A stretch of DNA of 64,000 nt, from positions 186,001-250,000 of the forward strand of contig JADZEE010000001.1 of NCBI GenBank assembly GCA_020850735.1, in the 5' to 3' direction. Position 1 is the stretch's first letter, and each line of letters starts with the position of its first letter. Shown here piece after piece: positions 1 through 64,000 of the stretch. Both the position numbers and the translations under genes were made by a program. The stretch comes from Gammaproteobacteria bacterium. Lineage in GTDB: Bacteria > Pseudomonadota > Gammaproteobacteria > JADZEE01. Under the pieces are notes generated by a model, which was given only the letters and a program-made list of their open reading frames with translations, ran no database searches and had not been told where the DNA came from.

Positions 1-858
<858 letters not shown>

Positions 859-954
859 TCAGTCCGCCCGCAGGACCCGGTACGGGCCGCCGGCGCCGCA
901 ACGCCCTGTGCGCCGTTCCGATCGTAAACGGTGTCGATGTACCTCTGGTTCCGC

Positions 955-980
955 ATGGACCCTCCCATTGTGGGGTCCAT
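955..980. promoter_or_regulatory. Inverted repeat upstream of the pseB-like gene
   Basis: Perfect 8-base arms ATGGACCC (955-962) and GGGTCCAT (973-980) are separated by 10 bases. They lie about 110 bases upstream of the pseB-like start in the otherwise featureless 847-1082 gap. The repeat could be an operator or a leader hairpin. There is no T tract, so an intrinsic terminator is unlikely. Confidence 0.35.
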
Positions 981-1082
981 TGTCGCAAGTGTGCGCCGAA
1001 AACCCTACCGCAGCGATCGGCGCCGGCGGTCGGCCGCAGTGTGCCGGGCGGCTCCCCGGCGGGGCGATGGTTTCGCAAGGTC

Positions 1083-1793
1083 TCAGTCGTAGCGCTCGAG
1101 CTCGAGCCGGTAGTCCCCGTTGTGCAGAAACACGCTGTCGGTCGTCTCGTGGCGGACCGATTTGACCAGACCGACGTCGGGCGCATACCACTCGACGTGC
1201 TCGACCGCGACCGTCGCCCGGGCGTTGCCGCGGTCGACCGGCACGGCGGCCGTGCCGGCGCCGCGGATCCGCAGGCAGTGCGCGAAGGTTCCCGCCGCGA
1301 CCGTGACGGTGTCATCGAGCGCTTCCAGCGTGTAATCGATGTCCACCGGCAGGTGGCGCGGAGCGAGCCGATCCTCGCGGGCAAAGGTACGGCTCTCGAC
1401 CAGCCGCAGTCGGCTCGTCAGCGTCCAGCGGCGGCCAATCTCGGCCGGCAGGGGCAGCACCAGCTGGCCCGGCGGATCGGCTTGCGCGTTCAGCTTGCCG
1501 GCGACGCGGGTCGCGACCCGGACCACGCCCGTGGCCGTGCGCCGGTAATAGCGGGTGTCGCCGGTCTGCTCGCGCCGCGCGTGCACACGTTCCCCGGCGA
1601 AGGTTCCCGCGCCGAGGTTACGGACCACGAGCTTGTGTTCGTGGACTTCTCCCAGGGTGCGCAGCTCGAGTCGATACTGCCAGCCACGGCCGGCACCGAG
1701 CGGGTAGTAGTCGTGCCCGGCGTCCGTGCAGGCGGTGACGAGCAGGGCGAGGACCATAGCCGGCGGAACGCGGCCGCAGCGCGCGGGATTCAT
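1083..1793 (-). CDS. Putative lipoprotein of unknown function
   Basis: This encodes 236 residues when started at the ATG at 1793. That start places a short basic N-terminus and a hydrophobic core directly before a lipobox LVTAC, predicting cleavage and lipidation at the Cys near residue 22. A longer frame beginning at 1823 would bury the signal. The mature part begins DAGHDYYPLGAGRGWQY, and the YYPL..G..W.Y pattern is common at the start of small beta-rich bacterial lipoproteins. The body is rich in beta-prone segments and has no catalytic motif I recognise. It reads toward the pseB-like gene but is 236 bases away, so co-transcription is uncertain. Function unknown; envelope location is inferred from the lipobox. 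Confidence 0.75.
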   Translation of the reverse strand: MNPARCGRVPPAMVLALLVTACTDAGHDYYPLGAGRGWQYRLELRTLGEVHEHKLVVRNLGAGTFAGERVHARREQTGDTRYYRRTATGVVRVATRVAGKLNAQADPPGQLVLPLPAEIGRRWTLTSRLRLVESRTFAREDRLAPRHLPVDIDYTLEALDDTVTVAAGTFAHCLRIRGAGTAAVPVDRGNARATVAVEHVEWYAPDVGLVKSVRHETTDSVFLHNGDYRLELERYD

Positions 1794-1862
1794 CCGTCGG
1801 CACCATAGCGCAGCGCCCGGCATCCGCCCAGCGCCGCGTCCCGACGCCGTGGTCCGGAAATG

Positions 1863-1898
1863 AAAAAGCCCGGCGGCCTACAGGCTGGCGCGCCGGGC
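1863..1898 (-). terminator. Rho-independent terminator on the minus strand
   Basis: Read on the minus strand, GCCCGGCG pairs with CGCCGGGC around a 14-base loop and is followed directly by TTTTTC. It lies about 50 bases after the stop of the small gene at 1948-2157 and would end its transcript before the lipoprotein gene. Confidence 0.7.
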
Positions 1899-1947
1899 GA
1901 AGCGCGCTGGCTGCGCGCGAGGGGAGGTCACACCAGACATGCATCGT

Positions 1948-2157
1948 TCATCGGTTGGCGGCTCCGGCATGGGTGTAGAGCATGCCCTCGAGCTCGCCGT
2001 TATCGGTGAGCACCAGTCGCAGCAGCACCCGCGTGCGGATGCGGCGCGCGCGATCGAATACCTCGTCGACGACCGGGAAGGGTACGAAGCGGCCGTCGGC
2101 ATCCCGGTAACCGCCGAAGGCGGGTTGCGGAAACGGGTAGCTGTCGAGCAGATTCAT
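1948..2157 (-). CDS. Small orphan protein (69 residues), function unknown
   Basis: The ATG at 2157 opens a 69-residue frame beginning MNLLDSYPFPQPAFGGYRD. The frame extends upstream to 2319, but those residues look non-coding, so the internal ATG is preferred; a weak GAGAG lies before it. The protein is mixed charged and hydrophobic, with no signal peptide or membrane span. Its segment VVDEVFDRARRIRTRVLLRLVL looks like an amphipathic helix running into a strand. I do not recognise the family. A convincing intrinsic terminator just downstream (1863-1898) supports this being a separate expressed unit. The 2158-2346 stretch upstream separates it from the symporter gene. The coding call rests on composition and the terminator, so it is moderate. 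Confidence 0.5.
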   Translation of the reverse strand: MNLLDSYPFPQPAFGGYRDADGRFVPFPVVDEVFDRARRIRTRVLLRLVLTDNGELEGMLYTHAGAANR

Positions 2158-2346
2158 CACGGCGCTCTCGTACGTTGACCTTGGTCCTGACAAATGCAAG
2201 GTCCATACCAGATCTCGCCAAGTCACTGATTTGCCGGCGGGCGCTGTGATGGGTGCCCATCCCGGGTGCGCGGACGGCGACGCGGGTCGCAGCATCGGCG
2301 GCGGAATTCTGACGCTCATCGGCCGATCCCGGCCGCTGCCGCTGCA

Positions 2347-3858
2347 TCAGTGTCGGGTGGAGGCGACGCGCGCCGGCGCCGGTCGGCGCCAGGAGCCGAG
2401 GGCAATGATCAGGACGTTCAGGCCCAGGCCATACAGCCCGGGATGCAGCCCGGCGATCTTGCCGTGGTGGACGAAACCGAACGGGCCGAAGGCCAGTGCG
2501 AGCGCCGCGACGACGCCGGCGAGCAGGCCGGCCAGCGTGGGTCCGGCGCGCAGTCCGGGCCAGCGCACGCCGAGGAAAAACGCCGGCGCGAGCTGCACCA
2601 GCAGGTCGAACTTGCGGTCGAGCAGATCGATGAGCGAGGCGTGGTCCCTGAGCGCGATCGCGAATCCCACCAGCACCGCGATCAGCGCCCAGGAGCAGAC
2701 CTTGCCCACGCGCGTCAGCTCCGCCTGCGAGGCCCGCGGCCGCAGCAGCGGCCGGTACAGGTCGTTGGTGAGCATCGAGGAAATCGATAACAGCGCCGAG
2801 TCGGCGGTGGACATCATCGCCGCCAGCACGGCGGCGATGAGCAGCACGACGAAGGCGTGGCCGAGCGCCGATGCCTGCTCGATATCGCGCAGCACGATGG
2901 CGAAGATCCGATCGGTGTCCGGACCGCTGAGCCCGGGGAAGTGCGCGATGCCGACGATGCCGACCAGCAGCGCCATCAGCGTCATCGGCAGGGGCAGGAA
3001 GGCCATGACCGCGAGGCTGCGGCGCAGCGCGCGCGCGGAGCCGGCGGCGTAGATGCGCTGGATCGCCTGCGGGTACAGCGAGGCGCCCAGACCGAACATG
3101 AGCACGTAGGACAGCCACGAGCGCAGCTGGTCGCCGCCCGGCGGCACGATCTTCGACGCCTGCTGCGGATCGTTGCTGCCGAGCAGCATGCGGGTCGCGT
3201 CGCCGATGGAGCCGTAGCGCTGATGCACCATGAAATAGATGAAAATGATGCCGGCGAATATGAGCGCGCCCTGGATGGCGTCGGTCCACGCGACGGCCCG
3301 CATCCCGCCTAGGGTTCCGTACACGACCATGATCAGCGCCAGTGCAACGACCCCGTAGTGGTAGGCGGCGGCGGTGTCATCGGGCGCCAGTCCCTCCATC
3401 GCCCGGCCGATCGCCATCAGCTGGGCCAGCAGGTAGTTGCTGAGCGCGATGACCATGATCGCCGAGGCGGTGATCGTCAGCGCGCGCGTGGCGAAACGGT
3501 CGTGGAGGAAATCCGCCGGCGTGATGAAATTGCGTTCCCGTGCGAGCCGGTGCAGTTGCGGCGCCAGCAGCAGGTAGAACGCGATCACGGCAATCATGAA
3601 GTGCAGGCTCATCACCCACACGTAACCCTGGCGGTAGACGTTGCCGGTGAAGGCGAAGAAGGTGTTGCCGCTGTACTGGGTCGCGAACAGCGTCATCAGC
3701 AGCACGACGCTGCCCAGACCCCGGCCACCCAGGTAGAAATCGGCGAGCGAGCGCTCGCGCCTGGCGCGCATGCCGGCGAATCCGACCAGGATCATGGATA
3801 CGAGGTAGGCGCCGATGAACGCCCAGCCGCCGGCGCCGAGCGCAAAGCGGTCAGTCAT
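2347..3858 (-). CDS. Sodium:solute symporter family (SSS) transporter
   Basis: The protein has 503 residues and about 13 hydrophobic helices, the usual size and topology of SSS-family Na+/solute symporters of the inner membrane. The N-terminal DFYLGGRGLG segment (residues 41-50) is the family's characteristic RSL.DFYLGGR loop, and the sequence NTFFAFTGNVYRQGY resembles the pantothenate/acetate branch. The helix near residue 340 carries AAMMSTADSALLSISS, the conserved A.MSTADS.L region associated with Na+ binding. The start overlaps the end of the small membrane gene upstream (3851-3858), so the two are translationally coupled. The substrate cannot be deduced from sequence; pantothenate, a monocarboxylate or an amino acid are possible. 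Confidence 0.88.
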   Translation of the reverse strand: MTDRFALGAGGWAFIGAYLVSMILVGFAGMRARRERSLADFYLGGRGLGSVVLLMTLFATQYSGNTFFAFTGNVYRQGYVWVMSLHFMIAVIAFYLLLAPQLHRLARERNFITPADFLHDRFATRALTITASAIMVIALSNYLLAQLMAIGRAMEGLAPDDTAAAYHYGVVALALIMVVYGTLGGMRAVAWTDAIQGALIFAGIIFIYFMVHQRYGSIGDATRMLLGSNDPQQASKIVPPGGDQLRSWLSYVLMFGLGASLYPQAIQRIYAAGSARALRRSLAVMAFLPLPMTLMALLVGIVGIAHFPGLSGPDTDRIFAIVLRDIEQASALGHAFVVLLIAAVLAAMMSTADSALLSISSMLTNDLYRPLLRPRASQAELTRVGKVCSWALIAVLVGFAIALRDHASLIDLLDRKFDLLVQLAPAFFLGVRWPGLRAGPTLAGLLAGVVAALALAFGPFGFVHHGKIAGLHPGLYGLGLNVLIIALGSWRRPAPARVASTRH

Positions 3859-4072
3859 CGCCGTCGCTCTCGCCGGGCCAGCGGCGTGACAGCAGCCAGG
3901 CGCTGAAGATGGCCACGACCAGCGCTACGGCAATGGCCATGGCCACCCAGGCGGGGATCCCGAGCACGAGGGTCTCGTCGCCATCCGGCCAGTACCATGG
4001 AACGCCCGCGGCGAGCAGCGCGAGATAAACCAGAGCGGACCAGGGTGGCAGCGGGCCCGCGGGTTTGCTCAT
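3851..4072 (-). CDS. Small DUF3311-type membrane protein, partner of the SSS transporter
   Basis: This 73-residue protein has two hydrophobic helices, at roughly 12-30 and 38-60. The pattern PPWSALVYLALLAAGVPWYW, then an acidic turn, then GIPAWV resembles the DUF3311/YhdT-like small proteins found immediately before SSS symporters. Its last codons overlap the symporter start by 8 bases, so the two are expected to be made together. The role of this family is not established; an accessory or stability subunit of the transporter is an inference from the constant pairing. Confidence 0.75.
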   Translation of the reverse strand: MSKPAGPLPPWSALVYLALLAAGVPWYWPDGDETLVLGIPAWVAMAIAVALVVAIFSAWLLSRRWPGESDGDD

Positions 4073-4097
4073 GCGGTGCGCGGGGGCCGTGGTCCGG

Positions 4098-5288
4098 TCA
4101 ATGTGCCACCGGACGTTTCAGCGCCTCGATCGCGCGTTCGAGGCCGTCGAGCGTGAGCGGAAACATCCGTTCCTTCATGATCTCGCGCAGCATGCGGATC
4201 GACGCGGTGTGGTCCCAGTGCGTGTCCGGCACGGGATTGAGCCAGATCGCGTGCGGATAGGCGCCGAGCAAGCGCTCCATCCAGGCGAGACCCGGCTCCT
4301 CGTTCCAGTGCTCGACGCTGCCGCCCGCCATCATGATCTCGTAGGGGCTCATCGACGCGTCGCCGACCAGCACGACACGGTGATCGTGGCCGTAGGTGTT
4401 CAGCAGTTGCATGGTCGGCAGCCGTTCGGCGTGGCGGCGCTGATTGTCGCGCCAAACGGATTCGTACACGCAGTTGTGAAAGTAGAAATACTCCAGGTGC
4501 TTGAACTCCGAACGCGCTGCCGAGAACAGCTCTTCGCACAGCTTCACGTGCGGGTTCATGGAGCCGCCGACGTCGAGGAACAACAGAACCTTCACGGCGT
4601 TGTGGCGCTCGGGAACCATGCGGATGTCGAGCAAGCCGGCGTTTCGCGCCGTCGAGCCGATGGTGTCGTCGAGATCGAGCTCTTCGGCCGCACCCTCACG
4701 CGCGAAGCGGCGCAGTCGACGCAGTGCGATCTTGATGTTGCGAGTGCCGAGTTCGACGGCATCGTCGAGGTTGCGGTACTCGCGCCGGTCCCACACCTTC
4801 ACTGCGCGACCCTGTCGGCCCTCGTCCTGACCGACGCGCACGCCCTCGGGGTTGTAGCCGTAGGCGCCGAACGGCGAGCTGCCGCCGGTGCCGATCCATT
4901 TCGAACCGCCGTGATGCGCCTCGCGCTGCTCGGCGAGGCGCTGGCGCAGCGTCTCCATGAGCTTGTCCCAGCCGCCGAGCGCCTCGATGGCCGCCTTGTC
5001 CTGCGGCGAGAGCTCGAGTTGTGCCTGTTTGCGCAGCCATTCCAGGGGGATCTCCCCGACGACCTCGTCGAACAAAGCCTCCAGACCCTGGAAGTAGGCG
5101 CCGAAGATCCGGTCGAAGCGATCGAAGTGCCGTTCGTCCTTCACCAGCGCGGCACGGGCGAGAAAATAGAACTCTTCGGCGTCGAGTACGACCACCCCTT
5201 TGTGCAGCGCGTCGAGCAGGGACAGGAACTCGGTAAGCGACACCGGAATGCCGCCCTCGCGCAGCTCGTAGAAGAATTCGACCAGCAT
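4098..5288 (-). CDS. VWA domain-containing protein, CoxE-like
   Basis: This 396-residue cytoplasmic protein has no signal or membrane segment. The N-terminal half is helical and opens with MLVEFFYELREGGIPVS, a typical start for the CoxE/YehP-like VWA group. The central stretch WIGTGGSSPFGAYG (about 131-144) is a family signature. The VWA domain starts near residue 230 with a MIDAS-like DVGGSM at 239-244, in place of the classical DxSxS. Such proteins work with MoxR AAA+ ATPases as chaperone-like pairs that mature or insert metal cofactors into enzymes; here moxR lies 55 bases upstream on the same strand. The client enzyme is not in the window. A few extra codons before the chosen ATG cannot be excluded. 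Confidence 0.88.
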   Translation of the reverse strand: MLVEFFYELREGGIPVSLTEFLSLLDALHKGVVVLDAEEFYFLARAALVKDERHFDRFDRIFGAYFQGLEALFDEVVGEIPLEWLRKQAQLELSPQDKAAIEALGGWDKLMETLRQRLAEQREAHHGGSKWIGTGGSSPFGAYGYNPEGVRVGQDEGRQGRAVKVWDRREYRNLDDAVELGTRNIKIALRRLRRFAREGAAEELDLDDTIGSTARNAGLLDIRMVPERHNAVKVLLFLDVGGSMNPHVKLCEELFSAARSEFKHLEYFYFHNCVYESVWRDNQRRHAERLPTMQLLNTYGHDHRVVLVGDASMSPYEIMMAGGSVEHWNEEPGLAWMERLLGAYPHAIWLNPVPDTHWDHTASIRMLREIMKERMFPLTLDGLERAIEALKRPVAH

Positions 5289-5343
5289 GGCGCCTGCTCG
5301 CGCGGGCGGGACGGGCGATCGCCGGGGGCGGGATCCCCCCGGC

Positions 5344-6204
5344 CTAGTTCCTGGCGCCCTGGCGCCGGCTCATGAACACGAGCCGCTCGAACAGGTGCAT
5401 GTCCTGCTCGTTCTTGAGCAGCGCGCCGTAGAGCTTGGGCAGCGCCCTGCGCGTGTCCTGGTCGCGCAAGGTCTCGGCGGGAACGTCTTCGGCGACCAGG
5501 ATCTTGATCCAGTCCAGCAGCTCCGAAGTCGTGGGTTTTTTCTTCAGGCCCGGGATCTCGCGCAGTTCGAAGAAGCAGTCCAGAGCCTCGCGCAGCAGAC
5601 TTTTTTTCAGGTCGGGGAAGTGCACGTCGATTATCTGCTCCATCGTCTCCCGGTCCGGAAAGCGGATGTAGTGAAAGAAACACCGGCGCAGGAACGCGTC
5701 CGGAAGCTCTTTCTCGTTGTTGCTGGTGACGATGACGATGGGACGGTTGCGTGCTTTGACCAGGGCCTTGGTTTCGTAGACGAAGAACTCCATCCGGTCG
5801 AGCTCCTGGAGCAGATCGTTCGGGAACTCGATGTCCGCCTTGTCGATTTCGTCGATCAGCAGCACCGCCTGCTCCGGTGCGGCGAACGCCTCCCAGAGTT
5901 TGCCGCGGACGATGTAGTTGGCGATGTCGTGCACGCGATTATCGCCGAGCTGCGAGTCGCGCAGGCGCGCCACGGCGTCGTACTCGTACAGGCCCTGGCG
6001 CGCCTTGGTGGTGGATTTGACGTGCCACTCGATGAGCGGTTTGCCGAGGGCCTGGGCGACCTCGGCGGCGAGCATCGTCTTGCCGGTGCCGGGTTCACCC
6101 TTGATGAGCAGCGGACGGGCGACGGTGATCGCCGCGTTCACCGCGGTCATGAGATCCTCCGTGGCGACGTAGCGCTCCGTACCCTGGAAACGATTTGCGG
6201 TCAT
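5344..6204 (-). CDS. MoxR-family AAA+ ATPase
   Basis: This 286-residue single-domain AAA+ ATPase has Walker A GEPGTGKT at residues 36-43, Walker B LLIDEIDKAD in the middle, sensor-1 VTSNNEKELPDAFLRRC, and an arginine finger in that RRC segment. It matches the MoxR/CoxD group of cytoplasmic remodelling ATPases. The gene is immediately upstream of the VWA gene in one operon, the standard MoxR-VWA arrangement in which the ATPase drives maturation of a metalloenzyme. Which enzyme is served here is unknown. The start has only a moderate ribosome-binding site (GAGAGACC about 8 bases upstream). Confidence 0.92.
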   Translation of the reverse strand: MTANRFQGTERYVATEDLMTAVNAAITVARPLLIKGEPGTGKTMLAAEVAQALGKPLIEWHVKSTTKARQGLYEYDAVARLRDSQLGDNRVHDIANYIVRGKLWEAFAAPEQAVLLIDEIDKADIEFPNDLLQELDRMEFFVYETKALVKARNRPIVIVTSNNEKELPDAFLRRCFFHYIRFPDRETMEQIIDVHFPDLKKSLLREALDCFFELREIPGLKKKPTTSELLDWIKILVAEDVPAETLRDQDTRRALPKLYGALLKNEQDMHLFERLVFMSRRQGARN

Positions 6205-6312
6205 GCAAGGTCTCTCGCGCGGTGCGGGTGCCCCGCGGTTGCACTAGTGTATCAGCTCGCGCGGCGGTGACTTCACGCCGGGCCGCCGCGGCGGCGATCG
6301 GCACGCCGGTGG

Positions 6313-7107
6313 TCAGTCGAGCCAGCCGCCGGTGGCCTGCAGGGGCCGCGGATCGCCGGCGCGCGTGATCCATACCGCGAGGGCGCGGCGGACCGCGCGC
6401 TCGCGCTCGCGCGGCAGCGCCGTGGTGACCCTGTGTTCGCCCCCGACCGGCAGGAGCGGCGCCGTGCCCAGCCCGATGACGGCAAAGTCGTGCGCGAGCT
6501 CGCGGCCGACGTTCTCGCCGCGCTGCACCCGGGTGCGCAGATCGAAACCGAGTATGGCGACGTGCGCGACGTAGTCGCCTTCCTCGGGCTGCGCGTGCGG
6601 GACGAAACTGACGCGCGCTGCGCCGTCATCGACGTGCACCCGCAGCTCGCCGGGCATCCCGGCCGGGCCGCGCGGCAGACTCTCGCCCCTGAACCAGCCG
6701 CGCCACTCCTGGCCCTGCCACAGGAAGCCGGGCGTGTAGACGGTCTTGAGGCTCCCGGCACGGCGGTAGTCGCGCTGGCGGTCGCTGAACTCCCGCGTCG
6801 ACAGCCGATCCGGCCAGCCCAGCCCGTTCCAGTAATCCACGTGAAAGGCAATCGGCACGAAGCGCAGCCATAGCTGCGGGTCGCTCTGCAAGCCGCTCAG
6901 CCAGCGGTCCGCGGGCGGGCAACTGCTGCATCCTTCCGAGGTATACAACTCGAGCAAGGGCACAGAATCGGGTCCGCTCGCAAACGACGCCGCCTGGGCC
7001 GGAACCGCGAGCGCGACCAGCGCGGCGAGCACGGTCACCGCCGTCGCAGGTGCGGAACGCGGCGTCAGCTGTGCCCTGCCGTGCCTGTGAACGCGGCTGT
7101 CGGTCAT
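6313..7107 (-). CDS. DUF1223 exported thioredoxin-fold protein
   Basis: The protein has 264 residues from the ATG at 7107. An N-terminal signal peptide is visible (basic start, then a hydrophobic run ending in an AQA-A site near residue 40). The mature domain starts with LLELYTSEGCSSCPPADRWL, the hallmark of DUF1223: a thioredoxin-like fold with CSSC in the redox position. The FVPIAFHVDYWNGLGWPD and YTPGFLWQG segments are also diagnostic. A periplasmic thiol or redox role is plausible but unproven for the family. The upstream extension of the frame to 7269 looks non-coding. It ends about 110 bases before the moxR start and may be a separate unit. Confidence 0.88.
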   Translation of the reverse strand: MTDSRVHRHGRAQLTPRSAPATAVTVLAALVALAVPAQAASFASGPDSVPLLELYTSEGCSSCPPADRWLSGLQSDPQLWLRFVPIAFHVDYWNGLGWPDRLSTREFSDRQRDYRRAGSLKTVYTPGFLWQGQEWRGWFRGESLPRGPAGMPGELRVHVDDGAARVSFVPHAQPEEGDYVAHVAILGFDLRTRVQRGENVGRELAHDFAVIGLGTAPLLPVGGEHRVTTALPRERERAVRRALAVWITRAGDPRPLQATGGWLD

Positions 7108-7181
7108 CTGATGGGTCGGACCGCATTCGCATCGACGCGTTCCCGTTGTGCGCTGATCCGTCGCCGGGGTATAAACCCGCC

Positions 7182-7571
7182 ATGCATCGATCGTCCGTGT
7201 CCTGGCCGGTAACACTGGTCCTCGCGGCCACCTTGGGGGGCGTGCCGGCAGCGTACGCGCAGCCGGCACCCGTCCAGGAGGAGCAGGAGGTTCTGCGCGG
7301 CGGTGAGCTGCTGAGCGCGTGTCGCGGCGGCGAGTCGCTGTGCGCGAGCTTCATTGCCGGACTGGTACAGACGGTCTCCGCGCTCCAGGACATGGGCGCT
7401 GCGCCCGCCGTTTTCTGCGTCGATCCGGCGCAGGTACCGTTCGAGGACGTGCGCACCCGGGTGGTCGTATGGCTCGAGCAGCACGCCGGACGGTTGGACG
7501 AGGCGGCCTACGTGCTCGCAACCGAGGCTCTCGCGCGGGAGTATCCCTGCCGGCAAAGTCAGGACGTTTGA
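7182..7571 (+). CDS. Small secreted Rap1a/Tai-like protein
   Basis: The product has 129 residues from the ATG at 7182. A cleavable signal peptide (VTLVLAATLGGVPAAYA) is followed by a mature domain with four cysteines in the order LLSAC, SLC, VFC, YPC. The layout (an early C.GG..LC.SFIAGL, a central FCVDP and a terminal EALAREYPC) fits the Rap1a/Tai domain, first described in periplasmic immunity proteins against type VI secretion amidases but widespread in proteins of unknown role. No effector gene is nearby, so an immunity role is not supported here. It is divergent from the DUF1223 gene and converges on the long cNMP/rhodanese gene, with 21 bases between the stops. Confidence 0.72.
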   Translation: MHRSSVSWPVTLVLAATLGGVPAAYAQPAPVQEEQEVLRGGELLSACRGGESLCASFIAGLVQTVSALQDMGAAPAVFCVDPAQVPFEDVRTRVVVWLEQHAGRLDEAAYVLATEALAREYPCRQSQDV

Positions 7572-7575
7572 ACGG

Positions 7576-7591
7576 CCGCCGGGCCCGGCGG
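7576..7591. terminator. GC palindrome between convergent genes, possible bidirectional terminator
   Basis: CCGCCGGGCCCGGCGG is a perfect 16-base palindrome filling the gap between the stops of the Rap1a-like gene and the long minus-strand gene. It is followed by GTTT on the plus strand and by GTT on the minus strand. Stem strength is good but the T tracts are short, so termination activity is an inference. Confidence 0.4.
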
Positions 7592-7592
7592 T

Positions 7593-10139
7593 TTACGCGT
7601 CGGTGTCGAGCACCGCCGCGAGTTCCTCGAGCAGCGCCTGGTCGTGCGCCGAGGTGGACTTGCGGGCGACGTCGGCGCTGCGCTTGATACGGTCCGAGAT
7701 CTCGATCTGCTCCTTGATCTTGTCGCGTCCCAGGGTCGAGCTCTGCAGTCGTTCCTGTTCCGCGATCCATTCCTCGAGCTCGTTGCGGAACACGTCGTCG
7801 AGCTTGCCCTGACTCTCGTAGGTCCGTTCCAGGCGTTCTTCGTTGGCGCGCTGGCGCGCCTCCACGTCGACCCGCGCGCGCTCGGCCTGCTCGAGTTGAC
7901 GCGCTGCTGCCGCGGCACGCGCTTCCACCGCTTCGATTTCAGCCCGCAGCGCGCTTTCGCGGCCGCTGGTTTGCGCGGCGGCAGCGACGGATCGCTCCCG
8001 CTCGGTGGCCAGCACGGCGCGCTGCGTTTCGAGCTCGCGCTGTGCCTTTTCCGCGGCCTCGCGTGCTTTCTGCGTTTCAATTCGCGCCGCCGCAATGCGC
8101 TCCGCTTCCTTTTTCAGGCGCAGTCGTTCGCGCTCAATCTTGGCGTATTCGGCGGCGCGCACCTTGTCGTGCTGCTGCTTGAACTCGCTGATGATGTTTT
8201 CAGCTTCGGCCTGCGCGGCCTCGCGCGCGGCCTGCGCGGCCGCCCGTTCGCGCCGGGTCTGCTCGAGCTCGTGTGCCGTGCGGGCGAACTCGGCTTCGAG
8301 CTTGCGCCGCTCGGCGGCGAGGGTGCGGCGCGCGGACTCCTGCAGCTCTTTCTCGCGCTCGTTCTGCTCCGCGAGCAAGCGCTCCGCCTCTGATTCGAGC
8401 GCCTGTTCCTTGCGCAGCGCCTCCTCGAGGCGGCGATGGGTGTCCGCGGATTGCGCCTCGAGGCGCTCGCGCTCGCTTGCGAGGTTGACTTCAGCCTCGG
8501 CCTTGAGACGCTGAATGTTCTCGATCTCCTCGGTATTACGTCGATACACGTCCTGCAACCTAGCCTCTTCGGCCTGCATGCGTGCCGCGGCTTCGGCATG
8601 CAGGCGCTTGATGCGTTCCTCTTCCGCGCTGCGCCGGCGTTCCGCCTCGGATTCGGCGCGCTGCTTCGCCACCTCGATCTCGCCCTGCAGCCGCTGCGCC
8701 GCCCGCAGCATCTCCTCGGCCTTGCGCGCCTGGGCCTCGACCCGTTCGCGTTCGCTGCGCAGCTTCTCGGCCACGAATCTCTCCGCCTCGCGTTTGGCTT
8801 TCTCGGCCTCCTGCTTGAGCCGCTGGGCCTCGGCAAGCTGCAGGGACGCGCGGGCGAGCTCGGCCTTGAGCGCCGAGGCTCGCACTTCTGCGTCGAGATC
8901 CTCGTCCGCGTCCCGGGATCTGCGGTCGGCGGCGCTGACCGGCTCCGATTCGGGTGCGACCGGCGCGGGCGCCGTGGGGGCGGCCGCAGTGGCGGCGGGC
9001 GGCGGCGACGTGGTCTTCGGCGTCACGGGCGGCTCGGGCGCGGCTGCGGCCGCAGGCGGGGCGGGTCGCGCCTGCGCCGGTTTGACGTCGATTCCGGCGA
9101 CGCAGCCGGCATCGACGTAATGGGCGTCGAAGCCGCGTTCGGTCAGCAGGAAAGCGGCCACCGAGCTGCGCCCACCGCTGTCGCAGTACGCCACATAGGC
9201 GCGCTGCGGATCGAGCTCTTCGGACTTCAGACGCAGCAGATTCAGGGGCACGTTGACGCTGTCCGGCAGACCGTTCTCCCGATGTTCCTCGGGCTGACGC
9301 ACGTCGAGCCACACCGCACCTGCGGCGACGAGCTGGCAGGCCTGCTCGTAACTCACCGAATGCAGCACGGGCTTTTTTATCAGCTCGATGAAATCCTGTT
9401 TGGTCAGGCGCACGAGCTCACCGTCCGTGAGCATGCGCACGCTGGCGTTGCGGCGCGAATCCGCCACCAGCGCCTCCTCGCCGAAGCTGTCGCCGGGGCG
9501 CAGCTCGGCCAGGCGGATCTCGTTGCTGCCACTGCTGGTCCTGCGCGTGACCTCGCAGCGTCCGCGCTGAACGATATAGTAGTAGTCACCCGGATCGCCC
9601 TGGCGTACCACCACGTCGCCCTGCTTCATTTCGACCGATTCCATCGTGTCCAGCAGGCGCTGGATGTTGGAGGGCGGCACACGCGAAAACAGCTCGGACT
9701 GGAGCAGTGCGGTAAGCCAGTCGCCGCCGTCGTCGACCTCGATCTCGGTGACCTCGATGGCCGCCGCCGGCGCGGATGTCTTGTCCTCGATGGTGAGTAG
9801 TCTTTCGAGCAATCCGCGATCGACGCGCAGCACGGTCACCGGTGTGCGTGCCCTGGCCGAAAGCTGCCGGGGCTGCAGCTGCGCGAGAGCGTTGAAGGCT
9901 GGTCCGGTGCCGCCTTCTACTTCCTTGATCAATTGATCGTCGGCGTACAGATCGAGGTGGCCCTCGAGGAGATAAAAGGAGTAAGCGTCGCGGTCACCCT
10001 GCCGGAACACGTACTCCTTTTTCTTGAATTGAAGGACGTCAGCGCCCTTGAGCAGCTGGTCCTGGTGTTTGGGCGGCAGGCTGTTGATGGGAACCAGCAG
10101 CCGCATCAGGTCGTGAAAACGCTCGTGGAGCTCGGACAT
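7593..10139 (-). CDS. cNMP-binding x2 / rhodanese / long coiled-coil protein (paralogue A)
   Basis: The protein has 848 residues, with no signal peptide and no membrane span. Domain order: a first cNMP-binding-like beta-barrel (about 15-115, with FRQGDRDAYSFYLLEG but a degenerate phosphate cassette); a second, better conserved one (about 140-260, with QGDPGDYYYIVQRGRCEV and the cassette FGEEAL at 219-224 followed by RRNAS); a rhodanese domain (about 265-345) whose active loop CDSGGRS keeps Cys319; an Ala/Pro-rich linker (about 352-402); then some 400 residues of Glu/Arg/Ala-rich heptads to the end. The combination suggests a cyclic-nucleotide-gated or redox-gated filament or scaffold, but no function is known to me. 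It is a full-length paralogue of the protein at 10844-13375. Confidence 0.85.
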   Translation of the reverse strand: MSELHERFHDLMRLLVPINSLPPKHQDQLLKGADVLQFKKKEYVFRQGDRDAYSFYLLEGHLDLYADDQLIKEVEGGTGPAFNALAQLQPRQLSARARTPVTVLRVDRGLLERLLTIEDKTSAPAAAIEVTEIEVDDGGDWLTALLQSELFSRVPPSNIQRLLDTMESVEMKQGDVVVRQGDPGDYYYIVQRGRCEVTRRTSSGSNEIRLAELRPGDSFGEEALVADSRRNASVRMLTDGELVRLTKQDFIELIKKPVLHSVSYEQACQLVAAGAVWLDVRQPEEHRENGLPDSVNVPLNLLRLKSEELDPQRAYVAYCDSGGRSSVAAFLLTERGFDAHYVDAGCVAGIDVKPAQARPAPPAAAAAPEPPVTPKTTSPPPAATAAAPTAPAPVAPESEPVSAADRRSRDADEDLDAEVRASALKAELARASLQLAEAQRLKQEAEKAKREAERFVAEKLRSERERVEAQARKAEEMLRAAQRLQGEIEVAKQRAESEAERRRSAEEERIKRLHAEAAARMQAEEARLQDVYRRNTEEIENIQRLKAEAEVNLASERERLEAQSADTHRRLEEALRKEQALESEAERLLAEQNEREKELQESARRTLAAERRKLEAEFARTAHELEQTRRERAAAQAAREAAQAEAENIISEFKQQHDKVRAAEYAKIERERLRLKKEAERIAAARIETQKAREAAEKAQRELETQRAVLATERERSVAAAAQTSGRESALRAEIEAVEARAAAAARQLEQAERARVDVEARQRANEERLERTYESQGKLDDVFRNELEEWIAEQERLQSSTLGRDKIKEQIEISDRIKRSADVARKSTSAHDQALLEELAAVLDTDA

Positions 10140-10265
10140 CAGCGGGTCCGCTTCAGGATTCCCGTGCGGGTTCTGGTCGGGGTGGAGTCAGTGTGCGCGA
10201 CTAGATTAACACCAATACCCGACGGGTCTCGACAGGCGTCGCCGCACGCTCCGACTGGTGTCGTC

Positions 10266-10472
10266 TCAGGCATCTAGGTCCGGAATCAGCATGCTCTTGT
10301 AGCGTTCGATCTGGTCCTTGAGAAACAGCTTGCGCTTTTTCAGCCTGCGCAGCTGGAGCTGATCGACGTGCACCGCCTCGCTCAGGCGTTCGACGACGTC
10401 GTCGAGCGCCCGGTGCTCGAGCTGGAGTTCCTGCAGCCGGGCCTTGATTCTCGTGTTGCGCTCGTCGTCCAT
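10266..10472 (-). CDS. YdcH-like (DUF465) small coiled-coil protein
   Basis: This 68-residue protein begins MDDERNTRIKARLQELQ. It is a single amphipathic helical hairpin, ending LRRLKKRKLFLKDQIERYKS. The central LKK.KL.LKDQI segment is the hallmark of the YdcH/DUF465 family of short proteins with unknown function, common in proteobacteria. The upstream extension of the frame to 10655 is Arg/Pro-rich and looks non-coding. It lies between two divergent paralogous cNMP/rhodanese/coiled-coil genes and is read in the same direction as the left one, 126 bases from it; as a coiled-coil peptide it could interact with them, though this is only positional inference. Confidence 0.8.
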   Translation of the reverse strand: MDDERNTRIKARLQELQLEHRALDDVVERLSEAVHVDQLQLRRLKKRKLFLKDQIERYKSMLIPDLDA

Positions 10473-10843
10473 GCAGGTCGTCCTGGCGGCTGCGCCGCGA
10501 CCGGGACCCGGTACGTTCGGGGCGCGGTGCGCTGCCGGGAGCCGCCGGCCGCAGCGGCGCCATAGTCTGCCGCGCGGGCGCCCCGCGCGCCATGGCCGTG
10601 CAGGCATGCCGGGCGATTTGCCGCCGGGCACACCAAATGTCAGGAGAAAATCCAATTCGAGTCAATAGCTTATGATTTTTGAAGAACTTGCGTGATCACA
10701 GTCACAATCGCTCGTCAGGATCGTGGCGCGGTAAAATTACATTGCTTTACTGTTCGCGTCCCCGTCCCGTTGCCGCCCGCTGCGGTGACGGCCCCCGGCC
10801 CGGGGGCCGGCAGTGGCGAACGATCGGCCCGCGAGAGGACTGC
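10473..10843. other. 371-base divergent intergenic region
   Basis: This gap separates the leftward ydcH-like gene from the rightward paralogue B. The middle, about 10630-10760, is markedly more AT-rich than its surroundings and is the likely promoter zone; the outer parts are GC-rich leaders. On the minus strand TTGACT (10665-10660) could be a -35 for the ydcH-like gene. The plus strand holds the CRP-like site listed separately, and a GAGAGGA ribosome-binding site at about 10832-10838 before the ATG of paralogue B. I see no further gene. Confidence 0.5.
10691..10706. promoter_or_regulatory. CRP/Vfr-like binding site candidate
   Basis: CGTGA-TCACAG-TCACA matches the CRP half-site pair TGTGA-N6-TCACA at 9 of 10 conserved positions with the exact 6-base spacing. 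It lies in the AT-rich core of the divergent gap, 138 bases before paralogue B, whose product itself carries cNMP-binding-like domains. Binding is inferred from the match only. Confidence 0.45.
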
Positions 10844-13375
10844 ATGTCAGGTATGGTGGTTCGAGACATCGATCAGTTCGAAACAGCGTTGCGCCAGCTC
10901 GTGCCGCTGAATACGCTGTCGCCGGCGCAGTTCGACCGGATCATGCAGCAGTCAGCATTGCTGGAATTCCGCAGCGGGCAGCACATTTTTCGCCAGGGCG
11001 ACCGCGACGATCACTCCTTCTATCTGCTCGAAGGCGAGATCGAGCTGCTCGCCGACGGTGAGCGGGTGCAGCACATACGTGGTGGTACGGAGCGGGCGGC
11101 CCGCGCGCTCGCGCAGCTCCAGCCCCGGCAGATGTCGGCCAAGGCGCGCGGCAAGTGCACGGTGCTGCGCGTGGATTCGCGCCTGCTAGACGGTCTCGCC
11201 CGCGCTCCGGAGGCGCTTGACGACGCCCTCGCGGTCGAGGTTCACGAGCTCGACGGCGGCGACGACATCGACTGGATGACGCGCATGCTCCAGTCTGCGC
11301 TGTTCGCGCAGGTGCCGGCGGCGAATATTCAGCGCATTTTCAGTTGCATGGAAGCGGTCGAGGTCAAGGCCGGCGACGCCGTCATCCAGCAGGGCGCGAC
11401 CGGCGACTACTATTACATCATCCGCCAGGGGCGCTGCGCGGTGACACGCAAGACATCGGCTGGCGGGCCGCCGATCGTCCTCGCCGAGCTGCATCCCGGT
11501 GACGGTTTCGGCGAGGAGGCGCTCATCGCCGACGCGCGGCGCAACGCCACGGTCACCATGCTCAGCGACGGCGAGCTGATGCGGCTGCACAAGGAGCACT
11601 TCGTGGAGCTCATCCGCGACCCGCTGCTCACCAGTGTCCGTTTCGCGGACGCACGGGCCGCGGTCGCCGCCGGTGCCATCTGGCTGGACGTGCGCTTCAA
11701 CGACGAGCATGCGCGCGCGGCGCTGCCGGGCAGCTTGAATCTGCCACTCAACGTATTGCGCCTGCAATGCGAGCGCCTGCCACGCGACCGTCGCTACGTC
11801 GTCTACTGTGACAATGGCCAGCGCAGCTCGGTGGGCGCCTTCCTGCTGGTCGAGCGCGGTCTGGACGCCGTTTACGTCGACGGTGGTGTCGGCCGGGAGC
11901 TGGACGGTGTCGCCACGGACCTCGAAATCATCACCGAAGTGCAGGCGGGCAAGGTCATTGCTTTTCCGCCGCCGTCGCTCGCGAGCGGACCGGTACCCGT
12001 ATCGCAGCGCTCGGAGATCGAACGCGAGTCATTCACGCCGCCGCCGGTGCGCGTCGACGAGGGGCAGGCGACGCTCGAAGCCGACGTGCGTGCGGAGGCG
12101 CTGCGAGCGGAGCTCGCGCGCGCCAACATGCAGCTCGAGGAAGCGAGGCACCTGGAAGCGCAAGCGCAGGCCGAGCGCCGGCGCGCCGAACGCGAACAGG
12201 CGGCGAAGTTACGCGCGGAGCGGCGCAAGCTCGCCGGGCAGGCGCGCAAGGCGCAGGCGATGCTCCGGGAAGCCCAGCGCATGAAGGTCGATATCGAATC
12301 CGCCAAGCGCGCGGCGGACGAGCAAGTGCAGCAACGCCGCCAGGCCGAGGAGGAGCGCATTCAGCGCCTGCACGACGAGTCCGAGCGGCGCCTGCAGGAG
12401 GAGAAAGCACGCCTGGAGCAGGTCTACCGGTGGAAGTCCGAGGAGCTGGCCCGCTTCCAGAAGATGAAGGATGAGGCGGAGGTGAAACTCGCGGATGAGC
12501 GCGAGCGGATCGCCTCGCAGGCGGAGGAAACACGACGGCGCCTTGCCGAGGCTCGCCGGATCGAACGCGAGGTCGAGCAGACACGGCTCGCCGCCGAGGC
12601 GGAAGCCGAGCAGCGCCAGCAGCGCCAGCTCGAGCTCGAGCAGCGGCTGAACAGCGAGATCCGCACGCGCATCGACAGCGAGCGGCGCAAACTCGAAGCG
12701 GAATTCGCGCGCAATGCCGAGCAGCTCGAACTCGCCAGGCGGGAAAAGATTGCGGCCGAGGCGGCCCGGCGCGCCGCGGCCGAGGAGGCCGAGCGCATCA
12801 TTGCCGAGTACCGGGAGTCGCACGCACGGGTGCGCGCCGCCGAAGAGGCGAAGATCGCCGCCGAACGCGAACGCATTGAGCGGGAGGCCGCCGAGATCGG
12901 CGCGCAGCTCGAGGCGGCGCGACTGGCGAAGGCCGAGGCGGAAGCGGCACGGCTCGAGGCGATGCGCGTGCTCGAGGAACAGGCCCGAGCGGCCCCGGCG
13001 GTCGCCGAGCGCGACACGGTTGCGGCGGACGAGCTGCGCGCGAGCATCCAGGCGATAGAAGCGGAAGTCTCGCACGCAGACGCCGAGTTGCGCGCCGCGC
13101 ACGCCGCGCAAGCGGCCAACGAAATGGCGATGGAGGAGCATCTGGCCGCGGCCGAGGAGATGCTCCGGCACGTGGAAGTCGAAATCGCCGACTGGCAGCG
13201 GGAGCAGCACGAGTTCGAGAGCTCCGCGGCGCAACAGGAAATTCTCGCCGGCCAGCGCGCCTACATGGAGCGCATCAAGCTGCGTGCGCAGGATGCCAGG
13301 CGCCGCGCCAAGGAACACGACCAGAGTCTGCTCGACGAGATTGCCGCACGGCTGCGACATCCGGACGAGGATTGA
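10844..13375 (+). CDS. cNMP-binding x2 / rhodanese / long coiled-coil protein (paralogue B)
   Basis: The protein has 843 residues, started at the ATG at 10844, which has GAGAGGA 6 bases upstream; the frame extends further up but without coding character. Domain order is the same as in paralogue A: a first degenerate cNMP-like barrel (about 20-118, FRQGDRDDHSFYLLEG), a second barrel (about 143-262) with QGATGDYYYIIRQGRC and cassette FGEEAL (222-227) plus ARRNAT, a rhodanese domain (about 265-350) with active loop CDNGQRS and Cys322, a linker with FPPPS near 374 instead of the Ala/Pro linker of A, and a coiled coil from about 410 to the end. Both keep the putative catalytic Cys and the second ligand cassette, so both may be functional. 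The gene stands alone on its strand, next to a CRP-like site. Confidence 0.85.
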   Translation: MSGMVVRDIDQFETALRQLVPLNTLSPAQFDRIMQQSALLEFRSGQHIFRQGDRDDHSFYLLEGEIELLADGERVQHIRGGTERAARALAQLQPRQMSAKARGKCTVLRVDSRLLDGLARAPEALDDALAVEVHELDGGDDIDWMTRMLQSALFAQVPAANIQRIFSCMEAVEVKAGDAVIQQGATGDYYYIIRQGRCAVTRKTSAGGPPIVLAELHPGDGFGEEALIADARRNATVTMLSDGELMRLHKEHFVELIRDPLLTSVRFADARAAVAAGAIWLDVRFNDEHARAALPGSLNLPLNVLRLQCERLPRDRRYVVYCDNGQRSSVGAFLLVERGLDAVYVDGGVGRELDGVATDLEIITEVQAGKVIAFPPPSLASGPVPVSQRSEIERESFTPPPVRVDEGQATLEADVRAEALRAELARANMQLEEARHLEAQAQAERRRAEREQAAKLRAERRKLAGQARKAQAMLREAQRMKVDIESAKRAADEQVQQRRQAEEERIQRLHDESERRLQEEKARLEQVYRWKSEELARFQKMKDEAEVKLADERERIASQAEETRRRLAEARRIEREVEQTRLAAEAEAEQRQQRQLELEQRLNSEIRTRIDSERRKLEAEFARNAEQLELARREKIAAEAARRAAAEEAERIIAEYRESHARVRAAEEAKIAAERERIEREAAEIGAQLEAARLAKAEAEAARLEAMRVLEEQARAAPAVAERDTVAADELRASIQAIEAEVSHADAELRAAHAAQAANEMAMEEHLAAAEEMLRHVEVEIADWQREQHEFESSAAQQEILAGQRAYMERIKLRAQDARRRAKEHDQSLLDEIAARLRHPDED

Positions 13376-13439
13376 TCGCCGGCACGGGTGCGCGGTACGG
13401 CGAGCGCTGTTTGGGCGCGAGTGCGTTCGGTGCCGTTGG

Positions 13440-13787
13440 TCAGTGGATCCGCGTCACGGCGTCGGTGCCCGTACCGACGATGACCGCGCCTTGAGGAAGC
13501 TCCAGGCGCAGAAATTCGACGTCGCGGCCGAGCATGGTCGCGCTGCCCCTGCAGCGGTCGTCGCCGCGGGTGCTGAACTCGAAGCGGTAGTGGCGCAGCA
13601 GGCGCAGGCCGGCCGGGCCCCACCCGAGGCGCATCCGGGCAACGCTCACTGAGTCGTCGAGGAACTGCACGCCGGCCTCGTCGCAGGCCGCGCGGGCACG
13701 GGCGAGCAGGCGCTCGCGGGCGGCCAGGCTGTCGCTGACGAACCAGACCAGCGCGCCGACACCGAGCAGACCGAGCAACGCGTCCAA
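13440..13787 (-). CDS. DUF3301 family protein
   Basis: About 115 residues. One N-terminal hydrophobic helix (LLGLLGVGALVWFV) is followed by SLAARERLLARARAACDEAGVQFLDDSV and by RMRLGWGPAGLRLLRHYRFEFSTRGDDRCRG, the conserved pattern of DUF3301: a membrane-anchored cytoplasmic domain in gammaproteobacteria, function unknown. No ATG is available between the upstream stop and the domain. The TTG at 13787 is the best start, giving a 9-base gap after the srkA stop. The frame itself runs on into srkA but those residues are a shadow. Confidence 0.65.
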   Translation of the reverse strand: MDALLGLLGVGALVWFVSDSLAARERLLARARAACDEAGVQFLDDSVSVARMRLGWGPAGLRLLRHYRFEFSTRGDDRCRGSATMLGRDVEFLRLELPQGAVIVGTGTDAVTRIH

Positions 13788-13795
13788 AGGTGGCG

Positions 13796-14809
13796 TCAGA
13801 GCCAGGTGATGGGCGGCTCGTCGAGCACGGCCGCCTGCTCGTGCAGCGCGAGGATGTGCTCGCCGAAGTAGCGCTCGGTGCCGAACCACGGAAACGCCCG
13901 CGCGAACGCCGGATCCGCCCAGCGTCGAGCGAGCCAGGCCGCGTAGTGGAGCATGCGCAGCGCGCGCAACGGTTCGATGAGGACGATCTCGCGCGGGTCG
14001 AAATCGGCGAACTCGAGGTAACCGCGCAGCAGCGCGGCCAGTCCCGCTTCCATCTCGGCGCGCTCCCCCGCCAGGAACATCCACAGGTCCTGTATCGACG
14101 GCCCCGTGGCCGAATCGTCGAAATCGAGCAACCACACGGCATCGTCCCGGCGCAGCAGGTTGCCGGGGTGGCAGTCGCCGTGCAGGCGCAGGCTGCGGGT
14201 GGTGCCGACGGCAGCGAAGCGTGCGCGGACCCGTTCGAGTACCCCGCCGGCGGCGGCGCGGTAGCTCGCGCGCAGGGAGTCCGGAAACAAGGGATCGTCA
14301 GCGAGCAGCGCCACGGACGCCTCGCCGAGGCGCGCGACGTCGATAGCGGGCCGGTGGCGGTACGGCCGCACGCCACCGACCGCGTGCACGCGGCCGACCA
14401 GCCGGCCCAGATCCTCGAGCTGGCCGAGGTCGTCGAGCGCGGGTGCGCGGCCGCCGACGCACGGATACAGCGCGTAGCGATACTTGCCGTGCCTGAGCAG
14501 CGTATGACCCTGCGCGTCCGCCAACGGTGCGACCACCGGCACTTCCGCCTGTTCGAGTTCGAGGGTGTAGTCGTGCTCCTCGACGATGGTCGTGTCCGGC
14601 CAGCGCCCCGGACGGTAGAATTTCGCCACCACCGGGTCGGCGCCCTCGATGCCGACGCGATAGACGCGGTTCTCGTAGCTGTTCAATGCCAGCAGGTGAC
14701 CGCTCACGGTCCGCCCGGTGCGCTCCACCGCGTCGAGCACGGCGTCCGGATCGAGCGCGTAAAAGTCGGCCGTCTCCAGCGCGTCCGCGGCAGACGACGT
14801 GTCGGTCAC
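13796..14809 (-). CDS. srkA: Stress response kinase A (YihE/RdoA-type protein kinase)
   Basis: The protein has 337 residues, the usual size. An aminoglycoside-phosphotransferase-type kinase fold is visible: an N-lobe with NSYENRVYRVG and VVAKFYRPGRW (the ATP-site Lys in VAKFY), the catalytic loop LHGDCHPGNLL, and the metal-binding DFDDSATGP. FYRPGRW and the terminal FPWFGTERYF are diagnostic of SrkA, which phosphorylates Ser/Thr in proteins and protects cells in Cpx-related and oxidative stress. The DUF3301 gene follows closely, as seen with srkA neighbours in other gammaproteobacteria only in part, so the pairing is weak evidence of shared function. Confidence 0.9.
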   Translation of the reverse strand: MTDTSSAADALETADFYALDPDAVLDAVERTGRTVSGHLLALNSYENRVYRVGIEGADPVVAKFYRPGRWPDTTIVEEHDYTLELEQAEVPVVAPLADAQGHTLLRHGKYRYALYPCVGGRAPALDDLGQLEDLGRLVGRVHAVGGVRPYRHRPAIDVARLGEASVALLADDPLFPDSLRASYRAAAGGVLERVRARFAAVGTTRSLRLHGDCHPGNLLRRDDAVWLLDFDDSATGPSIQDLWMFLAGERAEMEAGLAALLRGYLEFADFDPREIVLIEPLRALRMLHYAAWLARRWADPAFARAFPWFGTERYFGEHILALHEQAAVLDEPPITWL

Positions 14810-14861
14810 CGGCAGTGTCGCGCAGCGTGCCGATCGGCCGGCACCGTCGAATCCGGGCGAG

Positions 14862-15044
14862 TCACTGCGCCCGTTCGGCCGTCAGGCGCAGCGATGCGCC
14901 TTCGCTCGCGGTGTATTCGATCAGAATCGGGTTGCAGCATACCTCGCAGTCCTCGATATAGGTCTGGGTGTCGACGGACAGATCCAGGACCATGGTGACG
15001 GATTCCCCGCACCAAGGGCAGTCGAATCGGTGTTCGTGCAGCAT
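14862..15044 (-). CDS. CPXCG-motif cysteine-rich small protein
   Basis: This 60-residue protein starts MLHEHRFDCPWCGES, with a second pair CEVCCNPI about 25 residues later. The two CxxC units form a zinc ribbon of the CPXCG family of small bacterial proteins with unknown function. Upstream frame residues to 15224 look like non-coding antisense of the HAD gene. It is divergent from the HAD phosphatase with 55 bases between starts, and lies 52 bases before srkA on the same strand. Confidence 0.75.
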   Translation of the reverse strand: MLHEHRFDCPWCGESVTMVLDLSVDTQTYIEDCEVCCNPILIEYTASEGASLRLTAERAQ

Positions 15045-15099
15045 ATGGACGGGCAGGGGGTGAACGCGCGTGTGCCGAACCACGTAGCATAGCCTGACC

Positions 15100-15804
15100 A
15101 TGTCGCGAAAACGTTTCCAGGTGGTGACGCTCGATCTCGACGGGACTCTGTGGGACTCCCGCCCCGCGCTCGCCCGCGCCGAGCGGGCCGTATACGCCCT
15201 GCTCGAGGCGCGTTGCCCCGCCATTACCGAGCGTTACACCGTGGCCGCGCTGGTGGACCACCGGCGTGAGCTGATGGCGCGGCGCCCCGATCTGGGGCAC
15301 GATTTCACGCGCCTGCGCCACGCCGCGCTGGTCGAGCTCGCAACCGCGGCCGGTGCGCCGGAGCGGCTTGCCGACGAGGCCATGGAAGTTTTCCTGACCG
15401 AGCGCAGCCGGGTACGGATGTACGCTGACACGCTGCCGGCGCTGGAGACTCTGCGCCGCCGCTATCGGCTTGTGTCCCTGACCAACGGTAACGCCGACGT
15501 CGGTCGCACGGCTGTCGCGCACCTGCTCGAGCGGGCGGTATCGCCCGCCGAAACGGGCAAGGCCAAGCCCGATCCGGCGGTATTCGATTTCGTTGCGGCC
15601 GCCTGCGCCGTCGCAACGAGCGCGATCGTCCACGTCGGTGACGAACCCCATACCGACATCGCGTGTGCGCAACGCGCGGGCGTGGCCAGCGTCTGGATCA
15701 ACCGGGAGCGCTCGCCCTGGCCGCAGATGGATCCGCCGCAGGCCGAGATCGCCTCGCTCGCGGCGCTCGCCGAGGTGCTGGAGCAACTCGAGGACGGGCC
15801 CTGA
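15100..15804 (+). CDS. HAD-family hydrolase, YigB-like
   Basis: The product has 234 residues. HAD motif I is DLDGTLWD near residue 11, motif II is SLTNGNAD, motif III is the Lys in GKAKPDP, and motif IV is HVGDEPHTDI. The length, the DxRP segment after motif I and the TNGNA motif match YigB-type phosphatases, which dephosphorylate FMN and related sugar phosphates. It is cytoplasmic. The stop is followed by an AT-rich gap leading to the peroxiredoxin gene. Substrate assignment to FMN is by family similarity only. Confidence 0.82.
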   Translation: MSRKRFQVVTLDLDGTLWDSRPALARAERAVYALLEARCPAITERYTVAALVDHRRELMARRPDLGHDFTRLRHAALVELATAAGAPERLADEAMEVFLTERSRVRMYADTLPALETLRRRYRLVSLTNGNADVGRTAVAHLLERAVSPAETGKAKPDPAVFDFVAAACAVATSAIVHVGDEPHTDIACAQRAGVASVWINRERSPWPQMDPPQAEIASLAALAEVLEQLEDGP

Positions 15805-15832
15805 ACGGTACCGGCCAAGAATCGTTTTAATA

Positions 15833-15854
15833 GAATGTATTAATATATACATTC
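15833..15854. promoter_or_regulatory. AT-rich inverted repeat in front of the peroxiredoxin gene
   Basis: Arms GAATGTAT (15833-15840) and ATACATTC (15847-15854) are perfect reverse complements around TAATAT, which could itself serve as a -10 hexamer. The AT-rich island (about 15823-15870) stands out in this GC-rich sequence. A second -10-like TATCCT lies at 15881-15886. A dimeric repressor or redox regulator site is likely, but it does not fit the OxyR, Fur or IscR consensus I know. Confidence 0.55.
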
Positions 15855-15935
15855 AATTTTTATTATTAGTCCCGGATCCCTATCCTGTGCCCATCGAAGC
15901 ATCACCCCGAACTCTACACAGGAGGATCTGCCACC

Positions 15936-17553
<1,618 letters not shown>

Positions 17554-17563
17554 AGGAGAAGAC

Positions 17564-20485
17564 TTGAACAGCGCGACGCCCCGGAGCCTGACCGAACCGC
17601 CTTTCGAGCGCGTACGCAGCGCACGCGTGGAGTCGCTGAACGTCGACTTCGAGGAATACGTCCACCGCCGCACCGGCGCGCGTCACTTCCACCTGCGCGC
17701 CGAAGACTCCAACAACGCCTTCATGGTGGCGCTGCCGACCGTGCCGCAGGACTCCACCGGCGTTGCGCACATTCTCGAGCATACGACGCTGTGTGGCAGC
17801 GAACGCTACCCGGTGCGCGATCCGTTCTTCATGATGCTGCGCCGTTCGCTCAATACCTTCATGAACGCGTTCACCTCGAGCGACACCACGGCCTACCCCT
17901 TTGCGACGCAGAATCGCAAGGATTTCGACAACCTGCTCGCGGTGTATCTGGACGCAGTATTCTTCCCGCGCCTCGACCCGCTCGACTTCGCCCAGGAAGG
18001 GCATCGGATCGAGATCGACGACGACGCGCCGGACGGTCCGCTCGTATACAAGGGCGTGGTCTACAACGAGATGAAGGGCGCAATGAGCGCGCCCGTCGCC
18101 CGGCTTTGGCACGCTCTGGCCGGACAGCTGTTTCCGACCACGACCTATCACTGGAATTCCGGTGGTGATCCGCAGGTGATACCGACGCTCAGCTACGAGC
18201 AGCTCAAGCGCTTTCACGCGCGGCACTATCACCCGTCCAACGCGATTTTCTTCACCTACGGGGACTTCCCGGTCGAGGAGCATCAGCGCCACATCGAGCA
18301 ATTCGCGCTGGCGCGGTTCGACGCGCGCCCGATCGACGTCAGCATTCCGGACGAGCATCGTTATCGCGAACCGCAGCGCCACGAGCTCACCTACGCCGTC
18401 GACGCCGACGAGGGAATCGAGGAACGTACCCATGTCGTCATCGGCTGGTTGCTCGGACGCAGCAACGACGTACGGGCGGCGATGCGTGCGCGGCTGCTCG
18501 AGGCCGTGCTGTTGCAGGACAGCGCGGCGCCGCTGCGTCTGGCGCTGGAGACCACGCAGCTCGGCAAGGCCCCGTCGGAGTTGTGCGGGCTCGACGACGC
18601 GGCGCGCGAGGCCGTGTTTGCGTGCGGCCTGGAAGGCGCCGAGCCGCAGCGGGCCGACGCCATCGAGGCGCTCGTGCTGGACGTGCTCGAACGGGTGGCG
18701 CGCGACGGGGTTGCGCAGGAGGATCTGGAGGCGGCGCTGCACCAGATGGAGCTGGCCCAGCGCGAGGTCTCCAGCCGCTATCCCTACGGGCTGCAGCTCA
18801 TGCAGCGCATGCTGCCCGCGACCGTGCACGGTGGCGATCCGCTCGCCGAGCTCGACGTCGACGGCGTGCTCGAGGAGCTGCGCGGCGAAATCGGTCAGGC
18901 TGGCTTCGTTCAGAATCTGGTTCGCGCGCTGCTGCTCGACAATCCGCACCGGGTCCGCGTGACCATGCGTCCGGATCCGCAGTGCGCCGCGCGCGAGCAG
19001 GCCGAAGAGCAGCAGCGGCTGGCCGCCATCGCGGCATCGATGGATGCTGCCGGACGCGAGCAGATCCGCGCCCGGACCCGGGCGCTCGCGGCCCGCCAGG
19101 CCCAGGAGGACGATCCGGACGTGCTGCCGAAAGTCGGTCTGGCCGACGTCCCCGCCGACATCCGCATCGCCACGGGTGTCGATCGGCAGCTGCCCGCCGG
19201 GCGTTCGACCTGGTACACCGCGGGCACGAACGGTCTCGTCCACGAGCAGCTCGTGGTCGCCCTGCCGGCGCTGGACGCCGAGGAGACTGCGGCACTGGCG
19301 CTCTACTGGAGCTTCGTCAGCGAGCTCGGCTGCGGCGGCGCCGATTACCTGGCGATGCAGGCTCGCCAGACCCGCACCGGGCACCTGAGCGCGCAGGTGT
19401 CCCTGCGCGCGGCCACGGACAATGCGCGCCGGCTGAGCGGCTTTTTCGTACTCGGCGGCGAAGGTCTGACGCGTAATCACGCCGCCCTCGCCGAACTCAT
19501 GCGCGACACTTACACGACGCTGCGCTTCGATGAGCTGCAGCGCCTGCGCGAGTTGGTCGCACAGACCCGCGCCGATGCCGAAGCGGCGGTGACCGGGCGC
19601 GGGCACAGCCTCGCCATGCTGGCGGCGACGCGCGGGCTGAGCCCGGTGGCGCGCCTTTACCACATCTGGAACGGCCTGGAGGCGGTACAGACCGTGAAAC
19701 AGCTGGACAAGTCCCTGGCCGGCAACGGCGCCCAGGAGGCGTTCGCAGCGCTGCTCGCCCGCGTGCATGCGAAGCTGCTCGGGTCGCCGCGCGAGCTGGT
19801 CATCGTCAGCGAAGCGGCGCCACAGGACGAAATCGCCGCCGCGCTGGCGCAGATCTGGCCGGCGCCCGGCGCCGCTGATCCCGGCCCGTTCGCGCCCGAG
19901 TGGGAAACCGCGCAGGTTACGGAAGCGTGGTCGACCAGTACCCAGGTGAACTTCTGCGCCCGCGCCTATCCCGCGGTGCCTGCCGATCATCCCGATGCGG
20001 CCGCGTTCGCGGTGCTCGGTCATTTTCTGCGCGACGGTATCCTGCATCGTGCCATCCGCGAGCAGGGTGGCGCCTACGGCGGCGGCGCGGCCTACGACTC
20101 CGATTCCGCGAGCCTGCGTTTCTACTCCTACCGCGACCCGCGCCTCGCCGAGACGCTGGCGGATTTCGACCGTGCACTCGACTGGATCCAGGGTAAACAT
20201 CCGTTCCGGCGCGTGGAGGAGGCCATACTCGGCGTGATCAAGGATCTGGACCAGCCGTCCTCGCCGGCGGGGGAGGCGCTGCGCGCCTACTTCGACCGGC
20301 GTCACGGACGAACGCGGGAATTCCGTCTGCGGTTCCGCCAGCGGGTGCTCGCCACCACGATCGAGGATCTGCAACGCGTGGCCGCGACCTATCTGCTGCC
20401 GGCACGCGCCAGCACGGCGGTGATCGGCAGCCGCGACAGCCTGGACTGCGCTGCGCAGCTGGGCCTCACGGTGCGCGCGCTGTAA
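17564..20485 (+). CDS. M16C metallopeptidase, presequence-protease (PreP)-like
   Basis: The protein has 973 residues from a TTG at 17564 with GAAGGAG 8 bases before it; no ATG is better placed. The zinc site HILEH (69-73) is the inverted HxxEH of M16 peptidases, with a distal Glu in VVYNEMKGAMS. The early D-S-N-N-AF...PT.P.DSTG.AHILEHT.LCGS pattern and the large single-chain architecture (four ~250-residue repeats) match the M16C PreP branch, which degrades peptides in a closed chamber. There is no signal peptide, so a cytoplasmic peptide-clearing role is inferred. It is tightly coupled to trxB. A very long antisense frame opposite it is a composition artefact. Confidence 0.9.
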   Translation: MNSATPRSLTEPPFERVRSARVESLNVDFEEYVHRRTGARHFHLRAEDSNNAFMVALPTVPQDSTGVAHILEHTTLCGSERYPVRDPFFMMLRRSLNTFMNAFTSSDTTAYPFATQNRKDFDNLLAVYLDAVFFPRLDPLDFAQEGHRIEIDDDAPDGPLVYKGVVYNEMKGAMSAPVARLWHALAGQLFPTTTYHWNSGGDPQVIPTLSYEQLKRFHARHYHPSNAIFFTYGDFPVEEHQRHIEQFALARFDARPIDVSIPDEHRYREPQRHELTYAVDADEGIEERTHVVIGWLLGRSNDVRAAMRARLLEAVLLQDSAAPLRLALETTQLGKAPSELCGLDDAAREAVFACGLEGAEPQRADAIEALVLDVLERVARDGVAQEDLEAALHQMELAQREVSSRYPYGLQLMQRMLPATVHGGDPLAELDVDGVLEELRGEIGQAGFVQNLVRALLLDNPHRVRVTMRPDPQCAAREQAEEQQRLAAIAASMDAAGREQIRARTRALAARQAQEDDPDVLPKVGLADVPADIRIATGVDRQLPAGRSTWYTAGTNGLVHEQLVVALPALDAEETAALALYWSFVSELGCGGADYLAMQARQTRTGHLSAQVSLRAATDNARRLSGFFVLGGEGLTRNHAALAELMRDTYTTLRFDELQRLRELVAQTRADAEAAVTGRGHSLAMLAATRGLSPVARLYHIWNGLEAVQTVKQLDKSLAGNGAQEAFAALLARVHAKLLGSPRELVIVSEAAPQDEIAAALAQIWPAPGAADPGPFAPEWETAQVTEAWSTSTQVNFCARAYPAVPADHPDAAAFAVLGHFLRDGILHRAIREQGGAYGGGAAYDSDSASLRFYSYRDPRLAETLADFDRALDWIQGKHPFRRVEEAILGVIKDLDQPSSPAGEALRAYFDRRHGRTREFRLRFRQRVLATTIEDLQRVAATYLLPARASTAVIGSRDSLDCAAQLGLTVRAL

Positions 20486-20569
20486 CCGCGCGGGCAGGTC
20501 GGCGCCGAGGCTGCGTTCGCGCCCGTCTGCCTGCTATCCTTGCCGCAGGCAGATGGCCGGTACGCGGGG

Positions 20570-21007
20570 ATGGACATCAAGTTTGCCGAGGGCGCGGCAG
20601 GATACCACGAGGCGCGTGAGCTCAAGGACATGACGCGCTGCGTCGTGGAGAACACGGTGTCGGGCTCGCACGACCGCCAGTTGCTCGACTACCTCGAGCG
20701 GACCGCCTCGGCGCTGCTCGAGCGTCCGGAATTCGAATCACTGCGCCGGGACGAACCGCCGCCGGTCGAGGACCGGCCGCCGTGGCGCCGCCTCGGGGCT
20801 TGGCTGCGGCAGGCATTCGGGCCGAGCCGGCGCGAGCTGGCCATGGCCCGCCAGCGCAGCGAAGCCCTCGCCCGGGCGGAGCGCGCAGAACGATCCGCCT
20901 TCGAGGCACTGGCCGAAACCGCCCGCGTCGGGCGCGAGCGCGACGAGGCGCTGCAACGGCTTGCCGAGCTGCAAGCGCGACTCGAGGGCTCGGCCGGCGC
21001 CGACTGA
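20570..21007 (+). CDS. Hypothetical coiled-coil protein next to the dispersed repeat
   Basis: The protein has 145 residues from the ATG at 20570. The N-terminal half begins MDIKFAEGAAGYHEARELK and is mixed; the segment PPWRRLGAWLRQAFGPSRREL is followed by an Arg/Ala/Glu-rich coiled coil to the end. There is no signal, no cysteine pair and no known motif. It follows the M16 gene at 84 bases, possibly in the same transcript. Its stop codon lies at the start of the dispersed repeat (about 21004 onward). Coding is supported by codon bias and a clean stop, but the family is unknown to me. Confidence 0.6.
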   Translation: MDIKFAEGAAGYHEARELKDMTRCVVENTVSGSHDRQLLDYLERTASALLERPEFESLRRDEPPPVEDRPPWRRLGAWLRQAFGPSRRELAMARQRSEALARAERAERSAFEALAETARVGRERDEALQRLAELQARLEGSAGAD

Positions 21008-21036
21008 GCGCTCGAGAAACCATCAACGCGCCTGCT

Positions 21037-21188
21037 GCGACGGCCCCTGGACGCCCCTGGCGGCGTTGGGGACCCCCGGTATCGTTTCCGCAGGCCCGCT
21101 ACGCGCACGATTTTGTGCACCCCCGCGCCTGGCCAGGAACGCCCGGGAACCGTCTCGCTACGGCGGGGGACTGTTGCACGAGCTCTGA
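21037..21188 (+). repeat. Dispersed ~150-bp repeat, copy 1
   Basis: This segment matches 56223-56375 in the same orientation, with roughly nine of ten bases identical by eye and one 1-base gap. Shared blocks include GACGGCCCCTGGACGCCCCT, TCGTTTCCGCAGGCCCGCT, the run through GCACCCCCGCGCCTGGCC, and GGAACCGTCTCGCTACGGCG. Weaker similarity extends left to the preceding stop codon at 21004-21008 (CTGAG in both copies). Both copies end at GAGCTCTG. No transposase, clear terminal repeats or convincing frame are visible, so it is a small non-autonomous or structural repeat of unknown kind. Confidence 0.85.
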
Positions 21189-21201
21189 GTAACCGTCGCC
21201 A

Positions 21202-22686
21202 TCACGGCGACGCCCGTGCGAAATAGCGTGACACGAGGTCGGGCGCGTCGAAGTGCCGCTGGCCCACGAACGCGGTCGCATGCTGCCCCCACTGGCGCAT
21301 CGCTCCCGCTGATCGGATCCCCATGGGCCACAGCAGCCAGCGTTCCGCCCGCTCGGTCCCCGCCACCAGGCCCGCCGGTCCGAACAGGCTGCGCCGTGCG
21401 CCCGCCGGCGTCTCGAGCGAGCGCAGGAGGTCGTAGTCGGCGATGACGTAGTCCACGGTCCGATCCCCCGCGGCTGCGGTGTCCAGGCGCACGACGTAGT
21501 GCGTCCCGTGGGCGAGGTGCAAGACCAGCCTCTGCCCGGGCGCCGGCAGCGGCGCACGTTGCGGGATCCACAGCGGTTCTTCCGCCGGTCCGTCAGGCAC
21601 GGTGCGTTCCAGCCGTGGCCCGGGAAAGAACATGTGATAACAGCCGCAGTTGTGCATGGTCTCGATCAGCAGCGGCGTACCGTCCGTGTCCACGGTCACG
21701 CGCATGGTAATGCCGTCGAGGCGGCCGCCGAGCAGGTCGAGGCTGCCATGCGGGGGACGCGCAGCGAACCACACCACGTAGTTGAGCTGGGCGAGCACCG
21801 CGTCGCCGAAGCGCGCATGCGACAGCAGCCGGTACACGGTGGGCCGGCCGGGATCGACGTCGGGCAGCCCCTCGCGGGTCCATAGGGGCGCGCCGATGCG
21901 GTCGGCCGCCGTCGCGACGTCGACGACCAGCCGCGGTGCGAACAGCGCGAACAGCCGCGCCAGCGCGGCACCGCGCGGGCGCGGTACGCCGAGCGCGTCG
22001 CGCGCGGACGCCAGGATGTGCGCAACTTCTCCCGGTCCGGCCGGCGCCGCAGCGGGCGGCGCGAAGGCCAGGAGTTCTCCGGCGCGCGGCAGATCCGCCA
22101 GCGGCGTCGCGAATGTTCGGGTCGACCGGGCATGCAGGCGGGCCACGCCGCGCAGCACCGCCGCCCGCGTGAGCGGATACAGGCCGAGCAGCCGGCGGGT
22201 GGCATCGTAGGCTGCGGGTACCCGCGCGCCGGCGACCATGCGACGGGAATCGCCCTGCGCCCGCAGTGTCGCGGCACAGGCGTCCAGGCGCGCCGCCAGG
22301 GCGGCCCGGTCCATGCCCGCGGTCGCGGCGGTTCCGAACACGGCGTCAGGCAGATTGGCCAGTTCGATCCGGCGCGCCGTGCGGGCCAGCCCGGCGGCGG
22401 CATCCATCCAGGCTTCCAGGGCCGCGTCCTCCAGGGCTGCTCCGTGGTAGGAGGCGAGCAGGCGGTCGACCCGCAGGTAGGGCGCGCCCGCCACGTGCGC
22501 CGCCTGAGCGTCGCCGACGCCCGCGGCGGTGACGAGCCGGTCGAATGCGGCATAGATCGCGACGCAGTCGGCGGGCGTCGCCGGGGCGGCAGTGGAGGGT
22601 TTCGGTCCGGACAGGGCGCAGCCGTGCAGACACAGCGCGGCCATGCCGGCGAACAGGGTGCAGGTCGTGGCGCGGTGCCGGGTCAT
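21202..22686 (-). CDS. Large orphan lipoprotein, function unknown
   Basis: The protein has 494 residues. Signal peptide and lipobox (MAALCLHGC) predict lipidation at the Cys near residue 23. The mature chain is mostly helical to about residue 270, then becomes beta-rich with the striking ETMHNCGCYHMFFPG (about 343-357), a compact His/Cys cluster that could bind a metal, and ends in an aromatic region with WLLWPMGIRSAG. I know no named family for it. It converges on the preceding coiled-coil gene with the repeat in between, and lies 52 bases downstream of the small exported protein on the same strand. Confidence 0.8.
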   Translation of the reverse strand: MTRHRATTCTLFAGMAALCLHGCALSGPKPSTAAPATPADCVAIYAAFDRLVTAAGVGDAQAAHVAGAPYLRVDRLLASYHGAALEDAALEAWMDAAAGLARTARRIELANLPDAVFGTAATAGMDRAALAARLDACAATLRAQGDSRRMVAGARVPAAYDATRRLLGLYPLTRAAVLRGVARLHARSTRTFATPLADLPRAGELLAFAPPAAAPAGPGEVAHILASARDALGVPRPRGAALARLFALFAPRLVVDVATAADRIGAPLWTREGLPDVDPGRPTVYRLLSHARFGDAVLAQLNYVVWFAARPPHGSLDLLGGRLDGITMRVTVDTDGTPLLIETMHNCGCYHMFFPGPRLERTVPDGPAEEPLWIPQRAPLPAPGQRLVLHLAHGTHYVVRLDTAAAGDRTVDYVIADYDLLRSLETPAGARRSLFGPAGLVAGTERAERWLLWPMGIRSAGAMRQWGQHATAFVGQRHFDAPDLVSRYFARASP

Positions 22687-22738
22687 GTCCCGGTTCGACC
22701 CGCACCCGCGCCCGGCGGTTCGCCTCAGAGGCGACCGG

Positions 22739-23164
22739 TCAGCGCAGATCGCACACGTCGATCTCGCCGAGCGCGGCGCCGGCGAGAGGCTCCACCGGCT
22801 CGTCGAGACGCGAGCGGTTGCCGTTCAGCCAGCGGACGAAGGCCGGCTGAAACGCCTGCGAGAACTCCTCCAGCGGTTTCACGCTGCGGATGTCGATCGG
22901 GCAGCGGCGGAACGGGTTCTCGGTGCCCGGTCCGGCGGTCTGCAGCGCGAACACCTCGCCGAGGAAGGGATTGTGGCAGGCCGGCTTGGCGACGTCGTCG
23001 CGGCTGCCACAGGCAGCTACGTAGTCCTGGCCGGTGACGATCCGAGCGCTGGCGGCGTCGCGCTTCTTGAAGCTCGGGAATACACGCTCCTGCGCATGCG
23101 CGCCGAGCGCCGCCACGAGCATCAGGGCGATGACTGCCGCGATCGTGCGGTTGCATCGGTGCAC
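22739..23164 (-). CDS. Small exported four-Cys protein, possibly Rap1a-like
   Basis: The GTG at 23164, with AGGGAGGA about 8 bases upstream, gives 141 residues starting with a signal peptide (AAVIALMLVAALGAHA). The mature part has four cysteines: YVAAC, KPAC, FRRC and IDVC. The pattern (C...C.NPFLGEVFAL...CPIDI....FVRWLNGNRSRLDEP......C) resembles the Rap1a/Tai layout seen in the gene at 7182, with SFIAGL replaced by PFLGEVFAL, but similarity is remote. It sits 50 bases downstream of folE on the same strand and may be read with it. Periplasmic location is inferred from the signal; function unknown. Confidence 0.6.
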   Translation of the reverse strand: MHRCNRTIAAVIALMLVAALGAHAQERVFPSFKKRDAASARIVTGQDYVAACGSRDDVAKPACHNPFLGEVFALQTAGPGTENPFRRCPIDIRSVKPLEEFSQAFQPAFVRWLNGNRSRLDEPVEPLAGAALGEIDVCDLR

Positions 23165-23214
23165 GGATCGGATCCTCCCTTCGGTACGACGTCCCGGATC
23201 GGGTCGTCCCGACA

Positions 23215-23754
23215 TCATCGCACGAGATTGAGAAATTCGGTACGCGTCGCTTCGTAGTGTCGAAAGATACCGAGCATGGCCGAGCTGACCATCTTCGAGG
23301 TCTGCTTCTCGACGCCGCGCATCATCATGCAAAGATGCTGCGCCTCGATGATGACGCCGACACCGTCCGGCTCAATCGCTTCCATGATGGCGCGGGCAAC
23401 CTGGTTGGTCAGCCGCTCCTGCACCTGCAGCCGGCGCGCATACATGTCGGCGATGCGGGCGAGCTTGCTCACGCCCAGAACCTTGCCGTTGGGCACGTAA
23501 CCGATGTGGCAGCGACCGAAGAACGGCAGCATGTGGTGTTCACAAAGGCTGAAGATTTCGATGTCCTTGACGATCACCATGTGATTCGCCTCGACCTCGA
23601 AGATCGCTCCGTTGACGATCTCGGCGAGACTGTGATGCATGCCCTGGGTCAGGAACTTCAGCGCCTTGGCGGCGCGCTCAGGTGTCTTGATCAGACCTTC
23701 GCGCTGCGGGTCCTCGCCGAGGTTCTCGAGTATCTGCCGGTAGAGATGATCCAT
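23215..23754 (-). CDS. folE: GTP cyclohydrolase I
   Basis: The product has 179 residues from the ATG at 23754, which has AGGAG 6 bases before it; a longer start at 23775 lacks a site. Zinc ligands are visible in [11 protein letters not shown] and in [11 protein letters not shown], and [19 protein letters not shown] is the conserved substrate pocket. It converts GTP to 7,8-dihydroneopterin triphosphate for folate, and for queuosine precursors (relevant because queA and tgt are in this window). It is cytoplasmic, a decamer in the family. A TACAAT-like -10 lies in the upstream gap. Confidence 0.95.
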
Positions 23755-23877
23755 GTTCGCTCCTGTGCCGCTCACGGCATTACTCGGCGCCAGAGCATTG
23801 TACGGTCGCGGGCAAGCCGGGGCACTCGCGTGCTCTACCTTGCCCCGGCCGGTGCGGCGGAAGCGGTACCGGCAGGC

Positions 23878-24597
23878 TCAATGCGAGCCACCTTCGCCCG
23901 CGTCCTCACCCGCGGCGCCGCTCTCACCGCGCAGCGGTGGTTTACGCCCACGCACCCCGGGTCCGAAACGCTCCTGCAGCATCTCCAGATGCCGCCGATG
24001 GGTGATGACCAGTATCTCGTCGCCGCTGGCGAGGCGCGTGTCCGCGTCCGGCAGCAGCAGCTCATCGCCGCGATAGACGCAGAACGGGCGCGCGTCGTCG
24101 GGCAGCTGCAGTTCGGCAGGCGAAGCGAATGCCTCGCGGATCGTAAACGAGAACACACGCGCGTCGCCCTTGACCATCGCCGACAGCTCGAGCATGTCCT
24201 GCCCCTCGAACATGTCGGCGAGGTAGCGCCCGATGGCGACTGCGGGAACGATGGTATCGGTGAGGCCGAGCTCGATGCAGATGCGGTCGAAGTCAGCGTT
24301 CTTGATGCCGGTAACCACGCGCTTGAAACCCAGCGACCGGCCGACGAGGCTGGCGATGATATTGGCCTGATCGTTGTTCGTCAGGCAGAACAGGCAGTCG
24401 CTGTTGCCGGGATCGGCGTCGGCCAGCACGTCGGGGCGGGTACCGTCACCGTGCAGGAAGCCGACGTCCAGACGCTCCGAGAGCTCCTCGATGCGGGCCT
24501 TGTCCTGTTCGACCATGACGACATCATGTCCTCGCCCACGCAGGGTCTCTGCCGCAACGATGGCGAGCGTCGGCGTGCCGACGAAAACCGCGCGCAC
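23878..24597 (-). CDS. TrkA-family potassium uptake regulatory subunit
   Basis: The product has 239 residues starting with GTG at 24597. An N-terminal Rossmann-like TrkA-N domain (AVFVGTPTLAIVAAETL, with the glycine motif degenerate from GxGxxG) ends in VMVEQD, followed by FLHGDGTRPDVL and LTNNDQANIIAS typical of RCK domains. A TrkA-C domain covers about 135-220. It is a half-size TrkA/KtrA-like protein that gates a TrkH/KtrB channel in response to nucleotides. The trkH stop and this start are one base apart, so the two are translationally coupled. Confidence 0.88.
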   Translation of the reverse strand: MRAVFVGTPTLAIVAAETLRGRGHDVVMVEQDKARIEELSERLDVGFLHGDGTRPDVLADADPGNSDCLFCLTNNDQANIIASLVGRSLGFKRVVTGIKNADFDRICIELGLTDTIVPAVAIGRYLADMFEGQDMLELSAMVKGDARVFSFTIREAFASPAELQLPDDARPFCVYRGDELLLPDADTRLASGDEILVITHRRHLEMLQERFGPGVRGRKPPLRGESGAAGEDAGEGGSH

Positions 24598-24598
24598 C

Positions 24599-26059
24599 TC
24601 AGACCCGCCTCTGTCCGATCCAGGTGCGCGGATACAGCAGCACGAGCAAGGCGAAGATCTCCACCCGCCCCGCGAGCATGTCGAAGATCAGCACGACTTT
24701 CAGCGGCGCCGCCAGATCCGGCCCGGTAACACCCGCGCTGAGGCCAACGGTGCTGGTTGCCGAAACGACGTCGAACAGGGACGGCAGCGGCGGCTGCCCG
24801 TACGCGAGAAACGCGAGCCACGACAGCCCGATCACGGTGATGAACAGCGTGCTGATGACCAGCATCGGCACCACGTCGCCGGGCTCGATCACTCCACCGC
24901 GCAGGTGCGGCTGCAATACCGCGCGTCGCGGTGCGCAGGCGCGGCGAAGCTGGTGGCGGACGATCTCCATCATGGCGAGCAAACGCAGCGTCTTGATACC
25001 ACCCGCGGTCGATCCCGTGCAACCACCGATCAGCATGGCGAACAGCATGACGCCGAGCGCGATGGATGGCAACGCGCCGACCTCGAGCGTACTGAAGCCG
25101 GACGTCGTCTGCGCCGATACGCCCATGAACAGACCCGCCTGCAGCGCCTGCCGCCAATGCAAACCGCTGGCGAGCATGATCACGGTAATCGCCGCAGCGA
25201 CGGCCGCGGTCACGATGACCAGGGTGCGCACCTCGACGTCCCGCCACAGATCGGTGCGGCCCTCGACGAAGGTGCGACGGTACAAGGGCAGACCGATCGC
25301 GCAGGTGAAAGTCACCACCGTGACCGTGACCGCGGGCCAGGGCGTGGTGAACGCGGCGAGACTGCGATCGGTGGTCGCAAAGCCTCCGGTCGAGACGGCC
25401 GCGAACGTGTAGCTCAGGGCGGAGTAACCCTCGCCGGTGGCCAGCCACAGCGCCGCCGCGGCGACGAGTGTGATGCAGACGTAGATCTGCAGGACGCGGC
25501 GCGCGTGCGTGCGTGCGGTGACGGCGAGCGACTCCTCGTCGCCCCGGTCGAGCAGACGCGCCTCGATGCCCCTTTGTTCCGCCAGCACCGCCACCGACAG
25601 GACCGCGATGCCAAGCCCGCCGTACCACTGCAGCCACGCGCGCGCCAGCAGGATCGCGCGCGGCTTGCTGTCGACGTCGGTCAGCATGCTGAGCCCCGTC
25701 GTCGTCACTCCGGAGACGGCTTCGAACAGGGCGTCGAGGGCCGAGTCCGTCGCCGTCATCAGTGGCCATGTCATCATCGCCGCCGCCAAGATGAAAGTCA
25801 GCACGGTGATGACGAACGCCTCATTGCGCTGCAGGTCGGTTGGTGCGGCGACGCGCCCTAGCAGGAACGCGAGTGCCGCCACCAGCGCTGTCACCAGGGT
25901 GATGCGCCGGACGAGCTCGAATTCCTGATACACGACGCCGGCGGCCAGGGGTACCGCGCACAGCAGCACGAGCACGGCACCGATCTGGCCGAGATAGCGC
26001 GCAATCACCCGCGGCCGGACGGCGTACATCACGGCCGCGTCCGCGGCCCGGCCGCTCAT
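24599..26059 (-). CDS. TrkH-family potassium uptake membrane protein
   Basis: The product has 486 residues with about 10 membrane helices plus re-entrant pore loops. Selectivity-filter segments are visible: SGVTTTGLSML, SYTFAAVSTGGFATTD, AQTTSGFST and SATSTVGLSAG, one per repeat. GGCTGSTAGGIKT is the conserved TrkH/KtrB helix break. It forms the K+ translocating subunit with the TrkA protein encoded next. Start choice is uncertain: ATG at 26059 (used here) or ATG at 26029, and neither has a clear ribosome-binding site. The final VLLYPRTWIGQ is a typical C-terminal end. Confidence 0.92.
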   Translation of the reverse strand: MSGRAADAAVMYAVRPRVIARYLGQIGAVLVLLCAVPLAAGVVYQEFELVRRITLVTALVAALAFLLGRVAAPTDLQRNEAFVITVLTFILAAAMMTWPLMTATDSALDALFEAVSGVTTTGLSMLTDVDSKPRAILLARAWLQWYGGLGIAVLSVAVLAEQRGIEARLLDRGDEESLAVTARTHARRVLQIYVCITLVAAAALWLATGEGYSALSYTFAAVSTGGFATTDRSLAAFTTPWPAVTVTVVTFTCAIGLPLYRRTFVEGRTDLWRDVEVRTLVIVTAAVAAAITVIMLASGLHWRQALQAGLFMGVSAQTTSGFSTLEVGALPSIALGVMLFAMLIGGCTGSTAGGIKTLRLLAMMEIVRHQLRRACAPRRAVLQPHLRGGVIEPGDVVPMLVISTLFITVIGLSWLAFLAYGQPPLPSLFDVVSATSTVGLSAGVTGPDLAAPLKVVLIFDMLAGRVEIFALLVLLYPRTWIGQRRV

Positions 26060-26401
26060 GGCGTACGGCCGCAGCCGCGCTCGGCGGTGACGACGGCGCT
26101 TTGATGCCCGGGCCGGGCGCCGGGGCTGAAAGCCGGTGATTGCAGCGGCGGTTTGGCTCGACGGCTCACGCGCGCTCCGGGTCCGTGTGCCCGCCGGGGT
26201 GGCGGTACCGGGAGGAGGTTGGCGGCCGGCGCTGCGGCTGTCAACGTGGCGTGCGCCACGCGCCCCGGTTCCGGTCGCAGCGCCGCGGACACACTGGGAT
26301 CTCTGCTATCTTGTCGCGCCTCGGCTCCGCGGGGGTTAGGAAACACGGGCGGTGGCCTCGTTCGTGGACGTGGCCCGTGGACCGGTGGAGGGCACTCGAG
26401 C
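26060..26401. other. 342-base divergent intergenic region
   Basis: GC-rich gap between trkH (leftward) and the acyl-CoA dehydrogenase (rightward). It contains a 7-base inverted repeat CGTGGCG-TG-CGCCACG at 26245-26260 and, further right, an extended -10-like TGCTATCTT at 26304-26312, about 90 bases before the dehydrogenase start. The inverted repeat lies where a repressor could block that promoter, for example a fatty-acid-responsive TetR-type regulator, but this is a guess. No gene is supported here. Confidence 0.4.
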
Positions 26402-28195
26402 ATGGCGTTTTTCGACCGTCGTAATCTCGATTTCATTCTGTACGAGCTGCTCGGCGTGGAGACGCTGTGCGGCCATCCGCGGCACGCGGGGCAGGATCGC
26501 GCGATGTTCGACGGAGTCCTCGACACCGCGGTGCGGATCGCGACCGAGCATTTCCTGCCCCACGCGGCCCAGGTGGACGCCACGGAACCGGAATACGACG
26601 GCACGCGGGTGCACATCCTGCCGCAGGTCAAGGCTGCGCTGGATGCTTACCGCGAAGCGGGCTTCATGGCTGCCGCCTTCGACGCGGACGTGGGCGGCCT
26701 GCAGCTGCCATGGACGATTGCCCAGGCCTGTGGTGCGGTGTTTGCCGCCGCCAACATCGGCACCTACGGCTACCCGTTACTGACGGTTGCCGCCGCCAAT
26801 CTGCTGCGTGCCTTCGGCTCCGCCGAGCAGCAGGCCGCCTTCCTCGGTCCGATGCTCGAAGGGCGCTACTTCGGCACGATGTGCCTGTCGGAGCCCCAGG
26901 CCGGCTCCTCCCTCGCCGATATCCGTACGCGCGCGCAGCCGGCCGCCGAGGGGCACTATCTCGTCCGCGGCAGCAAGATGTGGATCTCCGGCGGTGAGCA
27001 CGATCTGGCCGAGAACATCGTGCACATGGTGCTGGCGCGGATCCCCGGCGCGCCGGCGGGCGTGAAAGGGATTTCCCTGTTCCTGGTACCGAAGTACCTC
27101 CCGGGCGTAAACGGCGCGCCCGGCGTGCGCAACGACGTCGCGCTCGCCGGCCTGAACCACAAGATGGGTTACCGCGCGACGGTGAACACGCTGCTCAACT
27201 TCGGCGAGCAGGGCCGTTGCATCGGTTACCTCGTTGGCGAGCCGCAGCGCGGGCTCGAGTACATGTTCCAGATGATGAACGAGGCCCGCATCGGCGTCGG
27301 CCTGGGCGCCACCATGTGCGGCTACGCCGGCTACCTGTCCGCGCTCGAGTACGCGCGCGGCCGGCCGCAGGGGCGATTGCCGGAGAACAAGGATCCCACC
27401 GCACCGCAGGTGCTCATCATCGAGCACGCCGACGTGCGGCGACTGCTGCTCGCGCAGAAAGCGGCCGTCGAGGGCGCGCTCGCCCTGGTGCTCTACTGCG
27501 CGCACCTGGTCGACCGCCGGCGCACCGCCGCGGACGCCGCCGAACGCGAGCGGCTGGGGCTGCTGCTCGACATCCTCACGCCGATCGCCAAGTCCTGGCC
27601 GTCGGAGTTCTGCCTGGAGGCGAACAAGCACGCGATCCAGGTGCTCGGCGGTTACGGATACACACGCGATTACCCGGTCGAACGCCTGTACCGCGACAAC
27701 CGTCTCAACGCCATTCACGAAGGCACGCACGGTATCCAGGGCATCGATCTGCTCGGCCGCAAGGTGACGATGCGCGGTGGTGCGGCTTTGCACCTGTTGC
27801 TGAGCGAAATCGAAGCCACGCTGGCCGAGGGGCGCGGCCACGCCGCGCTGGACGAACACGTCGCGTCGCTGGCCGGCGCCTGTGCGCGGGTGCGCGAGGT
27901 TACGGCCGCGCTTTCGCTCCTGCCCGGCGAGGGCCGGCTCGGCCTGATGCTTGCCAACGCGACGGTGTACCTCGACATGCTCGGCCACGTGGTAATCGCC
28001 TGGACCTGGCTGCGCCAGGCGCTCGTCGCCGAGCGGGCGCTGGCGGCGGCGGGTGAGCAACACGATTTCTACATCGGCAAACAGCGCGCCTGCCGCTATT
28101 TTTTCCGCTACGAGCTGCCCAGAGTGCAGCCCTGGCTCGATCTGCTCGCCCGCTTCGACGACACCTGTCTGACGATGTCGGTCGCGGCGTTCTGA
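26402..28195 (+). CDS. Acyl-CoA dehydrogenase, DmdC-like large form
   Basis: The protein has 597 residues from the ATG at 26402 with GGAGGG upstream. An N-terminal helical domain is followed by LSEPQAGSSLADIRTRA (flavin/substrate loop), the W-I-S-GGEHDLAENIVHM segment, and QVLGGYGYTRDYPVERLYRDNRLNAIHEGTHGIQ with the catalytic-region Glu. A ~130-residue C-terminal extension is typical of the large form (AcdC/DmdC, 3-methylmercaptopropionyl-CoA dehydrogenase-like). It oxidises an acyl-CoA to the enoyl-CoA using FAD, with electrons passing to ETF. Substrate is undetermined: several paralogues of this form act on fatty acyl-CoA. It is single on its strand. Confidence 0.9.
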   Translation: MAFFDRRNLDFILYELLGVETLCGHPRHAGQDRAMFDGVLDTAVRIATEHFLPHAAQVDATEPEYDGTRVHILPQVKAALDAYREAGFMAAAFDADVGGLQLPWTIAQACGAVFAAANIGTYGYPLLTVAAANLLRAFGSAEQQAAFLGPMLEGRYFGTMCLSEPQAGSSLADIRTRAQPAAEGHYLVRGSKMWISGGEHDLAENIVHMVLARIPGAPAGVKGISLFLVPKYLPGVNGAPGVRNDVALAGLNHKMGYRATVNTLLNFGEQGRCIGYLVGEPQRGLEYMFQMMNEARIGVGLGATMCGYAGYLSALEYARGRPQGRLPENKDPTAPQVLIIEHADVRRLLLAQKAAVEGALALVLYCAHLVDRRRTAADAAERERLGLLLDILTPIAKSWPSEFCLEANKHAIQVLGGYGYTRDYPVERLYRDNRLNAIHEGTHGIQGIDLLGRKVTMRGGAALHLLLSEIEATLAEGRGHAALDEHVASLAGACARVREVTAALSLLPGEGRLGLMLANATVYLDMLGHVVIAWTWLRQALVAERALAAAGEQHDFYIGKQRACRYFFRYELPRVQPWLDLLARFDDTCLTMSVAAF

Positions 28196-28274
28196 GCGGC
28201 GGTAGGTTCGCCATCGAAAAGCGAGTTGCCGCTGTGGCCGGTCGCCGCGTCGGGGATCCGTGCGCGGCGATGCC

Positions 28275-29318
28275 TCAGGCGAGCAATTCGCGCAGCACCG
28301 CGCTCCACGCCCGGGCGAGATTGTCACGGTCGTAACCGCCGCCACCGAAGGCCATCAACCGGCCGCCGGCGTACTCGTCCGCCAGGGCGCACAGACGCTT
28401 CGCGGCGTGCGCATGCGCGGCCGGCGAATAGCGCAGCTGCGCGATCGGATCGCCGGCGAGGCTGTCCGCGCCGCACTGAAACACGAACAGCTCCGGCTCG
28501 AAGCCGCGCAGATGGCGTTCGACGTCCTGCCAGGCACGCAGGAACTCGGGATCGCCCGCGCGCGGCGGCAGCTCGATATTGAGCTTGGTGCCTGCGGCCG
28601 CACCGGTGCCGGTTTCGTCGGCACGGCCGGTACCCGGGTACAATGTGCGTGAATCCTGGTGGATGTCCGCGATGACGACCTGCGGGCTGGCCTCGAAGGC
28701 GTAGAACACGCCGTCGCCGTGATGCGCGTCGATATCGACGTAGGCGATCCGCTCGAGTCCGTAGGTCCCGCGCAGGGTTTCGATCACCACGCCGAGATCG
28801 TTGAACACGCAAAACCCCGCTGCCTGTCCGCGGCCGGCGTGATGCAGCCCGCCCACGGGTTGGAACGTGCGCCGGCAAGCGCCGGTCATCACCCGCTCGA
28901 GCGCCGCCAGCGCACTGCCGACGACGTGGGCGGAAACGCGGAAGACGTCCGGAAACACGGGGGTGTCGCCGGCGTCGAGCAGGGTACGCCCACCCGTCTC
29001 GGCGGTCGCGATCTCGTCGATGAATTCGGCGGTGTGAAAGCGCGCGAGCTCGGCGCGCGTCGCCGCGCGACCCGCGCGCACTTGCACCTGGCCGAGCAGG
29101 CCGGCGGCACGCGCGGCGCGCAGGAATGCACCCTGCCGGCCGGTGCCGAGCGGATGCCCGTCGCCGAAGCCGTAGCGGCCGAGCGTGTCGTCGGCATACA
29201 GCTCGACCTGCCCGGCGGCGGCGAGGATCGGTGCGCCGCCGGCGAGCGCCGCGGTGACGGCGAGGCGCAGGAACCGGCGCCTCGCAGCGCTGCAGCGACC
29301 TGCGTCGAATGCTGCCAT
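28275..29318 (-). CDS. Histone-deacetylase-family hydrolase with Tat-type signal
   Basis: The protein has 347 residues. The deacetylase (AcuC/HDAC) domain runs from about 37 to the end, with GGLHHAG (159-160 His pair), zinc ligands D197 and H199 in DIDAHHGDG, D285 in GADSLAGDP, and the catalytic Tyr in GGGGY. All metal and catalytic residues are kept. Unusually, the first 36 residues read RRRFLRLAVTAALAGG-APILAAAG: twin-arginine motif, hydrophobic stretch and an Ala-rich cleavage region. This predicts export through Tat, whereas relatives are cytoplasmic. Possible activities are deacetylation of amines, polyamines or peptides. It is convergent with the acyl-CoA dehydrogenase. Confidence 0.85.
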   Translation of the reverse strand: MAAFDAGRCSAARRRFLRLAVTAALAGGAPILAAAGQVELYADDTLGRYGFGDGHPLGTGRQGAFLRAARAAGLLGQVQVRAGRAATRAELARFHTAEFIDEIATAETGGRTLLDAGDTPVFPDVFRVSAHVVGSALAALERVMTGACRRTFQPVGGLHHAGRGQAAGFCVFNDLGVVIETLRGTYGLERIAYVDIDAHHGDGVFYAFEASPQVVIADIHQDSRTLYPGTGRADETGTGAAAGTKLNIELPPRAGDPEFLRAWQDVERHLRGFEPELFVFQCGADSLAGDPIAQLRYSPAAHAHAAKRLCALADEYAGGRLMAFGGGGYDRDNLARAWSAVLRELLA

Positions 29319-29538
29319 GCAGCCACCCTGGCCGCGTCCGTGAACCGGATTCAAGCGCAAGTAGCGGGGTGCCGCCACGGGCTGCGACACACTATGATCC
29401 GGACGTCGGGGATCATGCGCGTCAGGATCGCCACCGCGGGTATCGGCGCGCGGCCGTCGCAGCAGCTGCGGTGGACCCGCGGGTGCCGTGTCGCCCGGCC
29501 GGCGATTCGAAACCGCGCCCGTTGCGCAGGAAGGCAGC

Positions 29539-30063
29539 ATGGAACTCTCAGCCGTCACGCCAGGCACTTCGTCGCCGTACCGGGCCAGTGGCCGCGTGCG
29601 CGGTGAGCGGAGCGCCGCGGCGGGTTTCGTGATGATCGCGCTGACCGGCCTCGCCGGCGTGGCGCCGGCCGCCGGCACGCCGCTGCAGCCGGGCGCCTAC
29701 GACATCGCTGCGCGGTTGATCATGCCGCACCTCGACGGCATGCGCCGCAGCGTGATCAACGCCCAGCGCTGCCTGCGCGACGGCCAACCCGAAACCTTGT
29801 TCCCGGTTCTGCAACAGTACGCGTTCGGCGGCTGCGCGCTCGACTACGCGCAAACTGACGGCGACACGGTGCATTACGTGCTCGTGTGTGAAAGTGCGCG
29901 GGTGGCCACCGGCACCGCGACGCTGAGCGCGACCCCTGCCGGGCTGGTCGGTACGCTCGCCGTGAAGATGGGCGGCAAGAACATGACTTTCACACAACGT
30001 ATCGAGGCCGTCCGGATCGGCGAATGTGCGGGCGCGACGGCTGCAACGACGCCGGTGCCGTGA
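29539..30063 (+). CDS. DUF3617-like exported protein
   Basis: The product has 174 residues from the ATG at 29539 with AGGAAGG upstream. A long N-terminus leads into a hydrophobic core ending APAAG near residue 46. The mature part opens with LQPGAYDI and contains cysteines in AQRC, GGC, LVC and a terminal IGEC, with KMGGKNMTFTQRIEAVRIGEC near the end. This fits DUF3617, periplasmic beta-rich proteins of unknown function. The gene is divergent from the HDAC-like gene (220 bases apart) and convergent with alkB (42 bases between stops). Confidence 0.7.
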   Translation: MELSAVTPGTSSPYRASGRVRGERSAAAGFVMIALTGLAGVAPAAGTPLQPGAYDIAARLIMPHLDGMRRSVINAQRCLRDGQPETLFPVLQQYAFGGCALDYAQTDGDTVHYVLVCESARVATGTATLSATPAGLVGTLAVKMGGKNMTFTQRIEAVRIGECAGATAATTPVP

Positions 30064-30105
30064 CTTGCGCTGATCCGGTGCCGGCCGGCGGACAGGCCGC
30101 AATGC

Positions 30106-30753
30106 TCAGCCCGCCTTGCGCAAGGTGAGATTGTAGCGGTAGCCGCCGGTGAGCGGATGCTGCGCGGCTGCCAGCGGCAGCACGCCGTGATAACGCAGCC
30201 GCGCCGGGCCGCCCCAGACCACGACGTCGCCATGGCGCAACGGCACGCGCAGCGGCCGATCGGCGCGTTCGGTGCCGCCGAACAGGAATACGGCCGCAAT
30301 GCCGAGCGACACCGAGACGATCGGCGCGTCGAAGTCGCGCTCGTTGCGGTCCTGGTGCAGGGACAACCGCGTGCCGGGTTCGTAGCGGTTGACGAGGCAG
30401 GCATCGGGCGCAAAACCGGCGTAGCCGGCTTGCCGTGCCGCGCGCGCCGCCAGGCTCGTGCACAGCGCCGGCAGCGCCGGCCAGTGCCGGCCGCTCAGCG
30501 GGTCCACGGCGTCGTAGCGGTAACCGCGGCGATCGCTGATCCAGCCCAGGGCGCCGCAGTTGCTCATCGCCACCGACATGCGCTGGCCGCCGGGGGTGAG
30601 CATGTGGCGCAGCGGTGCCCGCGCGATGACGGCCTCGACTGCGGCCACGAGGCGCGCGGCGTCAGCGGCGGCGAAACCGCGCAGCACGACCGCACCGGCG
30701 CCGATCGCCTGCTCGTGTACTCCGCCGTCAACCTCGTTTTCGAACAGGTCCAT
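30106..30753 (-). CDS. alkB: Alpha-ketoglutarate-dependent dioxygenase AlkB
   Basis: The product has 215 residues, the usual size. Fe(II) ligands are in LHQDRNE (HxD) and YHGVLPL, and the 2-oxoglutarate-binding Arg lies in YRYNLTLRKAG at the end. RYEPGTRLSLHQD and DVVVWGGPARLRYHG are diagnostic of AlkB. It repairs 1-methyladenine and 3-methylcytosine in DNA by oxidative demethylation. It lies 75 bases downstream of ada on the same strand, forming an adaptive-response unit in which methylated Ada can activate both genes. Confidence 0.94.
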   Translation of the reverse strand: MDLFENEVDGGVHEQAIGAGAVVLRGFAAADAARLVAAVEAVIARAPLRHMLTPGGQRMSVAMSNCGALGWISDRRGYRYDAVDPLSGRHWPALPALCTSLAARAARQAGYAGFAPDACLVNRYEPGTRLSLHQDRNERDFDAPIVSVSLGIAAVFLFGGTERADRPLRVPLRHGDVVVWGGPARLRYHGVLPLAAAQHPLTGGYRYNLTLRKAG

Positions 30754-30828
30754 GGCTGCCGGCGGCGGTGCGTCGTGATCAGAGGTCGTGAGTCGATCGC
30801 CCGCCGGCGTGCCGCGGTGGCCGCGGGT

Positions 30829-31902
30829 TCATTCCCCGGCTTCCCGATCGAGCAATGCACGCTTGCGCGCCACGCCCCAGCGATAGCCGGCGAGTCCGCC
30901 ATCCGCCCGTATCACGCGGTGGCAGGGGATCGCCACGGCCAGGGTGTTGGCCGCGCAGGCCCCGGCCACGGCCCTGACCGACTGCGGCGCGCCGATGCGG
31001 CGCGCGATCTCGGTATAGCTCACCGTCTCGCCGGCGGGGATCTCGCGCAATGCGTCCCAGACGCGCTGCTGGAACGCCGTGCCGCGCACGTCCAGCGGCA
31101 GATCGAGCCCGAGTCCGGGCGCTTCCACCAGGCCGACCACCCGGGCGACGAGCTGCTCGAACTGCGGGTCACCGCCGTGCAGCTCGGCGTGCGGGAAGCG
31201 GTCCTGCAGATCGCGGGCCAGTTGCCCGGGATCATCGCCCATGAGGATGGCGCATACCCCGCGATCGCTGGCGGCGACGAGGATGGCGCCCAGCGAGCAC
31301 TCGCCGATGGCGAAGCGCACCGTGGTGTTCGCACCGCCCGCGCGATAGCTGGCGGGGGTCATGCCCAGGATTTCGTCGGCGCGCGCGTAAAAACGCCCCT
31401 GGGAGTTGTACCCGGCGGCGTAGACCGCCTCGGTGACGGTGCGGCTGCACGCCAGCCCGGCCCGCACGCGCCGGGCGCGGGCGGCGTTGGCGTAGGCCTT
31501 CGGCGTCAGGCCCGTGACCGCCTTGAATACCCGGTGCAGGTGATACGGGCTCATCCCCGCGTGCCGGGCGAGCGCGGCGAGCGCGGGCGGGTGCTCCGCG
31601 CCGTCGATGAGCCGGCACAAACCGGCCACGATCGCCGCGTGCCGCTCGGCGAGCGTGGGCCCGGTCGGTCTGCAGCGCTTGCACGGCCGGAAGCCGGCAC
31701 GTTCGGCGTCCGCGGCGCTCGGATGGAATGTGACGTGCTCAGGCCGGGCCGTACGCGCCGGGCAGGACGGCCGGCAATACACCCCGGTCGTGTGCACCGC
31801 GTAGAAGAACTCGCCGTCGGCCGTCGGGTCGCGTGCGAGCACGGCCGCCCAGCGCGGGTCTGCCGCGGTCGTTTGCGCGCGGCGTTGCTCGAGAGCAGTC
31901 AT
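30829..31902 (-). CDS. ada: Bifunctional methyltransferase/regulator Ada
   Basis: The protein has 357 residues from the ATG at 31902 with GGAGGTGGCT just upstream. The N-terminal zinc domain has Cys43, Cys47, Cys74 and Cys77 (VYCRPSC, CKRCRP); Cys43 is the phosphotriester acceptor. An AraC-type helix-turn-helix lies at about 100-185 (MSPYHLHRVFK, GYNSQGRFYARADEILGMTPASYR). The C-terminal O6-methylguanine methyltransferase domain starts near 195 and holds PCHRV with acceptor Cys327. All three functions are intact. It repairs alkylated DNA and, when self-methylated, activates ada-alkB. Confidence 0.95.
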   Translation of the reverse strand: MTALEQRRAQTTAADPRWAAVLARDPTADGEFFYAVHTTGVYCRPSCPARTARPEHVTFHPSAADAERAGFRPCKRCRPTGPTLAERHAAIVAGLCRLIDGAEHPPALAALARHAGMSPYHLHRVFKAVTGLTPKAYANAARARRVRAGLACSRTVTEAVYAAGYNSQGRFYARADEILGMTPASYRAGGANTTVRFAIGECSLGAILVAASDRGVCAILMGDDPGQLARDLQDRFPHAELHGGDPQFEQLVARVVGLVEAPGLGLDLPLDVRGTAFQQRVWDALREIPAGETVSYTEIARRIGAPQSVRAVAGACAANTLAVAIPCHRVIRADGGLAGYRWGVARKRALLDREAGE

Positions 31903-32062
31903 AGCCACCTCCGGACCTCCAGCCCTGCACGGCATGCAGACACTGTAGTCATCGCGGCGGCGCTGCGCACTCCGGTGCTTGCGCTCGAATTCGCGCGGCG
32001 CAGGGCCGGCGCCGCCGGGACGGGCCGCAGGCACTGCCCGGACCGCGTCGGATCCGGGTAGC

Positions 32063-32149
32063 TGGTGCCGGGAGTGGGAATCGAACCCACACGGTGTCGC
32101 CACCACCGGATTTTGAGTCCGGCGCGTCTACCAGTTCCGCCATCCCGGC
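32063..32149 (-). tRNA. tRNA-Leu (anticodon CAA)
   Basis: On the minus strand the 87-base molecule begins GCCGGGATGGCGGAACTGG, has the long variable arm of a type II tRNA (GGTGGCGACACC region), the T arm GGGTTCGATTCCC, and ends CCGGCACCA with CCA encoded. The acceptor stem GCCGGGA pairs with TCCCGGC. The anticodon loop CTCAAAA (32117-32111) gives CAA, decoding UUG. The Leu identity is supported by the class II arm. Confidence 0.97.
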
Positions 32150-32160
32150 GCGGGGGCGCA

Positions 32161-32166
32161 AGTATA
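32161..32166 (-). promoter_or_regulatory. -10 element of the tRNA-Leu promoter
   Basis: On the minus strand TATACT (five of six to consensus) is followed by a very GC-rich discriminator, TGCGCCCCCGCG, just before the tRNA 5' end at 32149. Such discriminators are typical of stringently controlled stable-RNA promoters. The -35 is weak. Confidence 0.6.
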
Positions 32167-32167
32167 A

Positions 32168-34402
<2,235 letters not shown>

Positions 34403-34430
34403 TGGCGCCCCGATTTTTCGCCGGACTCCC

Positions 34431-34763
34431 ATGGACTTGCTGATTTCAGACGCCTGGGCGCAGGGCGCCCCACCCCCGCAGGGCGGCGGCATGATCGAGC
34501 TGATGATCATGTTCGGCCTGCTGTTCGTGGTGTTCTACTTCACGCTCTGGCGTCCGCAGTCGAAGCGCCAGAAGGAACACCGCGATCTGCTCGCGCGTCT
34601 CGCCAAGGGCGACGAGGTCGTGACCAGTGGCGGGCTCGTGGGTCGGGTGAAGGACATCGGCGACAACTTCGCCGTCGTCGAAATCGCCAAGGGCGTCGAC
34701 GTGAAAGTGCAGAAAGGCTCCGTCCAGACCGTGCTGCCCAAGGGAACGATGAAAGCGCTGTGA
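34431..34763 (+). CDS. yajC: Sec translocon accessory protein YajC
   Basis: The product has 110 residues. One membrane helix (MIELMIMFGLLFVVFYFTLW) is followed by the conserved RPQ.KRQKEHR and by a small cytoplasmic beta domain with VVTSGGLVGRV. The N-terminus is Gly/Pro-rich. YajC associates with SecDF and YidC in the inner membrane. It is followed by secD at 52 bases. Confidence 0.96.
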   Translation: MDLLISDAWAQGAPPPQGGGMIELMIMFGLLFVVFYFTLWRPQSKRQKEHRDLLARLAKGDEVVTSGGLVGRVKDIGDNFAVVEIAKGVDVKVQKGSVQTVLPKGTMKAL

Positions 34764-34815
34764 CCCCGAGACGCCGCGCTCCGCGCGGCACCCGTCAACG
34801 GATTTTCCACAATCG

Positions 34816-36678
34816 ATGAACCGCTATCCTGTCTGGAAGTACATCCTGATTGTCACCACCGTGATGATCGGCGCCCTGTACGCGGCGCCGAACCTGTACG
34901 GTGAGGATCCCGCGCTGCAGATCTCGGCGGCGCGTGGCGCGACGGTCGACGCGGGTGTCGAGCAGAAGGTCCGCGATGCCCTCGCCGGCAAGTCGATCGA
35001 GCCGCTCGCGATCGAGCATGAAGCGGACCGCCTGCTGGTACGCTTCGCCGACACCGACGACCAGCGTGCGGCGCAGGGTGAAGTCGCCGTGACCCTCGGC
35101 GAGGACTACACCGTGGCGGTGAACCTCGCGCCGGCCACGCCGCGCTGGCTGCGGTACATCGGCGCGCAACCGATGTACCTGGGTCTCGATCTTCGTGGCG
35201 GCGTCCATTTTCTCATGCAGGTGGACATGGAAGCGGTCACGCGCCAGGCCGAGGAACGCTACGTCGCCGACATCAAGACGCTGCTGCGCGACAAGCGCGT
35301 GCGCTACCTGCCGTTCAACCGCAGCGATGGCGGCGGTATCTATATCCGCTTTCGCGACGCCCAGGGGCGGGAAGATGCGTTCGATCTCATCAACGAGGAG
35401 CAACCCGATCTGCTCATCGAGGACGATCCCGCCGTGACCGGGGACGAAACCGCCCTGAAGGTCACGGTGCGGCCGGAGACGTTCGAACAGACGCGCAAGT
35501 TCGCCCTGCAGCAGAATCTCACGACGCTGCGCAACCGCATCAACGAGCTCGGGGTCGCCGAGCCGGTCATCCAGCAGCAGGGCGCGGACCGCATCGTCGT
35601 CCAGCTGCCGGGCGTGCAGGACACGGCGCGTGCCAAGGAGATCCTCGGTGCCACCGCCACGCTCGAGTTCCGCATGGTCGACGAGGAGCACGACGTCCAG
35701 GACGCCCTCGACGGCAAAGTGCCGGTGCGCTCCAAGCTCTACCGCACCCGCGACGGCAAGCCGGTGCTGCTCAAGAAGGATGTCATGCTCACCGGTGAGT
35801 ACATCGTCGATGCGTCCTCGGGTATCGAACAGCAGAACGGTTCGCCGGCGGTATTCATTACACTCGACGGCAAAGGTGCGCGGCAGTTCAGCCGCGCCAC
35901 CCGCGATCAGGTCGGCCGGCCCATGGGCGTCGTATTCATCGAGAACAAGTCCGCCACAGAGAAAAAAGGCGGACAGTTCGTGCGCGTGAAGAAAACCGTG
36001 GAGGAGGTCATCAACATCGCCACCATTCGCGAGGAGCTCGGCAAGCGCTTCCAGATCACCGGACTGGATTCCACCGAGGAGGCGCGCAATCTCTCGCTGC
36101 TGTTGCGGGCCGGCGCGCTCGCGGCACCGGTGGAGATCATCGAGGAACGCACGGTTGGCCCGAGCATGGGCAAGGAAAACATCGACCGCGGCGTGCTCTC
36201 GTGCGTCATCGGCTTCGTTGCCGTGCTCTTGTTCATGATTTTTTACTATCGTGTTTTCGGACTTTTCGCCAATGTCGCGCTGCTGCTGAACGTGGTGCTG
36301 CTGGTGGCGCTGCTGTCGATGCTGCAGGCGACGCTGACCATGCCGGGTATCGCCGGTATTTTGCTCACCGTCGGTATGGCCGTCGACGCGAACGTGCTCA
36401 TCAACGAGCGCATCCGCGAGGAGCTGCGCAACGGCAACAGTCCGCAGGCGAGCATCAATTCCGGCTACGAACGCGCTTTCGCGACGATCGCCGACTCCAA
36501 CATCACCACACTGATCGCCGCTATCGTCCTTTTCGGTTTCGGCACCGGCCCGGTGAAAGGATTCGCGGTGACCCTGTCACTGGGGATCATGACCTCGATG
36601 TTCACGGCAATCATGGGTACGCGGGCGATCGCGAACCTGGTGTACGGCGGCCGTCGCGTCGCCAAGCTGTCGATCTGA
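34816..36678 (+). CDS. secD: Protein translocase subunit SecD
   Basis: The product has 620 residues. An N-terminal transmembrane segment (WKYILIVTTVMIGALYAAPNL) is followed by a large periplasmic region containing LGLDLRGGVHFLMQVD, the D1 motif of SecD, and then five C-terminal helices from about residue 450. GMAVDANVLINERIREEL and the final GTRAIANLVYGGRR are conserved. With SecF it uses the proton motive force to complete export through SecYEG. The downstream gene secF starts 15 bases later. Confidence 0.96.
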   Translation: MNRYPVWKYILIVTTVMIGALYAAPNLYGEDPALQISAARGATVDAGVEQKVRDALAGKSIEPLAIEHEADRLLVRFADTDDQRAAQGEVAVTLGEDYTVAVNLAPATPRWLRYIGAQPMYLGLDLRGGVHFLMQVDMEAVTRQAEERYVADIKTLLRDKRVRYLPFNRSDGGGIYIRFRDAQGREDAFDLINEEQPDLLIEDDPAVTGDETALKVTVRPETFEQTRKFALQQNLTTLRNRINELGVAEPVIQQQGADRIVVQLPGVQDTARAKEILGATATLEFRMVDEEHDVQDALDGKVPVRSKLYRTRDGKPVLLKKDVMLTGEYIVDASSGIEQQNGSPAVFITLDGKGARQFSRATRDQVGRPMGVVFIENKSATEKKGGQFVRVKKTVEEVINIATIREELGKRFQITGLDSTEEARNLSLLLRAGALAAPVEIIEERTVGPSMGKENIDRGVLSCVIGFVAVLLFMIFYYRVFGLFANVALLLNVVLLVALLSMLQATLTMPGIAGILLTVGMAVDANVLINERIREELRNGNSPQASINSGYERAFATIADSNITTLIAAIVLFGFGTGPVKGFAVTLSLGIMTSMFTAIMGTRAIANLVYGGRRVAKLSI

Positions 36679-36693
36679 TTGCGGAGGACGACG

Positions 36694-37614
36694 ATGGAAT
36701 TTTTTCGCGCCACCAGCATCGATTTCCTCGGCAGGCGCCGCTACGCCTACGCATTCACGATCCTGCTCACGCTTGGCACTGCCGTCTGTCTGGCGAGCAA
36801 GGGGCTGAATTTCGGCATCGATTTCACCGGCGGTACGCTCATCGAGCTCGGTTACGAGCGGGACGTCGCGCTCGACAAGGTGCGCGGCGAGCTTGCTGCG
36901 GCCGGTTTCAAGGACGCCCTGGTGCAGAATTTCGGCTCCCCGCGCGACGTCCTGGTACGACTCGCGCCGCAGGCCGAGGAGTCGAGCGCGGCGATCAGCA
37001 ACCGCGTGCTCGAGGCGCTGCCGGGCGCACAGATGCGGCGGGTGGAGTTCGTCGGTCCGCAGATCGGTGACGAGCTCGCCGAACAGGGCGGGCTCGCCAT
37101 GCTCTACGCACTCATCGGCATACTCATCTACGTCGCAATTCGCTTCGAGTGGCGCTTTGCCGTCGGTGCGGTGATAGCCACCATTCATGACGCCGTGATC
37201 GTGTTCGGCGCTCTCTCGCTCACTCAGCTCACTTTCGATCTGACCGCCCTGGCGGCCGTGCTGGCGGTGATTGGCTATTCGCTGAACGATACCATCGTCG
37301 TGTTCGACCGCATCCGTGAGAACTTCCGCAAGATGCGCAAGGGCACGCCCGAGGAGGTGGCCAACGCGTCCATCAACCAGACGCTGTCGCGCACCATCAT
37401 GACCAGCGTCGCGACCCTGCTCGTGGTCGTGGCCCTGTTCGTCTACGGCGGCGAGGTGCTGCGGCCGTTCTCGGCAGCGCTCATCGTCGGCATCCTGATC
37501 GGTACTTTTTCCTCGATCTACGTCGCCAGCGCCCTTACCATCGCGCTCGGCATCTCGCGGGGGGACATGCTGCCGGTGGCCAGGGAAGGCGCGCCAGCCG
37601 ACCAGCGTCCCTGA
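36694..37614 (+). CDS. secF: Protein translocase subunit SecF
   Basis: The product has 306 residues from the ATG at 36694, with GGAGGA upstream. Six helices are visible. NFGIDFTGGTLIELGY is the periplasmic D4 motif and YSLNDTIVVFDRIREN the cytoplasmic-side signature of SecF. It is part of the SecDF-YajC complex in the inner membrane. The C-terminus ends shortly before the pdxB-like gene, which starts 5 bases after the secF stop if its GTG is right. Confidence 0.96.
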   Translation: MEFFRATSIDFLGRRRYAYAFTILLTLGTAVCLASKGLNFGIDFTGGTLIELGYERDVALDKVRGELAAAGFKDALVQNFGSPRDVLVRLAPQAEESSAAISNRVLEALPGAQMRRVEFVGPQIGDELAEQGGLAMLYALIGILIYVAIRFEWRFAVGAVIATIHDAVIVFGALSLTQLTFDLTALAAVLAVIGYSLNDTIVVFDRIRENFRKMRKGTPEEVANASINQTLSRTIMTSVATLLVVVALFVYGGEVLRPFSAALIVGILIGTFSSIYVASALTIALGISRGDMLPVAREGAPADQRP

Positions 37615-37619
37615 GGCCG

Positions 37620-38870
37620 GTGCCCGGAGCGGTTCCGCAACCCCGCCGGGCGGCCCGCGAAGGCTCCGACCGGGCGCGCGTCCGGAGGGGTCGGGACGGC
37701 GGTCCCGGCGCGCCGCGAAGCCTGCATATCCTCGCCGACCCGGACATTCTGGGCGTCGCCACCGCGTTCGCGCCCCTGGGTGAGCTCACGCTGCTGCCCG
37801 GCCGCGATTGGAGCCCGGCGGTGGTGCGCGACCGGGACGCGCTGCTGGTGCGCTCGGTCACGCGGATCGACGGGCGGCTGCTCGAGGGCAGCCGGGTCCG
37901 CTTCGTCGGCTCGGCGACGGCCGGCACCGATCACGTCGATCGGGACTGGCTCGCGGCGCACGGCGTGGGCTTCGCCCACGCGCCGGGATCGAATGCCCCG
38001 TCCGTGGTCGATTACGTGCTCAGCGTGCTCAGCGTGTTCGCCGGCGAGGACGGCCGGGCCCTGGCCGATTACACGGTCGGGGTGGTCGGCTGCGGCGCCG
38101 TGGGCGGGCGCCTCGTCGCGCGCCTGGGCGCGCTCGGCGTGCCCTGTCTGCGCAACGACCCGCCGCTCGCCCGAACCGGCGCTGGCACAGGCTTCGTCAC
38201 GATCGAGGAGCTGCTCGCCCGTGCTGACGTGGTGACCCTGCACGTGCCGCTGACCACGGCGGGTACGGACGCTACCGCCGGGCTCCTGCACGCGGGCCGG
38301 CTCGGGACCATGCGCCGCGGTGCTACGCTCATCAATGCCGCACGCGGTGGCGTGGTCGACGAGCACGCGCTCGGCCGGGCGCTGGCTGCCGGCCGGCTGC
38401 GCGCGGCGCTCGACTGCTGGGAGGACGAACCGGGCATCGCATCCGAACTGCTGGAACGCGTGACGATCGGTACGCCGCACATCGCCGGCTACGCGCTCGA
38501 CGGCAAGCTCGCCGCGACTCGCATGCTGCACACGGCGCTGTGCAGTGCGTTCGGGCGCGAGGATCCCTGGCCGCTGGCGGCGCTGGCCCCGCTCGTACCT
38601 CCCGTGCCGGAGCGCACGCTGGCCCCGGGACCGGCCGACGCCTGCGTCCGCGCCCTGGTGCTCGCCTGCTATGATGTGCGCCGCGATGCGGCCGCGCTCG
38701 CCGCGGGCGTGAACGCGCCGCGGGCCGAGCGAGCCGTGCTGTTCGACCGGCTGCGCCGGGACTACCCGGCGCGGCGTGAATTTGCCGCCATCCCGGTGCG
38801 TATCGGACCGGCGGGTGACGGCAGCCTGCACCGGCAGATCGCCGGCGCCGGTTTTACCGTCGTCGACTGA
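37620..38870 (+). CDS. pdxB: 4-phosphoerythronate dehydrogenase
   Basis: The product has 416 residues if started at the GTG at 37620. The first ~34 residues are Arg/Gly/Pro-rich and unlike the family, so the true start may lie further in, just before LHILADPDIL. A D-isomer 2-hydroxyacid dehydrogenase fold follows: FVGSATAGTDHVD, NAPSVVDYV, the NAD motif VVGCGAVGGRL near 155, INAARGGVVDE and the catalytic His region GTPHIAGYALDGK. GSATAGTDHVD and the ~80-residue C-terminal dimerisation domain match PdxB. It oxidises 4-phosphoerythronate in vitamin B6 synthesis. Confidence 0.88.
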   Translation: MPGAVPQPRRAAREGSDRARVRRGRDGGPGAPRSLHILADPDILGVATAFAPLGELTLLPGRDWSPAVVRDRDALLVRSVTRIDGRLLEGSRVRFVGSATAGTDHVDRDWLAAHGVGFAHAPGSNAPSVVDYVLSVLSVFAGEDGRALADYTVGVVGCGAVGGRLVARLGALGVPCLRNDPPLARTGAGTGFVTIEELLARADVVTLHVPLTTAGTDATAGLLHAGRLGTMRRGATLINAARGGVVDEHALGRALAAGRLRAALDCWEDEPGIASELLERVTIGTPHIAGYALDGKLAATRMLHTALCSAFGREDPWPLAALAPLVPPVPERTLAPGPADACVRALVLACYDVRRDAAALAAGVNAPRAERAVLFDRLRRDYPARREFAAIPVRIGPAGDGSLHRQIAGAGFTVVD

Positions 38871-38929
38871 AGCCGGGCCGGCTGCCACGCCGCGGGCCGG
38901 CCGCGGCTGCGACTGAACGGAGGTGACCC

Positions 38930-39328
38930 ATGCGGATGCTGCACACGATGCTGCGAGTCGGCGATCTGGATCGCTCGCTCGCGTTCTACACGGACGTGCT
39001 CAGTATGAAGCTGCTGCGCCGGCGGGATTTTCCCGAGGGCAAGTTCACACTGGCGTTCGTCGGCTATGCCGACGAGAAGGACGCGACCGTGCTCGAGCTC
39101 ACCCACAACTGGGACACGGACCGCTACGAGCACGGCGATGCCTACGGCCACATCGCCATCGGTGTCGATGACGTCTACGCGGCCTGCGACCGCATCAAGG
39201 CTGCAGGTGGCGAGGTCGTGCGCGAGGCGGGCCCCATGAAGGGCACGACGACGGTGATCGCCTTCGTCGCGGATCCCGACGGATACCGGATCGAACTGCT
39301 CGAGGACCGGGCCGGGGACGCCGCCTGA
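38930..39328 (+). CDS. gloA: Lactoylglutathione lyase (glyoxalase I)
   Basis: The product has 132 residues with GGAGG 8 bases upstream. The metal ligands are His5 (MRMLHTML), Glu in VLELTHNW, His in [10 protein letters not shown] and Glu in YRIELLED, the classical four of Glo[14 protein letters not shown] is the usual opening of the first module. It isomerises the methylglyoxal-glutathione adduct to lactoylglutathione in the cytoplasm. The stop is followed 32 bases later by the convergent DUF4399 gene. Confidence 0.95.
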
Positions 39329-39360
39329 TGGACATCGCCCCGCAATCTGCCGCGAGGGGG

Positions 39361-39774
39361 CTACCGGATCGTGACGGTGATCCGCTCGGAGACGACCGGC
39401 GGCGTGTGCGGCACGTGCTGGTAATCGCCGAGCAGCAGTTGCAGGGTGTGCCTGCCGGGCGGCAGCTCCACGGTCACCTCGGTCTGACCGCCGCCGAAGT
39501 GCCGGTGCTGATCGTCGGCGGGGATCGGCTGGTCGAGCGGCGGCAGATCGGTGTCGATGAGCAGGTGATGGTGGCCGGTCCTGGCGACATCGACGCCGGC
39601 GGGCGCCACGCCCATGTTGCGCAGGCCGAAGCGTACGGTGACCGGGCTGGCGACGCTCGCGCCATCCGCCGGACTGATGAGATAGGTCGCCGCCCCTTCG
39701 GGCGCCGGCGTTCCCGCCGAAACGGCGGCGGCCGCCGCGAACGCCGCGACGGCGAGCGGGGTCTTCCAGGTCAT
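39361..39774 (-). CDS. DUF4399 exported protein
   Basis: The product has 137 residues from the ATG at 39774, which has a strong GAGGAGG. A signal peptide (VAAFAAAAAVSAG) is followed by a compact beta-sandwich-like domain: ISPADGASVASPVTVRFGLRNMGVAPAG, then GHHHLLID and the histidine-rich QHRHFGGGQTE. These are the characteristic elements of DUF4399, a periplasmic family of unknown function; the three His clusters suggest metal binding. It is divergent from the mla operon. Confidence 0.82.
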   Translation of the reverse strand: MTWKTPLAVAAFAAAAAVSAGTPAPEGAATYLISPADGASVASPVTVRFGLRNMGVAPAGVDVARTGHHHLLIDTDLPPLDQPIPADDQHRHFGGGQTEVTVELPPGRHTLQLLLGDYQHVPHTPPVVSERITVTIR

Positions 39775-39843
39775 GATTGCCTCCTCGCGGGCCGCTATCG
39801 CTGAATTCGGGAGCATCCTAGCACAGCCGTATATGCGTCGACG

Positions 39844-39872
39844 TTGACCGCACGGCGCGTTGTGCCGAGAAT
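39844..39872 (+). promoter_or_regulatory. Promoter of the mla operon
   Basis: A TTGACC -35 (39844-39849) and GAGAAT -10 (39867-39872) are separated by exactly 17 bases. They lie 27 bases before the mlaF ATG at 39899, so the leader is short. Confidence 0.6.
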
Positions 39873-39898
39873 TCACGCTCCTTTCGAACGGTCCGCCC

Positions 39899-40723
39899 AT
39901 GCCCGATCCCAACAGCGATTCCGACGTCCTGGTGCAGGTGCGCGGGCTGTGCTTTCGCCGCGGCACCAAGGTCATCTTCGACGGCGTCGACATGGACATC
40001 CGCCGTGGCGGCATCACCGCGATCATGGGCCCCAGCGGCTGCGGCAAGACCACCCTGCTGCGCATGATCGGCGGCCAGCTCCGTCCCGACGCCGGCAGCA
40101 TCCACGTCGACGGCGAGGAAGTCACGAGGCTGTCGCGCCGTGGCCTGATGCAATTGCGCAAACGCATGGGCATGCTGTTTCAGAGCGGGGCGCTGCTGAC
40201 CGACCTGAACGTGTTCGACAACGTCGCTTTCCCGTTGCACGAGCACACCCGTCTGCCGAGCGCGCTCGTGCACGACCTGGTGCTGATGAAGCTCGAGGCG
40301 GTGGGTTTGCGCGGTGCGCGCGCTATGATGCCGAGCGAGCTGTCCGGCGGTATGGCGCGGCGGGTGGCGCTGGCCCGTGCGCTCGCACTCGATCCGATGA
40401 TGATCATGTACGACGAGCCATTCACCGGCCAGGATCCGATCTCCATGGGTGTGCTGGTGCGCCTCATCAAGCAGATGACCGACGCGCTCGACGTGACCAG
40501 CATCATCGTCTCGCACGACGTCACCGAGACGGCATCCATCGCCGACTACATCTATGTGCTGTCCAAGGGCACGATCGTCGGTCAGGGACACCCCGACGAG
40601 CTCGACGCGACGGATTCGGAGTGGGTGCGTCAGTTCATGCAGGCCCTGCCCGATGGCCCGGTGCCTTTCCACCAGCCGGCCCCCGACTACGCCTCAGAGC
40701 TCGGCCTGGGATCGCGGCCGTGA
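39899..40723 (+). CDS. mlaF: Phospholipid ABC transporter ATPase MlaF
   Basis: The product has 274 residues. Walker [10 protein letters not shown] (near 45), Q-loop [15 protein letters not shown], signature [14 protein letters not shown], Walker [15 protein letters not shown] and the H-loop VSHD are all intact. The Q-loop sequence is diagnostic for MlaF. It energises MlaFEDB, which moves phospholipids between inner membrane and MlaD to keep outer membrane asymmetry. The stop overlaps the mlaE GTG. Confidence 0.96.
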
Positions 40724-41499
40724 TCGGCCTGCTGCAGAGCCTCGGCCGCGACGGCCTGTCATCGTTCGAGCGACTCGGTCGCGGGCACCTGTTCCTCGCC
40801 TACGTGCTCGCCGGCATGCACGGGATGATCCCGCGCTGGCGCCTGGTGGTCATGCAGGTCTTCTCGGTCGGGGTGCTGTCGCTGACCATCATCGTCGTCT
40901 CGGGCGCGTTCGTCGGCATGGTCCTCGGCCTGCAGGGTTACAACACCCTGGTGGACTTCGGCGCCGAGGAGTCGCTGGGCGTGCTGGTCTCGCTGTCGCT
41001 GGTGCGCGAGCTGGGGCCGGTGGTGGCGGCGCTGCTGTTCGCGGGCCGGGCCGGCTCGGCGCTGACGGCCGAGATCGGCCTGATGAAGGCGACCGAGCAG
41101 CTCGCCGCCATGGAAATGATGGCAGTCGATCCGCTGCACCGGGTCATCGCGCCGCGGCTCGCCGCCGGCATCATCGCCATGCCCCTGCTCGCGGCCATCT
41201 TCAGCGCGCTCGGGGTCTACGGCGGCTGGTTCGTGGGGGTGGGTCTGCTCGGCGTTGATGACGGTGCCTTCTGGTCGCAGATGCAATCGGCCGTGGATGT
41301 CAACGAAGACATCATGAACGGGGTCATCAAGAGCCTGGTATTCGGCGTGGTGGTGACCTGGATCGCCGTGTTCGAGGGCTGGGACACGGTGCCGACCTCC
41401 GCGGGGATCGGCCGCGCCACCACGCGCACCGTGGTAAACTCCAGCCTCGCGATCCTGGGTCTGGATTTCGTGCTGACTGCACTCATGTTCAACCAGTAA
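40720..41499 (+). CDS. mlaE: Phospholipid ABC transporter permease MlaE
   Basis: The product has 259 residues from a GTG at 40720 overlapping the mlaF stop. Five to six hydrophobic helices are seen, with the conserved coupling segment [32 protein letters not shown] and EMMAVDP characteristic of the MlaE family. It is the inner-membrane permease of the complex. mlaD starts 13 bases after its stop. Confidence 0.96.
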
Positions 41500-41512
41500 T
41501 CCGGACTGAGCC

Positions 41513-41983
41513 ATGCTGCACTCGAAGACTATTGAAACCATAGTCGGTGCCTTCATCCTGGTCGGCCTCGGCGCGCTGCTGGTGCTCGCCATGCGGGTGA
41601 GCAACCTGAGCTTCGCCAGCATGACGGCGAACGGGAGCTACACCGTCACCGCCCACTTCGACAACGTCGGTGGCCTGAAGGTGCGTTCGCCGGTGAAGAT
41701 GGCCGGGGTGGTCATCGGCCGGGTGAGCAATATCGGCTTCGACAGCGCCACGTATGAAGCGGTTGCCTCACTGGCCATCGACCGCCGATACAGCGACATC
41801 CCCACGGACACCACGGCGAGCATCTATACCGCCGGGCTGCTCGGCGAGCAGTACGTGGGCCTGGAAGCAGGCGGGGCCGACGAGTTCCTTCAGGAGGGTG
41901 ATCAGATTACACTGACGGAATCCGCAGTCGTGCTTGAACGCATCATCGGTCAGTTCCTCTACGACAAGGGGAAGGGCAACTGA
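41513..41983 (+). CDS. mlaD: Substrate-binding protein MlaD
   Basis: The product has 156 residues. One N-terminal helix (TIVGAFILVGLGALLVLAMRV) is followed by an MCE domain with HFDNVGGLKVRSPVKMAGVVIGRVSNI and IYTAGLLGEQYVGLEAGG, the canonical MCE core. MlaD forms a hexameric ring that carries phospholipid in the periplasm. A 163-base gap follows before mlaC, rather than the tight spacing seen in the rest of the operon. Confidence 0.95.
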   Translation: MLHSKTIETIVGAFILVGLGALLVLAMRVSNLSFASMTANGSYTVTAHFDNVGGLKVRSPVKMAGVVIGRVSNIGFDSATYEAVASLAIDRRYSDIPTDTTASIYTAGLLGEQYVGLEAGGADEFLQEGDQITLTESAVVLERIIGQFLYDKGKGN

Positions 41984-42146
41984 GCGAGAGGCGGCGATTG
42001 CTCGCCGGAGCCCGTTCGGGCGTCCCGGGCAGGGGGCAGAATGGGCCTGATGCGGCCTTCTTCCCCGTCGTAATCGCCCACTCGCCTGGGCGAACCCAGG
42101 GTCTGGCCGCGGTGACATCGACCAGCGCATTTGAAGAGGTGTTTTC

Positions 42147-42776
42147 ATGAGAGGATTCACGTTCGTGATGGGCGCCTGCCTCGCTTTGGCCCTCGATGCC
42201 GTTGCATTAGCCGCCACCGACACGCCCGAACAGGTCGTGCGCAGCACCGCCGACGCGGTCATCGCCAAGGTCACCGCCGATCGCGATGCGCTGCGGGCCG
42301 ATCCCAAGCGCTTGAACGCGCTGGTCGACGAGATGATCGTGCCGCGCTTCGATTTCCCGCGTATGGCGCAGTGGGTGCTCGGCAAGTACTGGCGCGACGC
42401 CGACGCTGCCGCGCGCAAACGCTTCATCGAGGAGTTCAAGAACCTGCTCGTGCGCACCTATGCAACCGCACTGCTCGAGTATTCCAATCAGAACATCACC
42501 TATTTCCCCGTGCAGACGACGGGCGATTCCCGCAGTGTCACGGTAAAGACCGAGATCGAGCAGCCGGGCAGCGTGGCGGTGCCGATCCTGTACCGCATGC
42601 ACGTCAAGGACGGATACTGGAAGGTCTACGACATCGCAGTCGATGGCGTCAGCCTCATCACCACTTACCGGGCGTCGTTCGCCTCGGAGATCCGCAAGAG
42701 CGGCATCGACGGACTCATCGACAACCTTGCTGCCCGCAACAGCAGCACGGCGGCCGCGACGACGCAGACGCAGTGA
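42147..42776 (+). CDS. mlaC: Periplasmic phospholipid-binding protein MlaC
   Basis: The product has 209 residues with a signal peptide (VMGACLALALDAVALA) and a mature domain with the family's VDEMIVPRFDFPRMAQWVLGKYW and YNS-like region. It ferries phospholipids across the periplasm between the MlaA outer-membrane protein and MlaFEDB. It is the only mla gene here not overlapping its upstream neighbour; its TGA overlaps the GTG of mlaB. Confidence 0.95.
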   Translation: MRGFTFVMGACLALALDAVALAATDTPEQVVRSTADAVIAKVTADRDALRADPKRLNALVDEMIVPRFDFPRMAQWVLGKYWRDADAAARKRFIEEFKNLLVRTYATALLEYSNQNITYFPVQTTGDSRSVTVKTEIEQPGSVAVPILYRMHVKDGYWKVYDIAVDGVSLITTYRASFASEIRKSGIDGLIDNLAARNSSTAAATTQTQ

Positions 42777-43111
42777 CGGCGGTTGCGCTCGAATCGCGCG
42801 GCAACGGGTTGTTCGCCCTGCGCGGCGACGTCACCCAGCACACGGTGCCGGAGCTGCTCGCGGGCAGCGCGACGCTCTGGGGCGGACCGGCGGCGACGAT
42901 AGATCTGGCGGGTGTGGACCGGATTGACAGTGCGGCGGTCGCGCTGCTGCTCGAGTGGGCACGCGAGGCGGCCGCGCGTGGCACGACCATGACGCTGAGC
43001 AACGTGCCCTCGGGCGTTCGTGCGATCGCGGACCTGTGCGGAGTATCGGCATTCGTGTCGGACGGTAGCTCCGGGTGCGCGCCGGACAGGAACGGCAGCA
43101 ATGACGGCTGA
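42773..43111 (+). CDS. mlaB: STAS-domain protein MlaB
   Basis: The product has 112 residues from a GTG at 42773 overlapping the mlaC stop. A single STAS fold is visible: TIDLAGVDRIDSAAVALLLEWAREAAARG, followed by LSNVPSGVRAIADLCGVSAF. The Asp-Ser motif (RIDSAAVALL) matches MlaB rather than anti-sigma antagonists. It binds MlaF and stabilises the transporter. Start codon and length are typical. It overlaps the ibaG start by 11 bases. Confidence 0.9.
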   Translation: MTAVALESRGNGLFALRGDVTQHTVPELLAGSATLWGGPAATIDLAGVDRIDSAAVALLLEWAREAAARGTTMTLSNVPSGVRAIADLCGVSAFVSDGSSGCAPDRNGSNDG

Positions 43112-43346
43112 ACAGATTGAGCGGCTCATCGCCGAGGGTATTCCCGGGGCCACTGTGCGGGTCCAGGGTGACGACGGGCGGCATTTCCAGGCACTGGTCG
43201 TCGCGGATGCGTTCACCGGGCTGAGCCAGGTCAAGCAGCACCAGCTCGTGTACGGGGCGCTAGGCCATTTGATGCAGGAAGCGATCCACGCTCTGTCGCT
43301 GCGCACCCTGACGCCGACCGAGTGGGAATCGGTGCGGAGTCACTGA
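43101..43346 (+). CDS. ibaG: BolA-family protein IbaG
   Basis: The product has 81 residues. BolA fold: MTAEQIERLIAEGIPGATVRVQGDDGRHFQALVV and the conserved QVKQHQLVYGALG with the family's histidine. Gene position just downstream of the mla genes and before murA is that of ibaG (yrbA). The family works with monothiol glutaredoxins on Fe-S cluster trafficking. murA follows 48 bases after. Confidence 0.93.
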   Translation: MTAEQIERLIAEGIPGATVRVQGDDGRHFQALVVADAFTGLSQVKQHQLVYGALGHLMQEAIHALSLRTLTPTEWESVRSH

Positions 43347-45351
<2,005 letters not shown>

Positions 45352-45394
45352 GGGGCGGTTCCGGCCGGCGTGGCCGGACCAGGAGAACTCGCTG

Positions 45395-46708
45395 ATGACC
45401 ATAACCAGACTGCGCACGCGCGATGCCGATTTCGATCAGCGTCTCGAACGCCTCGTGAGTCACGAACAGGCGGATCACGCGTCAGTGCTGGCAACGGTGC
45501 GCGAGATCGTCGCCGACGTGAAGGCGCGCGGTGACGCGGCGCTCGTCGAGTACACCAATCGCTTCGATGCGCGCACGGTGGCGAACGCGGCCGAACTCGA
45601 GCTCGACGGTCGCGCCCGGACCCGAGCCGCGGAGCGCGTCGCACCGGACCTGCGCGCCGCCCTTGCAGCCGCGGCCGAGCGTATTCGGCGCTATCACGCC
45701 CATCAGCGGCTCGAGTCGTGGACCTACGCGGACGAGGACGGAACACTGCTCGGCCAGCAGGTCGTGCCGCTCGATCGAGTCGGTGTTTACGTACCCGGTG
45801 GCAAGGCCGCCTACCCGTCGTCGGTGCTCATGAACGTGATCCCGGCCCGGGTGGCGGGCGTGGGCGAGGTCGTCATGGCCGTGCCGGCGCCGCGCGGGGA
45901 AGTGGCCCCGGCCGTGCTCGTGGCGGCCGGCATCGCCGGCGTCGATCGGGTGTTTACCATCGGGGGCGCCCAGGCCGTCGCGGCGCTCACCTATGGTACC
46001 GCCACCATCCCGGCGGTGGACAAGATCGTCGGGCCGGGCAACGCCTACGTCGCAATGGCCAAGGCAACGGTGTTCGGCGCCGTCGGCATCGACATGATTG
46101 CCGGCCCTTCGGAGATCCTGATCGTGTGTGACGGCGGCACCGATCCCGACTGGATCGCGATGGACATGTTGGCACAGGCCGAGCACGACGAGCGCGCGCA
46201 GGCGATCCTGCTCTCGCCCGACGCGGCGTATCTGGACGCTGTGGCCGCGAGCATTGAGCGTCTGTTGCCGACCCTGGCACGCCGGGACATCATCCGCCGT
46301 GCCATCGACGCGCGCGCGGCGCTCATCGAGGTAGTCGACCTGGACGAGGCGGTAGCGCTCGTCAACCGGATCGCGCCGGAGCATCTCGAGCTCTCGGTGG
46401 CCGAGCCCGAGGCGCTGGCGCGCAAGGTCCGGCACGCTGGTGCCATTTTCCTCGGCCGGCACACTCCCGAGGCGTTCGGCGATTACTGCGCCGGACCCAA
46501 TCACGTGCTGCCGACCGGGCGCACGGCCCGGTTCTCTTCACCGCTCGGCGTGTACGACTTCCAGAAGCGATCCTCGCTCATCAAGGTCTCCGCCCGCGGC
46601 GCGGCACGCTTGGCACCACTGGCGACCTGCCTCGCACAAGGCGAGGGTCTGAGCGCCCATGCGCGCTCGGCGGCCTACCGCGATCCCGGTCGTGCGGCGG
46701 ACGAGTGA
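45395..46708 (+). CDS. hisD: Histidinol dehydrogenase
   Basis: The product has 437 residues with GGAGAA upstream. [61 protein letters not shown] and the zinc-site segment QAEHDE are standard HisD features, and [10 protein letters not shown]-type VL(P)[21 protein letters not shown] is the conserved C-terminus. It carries out the last two oxidations of histidine synthesis. In relatives hisC follows; here the next gene is on the opposite strand. Confidence 0.96.
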
Positions 46709-46725
46709 AGCCGGGCGACGCGGGG

Positions 46726-47889
46726 TCAGTTTGCAGGTTCGTGAGGTCGCTGGCCGACCTGTACGTCCAGTAGCAGCGTGCGCCGGCCGCGCAGCACGCG
46801 CGCTGGAACCGTCGTCCCGGGGACGATCCTGGCGATGATGTCGCGCGCCGTACGCGAGTCGATGACCGGCCGCTGGTCGATGTGCGTGATCAGATCGCCC
46901 GGCTCCAGTCCGGCGCGGTACGCGGGGCCGCCCCGCAGCACGCGTTCGACCACCACGGCACCGCTGCCGGACGGATCACTGCCGGACACCAGCGCGACGC
47001 CCGGATCCTGCACTTCGATTCCCAGCCACCCGCGCACGACGAAGCCGGTCGCGCGGATGTCCCCGAGCACCGCCATCGCCACCTCGGCCGGGATGGCGAA
47101 GCTGATGCCCGCCGCGGTCCCGGTCCGTGACACGATGGCGGTGTTGATCCCGACCAGTTCGCCACGCGCGTTGACCAGCGCGCCGCCCGAATTCCCCGGG
47201 TTCACGGCCGCGTCGGTCTGGATGAAGTTCTCATAGACATTGATGCCGACGCGGTTGCGTCCGGTCGCGCTGACGATACCCTGGGTGACGGTCTGGCCCA
47301 CACCGAAGGGATTGCCGATCGCGAGCACCACGTCCCCGACCGCAATCGCGCCCGACGCGCCGATCGGGATGGCCGGGTAACCCGCACCCTCCAGACGCAG
47401 CACGGCGACGTCGGACTCCGGGTCCGTACCGACTATCCTTGCGCGCACGGAGTTGCCGTCGTGCAGGACCACCGCGATTTCGTCGGCACTTTCGATCACG
47501 TGGTGGTTGGTGAGAACGTGCCCGTCGGCCGCGACGATGACCCCGGAGCCCAGGCTCGTTTCCAGACGCTTGGACGGCTCGGCGAGCGCCGGACCGAAAA
47601 AGCGCTGGAACAGCGGGTCCTCGAGTAAGGGATTGCTCCGCGCGGACACGTATTTACTGGTGTAGACGTTGACCACGGCCGGGGCCGCCACCGCCACCGC
47701 GGCGGCGTAGGAATAAGGTCCCGCGGGTGCGGCGGACGGGGCGGGGGCGGGCGGGGCAACGGCGGCGGCCGGGGGTATCGCCGGGGGTGGTGCCGGCGCC
47801 GTCCGCAGCAGCAGGATCAGGTACGCCACCGCCAGGCCCGCGAAAACCGACCGCAGGGTGAAAGCCAGTGCCTCGCCAAAGCGTGCCAT
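46726..47889 (-). CDS. DegS/AlgW-type periplasmic serine protease
   Basis: The product has 387 residues. An N-terminal anchor (SVFAGLAVAYLILLL) is followed by an Ala/Pro-rich linker, a trypsin-like domain with His in LTNHHVIE, Asp in ESDVAVLRL and Ser in NPGNSGGAL, and one PDZ domain (FVVRGWLGIEV and GGPAYRAGLEPGDLI). A single PDZ with an uncleaved anchor fits DegS/AlgW, the sensor that starts sigma-E/AlgU activation on misfolded porins. It is located at the algW position next to hisD in relatives. Active site is intact. Confidence 0.92.
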   Translation of the reverse strand: MARFGEALAFTLRSVFAGLAVAYLILLLRTAPAPPPAIPPAAAVAPPAPAPSAAPAGPYSYAAAVAVAAPAVVNVYTSKYVSARSNPLLEDPLFQRFFGPALAEPSKRLETSLGSGVIVAADGHVLTNHHVIESADEIAVVLHDGNSVRARIVGTDPESDVAVLRLEGAGYPAIPIGASGAIAVGDVVLAIGNPFGVGQTVTQGIVSATGRNRVGINVYENFIQTDAAVNPGNSGGALVNARGELVGINTAIVSRTGTAAGISFAIPAEVAMAVLGDIRATGFVVRGWLGIEVQDPGVALVSGSDPSGSGAVVVERVLRGGPAYRAGLEPGDLITHIDQRPVIDSRTARDIIARIVPGTTVPARVLRGRRTLLLDVQVGQRPHEPAN

Positions 47890-47949
47890 GCGGTGCTCCC
47901 GGGGATCAGCGGGGCGTCCGGCGCACCGCCCCGAAGCCCCACGGTTTGA

Positions 47950-47958
47950 TGCTATAAT
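47950..47958 (+). promoter_or_regulatory. Extended -10 promoter of petABC
   Basis: TGCTATAAT is a consensus -10 with the extended TGn element. It lies about 60 bases before the petA ATG in the divergent gap with the degS-like gene. The -35 region is poor, as usual with extended -10 promoters. Confidence 0.65.
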
Positions 47959-48018
47959 TTACCGGTTTCGGGGGCGAAGAAAAATTCGCAGGCCTGCTCC
48001 ATCAAGGGTTCTTACGGA

Positions 48019-48615
48019 ATGGCAAATCAGGGTATCGACCGGCAGCGGCGCCGGTTTCTCACCGCCGCAACCACCGTCGTGGGTGGTGTAGGCTGCGCCT
48101 TCGCGGCCGTCCCGTTCGTCGCGTCGTTCCAGCCCAGCGCGCGTACCAAGGCGATAGGCGCACCGGTCGAGATCGACGTGAGCAAGCTCGAACCTGGTCA
48201 GCGGGTCATTGCCAAGTGGCGCGGCAAGCCGGTGTGGGTCGTGCGCAGAAGCAAGGCGACGCTCGCGGATCTGCCCAAGAACGACGAACATCTGCGCGAC
48301 CCGGATTCCGAGGTCGTCGAACAGCAACCCTCCTACGCGCGGAACGCCTACCGGTCGATCAAGGCCGAGTACCTGGTCGTCATCGGTATTTGCACCCATC
48401 TCGGCTGCTCACCGACCTTCGTGCCCAAGGAGGACGCGGGAGCGCTCGGCCCGGACTGGCTGGGCGGTTTCTTCTGTCCCTGCCACGGTTCGCGGTTCGA
48501 TCTCGCCGGTCGCGTGTACAAGGGTGTGCCGGCGCCGACCAACCTCGAGGTTCCGCCGTACAAGTATCTCAGCGACTCCGTCATCGTCGTCGGAGCGGAC
48601 GAGGGGACTGCCTGA
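48019..48615 (+). CDS. petA: Ubiquinol-cytochrome c reductase Rieske subunit
   Basis: The product has 198 residues. A Tat-type N-terminus (RQRRRFLTAATTVVGG) leads to a membrane anchor, then the Rieske cluster ligands CTHLGC and CPCHGSRFD. It receives electrons from ubiquinol in the cytochrome bc1 complex of the inner membrane, with the cluster in the periplasm. Its stop TGA overlaps the petB ATG. Confidence 0.96.
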   Translation: MANQGIDRQRRRFLTAATTVVGGVGCAFAAVPFVASFQPSARTKAIGAPVEIDVSKLEPGQRVIAKWRGKPVWVVRRSKATLADLPKNDEHLRDPDSEVVEQQPSYARNAYRSIKAEYLVVIGICTHLGCSPTFVPKEDAGALGPDWLGGFFCPCHGSRFDLAGRVYKGVPAPTNLEVPPYKYLSDSVIVVGADEGTA

Positions 48616-49844
48616 TGAATGCCGTCACCAAGCTCCTGACGGGCACGCGCGACTGGGTCGATGCGCGGTTTCCGCTGACGAAGATGTGGAACGAGCACCT
48701 CGCCCGTTATTATGCCCCCAAGAATTTCAATATCTGGTACTTCTTCGGATCGCTGCTGCTGGTCGTGCTGGTGATCCAGCTGCTGACCGGCATCTGGCTG
48801 ACGATGAGCTACAAGCCGGACGCCCAGCAGGCATTCGGTTCCGTCGAGTACATCATGCGCGACGTGCAATGGGGCTGGCTCATCCGGTACATGCATTCCA
48901 CCGGTGCCTCGGCTTTCTTCATCTGCGTCTATCTGCACATGTTCCGCGGGATGATGTACGGTTCGTATCGCGCACCGCGCGAGCTGCTCTGGCTGCTCGG
49001 CATGGCGATCTACTTTGCCCTGATGGCCGAGGCGTTTTTCGGCTACCTGCTGCCCTGGGGTCAGATGTCCTACTGGGGCGCGCAGGTGATCATCTCGCTG
49101 TTCGGCGCCATACCTTTCATCGGTGACACACTGGCGCTGTGGATTCGCGGCGACTACGTCGTCTCCGACGTGACCCTGAACCGGTTCTTCTCGCTGCACG
49201 TCGTCGCCCTGCCACTGGTGCTGGTCGCTCTGGTGTTCGTGCACATCATCGCCCTGCACGAAGTCGGTTCGAACAATCCCGACGGCGTGGAGATCAAGAA
49301 ACACAAGGGCCCGGACGGTATCCCGATCGACGGTATCCCGTTCCATCCGTATTACACCGTCAAGGATCTGGTCGGAGTGGGTGTGTTCCTGTTGCTGTTC
49401 GCCGCCGTCGTGTTCTTCATGCCCGAACTGGGCGGCTACTTCATCGAGCAAAACAACTTCATACCCGCGGATCCGCTGACCACTCCGCAGCACATCGCGC
49501 CTGTGTGGTACTTCACGCCGTTCTACGCGATTCTGCGCGCCGTTCCCGACAAGCTCTCCGGAGTCATTCTGATGGGGCTGGCGGTGTTCATGTTCGTACT
49601 GCTGCCGTGGCTGGATCGCAGCCCGGTCAAGTCTATCCGGTACAAAGGCGCGTGGAGCCGCGCCGCCATGGTCGCGTTCGCCGTGAGTTTCCTGGGACTG
49701 GGTTATCTCGGTCTGGAGCCCGTGACGCCCACTTACACGCTCATGGCGCGCGTGCTGACGGTGGTGTACTTCGGATTCTTCCTGCTGATGCCGGTTTACA
49801 CCAGGATGGACCGGACCCGACCTGTTCCAGACAGGGTGACCTGA
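48615..49844 (+). CDS. petB: Cytochrome b of the bc1 complex
   Basis: The product has 409 residues with 8 membrane helices. The heme-ligating His pairs are in YMHSTGASAFFICVYLHMFRG and in LNRFFSLHVVALPLVLVALVFVHIIALHE; the Qo-site motif PEWY is replaced in view by PVWYFTPFYAILR. WGQMSYWGAQVI is the conserved loop. It carries the two b hemes and the quinone sites. The start overlaps petA by one base, and petC follows 2 bases after. Confidence 0.96.
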   Translation: MNAVTKLLTGTRDWVDARFPLTKMWNEHLARYYAPKNFNIWYFFGSLLLVVLVIQLLTGIWLTMSYKPDAQQAFGSVEYIMRDVQWGWLIRYMHSTGASAFFICVYLHMFRGMMYGSYRAPRELLWLLGMAIYFALMAEAFFGYLLPWGQMSYWGAQVIISLFGAIPFIGDTLALWIRGDYVVSDVTLNRFFSLHVVALPLVLVALVFVHIIALHEVGSNNPDGVEIKKHKGPDGIPIDGIPFHPYYTVKDLVGVGVFLLLFAAVVFFMPELGGYFIEQNNFIPADPLTTPQHIAPVWYFTPFYAILRAVPDKLSGVILMGLAVFMFVLLPWLDRSPVKSIRYKGAWSRAAMVAFAVSFLGLGYLGLEPVTPTYTLMARVLTVVYFGFFLLMPVYTRMDRTRPVPDRVT

Positions 49845-49846
49845 AC

Positions 49847-50584
49847 ATGAAACGGTTCGCTTTCGTTGCTTTGCTGGCAATCTTCACTTCCGTCGCCGGC
49901 GCTTCCGAGCAAGGGCCGACGTTCCGCGCGCACGTCGACCTCGGGGACAGGCCGTCCCTGCAGCGCGGTGCGCGCATCTTCGTGAACTACTGTCTGAGCT
50001 GTCATTCGGCAGCTTACATGCGCTACAGCCGCATGGGCGCGGATCTAGGTCTGTCCGACCAGCAGGTCAAGGACAATCTCATGTTCAGCACGGACAAGAT
50101 CGGCAGCACGATGGAGGTCGCACTGCGCCCCGACGACGCCGTGCAATGGTTCGGTGTAGCGCCTCCGGATCTGTCGGTGATCGCCCGCGCGCGCGGGGCG
50201 GACTGGCTAAACACCTTCTTTCTGGGTTTCTATGAGGATCCGGGCCGCGCTACCGGTGTGAACAATCTTGCGTTCAAGGATACGGCTATGCCGCACGTGC
50301 TGTCGGAGTTACAGGGAATGCAGCGTGCAGTGACGGAGACGATCACCGATGCCGACGGGGTGGAACACGAGAAGATCACCGGTTTCGAGCTGGCAGCGCC
50401 GGGACGTATGAGCGAAGCCGAGTACCGGTCCACCGTGCGCGACCTCGTCAATTTTCTCGTGTACATCGGCGAACCGGCGAAGCTCGAGCGTTACCGAATC
50501 GGTGCCTGGGTAATGCTGTTCCTGCTGTTCTTCACGTTCCTGGCCTATCTGCTCAAGCGCGAATACTGGAAAGACGTTCACTAG
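49847..50584 (+). CDS. petC: Cytochrome c1 of the bc1 complex
   Basis: The product has 245 residues. A signal peptide (FVALLAIFTSVAGAS) is followed by the heme site CLSCH at 49-53, the YMRYSRM segment and a C-terminal membrane anchor (WVMLFLLFFTFLAYLLK). It passes electrons from the Rieske centre to soluble cytochrome c. Completes the petABC operon. Confidence 0.96.
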   Translation: MKRFAFVALLAIFTSVAGASEQGPTFRAHVDLGDRPSLQRGARIFVNYCLSCHSAAYMRYSRMGADLGLSDQQVKDNLMFSTDKIGSTMEVALRPDDAVQWFGVAPPDLSVIARARGADWLNTFFLGFYEDPGRATGVNNLAFKDTAMPHVLSELQGMQRAVTETITDADGVEHEKITGFELAAPGRMSEAEYRSTVRDLVNFLVYIGEPAKLERYRIGAWVMLFLLFFTFLAYLLKREYWKDVH

Positions 50585-50722
50585 CAGCCGGCCGACGTCG
50601 TGGCGGCGCGCCACCCGCCCGCCTGCGAGCAACGAAAGGCCGGCTTGAGACAAACTGCGTTTCCGGAGCCAGCGTTGAACCGGAGCGATGACCTGATGCC
50701 GGTAGAAAATTGGAGTACGCAG

Positions 50723-51352
50723 ATGAACGTCCTTGCGAGCAGACGATCGGTTATGACGCTGTATTCGGACGATACCTCGCCGGCCGGTCATGCCGTGCGC
50801 ATAGTGCTCGCGGAAAAAGACATCAACGTCGAGATCAACTTCGTCAACGAAGAGACCAAGCCAGAAGACCTCAACGATCTGAATCCGTACGACGATCTGC
50901 TCACGCTCATCGATCGCGAGCTCGTGCTCTATGAACCGCAGATCATGATGGAGTACCTGGACGAGCGTTATCCGCATCCGCCCTTGATGCCGGTCGACCC
51001 GGTATCAAGAGCGAACAACCGCCAGCTCCGCTATCGCATCATGCGTGACCTGTACGCACTGGTTGCCGATCTGTCGGGAACGAACGAAATCGCGGCTGCA
51101 AACGCGCGCAAGGTGATGCGCGACAATCTCACGGTTATCGCACCCGCGTTCGCGCTGAAGCCGTTCTTTCTGTCCGACGAGTACTCGCTCGTGGATTGCT
51201 GCCTCATCCCCCTGCTCTGGCGGCTGGATCACTTCGCGGTAAAAATGCCGGCGCAGGCGAAGCCCTTAGTGCAATACGCGCAGCGAATGTTCGGCCGTGA
51301 CGCGTTCCGGGCGAGCCTGTCGCCTCGCGAACGGGAATTGCGCGCCCGCTGA
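50723..51352 (+). CDS. sspA: Stringent starvation protein A
   Basis: The product has 209 residues from the ATG at 50723; upstream residues in the open frame look non-coding. A glutathione-S-transferase fold: MTLYSDDTSPAGHAVRIVLAEKDI, then LNPYDDLLTLIDRELVLYEPQIMMEYLDERYPHP. The catalytic Ser/Cys of true GSTs is absent, as in SspA, which binds RNA polymerase and supports acid and starvation responses. It follows petC and precedes sspB, the conserved order. Confidence 0.94.
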   Translation: MNVLASRRSVMTLYSDDTSPAGHAVRIVLAEKDINVEINFVNEETKPEDLNDLNPYDDLLTLIDRELVLYEPQIMMEYLDERYPHPPLMPVDPVSRANNRQLRYRIMRDLYALVADLSGTNEIAAANARKVMRDNLTVIAPAFALKPFFLSDEYSLVDCCLIPLLWRLDHFAVKMPAQAKPLVQYAQRMFGRDAFRASLSPRERELRAR

Positions 51353-51397
51353 ATCCACGCCGCGCGCGAACCTTGCCCGTCTGACCGGGTCAGATTC

Positions 51398-51790
51398 GTG
51401 ATGATGACATCGACACGCCCGTATCTGCTGCGTGCAATCCACGAATGGATCAAGGACAACCACTTGACGCCGCACCTTTTGATCGACGCATCGGCCGACG
51501 GCGTCGACATTCCGTCACGATACGTCGTCGATGGTCAGCTGATACTCAACATCTCACCGACCGCGGTCCGGGATCTCGATCTGGGCAACGACGCGGTGAG
51601 TTGCAACGTGCGTTTCGCCGGGGTCGCCACCCGGATAGACATCCCCCTGGCGGCAATCAAGGCGATTTACGCCAAGGAAAACGGCAAGGGGATCGTGTTC
51701 ACCGACGACGAACCGGGCAAAACGCCGCCGGACGCCGATTCCCCGGGATCCTCCTCGCGCGGGCGCCCGCAGCTCAAGCTGGTCGAGTAA
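51398..51790 (+). CDS. sspB: ClpXP protease specificity-enhancing factor SspB
   Basis: The product has 130 residues starting GTG at 51398 or ATG at 51401. SRYVVDGQLILNISPTAVRDLDL is the substrate-binding core, NVRFAGVATRIDIPLAAIKAIYA the second half, followed by an acidic flexible linker and the C-terminal ClpX-docking RPQLKLVE. It delivers ssrA-tagged proteins to ClpXP. It converges on dolP with 22 bases between stops. Confidence 0.94.
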   Translation: MMMTSTRPYLLRAIHEWIKDNHLTPHLLIDASADGVDIPSRYVVDGQLILNISPTAVRDLDLGNDAVSCNVRFAGVATRIDIPLAAIKAIYAKENGKGIVFTDDEPGKTPPDADSPGSSSRGRPQLKLVE

Positions 51791-51812
51791 GGGGCGCACC
51801 GGCGCCACGGTG

Positions 51813-52418
51813 TCACTCATCGAGCATCTCGAACAGCTTGACGACTTTCTGTACGCCGCCGACGGTGCGCGCGGTTTCCGTGGCACGATCAGCCTCGGCG
51901 CTCTTGGTGAGGCCCATCAGGAATACGGTACCGCGCTCGGTCACCACCTTCACACGGGTCGCATCAAAGTCCGTCAGCGCGAACAGCTGTGTCTTCACCT
52001 TGGCGGTAATGAGACTGTCACTGCTGCGGGACACCATCGAGCTCGGCGCGGCGATGGCGAGCTCGTCGTAGACGTGCTTGACTTTCGGGAGCTTGCGCAC
52101 GATGTCGACTACGCGCTCCCGCAGCGCCTCAGTCGGTACCTCACCCGTCAGGAGCACGATGAAGTTGTAACTGGTGACGTTGATGTGGGCCTGCGCTTTG
52201 AGCTCCTCGTCCTCGACAATCGCTTTCGCGGCTTTCAGCTCGATGCCCTGATCGTCGATGAACGTTCCGGCCGTGCGCCGGTCATTGGCCATGCTCGCCC
52301 CCGTAGCCGCGCCCCCGGCGGCGATGGCGACGCAGCCGCCGGTCAGGACCGCCAGAGCAGCCACGAGCAGTGCCCGGGCGAGAGTGGTTCGAAACACGAG
52401 GTAGGCTGGTGTCGTCAT
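51813..52418 (-). CDS. dolP: BON-domain outer-membrane lipoprotein DolP
   Basis: The product has 201 residues. Lipobox LTGGC near residue 29 and two BON domains: VTSYNFIVLLTGEVP...  and  VTERGTVFLMGLTK, each with the conserved glycine turn. The Asp residues needed to avoid Lol retention are absent after the Cys, so it should reach the outer membrane. DolP (YraP) supports envelope integrity and BAM function. It is the last gene of lpoA-yraN-diaA-dolP, 4 bases after diaA. Confidence 0.92.
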   Translation of the reverse strand: MTTPAYLVFRTTLARALLVAALAVLTGGCVAIAAGGAATGASMANDRRTAGTFIDDQGIELKAAKAIVEDEELKAQAHINVTSYNFIVLLTGEVPTEALRERVVDIVRKLPKVKHVYDELAIAAPSSMVSRSSDSLITAKVKTQLFALTDFDATRVKVVTERGTVFLMGLTKSAEADRATETARTVGGVQKVVKLFEMLDE

Positions 52419-52422
52419 GGGT

Positions 52423-55299
<2,877 letters not shown>

Positions 55300-55312
<13 letters not shown>

Positions 55313-56193
55313 CGTTCAAGTATCGAGACGCCCCGGCACCGGTGTCAACGCAAGCGGGTACGCTGTACGTGGTTGCCACGCCGATCGGCAATCTCGGCGA
55401 CCTGAGCGCGCGGGCAGCTGCGACACTGGCGGCCGTCGACCTGGTCCTCGTCGAGGACACGCGCGTCACGGGTCGGCTTTTTCAACACCTTGCGATCCGC
55501 ACGCCGATGCTCGCCTGTCACGACCACAACGAGCGCGAGCTCATGCCCGCGATACTGCAGCGATTGCAGGCGGGCGAGTCGGCGGCGCTGGTCAGCGACG
55601 CGGGGACCCCGGTGCTCAATGACCCGGGTTATCTGCTCGTGCAGGCGGCCCACGCAGCCGGCATCCCGGTGCGCGCGGTCGCGGGGCCGTCGGCGATGGC
55701 GGCCGCGCTGTCGGTGGCCGGTATGCCGGCGCACAGTGTCCGTTACGAAGGTTTCCTTCCCGCCCGCGCGGGCGCGCGCCGGGCGATGCTCGAGCGGCTG
55801 GCGACCGAAACCGCCACCGTCGTGCTCTTCGAGGCCCCGCATCGAATCGCCGCTGCGCTCGCCGACATCGCCGCCGTGTTCGGCGCGCCACGCGAGCTGT
55901 GCGTCTGCCGCGAGCTGACCAAGCTGTTCGAGACGGTGCGCCGGGGTCGCGCCGGCGAACTCGCCGCCTGGTTTGCCGCGCACGCGCAGGAACGGCGGGG
56001 TGAGTTCGTACTGGTCGTCGCCGGCGCACCGCGTCATGAAGCGCCCGGCGCCGGCGCGGAAACCGTCCGGGTGCTCGACATCCTGATGCCGCGCCTGCCC
56101 CTGCGCGAAGCCGTGGCCGCGACGGTTGCCATCACCGGGGAGCCCCGCAACGTCGTCTATGCGCTGGCCGTCGGCCGGCAGCGGGGCGCCTGA
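55300..56193 (+). CDS. rsmI: 16S rRNA 2'-O-methyltransferase RsmI
   Basis: The product has 297 residues. GTLYVVATPIGNLGDLSARA, VEDTRVTGRL, SDAGTPVLNDPGYLLV, GPSAMAAALSVAGMP and EGFLPAR are diagnostic. It methylates C1402 of 16S rRNA. Start: GTG at 55300 gives the longest protein but overlaps divergent lpoA; a GTG at 55342 would give a start a few residues before GTLYVVATPIGN, close to the family norm, with no overlap. The stop is followed at once by repeat copy 2 and then rnpB. Confidence 0.94.
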
Positions 56194-56222
56194 GAGCTCC
56201 TGAAATCATCACCGCGGCTGTG

Positions 56223-56375
56223 GCGACGGCCCCTGGACGCCCCTGGCAGCGTGCGGGGACCCCCAAAATCGTTTCCGCAGGCCCGCTGCGCGCGCGATTT
56301 CGTGCACCCCCGCGCCTGGCCGGGAACGCCCGGGAACCGTCTCGCTACGGCGGGCGAGTGTTTCACGAGCTCTGT
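56223..56375 (+). repeat. Dispersed ~150-bp repeat, copy 2
   Basis: Same orientation and same end (GAGCTCTG) as copy 1 at 21037-21188, and, as there, the weaker left flank begins at the stop codon of the preceding gene (rsmI TGA at 56191-56193). Differences from copy 1 are scattered single bases, so divergence has occurred after duplication. It occupies the whole interval between rsmI and the rnpB promoter, its right end at about 56375 lying only a few bases before the rnpB -35. Confidence 0.85.
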
Positions 56376-56378
56376 GAC

Positions 56379-56406
56379 TTGCAGTGCGCCCCGGAAGGAC
56401 TACGAT
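56379..56406 (+). promoter_or_regulatory. Promoter of rnpB
   Basis: TTGCAG (56379-56384) and TACGAT (56401-56406) with a 16-base spacer place transcription start about 10 bases later, at the predicted 5' end of RNase P RNA near 56417. Confidence 0.55.
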
Positions 56407-56416
56407 CAGCGCCGCG

Positions 56417-56800
56417 GGAGCCGACCGGGCAGCCGCCCTGCGCCAACGCAGGGAGGAAAGTCCGGGCTCCACAGGGCAGGGCGCCAGGTAACTCCTGGGA
56501 GGCGCGAGCCTACGGAAAGTGCCACAGAAAACAGACCGCCCAAGCTCCTTCGGGAGCCGGCAAGGGTGAAAAGGTGCGGTAAGAGCGCACCGCGTCGCGC
56601 GCAAGCGGGACGGCACGGCAAACCCCGCCTGGAGCAAGACCAAATAGGGAGGCGTGCCGCCCCTGCGGGCGGTCCGGCGTGGCCCGCGCGAGCCTCCGGG
56701 TAGGTCGCTTGAGACGTGCGGTGACGCACGCCCCAGATGAATGGCTGCCACCGCGGTCGCGAGACCGCGGTACAGAACCCGGCTTACAGGTCGGCTCCCG
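56417..56800 (+). ncRNA. rnpB: RNase P RNA, bacterial type A
   Basis: The P1 helix pairs GGAGCCGACC (56417-56426) with GGTCGGCTCC (56789-56798) perfectly. Universally conserved blocks are present: GAGGAAAGTCCGGGCTCC, CAGGGCAGGGCGCCAGGTAA, GGGTGAAAAGGTGCGGTAAG, GAGCAAGACCAAATAGG and GATGAATGGCTGCC, ending ACAGAACCCGGCTTA. This is the catalytic RNA that matures tRNA 5' ends. Order rsmI-rnpB-mraZ is that of Pseudomonas relatives. Confidence 0.97.
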
Positions 56801-56813
56801 CTTCGTTCCGAAC

Positions 56814-56831
56814 GGCTGCCAGGCGGCAGCC
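56814..56831 (+). terminator. Hairpin downstream of rnpB, possible terminator
   Basis: GGCTGCC and GGCAGCC pair around AGGC, 14 bases after the P1 helix. The following TCCTGCC is not T-rich, so it may be a processing or partial termination hairpin. The remaining stretch to about 57000 is AT-richer and contains no gene I can support. Confidence 0.35.
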
Positions 56832-57001
56832 TCCTGCCTGCGGTGGCCAATGGCCGCTAAAGCTCAAGTGATATCTAAGGTTAAATTACTAACTGTATGA
56901 CAATACGCGTGTTCACTGTGCAATGCAGTGTCGATCCAAGGTTTTGTGCTGTAAGTCACTGTTCAAAAAGAGAGATTTTCGTGCGCAGGCAGCCGATTTC
57001 C

Positions 57002-57031
57002 TTGACTTTGCGAAGCGTCGCTCCGTATAGT
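57002..57031 (+). promoter_or_regulatory. Promoter of the mraZ-dcw cluster
   Basis: TTGACT (57002-57007) and TATAGT (57026-57031) with an 18-base spacer form a good sigma-70 promoter. The start point would fall just before the MraZ boxes. Confidence 0.75.
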
Positions 57032-57039
57032 GCGCTGGG

Positions 57040-57065
57040 GTGGGAAAAAGTGGGGAAAAGTGGAT
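57040..57065 (+). promoter_or_regulatory. MraZ operator: three phased GTGGG-type boxes
   Basis: GTGGG, GTGGG and GTGGA begin at 57040, 57050 and 57060, an exact 10-base period separated by AAAAA/GAAAA-type spacers. This is the known MraZ-binding arrangement (repeated TGGGN) used for autoregulation of dcw clusters. It lies just after the -10, fitting repression by MraZ. Confidence 0.85.
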
Positions 57066-57093
57066 CAAACCCACCTCGGGAGGCCTCGCCGAC

Positions 57094-57552
57094 ATGTTCC
57101 GCGGCTTCAGCACGCTCAGTCTCGACGTCAAAGGGCGGGTCGCCATTCCGAGCCGCTACCGTGAGCGTCTGGCCGACACCTGCCGGGGGGCTCTGGTCGT
57201 CACGCTGAATCCGCTCGACCGCTGTCTGTGGCTCTATCCCCTGCCCGAATGGGAGTTGATCGAATCGAAACTGCAGGCGCTGTCGGATTTCGACCGCCGC
57301 AGCCGGCGCACCAAGCAGATGATGCGCGGCTACGCATGCGACTGCGACATGGACGGTCAGGGTCGCATCCTGTTGCCGGCGAACCTGCGCGAGTTTGCCG
57401 GGCTGGAGAAGGACGTCGTGCTGCTGGGACAGGGCAACAAGTGCGAAATCTGGGACGCGCGGGCCTGGTCTGCGCAGCGCGACGAGTGGTTGCACAGTCT
57501 CGACGACGATCAGGGCGAGCCCTCACTGACCCTGGGGAATCTGTCGTTGTAA
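57094..57552 (+). CDS. mraZ: Transcriptional regulator MraZ
   Basis: The product has 152 residues with a GGGAGG site. Two AbrB-like SpoVT repeats: LDVKGRVAIPSRYRERL and MDGQGRILLPANLREFAGL, the DxKGR motif of the family. MraZ binds the boxes listed above and controls the dcw cluster. It is followed by rsmH at 13 bases. Confidence 0.96.
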   Translation: MFRGFSTLSLDVKGRVAIPSRYRERLADTCRGALVVTLNPLDRCLWLYPLPEWELIESKLQALSDFDRRSRRTKQMMRGYACDCDMDGQGRILLPANLREFAGLEKDVVLLGQGNKCEIWDARAWSAQRDEWLHSLDDDQGEPSLTLGNLSL

Positions 57553-57565
57553 CGGTGCGCGCACG

Positions 57566-58483
57566 GTGAGCGCGTCGGTGCATGAGCCGGCTCTGCTGGT
57601 CGAGGCGCTCGAAGCACTGCAACTGCGTGACGACGGCATGTACGTGGATTGCACTTTCGGGCGTGGCGGCCATACGCGGGGCATCCTGGACCGGCTCGGG
57701 CCGACGGGTCGGGTTCTCGCAATCGACTGTGATCCCGAGGCGTTCGCGGCAGGTATGAAACTGGCGATGCAAGACCAGCGGTTGTGTGTCGAGCGGCGAC
57801 GCTTCGGTGATCTCGACGCAATCGCGGCGTACGCAGGGTTCGGCTCCGGCGTCAACGGCATCCTGCTCGATCTGGGCGTTTCCTCACCGCAGCTCGACGT
57901 GTCCGGGCGCGGTTTCAGCTTCGCCGCCGAAGCCCCGCTCGACATGCGCATGGACCCAGGCGCGGGCGAGAGCGCCGCGGCGTGGCTGGCGCACGCGAGC
58001 GAGCGGGAGATCGCCGACGTACTGTTCCACTTCGGCGAGGAAAGGCACTCACGCCGCATCGCACGGGCGATCGTCGCCGCGCGCAGCGCCGAGCCGATAA
58101 TCACCACGGTCAGGCTCGCTGCCATCGTCGCGCGCTGCATGCCGCGCGGCCGCGGCCGCATCCATCCGGCGACACGCACGTTTCAGGCACTGCGCATCCA
58201 CGTCAACGACGAGCTCCGCGAGCTGGAGCGCGTGCTCCCGGCCGCCGTCGCCCTGCTCAAGGTCGGCGGCCGGCTCGTGGTCATCAGCTTTCACTCGCTG
58301 GAGGACCGCGTAGTGAAGAGGTTCCTGCGTGCCGAATCCCGGCCGGCACAGGTGGTCGGGGGCGCGCAATCCCGGCCGCGCCTGCGCCTGGCCGGCAAGC
58401 TCGTGCGCCCGGGCGAGGCCGAAATCAGCCGCAATCCGCGCAGCCGCAGCGCGCGAATGCGGGTGGCGGAGCGCATCGCATGA
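57566..58483 (+). CDS. rsmH: 16S rRNA m4C1402 methyltransferase RsmH
   Basis: The product has 305 residues from a GTG at 57566. VDCTFGRGGHTRGIL is motif I; ILLDLGVSSPQLD, GRGFSF and the late NDELRELERVLPAAVALLKVGGRLVVISFHSLEDRVVK are diagnostic. It methylates N4 of C1402 of 16S rRNA, the same nucleotide whose 2'-OH is methylated by RsmI upstream. The stop overlaps the ftsL start. Confidence 0.96.
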   Translation: MSASVHEPALLVEALEALQLRDDGMYVDCTFGRGGHTRGILDRLGPTGRVLAIDCDPEAFAAGMKLAMQDQRLCVERRRFGDLDAIAAYAGFGSGVNGILLDLGVSSPQLDVSGRGFSFAAEAPLDMRMDPGAGESAAAWLAHASEREIADVLFHFGEERHSRRIARAIVAARSAEPIITTVRLAAIVARCMPRGRGRIHPATRTFQALRIHVNDELRELERVLPAAVALLKVGGRLVVISFHSLEDRVVKRFLRAESRPAQVVGGAQSRPRLRLAGKLVRPGEAEISRNPRSRSARMRVAERIA

Positions 58484-58746
58484 GCGAACGGGTGCTGCTG
58501 CTCATTCTCGCGCTGGCCGTGTTCGGCTCCGCGCTCGCGCTCGTGATTGCACGCCACGAGAGTCGCAGATTGTTCGTCGAGTTGCAGGAACTGGAGAAAG
58601 TGCGCGACGACGCCGACGTGGAGTGGGGCCGCCTGCAACTGGAGGAGGCGACCTGGGGCACGCACGGCCGGGTTGAGGAAATCGCGCGGGCACAGCTCGG
58701 CATGACGCCTCCCAACGCTGCCACCGTAGTGTTGCTGAGTCCATGA
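58480..58746 (+). CDS. ftsL: Cell division protein FtsL
   Basis: The product has 88 residues: a single N-terminal membrane helix (LLLILALAVFGSALALVIA) and a periplasmic leucine-zipper-like coil with RHESRRLFVELQELEK, then EIARAQLGMTPP. The length and topology are those of FtsL, which joins FtsB and FtsQ in the divisome. It overlaps rsmH and ftsI by four bases at each end. Confidence 0.93.
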   Translation: MSERVLLLILALAVFGSALALVIARHESRRLFVELQELEKVRDDADVEWGRLQLEEATWGTHGRVEEIARAQLGMTPPNAATVVLLSP

Positions 58747-60485
58747 GCACCGCCGCTTCGTGGCCGGGTTACCCGTTGCGGCGCCGGATCGTGCTGGCGG
58801 TTTTCGCGCTGGTCGCGGCCGGGCTCTCCTGGCGCGGAGTCGACCTGCAGCTCACCAACAACCAGGTTCTCAAGACGCAGGGGAACGCACGCTACCTGCG
58901 CGTCGTGGAGATCCCCGCGCACCGTGGCGTGATCACCGATCGGCGCGGCGAACCGCTGGCGATCAGTACACCGGTCAGCTCCATCTGGGGGACGCCGCGA
59001 CGCCTGCTCGCCGAGCGTGCGCGCTGGCCGCGGCTGGCGAGTCTGCTCGGAACCGACACCGAGTACCTGCGCACCGTCCTCGAGCCGCGTGCCGACCGCG
59101 AGTTCGTATACCTCAAGCGGCACGTTTCGCCGGATCTGGCCGAGCGGGTCATGGCGCTCGGCATCGACGGCGTCGCGCTGGTGCAGGAACAGCGCCGCTA
59201 TTATCCGGCCGGGGAGGTTACCGCCCACGTACTCGGCTTCACCAACGTCGACGATGTCGGCCAGGAAGGGGTCGAGCTGGCCTTCGAGGGGCACCTGAGC
59301 GGGATCAACGGGGCCAAGCGCGTGTTGCGCGACCGGCTCGGCCGCATTGTCGAGAACGTCGAGAGGATCCGCAGCCCCCAGCCCGGTCACGGCCTCGCCC
59401 TGTCGATTGACAAGCGTATTCAGTACCTCGCTTATCGCGAGCTGAAGTCCGCGGTCATGACCCATCGCGCGCGCGCGGGCTCGATCGTCATCATCGATCC
59501 AGCCAGCGGCGAAGTGCTGGCGATGGTGAACCAGCCCTCGTTCAATCCCAACAATCGCAGCGATCTCAAGGGCGATTACTATCGCAACCGGGCCGTCACT
59601 GATGTCATCGAGCCCGGGTCGACCATCAAGCCACTCACCGTCAGTGCCGCGCTCGACTCCGGTGCTTTCGAGCCGAGCACGCGGATCGACACCCGTCCCG
59701 GTCACTTCACGATCGGTCGCCACACCGTGCGCGACGTGCACGACTACGGCGTGCTCGACGTGACCGGCGTGCTCGTGAAATCGAGCAACGTCGGTGCGAG
59801 CAAGATGGCCCTGGCACTGGATCCGGAGGTGCTCTGGAGTGCTTTTCACGGCGTCGGCTTCGGCATGACGACCCAGCTCGGTTTTCCCGGCGAGTCTGCC
59901 GGGCAGCTGCGCGACTACCAGGGCTGGCGAGAAATCGAGCACGCCACCATGGCTTTCGGCTACGGGCTGTCGACGACCGTGGTGCAGCTGGCCCAGGCCT
60001 ACGGGGTCATCGCCAACGATGGTCGCCTCGTGCCGCTCACGCTGGTACGGGCCGACGGCCCGTCACCGGAAGGCAAGCAGGTGTTCCACGCGCAAGCCGC
60101 CCGCGCCGTTCGTGCGATGCTCGAGGCCGTGGTACGCACCGGCACCGGTACGAAAGCTGCCGTGCGGGGCTACCGCGTGGCCGGCAAGACCGGCACCGTG
60201 CGCAAGCTGACCGGGGACGGTTACGCCGAGAATCGCTACCTTTCGCTGTTTGCGGGCTTCGTACCGGCCAGCAATCCCCGCCTCGTCACCGTGGTGCTGA
60301 TCGACGAGCCGAAGGGCGCGGAGTACTACGGCGGCCTCGTCGCGGCGCCGGTATTCGCGCGCATCATGCGCGACGCGGTGCGGCTGCTGAACATCCCCCC
60401 GGATGACGTCGTCGAACCGGACGGCGCGCGACTGGCAGTGCACGACGGCGATGCCCCATCCGCGCGCGCGGCGGCAGAGCGATGA
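58743..60485 (+). CDS. ftsI: Peptidoglycan transpeptidase FtsI (PBP3)
   Basis: The product has 580 residues. An N-terminal membrane anchor (IVLAVFALVAAGLSWRGVDL) is followed by the pedestal domain (YLRVVEIPAHRGVITDRRGEPLA) and transpeptidase domain with the three penicillin-binding motifs: STIK at Ser293, SSN at 347-349 and KTGT at Lys482. It makes septal cross-links and is essential for division. Overlaps murE by 4 bases. Confidence 0.96.
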   Translation: MSTAASWPGYPLRRRIVLAVFALVAAGLSWRGVDLQLTNNQVLKTQGNARYLRVVEIPAHRGVITDRRGEPLAISTPVSSIWGTPRRLLAERARWPRLASLLGTDTEYLRTVLEPRADREFVYLKRHVSPDLAERVMALGIDGVALVQEQRRYYPAGEVTAHVLGFTNVDDVGQEGVELAFEGHLSGINGAKRVLRDRLGRIVENVERIRSPQPGHGLALSIDKRIQYLAYRELKSAVMTHRARAGSIVIIDPASGEVLAMVNQPSFNPNNRSDLKGDYYRNRAVTDVIEPGSTIKPLTVSAALDSGAFEPSTRIDTRPGHFTIGRHTVRDVHDYGVLDVTGVLVKSSNVGASKMALALDPEVLWSAFHGVGFGMTTQLGFPGESAGQLRDYQGWREIEHATMAFGYGLSTTVVQLAQAYGVIANDGRLVPLTLVRADGPSPEGKQVFHAQAARAVRAMLEAVVRTGTGTKAAVRGYRVAGKTGTVRKLTGDGYAENRYLSLFAGFVPASNPRLVTVVLIDEPKGAEYYGGLVAAPVFARIMRDAVRLLNIPPDDVVEPDGARLAVHDGDAPSARAAAER

Positions 60486-61999
60486 CCGCGGTGATGACGC
60501 GTATATCAGGGGTGAGGCTGAGCGAGCTGCTGGCGGGTATCGCCGTGGTGCCTGCGGGCTGCGATCCGACCGTCACCGACTTGGTTGCGGATCACCGTGA
60601 CGTGCGTCCGGGGGCCTGTTTTCTCGCTCTGCCGGGCGCCAGCCACGACGGCGCCGCGTTCTCCAACGCTGCCGCAGCCGCGGGTGCAGCCGCCATCGTG
60701 ACCGAAAGCGCGGTCGCCGATCTGCCGGCCGGCGTCGCCGTGCTCCGCGTCGAGCGCCTGCGCGAGCGGGTCGCTGTCATCGCGGCGCGATTTTTCGGCG
60801 AGCCTGCACGCGCGCTCGAACTGGTCGGCGTCACCGGAACCAACGGCAAGACCACGGTGACGCATCTGGTCGCCAACGCGCTGGCACGATGCGATCGCGC
60901 ACCGGCGTGCGCGGTGATCGGCACGCTCGGTTACGGCCGTCCCGGGCGGCTCACGCCGACCGGTATGACCACGCCGGAACCGGTCATGCTCCAGCGCATC
61001 CTCGCCGAGCTGCGCGACACGGGATTCCAGGCGGCGGTGCTGGAGGTGTCCTCGCACGCCCTGGCCCAGGCACGGGTGCAGGGCATCGCTTTCCGTACGG
61101 CCGTATTTACCAACCTCAGTCGCGATCATCTCGATTACCACGAGAGCTTCGCCGCGTATGCCGAAGCCAAGGCGGGTCTTTTCCTGCAACCCGGGTTGCG
61201 TTATGCCGTCCTGAATCTGGACGATGCCTATGCGCGCGGACTGCTCGATCGTGTGTCCCCGACGGTCACCGCGATCGGTTACACCATGAACGCCCATCTG
61301 ATCGAACCGCTGCCGGCGATTTGCGTTCGCGGCCGCTTGCTGGAGTCCTCGGCGGCGGGAACACGCATGCAGGTCGTCAGTGGGCAAGCGACGGTGGACT
61401 TGGAATCACCGCTCGTCGGCCGGTTCAACGCGGCCAACCTGCTCGCCGCCGTCGCCACTTTGCTGTCATTCGACGTCCCGCTCGCCAGTGCGGCGGCGGC
61501 GCTGGCCCGTGTGCAGGGTGCGCCGGGACGGCTGGAACGATTCGGTGGCTCCGGCAACGATCCGCTCGTGCTCGTGGACTACGCGCACACGCCCGACGCC
61601 CTCGAGCAGGCACTGTCGGCCGCACGCCTGCTCGGCGACGGCGGGCTCTGGTGCGTGTTCGGCTGCGGTGGCGATCGTGATCGCGGCAAGCGCGCGCAAA
61701 TGGGGGCGATCGCATCCGCACTCGCTGACCACGTGTTGCTCACCAACGACAATCCGCGCACCGAATCGCCGGGACGCATTCTCGACGAGATTGCGGCCGG
61801 TGTCGTCTCGCCACCGGGCTGCATGCGCGAACCGGACCGTGAGCGCGCCATCCGCACGGCAATCGCCGCTGCCGGGGCCGGCGACGTGGTGCTCGTCGCC
61901 GGCAAGGGTCACGAGGACTACCAGCAGATCGGTACGCAGCGATTTGCCTTCAGTGACCGCGCGGTGGTGCTGGCGGCGCTGCGCGCGGGCCGGGCATGA
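60482..61999 (+). CDS. murE: UDP-MurNAc-tripeptide synthetase (meso-DAP adding)
   Basis: The product has 505 residues. ATP-binding GVTGTNGKTTVTH near residue 116, the Mur ligase central domain, and DNPR (423-426), the motif that selects meso-diaminopimelate rather than lysine. This predicts mDAP-type peptidoglycan, as in Gram-negatives. It acts in the cytoplasm on UDP-MurNAc-L-Ala-D-Glu. Overlaps murF by 4 bases. Confidence 0.96.
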   Translation: MTAVMTRISGVRLSELLAGIAVVPAGCDPTVTDLVADHRDVRPGACFLALPGASHDGAAFSNAAAAAGAAAIVTESAVADLPAGVAVLRVERLRERVAVIAARFFGEPARALELVGVTGTNGKTTVTHLVANALARCDRAPACAVIGTLGYGRPGRLTPTGMTTPEPVMLQRILAELRDTGFQAAVLEVSSHALAQARVQGIAFRTAVFTNLSRDHLDYHESFAAYAEAKAGLFLQPGLRYAVLNLDDAYARGLLDRVSPTVTAIGYTMNAHLIEPLPAICVRGRLLESSAAGTRMQVVSGQATVDLESPLVGRFNAANLLAAVATLLSFDVPLASAAAALARVQGAPGRLERFGGSGNDPLVLVDYAHTPDALEQALSAARLLGDGGLWCVFGCGGDRDRGKRAQMGAIASALADHVLLTNDNPRTESPGRILDEIAAGVVSPPGCMREPDRERAIRTAIAAAGAGDVVLVAGKGHEDYQQIGTQRFAFSDRAVVLAALRAGRA

Positions 62000-63345
62000 T
62001 CACGATGCGCCTGTCCGCCGCCGCCGCCCGCCTCGAGGCACGTCTGCTCGGTGACGATCGCAGCTTCACGGGCGTGAGCATCGACAGCCGCACCGTGCAC
62101 GCGGACGAGCTGTTCGTCGCGCTCGCTGGAGCGCGGCACGATGGCCACGATCACCTTGCCGATGCCGCCGCCCGCGGCGCCGCCGGTGCCATGGTCGCAC
62201 GCGCTTCGTCGGCTGTGCTGCCGCGATTGCTGGTGGCCGATACCCGCGCCTCCATGGGATGTCTGGCGGGCCACTGGCGCTCGCGATTCCGGCTACCGGT
62301 CGTTGCTGTGACCGGCAGCAACGGCAAGACCACGGTGAAGGAGATGCTCGCCGCAGTCCTCTCGCGTGTCGGGGCCACGCTCGCGACGCGCGGCAACCTG
62401 AATAACGACATCGGTGTGCCCCTGACCTTGTTCGGCCTCGGCGAGACACACCGCTACGCGGTGGTCGAGATGGGGGCCAATCATGCGGGCGAGATTGCCG
62501 CACTCGGGGCGATCGTCCGGCCGACGGTTTCGGTGGTGACGCAGTGCGCGCCGGCCCACCTTGCCGGTTTCGGCAGCATCGAGGGCGTCGCGCGGGCGAA
62601 GGGCGAGATTTTCTCGGCCCTGCCGGATGATGGCATCGCGGTCGTCAACGCAGATGATCCCTACGCCGATCTCTGGTTGCGGCTGGCGGGTACGCGCCGG
62701 GTGCTGCAGTTCTCCATGCAACGCGCGGCCGACGTCCGCGCGCACGATCGCGGCCTCGACTCTGACGGTCACCGTCGAATCGAGTTCGAGACCTGCCACG
62801 GCCTTACCGAGGTGTCGTTGCCGCTGCTCGGTCGCCACAACGTCCTCAATGCCGCTGCCACCGTCGCCAGTGCGCTCGCTCTGGGGATCGCACCGGCGTC
62901 GTGGCGCGACGGGCTGCAGGCCATGCAGCCGGTGAGCGGGCGCCTGGAGCTGCACGCAGGCGCTCGCGGCAGCCGCATCGTCGACGATACCTACAACGCC
63001 AATCCGGGTTCCCTCGCCGCTGCGCTCGAAACCCTGGCCGAATTGCCGGGCCGGCACTGGCTGGTGCTCGGCGACATGGGTGAGCTCGGTGCCGACAGCG
63101 AGGTCATGCACCGGCGCGCCGGTGCCGCGGTACGTGCGACGGGTGTCGAGCGGCTGTACACCGTGGGCGAGCTCGCCGGTCTTGCGGCCGACGAGTTCGG
63201 CGCGGGCGCCGAGCGCTGCGCCGACGTGGCCGCGGTTGCGGCCGCGGTCGCAGGCGACCTCGTCGCCGGTGTCACCGTGCTCGTCAAGGGTTCGCGTACC
63301 GCCCGCATGGAACGGGTCGTGAACTTCCTGTTGGGCAGGAGATGA
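61996..63345 (+). CDS. murF: UDP-MurNAc-tripeptide-D-Ala-D-Ala ligase
   Basis: The product has 449 residues. [11 protein letters not shown] (from 107) is the ATP loop; [13 protein letters not shown] and [11 protein letters not shown] are MurF signatures, and [22 protein letters not shown] is the conserved C-terminal segment. It adds D-Ala-D-Ala, completing the cytoplasmic pentapeptide precursor. mraY starts 4 bases after its stop. Confidence 0.96.
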
Positions 63346-63349
63346 ACGG

Positions 63350-64000
63350 ATGCTGATGTTTTTCGCCGACTGGATGAGTGTCTACTACAGCGGCTTCAAC
63401 GTCTTTCAGTACCTGACCCTGCGCACGATCTTCGGTGTACTCACGGCGCTCGGAATCGCCCTGTTGATCGGCCCGGCGATGATCCGTCACCTGAGCCGTT
63501 ACCAGATCGGTCAGAGCGTGCGCAGCGATGGTCCCCAGTCCCACCTCGTCAAGGCGGGGACGCCGACGATGGGGGGGTTGCTCATCCTCGTTTCGGTGAC
63601 GGCCAGCACCCTGCTGTGGGCGGATCTTCGCAACCGTTTCGTCTGGATCGTGCTGCTGACGACACTGCTTTTCGCGCTGGTCGGATTCGCCGACGACTAT
63701 TCCAAGATCACGCGCCGCGACTCGCGCGGCCTGCCGGCACGAAACAAGTACCTCTGGCAGTCGCTCATCGCGCTGTGCGCGGCGCTCGCGCTCTACCTGA
63801 CCGCCAGATCGCCGGTGGAAACCGGGCTCATCGTCCCGTTCGTCAAAGCGGTCGAGATCGATCTCGGCTGGTTTTTCGTCGTGCTCGCCTACTTCGTGAT
63901 CGTCGGTTCGAGCAACGCCGTGAATCTCACCGATGGCCTCGACGGTTTGGCGATCCTTCCCACCGTGATGATTGCCGGTGCCCTCATCGTGTTCGCGTAT
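63350..64000 (+). CDS. mraY: Phospho-MurNAc-pentapeptide transferase MraY (3' end cut off by window edge)
   Basis: The first 217 residues are present and the frame is open to the right edge; relatives have about 360. Hydrophobic helices alternate with the catalytic loops [20 protein letters not shown] (Asp pair for Mg2+ binding) and [13 protein letters not shown]. The start MLMFFADWM could also be the second ATG two codons in. It makes lipid I at the inner membrane, the next step after MurF. Confidence 0.95.

Follow-up and report, generated by a model that had tools for sequence, protein, structure and literature searches.

The window studied here, a stretch of 64,000 nucleotides (64 kb), contains two paralogous genes for cNMP-cNMP-rhodanese-coiled-coil proteins. 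The target gene (10844–13375, plus strand) encodes a protein of 843 aa with a degenerate cNMP domain, an intact cNMP domain, a rhodanese domain and a long coiled-coil tail. Divergent from it is a gene for a small DUF465 protein of 68 aa (10266–10472, minus strand; Pfam PF04325, 2.4e-13), and downstream of this, in the same direction, is the paralogous gene (7593–10139, minus strand), which encodes 848 aa. The coiled-coil tails of both paralogues were judged by eye. The true intergenic gap is the 371 bp between the DUF465 gene and the plus-strand gene (10473–10843). As the two cNMP/rhodanese genes are separated by the DUF465 gene, on which an initial sequence-only reading was silent, the operator described below belongs to this gap. 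That reading, which had placed it in the divergent promoter of the cNMP/rhodanese pair, was correct in that the gap is divergent, but the gap is not shared by that pair alone.

The operator, CGTGATCACAGTCACA (10691–10706, plus strand), is of the CRP type and was assigned from a pattern match, from eight aligned loci with identical half-sites and from its enrichment upstream of homologues. It reads CGTGA-N6-TCACA and has nine of the ten bases of the CRP consensus (a TGTGA-N6-TCACA-like palindrome) at a gap of 6, exactly as the sequence-only reading had described it. The AT-rich island in which that reading put the site is also borne out, since G+C is 0.41 in 10650–10749, the lowest 100-base stretch of the profiled region. 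An in-frame extension of the plus reading frame to a TTG at 10679 would cover CGTGATCACAGTCACA. However, we favor the start at 10844, because L066 and other relatives have a frame-closing stop downstream of or within the site region, or shortly above the start. The predicted leader of the plus gene contains a strong, G+C-rich inverted repeat (10786–10812, plus strand; 13-nt arms, 92% complementary, 1 nt apart), about 30 bp before the start codon.

The lone match of CGTGATCACAGTCACA in the window has no significance by itself. Chance alone predicts about one match of this quality in a stretch of this length: when one mismatch is allowed, the window has 1 against 0.93 expected, and 58 of 100 shuffles had at least one. 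Across all 170 contigs of the assembly (4.99 Mb), the pattern occurs at 31 places at this threshold, compared with 19 for a reversed control pattern. Of the 29 places with exactly one mismatch, 7 differ by a C at the first position, more than by any other change, and this is the variant seen in CGTGATCACAGTCACA. As judged from the comparison of loci, the significance of CGTGATCACAGTCACA comes from its conservation.

Candidate regulators in the genome

The sequence-only reading presupposed a CRP homologue in the genome, and two proteins score above the cut-off of 266 of the NCBI CRP model NF008732, with 315.6 and 333 bits. They are among six proteins whose HTH_Crp_2 domain scores above its cut-off, two of which are of the CRP type and two of which have FNR-like cysteine-rich starts. 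Both CRP copies can be aligned with Vfr and E. coli CRP and have CSREMVGRVLK in the recognition helix. The genome also has three class III cyclase domains. In the two main site-bearing groups, 19 of 20 tested genomes have a CRP over the cut-off; the single exception is a contig-edge fragment.

It is unlikely that another protein of the CRP/FNR family, or a CRP relative that responds to c-di-GMP, binds the site instead of cAMP-CRP. The six HTH_Crp_2 proteins, including the two with FNR-like starts, offer candidates for such a role, and one CRP copy has M and N where Vfr has two threonines near the hinge. However, an FNR site is TTGAT-N4-ATCAA, and the consensus found here fits CRP instead. Clp of Xanthomonas is a CRP relative that answers to c-di-GMP, but both CRP copies are far closer to Vfr and E. 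coli CRP than to 3iwz (title: catabolite activation-like protein), which is presumably Xanthomonas Clp. We favor cAMP-CRP as the regulator.

Elsewhere in the genome, no site with at most one mismatch was found at the other cNMP/rhodanese paralogues (contigs C119 and C112; stretches L064 and L065). Of the genome's two exact CRP sites (L262 site 1501 and L263 site 1501), one precedes a gene for an FHA-EAL protein by 113 bp and the other a gene for a TPS-domain secreted protein by 122 bp. Two one-mismatch sites, 32 bp apart, are at or close to the beginning of a PAS-GGDEF gene (L269). Together these sites suggest possible links from cAMP to c-di-GMP.

Conservation and position of the site

We examined 78 homologue loci from named genomes, nine of which have a DUF465 gene beside an oppositely facing cNMP/rhodanese gene (L066, L071, L072, L085, L076, L079, L086, L099 and L134; L086 and L099 are near duplicates). 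These nine were picked by gene content and not by the presence of a site. In each of them the corresponding gap holds a CRP-type site that deviates from the consensus by one base at most, so that the site, when the same intergenic region is compared among relatives, is kept in nine of nine loci with this arrangement, as the sequence-only reading required. In the window and in eight of the nine, CGTGA-N6-TCACA is oriented toward the gene without DUF465; L134 has the reverse orientation. The ten half-site bases are 100% identical in eight aligned loci (the window and seven relatives), compared with 36% for the spacer, 27% for the upstream flank and 31% for the downstream flank. An 8-bp palindrome within the operator, GTGATCAC, was dropped as the relevant element in view of this poorly conserved N6 spacer. 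L086 and L099 have a second CRP-like site in the DUF465-side gap, 43 bp from the first, or about four helical turns.

In the tree, the window's minus-strand protein groups with the relatives' DUF465-side copies (support 100/99). The plus protein is placed, without resolution, beside other copies rather than within the clade that the same-side copies of the relatives form; its orthology with these rests on synteny and the partner gene. One record titled as a Klebsiella pneumoniae MAG (L078) has a protein that groups with those of uncultured gammaproteobacteria and is probably mislabelled.

The position of the site points to the plus gene. L066, L071 and L072 have TTGCTTTAATT downstream of the site, and in an ungapped, site-anchored comparison a putative extended -10 element of the window, TTGC-TTTACT (10742–10751, plus strand), is in register with it; the window has TTGCTTTACT, one base closer. 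From this element, transcription is predicted to start near 10758. The distance from the site centre to the putative -10 is 47.5 bp in the window and 48.5 bp in L066, L071 and L072, compared with 49.5 bp at lac. The operator centre would thus be at -59.5 to -60.5, as predicted from a conserved but weak -10, and the class I reference is -61.5. The putative -10 has no recognisable -35 and its offset from the site is 2 bp short of that at lac. Since a generic sigma-70 scan of the gap found no promoter and did not pick up the element at 10742–10751, the class I promoter is one that we infer. CGTGATCACAGTCACA is mainly a site of the plus gene, about 60 bp upstream of the predicted start. TAAAAT (10732–10737) was considered as the -10 of a class II promoter and dropped, as a centre at -41.5 would need it 4 bp closer to the site.

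Since the gap is divergent, both directions could be reached from the site, and the DUF465 start is 218 bp from CGTGATCACAGTCACA. The site could therefore act mainly on the DUF465/minus-strand operon, or repress it, rather than activate the plus gene. We regard this as distinctly improbable. The distance from the site to the plus gene start is steady, at 115–145 bp in eight of nine rows (the 184 bp of the ninth, L099, were counted from an estimated start with an error of 42 bp), and the conserved bases at -10 distance are on that side. Moreover, homologues without DUF465 also have the site upstream.

Activation of the plus gene by cAMP-CRP remains the preferred reading, and the site recurs in a wider set of homologues. 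When the 300 bp upstream were searched in 77 homologues, 15 carried a site at the threshold of one mismatch, 3 of them an exact one. Among 29 permuted half-sites the average was 0.45 (largest 2), other spacings gave 0–2, and dinucleotide shuffles gave a mean of 0.48 (largest 2). When all 1024 palindromic half-sites are compared at gap 6, TGTGA comes out as the most enriched; no other gap works. A second set of 106 regions came from further genomes of the class; without 2 that were too short and 16 that overlapped the first set, 88 remained, 14 of which have the site at the same threshold (5 exact), against an average of 0.83 for permuted half-sites (largest 3) and a shuffle mean of 0.69 (largest 3). 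These 14 regions span only 9 families and are therefore not fully independent. In both sets it is a minority of homologues (15/77 and 14/88) that carry a site within about 300–360 bp, and thus the site marks subgroups. That CGTGATCACAGTCACA is a functionless chance resemblance is very improbable: though one match per window is expected and the 31 places in the genome compare with 19 for the control, this reading is contradicted by the conservation of the site at all nine loci of the same arrangement and by its enrichment in two homologue sets.

The target protein and its proposed control

The plus protein is a likely cyclic-nucleotide receptor, as judged from its domain features. Its cNMP profile matches PKG/PKA regulatory domains. 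The second cNMP domain has an intact phosphate-binding cassette, FGEEALIADARRNATV, with the pocket motif FGEEAL...RNATV, in which E and R are nine apart; the E-to-R spacing in the PKA pocket served as the reference. The first domain is degenerate (LAQLQPRQ, without GE). In the second domain, N follows the key arginine of the nucleotide pocket, and therefore both cAMP and cGMP remain candidate ligands.

We consider it quite likely that cAMP-CRP activates the plus gene. The genome's CRP/Vfr-type protein would bind the 16-bp operator, and CRP with bound cAMP, about 60 bp upstream of the predicted start in a class I position, would recruit RNA polymerase. Production of the plus protein, which has a working-type nucleotide pocket by its sequence features, would then rise. 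This protein would be a second receptor of the same messenger and might buffer cAMP, or signal to a partner via its rhodanese and coiled-coil regions; both roles are guesses. Since the site is kept and its target encodes an apparent cyclic-nucleotide-binding protein, cAMP probably regulates production of a second receptor for itself. The sequence-only reading is supported in this form by the conservation of the site and the CRP genes, with its feedback loop as a putative consequence, but equal control of both cNMP/rhodanese genes is not, because the position of the site and the bases downstream tie it to the plus gene.

A variant of this arrangement is found in the Thiohalobacter/Thiogranum group, where, downstream of the site, 11 bp separate a TAAG-like element from a GCCGATA element. 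The pattern used for such sigma28 promoters was TAAAGTTT-N11-GCCGATAA. A first, loose criterion was discarded because five shuffles gave 9–25 hits; under the strict one, with the window left out of the count, 17 of 77 and 5 of 88 regions were found, compared with shuffle means of 0.26 and 0.27. In 12 of the 17, a CRP site with no more than 2 mismatches is present as well. In this group the commonest distance from the site centre to GCCGATAA is 49.5 bp, compared with 36.5 bp in E. coli aer. Since the aer CRP site is at -49.5 (PMC2859248), the sites of the relatives would be at about -62.5. In L084, L097, L100, L103, L107, L118 and relatives, this sigma28-type promoter with its CRP site is 80–100 bp upstream of the cNMP/rhodanese gene. 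FliA is over the cut-off in all 12 tested genomes of the sigma28 group and absent at the cut-off from 3 of 8 of the DUF465 group. The genome of the window encodes FliA. For the window gene itself the idea of a sigma28 promoter was dropped, since a scan of the window's upstream regions gave no hit even under a lenient criterion. More tentatively, cAMP-CRP might control the cNMP-cNMP-rhodanese family in many gammaproteobacterial families as a feedback or relay module, in part through a sigma28 promoter with the site near -62.5, so that cAMP would determine the amount of its own non-transcriptional receptor and connect it to motility. We regard this broader picture as possible rather than probable.

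Comparison with known systems

Like the lac class I promoter, the loci described here have the operator centre about 50 bp from the -10, which is putative here (47.5–48.5 bp in the window, L066, L071 and L072 versus 49.5 bp); unlike lac, the plus gene has a weak putative -10 element and no recognisable -35. The Thiohalobacter/Thiogranum relatives resemble E. coli aer and trg in combining a CRP site with a flagellar promoter. CRP activates the sigma28 promoters of aer and trg from -49.5, and sigma28 dependence is lost when the CRP site is moved to -61.5 in E. coli (PMC2859248). The relatives' site would be near -62.5 instead, and the window gene has no sigma28 element. The sigma28 variant would be an exception, provided by nature, to the E. 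coli spacing rule.

A literature search, with subscription journals mostly outside its coverage, returned reviews and a paper citing CbpA, and among the papers listed no prior description of a link between CRP and cNMP-rhodanese proteins. The closest known case appears to be the control of cbpA (PA4704) by Vfr in Pseudomonas aeruginosa. There Vfr reportedly controls a second cAMP-binding protein, whose first cNMP domain is degenerate and whose second is intact. The plus protein likewise has a degenerate N-terminal and an intact C-terminal cNMP domain, with a CRP-type site upstream of its gene. In the plus protein a rhodanese domain and a coiled-coil tail follow, which may set it apart from CbpA, and its gene differs in being paired with a paralogue and DUF465. 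The literature describes CbpA as a Vfr-controlled cAMP-binding protein (PMC7247823, PMC11139211, PMC3019171), and CRP as the only cAMP effector in most bacteria, with CbpA named as an exception (PMC11139211, PMC7247823). Our finding extends the logic of CbpA to a wider family. If likely cyclic-nucleotide receptors of a widespread family have a conserved CRP site upstream of their genes, the CbpA exception would become a common circuit, and the site-bearing genomes provide a short list in which this circuit can be examined.

What the first reader, a model, noticed from the sequence alone, without database searches (positions are those of the whole stretch)
21037..21188. Dispersed ~150-bp repeat that starts right after a stop codon, two copies in the window
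The segments at 21037-21188 and 56223-56375 are about nine-tenths identical and in the same orientation, with the same right end GAGCTCTG. In both cases the similarity reaches left to the TGA of the preceding plus-strand gene and ends before an unrelated gene. The copies lie 35 kb apart in unrelated neighbourhoods, so the repeat is likely present many times in the genome. It has no visible transposase or terminal repeats. It may be a 3'-end transcription or mRNA stabilising element, or a REP-like mobile unit, and could carry a structured RNA.
Basis: seen in the sequence. Interest (0 to 1): 0.62.

Follow-up and report, generated by a model that had tools for sequence, protein, structure and literature searches.

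The report
Hairpin mobile element at stop codons
The repeat is one of about a hundred copies of a roughly 180-base hairpin-shaped jumping DNA element that inserts at the letters TGA, always facing the same way, and so mostly sits harmlessly right after the stop codons of ordinary genes; relatives do the same in several other Gammaproteobacteria.

Summary
The two window copies are the visible parts of a 178-182 bp element that starts at the TGA stop codon (21005-21188; 56191-56375). The genome has about 100 copies (about 220 terminal matches versus 12 for a control pattern). It does have terminal inverted repeats (GAGCTYGTGAAAC...GTTTCACRAGCTC); the whole element is one imperfect palindrome, flanked by TGA on both sides. 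In 74 of 99 copies the left TGA is exactly the stop codon of the upstream gene, and in 10 more it lies within 15 nt. TGA is always on the same strand of the element.

Homologues (74-84% identical) sit at natural stop codons in other Gammaproteobacteria MAGs (trpE, hypA, urtE, secD, fliP). A related element splits a thiolase frame on an Azotobacter chroococcum plasmid, with an exact TGA duplication. A congener genome lacks the insertion between trpE and trpG. The hairpin covaries strongly between lineages but not among copies in one genome, so it was selected in the moving element, not as a local 3' RNA.

Best reading: an undescribed non-autonomous palindromic element inserting at TGA in one orientation; stop-codon insertions survive because the stop is regenerated. 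The mobilising enzyme was not found.

The parts
21005..21007 (+). left TGA: stop codon of the upstream gene (ORF 20540-21007) and left target repeat of copy 1
   Evidence: profile alignment (same locus as L035)
21008..21185 (+). element body, copy 1 (imperfect palindrome; ends GAGCGCTCGAGAAAC / GTTGCACGAGCTC)
21186..21188 (+). right TGA repeat of copy 1
56191..56193 (+). left TGA: stop codon of rsmI (ORF 55300-56193) and left target repeat of copy 2
56194..56372 (+). element body, copy 2 (imperfect palindrome; ends GAGCTCCTGAAAT / GTTTCACGAGCTC)
56373..56375 (+). right repeat of copy 2, decayed from TGA to TGT

Best explanation
It is a non-autonomous palindromic mobile element (MITE-like) of about 178-182 bp. 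Shown: it has terminal inverted repeats; it inserts at TGA, in this genome preferentially C-TGA-G; it always has TGA on the same strand of the element; and TGA is present at both ends. Because TGA on the sense strand is the usual stop codon of this genome, an insertion there regenerates the stop, leaves both flanking genes intact and survives. Insertions at TGA inside genes are lost or, as in the Azotobacter thiolase, leave a broken gene. Inferred: the hairpin, which covaries between lineages, is what the mobilising enzyme recognises, probably as a folded strand. Inferred: copies then drift neutrally and shorten by deletion. The enzyme acts in trans and was not identified.
For: About 100 copies, unrelated flanks. 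Upstream same-strand gene stop exactly at the left TGA in 74 of 99 copies, within 15 nt in 10 more. Stop trinucleotide at the nominal place in 85 of 98: TGA 82, TAA 3, TAG 0, although TAG is 40 of 517 stops in these loci (chance of none in 84 about 0.001). Upstream proteins reach the C-terminal ends of their NCBIfam models: S1, YidC, DnaJ, SpoT, RsmI, UrtE, FliP, SecD, TrpE. The same placement at urtE|ureD, hypA|hypB, trpE|trpG, nrtB|nrtC, secD|secF and fliP in other lineages. Element-free trpE|trpG junction in a congener, continuous at 84% identity. Azotobacter: removing the element and one TGA restores a thiolase N-terminus that aligns without a gap to intact enzymes. Covariation between lineages: 58 double-changed cells against 19.6 shuffled, 0 of 500; none within the genome.
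Against: No autonomous relative or linked transposase was found near any copy. Strict orientation relative to TGA is unusual for a TIR element moved by a DDE transposase. At the trpE site the flanks have diverged too far to read the duplication base by base. Copies in this genome are 3-30% from consensus, so recent activity is not shown.
Confidence: 0.87

Rival explanations
1. The mobilising enzyme is an HUH/Y1 single-strand transposase, related to the rare 'class 3' Y1 proteins: the folded strand is cut after CTGA, the left CTGA is host target and the right CTGA belongs to the element, so there is no true duplication. This refines the best explanation.
For: Target read on one strand only; whole-element hairpin conserved by covariation; published class 3 Y1 genes are associated with high-copy hairpins with a CnGA foot (PMC6006769), and the element's foot is CTGA.
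Against: The three Y1 genes of this genome look like class 2 and at least two have other REP-like palindromes beside them; none lies within about 3.5 kb of a copy; no separate subterminal hairpins; no bias relative to local GC skew (42 of 100 copies, genes 254 of 571, a weak test).
Confidence: 0.4
2. A classical DDE-transposase MITE (for example of an IS5-family member with TNA target duplications): TIRs bound as double-stranded DNA, 3-bp TGA duplication.
For: Perfect outer TIRs starting GAG; exact 3-bp TGA at both ends in the Azotobacter case; CTGAG resembles a palindromic CTNAG target (IS5-subgroup knowledge recalled, not tested).
Against: None of the 85 full copies aligned has a recognisable TCA at the left end, where a symmetrical target predicts half; outer arms diverge (67% mean identity) while inner arms are conserved (92%), the reverse of a usual TIR-defined MITE; no IS with these TIRs found in the genome or plasmids.
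Confidence: 0.35
3. A host 3'-UTR element (mRNA stabiliser, RNase III site or terminator) kept at gene ends by selection.
For: Sits right after stop codons, sense orientation, consensus fold -105.9 kcal/mol.
Against: No site-level covariation, paired and unpaired positions drift equally, truncated relics tolerated; non-stop copies have no fixed orientation to genes but keep the orientation to TGA; no U-run; an insertion inside a gene.
Confidence: 0.07
4. An integron attC-like or other site-specific recombination site following gene cassettes.
For: Imperfect palindrome directly after stop codons.
Against: No GTTRRRY core, upstream genes are housekeeping genes in conserved operons, copies dispersed singly.
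Confidence: 0.02

Closest known systems
REP/REPIN elements and RAYT (TnpA-REP) systems
   Same: High-copy extragenic palindromes; GTAG REPs often supply the TAG stop to flanking ORFs (PMC3733652).
   Different: No GTAG/GGAG/CGTC tag; about 180 bp single hairpin; direct TGA at both ends; two Y1 genes of this genome have other palindromes beside them.
YPAL/RU-2, ERIC, Correia/NEMIS, EFAR bacterial MITEs
   Same: 100-200 bp, TIRs or palindromes, often next to or co-transcribed with genes, target duplications (PMC2229807, PMC3733652).
   Different: Those for which it is reported have TA termini or duplicate 3-26 bp of variable sequence (PMC2229807); here the target is TGA in one orientation.
Class 3 Y1 (HUH) transposases with CnGA-footed hairpins
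   Same: 5' tetranucleotide fits CTGA; high copy number; present in Proteobacteria (PMC6006769).
   Different: No class 3 protein was found here; the published hairpins were not compared base by base.
IS5-family (IS1031-type) MITEs
   Same: TIR beginning GAG and TNA-like 3-bp repeat (from memory).
   Different: Orientation-specific target, arms less conserved than core, no parent IS found.

Membership tests
Bacterial MITE (non-autonomous, TIR-bearing) | short, non-coding, terminal inverted repeats | tested here: met
Bacterial MITE (non-autonomous, TIR-bearing) | target-site duplication | tested here: met
   TGA at both ends; restored thiolase frame, (cannot be told apart from an element that carries one TGA)
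Bacterial MITE (non-autonomous, TIR-bearing) | dispersed copies and an empty site | tested here: met
Bacterial MITE (non-autonomous, TIR-bearing) | shares ends with an autonomous IS | tested here: inconclusive
   none found; the genome is a 170-contig assembly, 95% complete, and IS copies are often lost from such assemblies
REP/REPIN with RAYT | GTAG, GGAG or CGTC tag beside a short hairpin | tested here: not met
   ends are CTGAG
REP/REPIN with RAYT | cognate Y1 gene flanked by the repeat | tested here: not met
Class 3 Y1 system | hairpin with CnGA foot | tested here: met
   CTGA at left and right; criterion from PMC6006769
Class 3 Y1 system | class 3 Y1 gene near the hairpins | tested here: inconclusive
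   no Y1-like ORF in the fetched loci around copies; searched only with the three class 2-like proteins, so remote homologues could be missed
IS5-type MITE | TNA target in either orientation | tested here: not met
   only TGA on the element strand
IS5-type MITE | mobilised by an IS5-family transposase | not testable with these tools
   needs a transposition assay
Rfam structured RNA | matches a curated RNA family | tested here: not met

The most novel reading that the evidence does not exclude
A stop-codon-directed mobile system: an unknown, possibly HUH-type, enzyme acts on the fully folded single strand of the element and joins it after TGA (CTGA) on one strand only, so that the most frequent stop codon of GC-rich genomes becomes a safe harbour. 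The family has spread through several families of Gammaproteobacteria while its hairpin changed by paired substitutions.
Probability: 0.35. Interest if true: 0.78.

Novelty: new variant of a known kind. Interest (0 to 1): 0.6.

Why it matters
Most bacterial MITEs are placed loosely in intergenic space. This family has a strict, strand-specific trinucleotide target that coincides with the commonest stop codon, giving a simple mechanism for a near-neutral safe harbour inside operons (trpE|trpG, secD|secF, hypA|hypB). The contrast of strong hairpin covariation between lineages with neutral drift within a genome is a clean way to tell a mobility requirement from a host RNA function. A cultured host, Azotobacter chroococcum NCIMB 8003, makes it testable.

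Tried and rejected
Rfam at gathering and permissive thresholds: nothing on the element. First GTDB pattern, taken from the own-genome right TIR, found nothing; a core pattern conserved between lineages succeeded. Phage, plasmid, E. coli and IMG/VR searches with the own-genome or related elements gave only the Azotobacter plasmid. Search for a longer element with the same ends: all exact ends were ordinary copies, shortened copies, solo ends or chance. Y1 and DDE genes of the genome were not associated with the element. Replication-strand bias: none seen. RNA-function reading rejected on within-genome covariation. attC reading rejected on core motif and genomic context.

Full report
OBSERVATION. 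The two segments are real and co-oriented. The element is longer than reported: it begins at the stop codon of the upstream gene (TGA 21005-21007; rsmI TGA 56191-56193) and ends with a second TGA (21186-21188; decayed to TGT at 56373-56375). A whole-genome search returned 40 scored matches out of 132 candidates. The end pattern GCTYGTGAAACNNTCNCC has 105 forward and 115 reverse matches, against 6 and 6 for the reversed control. Searches with the two ends separately gave 74 left and 77 right ends, which cluster into 103 places. I fetched 91 stretches around them and found 100 copies by profile search.

ANATOMY. In 85 full-length copies the conserved block is CTGAG-AGCTYGTGAAAC ... GTTTCACRAGCT-CTGAG, 188 columns, with sharp borders. 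The two halves are inverted repeats over the whole length; the consensus folds into one hairpin of 68 pairs, -105.9 kcal/mol. Where the target deviates, for example left GTGAG or right CTGAC, the inner bases stay G (left) and C (right), so the element itself is GAG...CTC and the repeated part is TGA. Left and right middle bases are both G in 65 of 85 copies; the other cells are alignment shifts or point changes, and no copy has TCA, TTA or TAA on both sides. Orientation is unambiguous because full copies align to the consensus far better on one strand (about 300 against 45 score units). Shorter forms of about 50-75 bp and solo left ends, still attached to a stop codon, occur (L033, L096, L104, L111, L118; L034, L058, L062, L119). 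These look like deletion products of the palindrome.

PLACEMENT. I called genes de novo in the fetched loci (614 genes, 87.5% coding). The caller is home-made, so single calls can be wrong. The upstream gene runs in the element's direction and its stop is exactly the left TGA in 74 of 99 copies; in 10 more it ends within 15 nt, mostly through small end deletions. The downstream gene is tandem in 65 and convergent in 31, usually within 50 nt. Stops at the nominal place are TGA 82, TAA 3, TAG 0. Unoccupied CTGAG sites in the same loci are 87 stops, 71 intergenic and 384 coding. Scaled to the genome, stop sites are occupied about five times more often than intergenic ones (the background is taken near copies and is approximate). 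Non-stop copies keep the orientation to TGA but not to the neighbouring genes. The upstream proteins are complete at their C-termini by NCBIfam: S1 556 of 557 to profile 559 of 560, DnaJ 369 of 371 to 372 of 374, SpoT 732 of 733 to 701 of 702, RsmI 294 of 297 to 285 of 287. The element therefore follows natural stops and does not truncate genes.

RELATIVES. Nothing in 55 same-class genomes at first. With the consensus over 369 genomes of the class, two other families carried full-length homologues at 74-83%. A core pattern conserved between them found eight loci in five named MAGs: QQUN (PRO3 110), JAACFL (bin.86), JACOUN (Rhodocyclales), PGZL (HGW-Gammaproteobacteria-1) and JACPFV. At nine of ten distinct loci the element starts at the upstream gene's stop (eight TGA, one TAA): urtE|ureD, hypA|hypB, trpE|trpG, nrtB|nrtC, secD|secF, fliP, an Lrp-type regulator, a hydroxylase-like gene, and one unnamed gene with TAA; the tenth (L166) is intergenic. 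Gene names here are my reading of the translations except where one search gives a model.

EMPTY SITES. G210, in the same genus as G087 (whose copies match JAACFL bin.86), has no match to the element. Its trpE|trpG junction aligns continuously, at 84%, with the element-free join of G087; TrpE ends with the same residues DDLTG. The few bases at the join have diverged, so this shows the insertion but not the exact repeat. The exact repeat is seen in Azotobacter chroococcum NCIMB 8003 plasmid pAcX50e: GGCC-TGA-[GAGGCTGTG...CACAACCTC]-TGA-GCGCC inside a thiolase frame. Removing the element and one TGA restores MSQDPVVIASAARTPLGAFQDELSGLSAPELGGIAVRAA, which aligns without a gap to intact acetyl-CoA acyltransferases. 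That gene is broken further downstream as well. The target there is a CTGAG that is not a stop codon, with the same orientation of TGA. This element shares the outer arms with the Rhodocyclales copy but has a different centre.

STRUCTURE. Between lineages 25 of 58 pairs show changes on both sides with pairing kept; cells paired 93.2% against 84.9% shuffled; 58 double-changed cells against 19.6 (0 of 500 shuffles) and 4-12 when partners are slid. Shared ancestry inflates the shuffle comparison, but the slid control keeps ancestry. Within the genome there is no such signal, and paired positions diverge as fast as unpaired ones. Outer arms are 67% identical between sequences, inner arms 92%. I conclude that the hairpin is maintained in the source elements that move, and is not maintained at individual sites.

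MECHANISM. Shown: insertion at TGA, one orientation, TGA at both ends, survival mostly at stops. Inferred: recognition of the folded element and action in trans. The enzyme is open. An HUH/Y1 enzyme explains the strand-specific target and the hairpin; published class 3 Y1 proteins go with CnGA-footed hairpins (PMC6006769), which CTGA fits, but no such gene was found. A DDE enzyme explains TIRs and a 3-bp repeat but not the fixed orientation. The genome's three Y1 genes are not linked to the element, and two have different palindromes.

VERDICT. A real family, undescribed as far as the held libraries show; a new variant of bacterial palindromic MITE/REP-like elements, distinguished by its one-way TGA target and stop-codon residence.

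Noticed in passing
window 56417-56802: Bacterial RNase P RNA (RF00010) directly downstream of copy 2, so the element sits between rsmI and rnpB.
   Followed up: no
window 32066-32149, minus strand: tRNA gene found by Rfam.
   Followed up: no
L123 (G000:C114) and L124 (G000:C78): Y1 transposase genes flanked by other palindromes (GGGGTCAGACTCG..., GGGGGTCAGGTCTGAC...), apparently separate RAYT/REP systems in the same genome.
   Followed up: partly
L111 and L118, around 3440-3540: Two unrelated loci carry the same internal deletion of the element at a short shared stretch (ACGGC), suggesting slippage across the hairpin or a mobile short form.
   Followed up: partly
L058:4640, L034, L062, L072, L080:3495, L119, L125: Solo left ends of 18-70 bp that still provide the stop codon, followed directly by the next gene; solo right ends are rarer.
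   Followed up: partly
L183 (NZ_CP010420.1, about 20,825-20,995): Azotobacter chroococcum plasmid thiolase pseudogene split by a related element and broken again further downstream.
   Followed up: yes
L099, L040, L068 right ends: Three copies lack the right TGA and end CTCTAGCGC with the same next bases, perhaps a subfamily or a shared deletion.
   Followed up: no
G000:C26:12391-12441 (L052): A 51-bp form with both ends of the element, the shortest seen.
   Followed up: no
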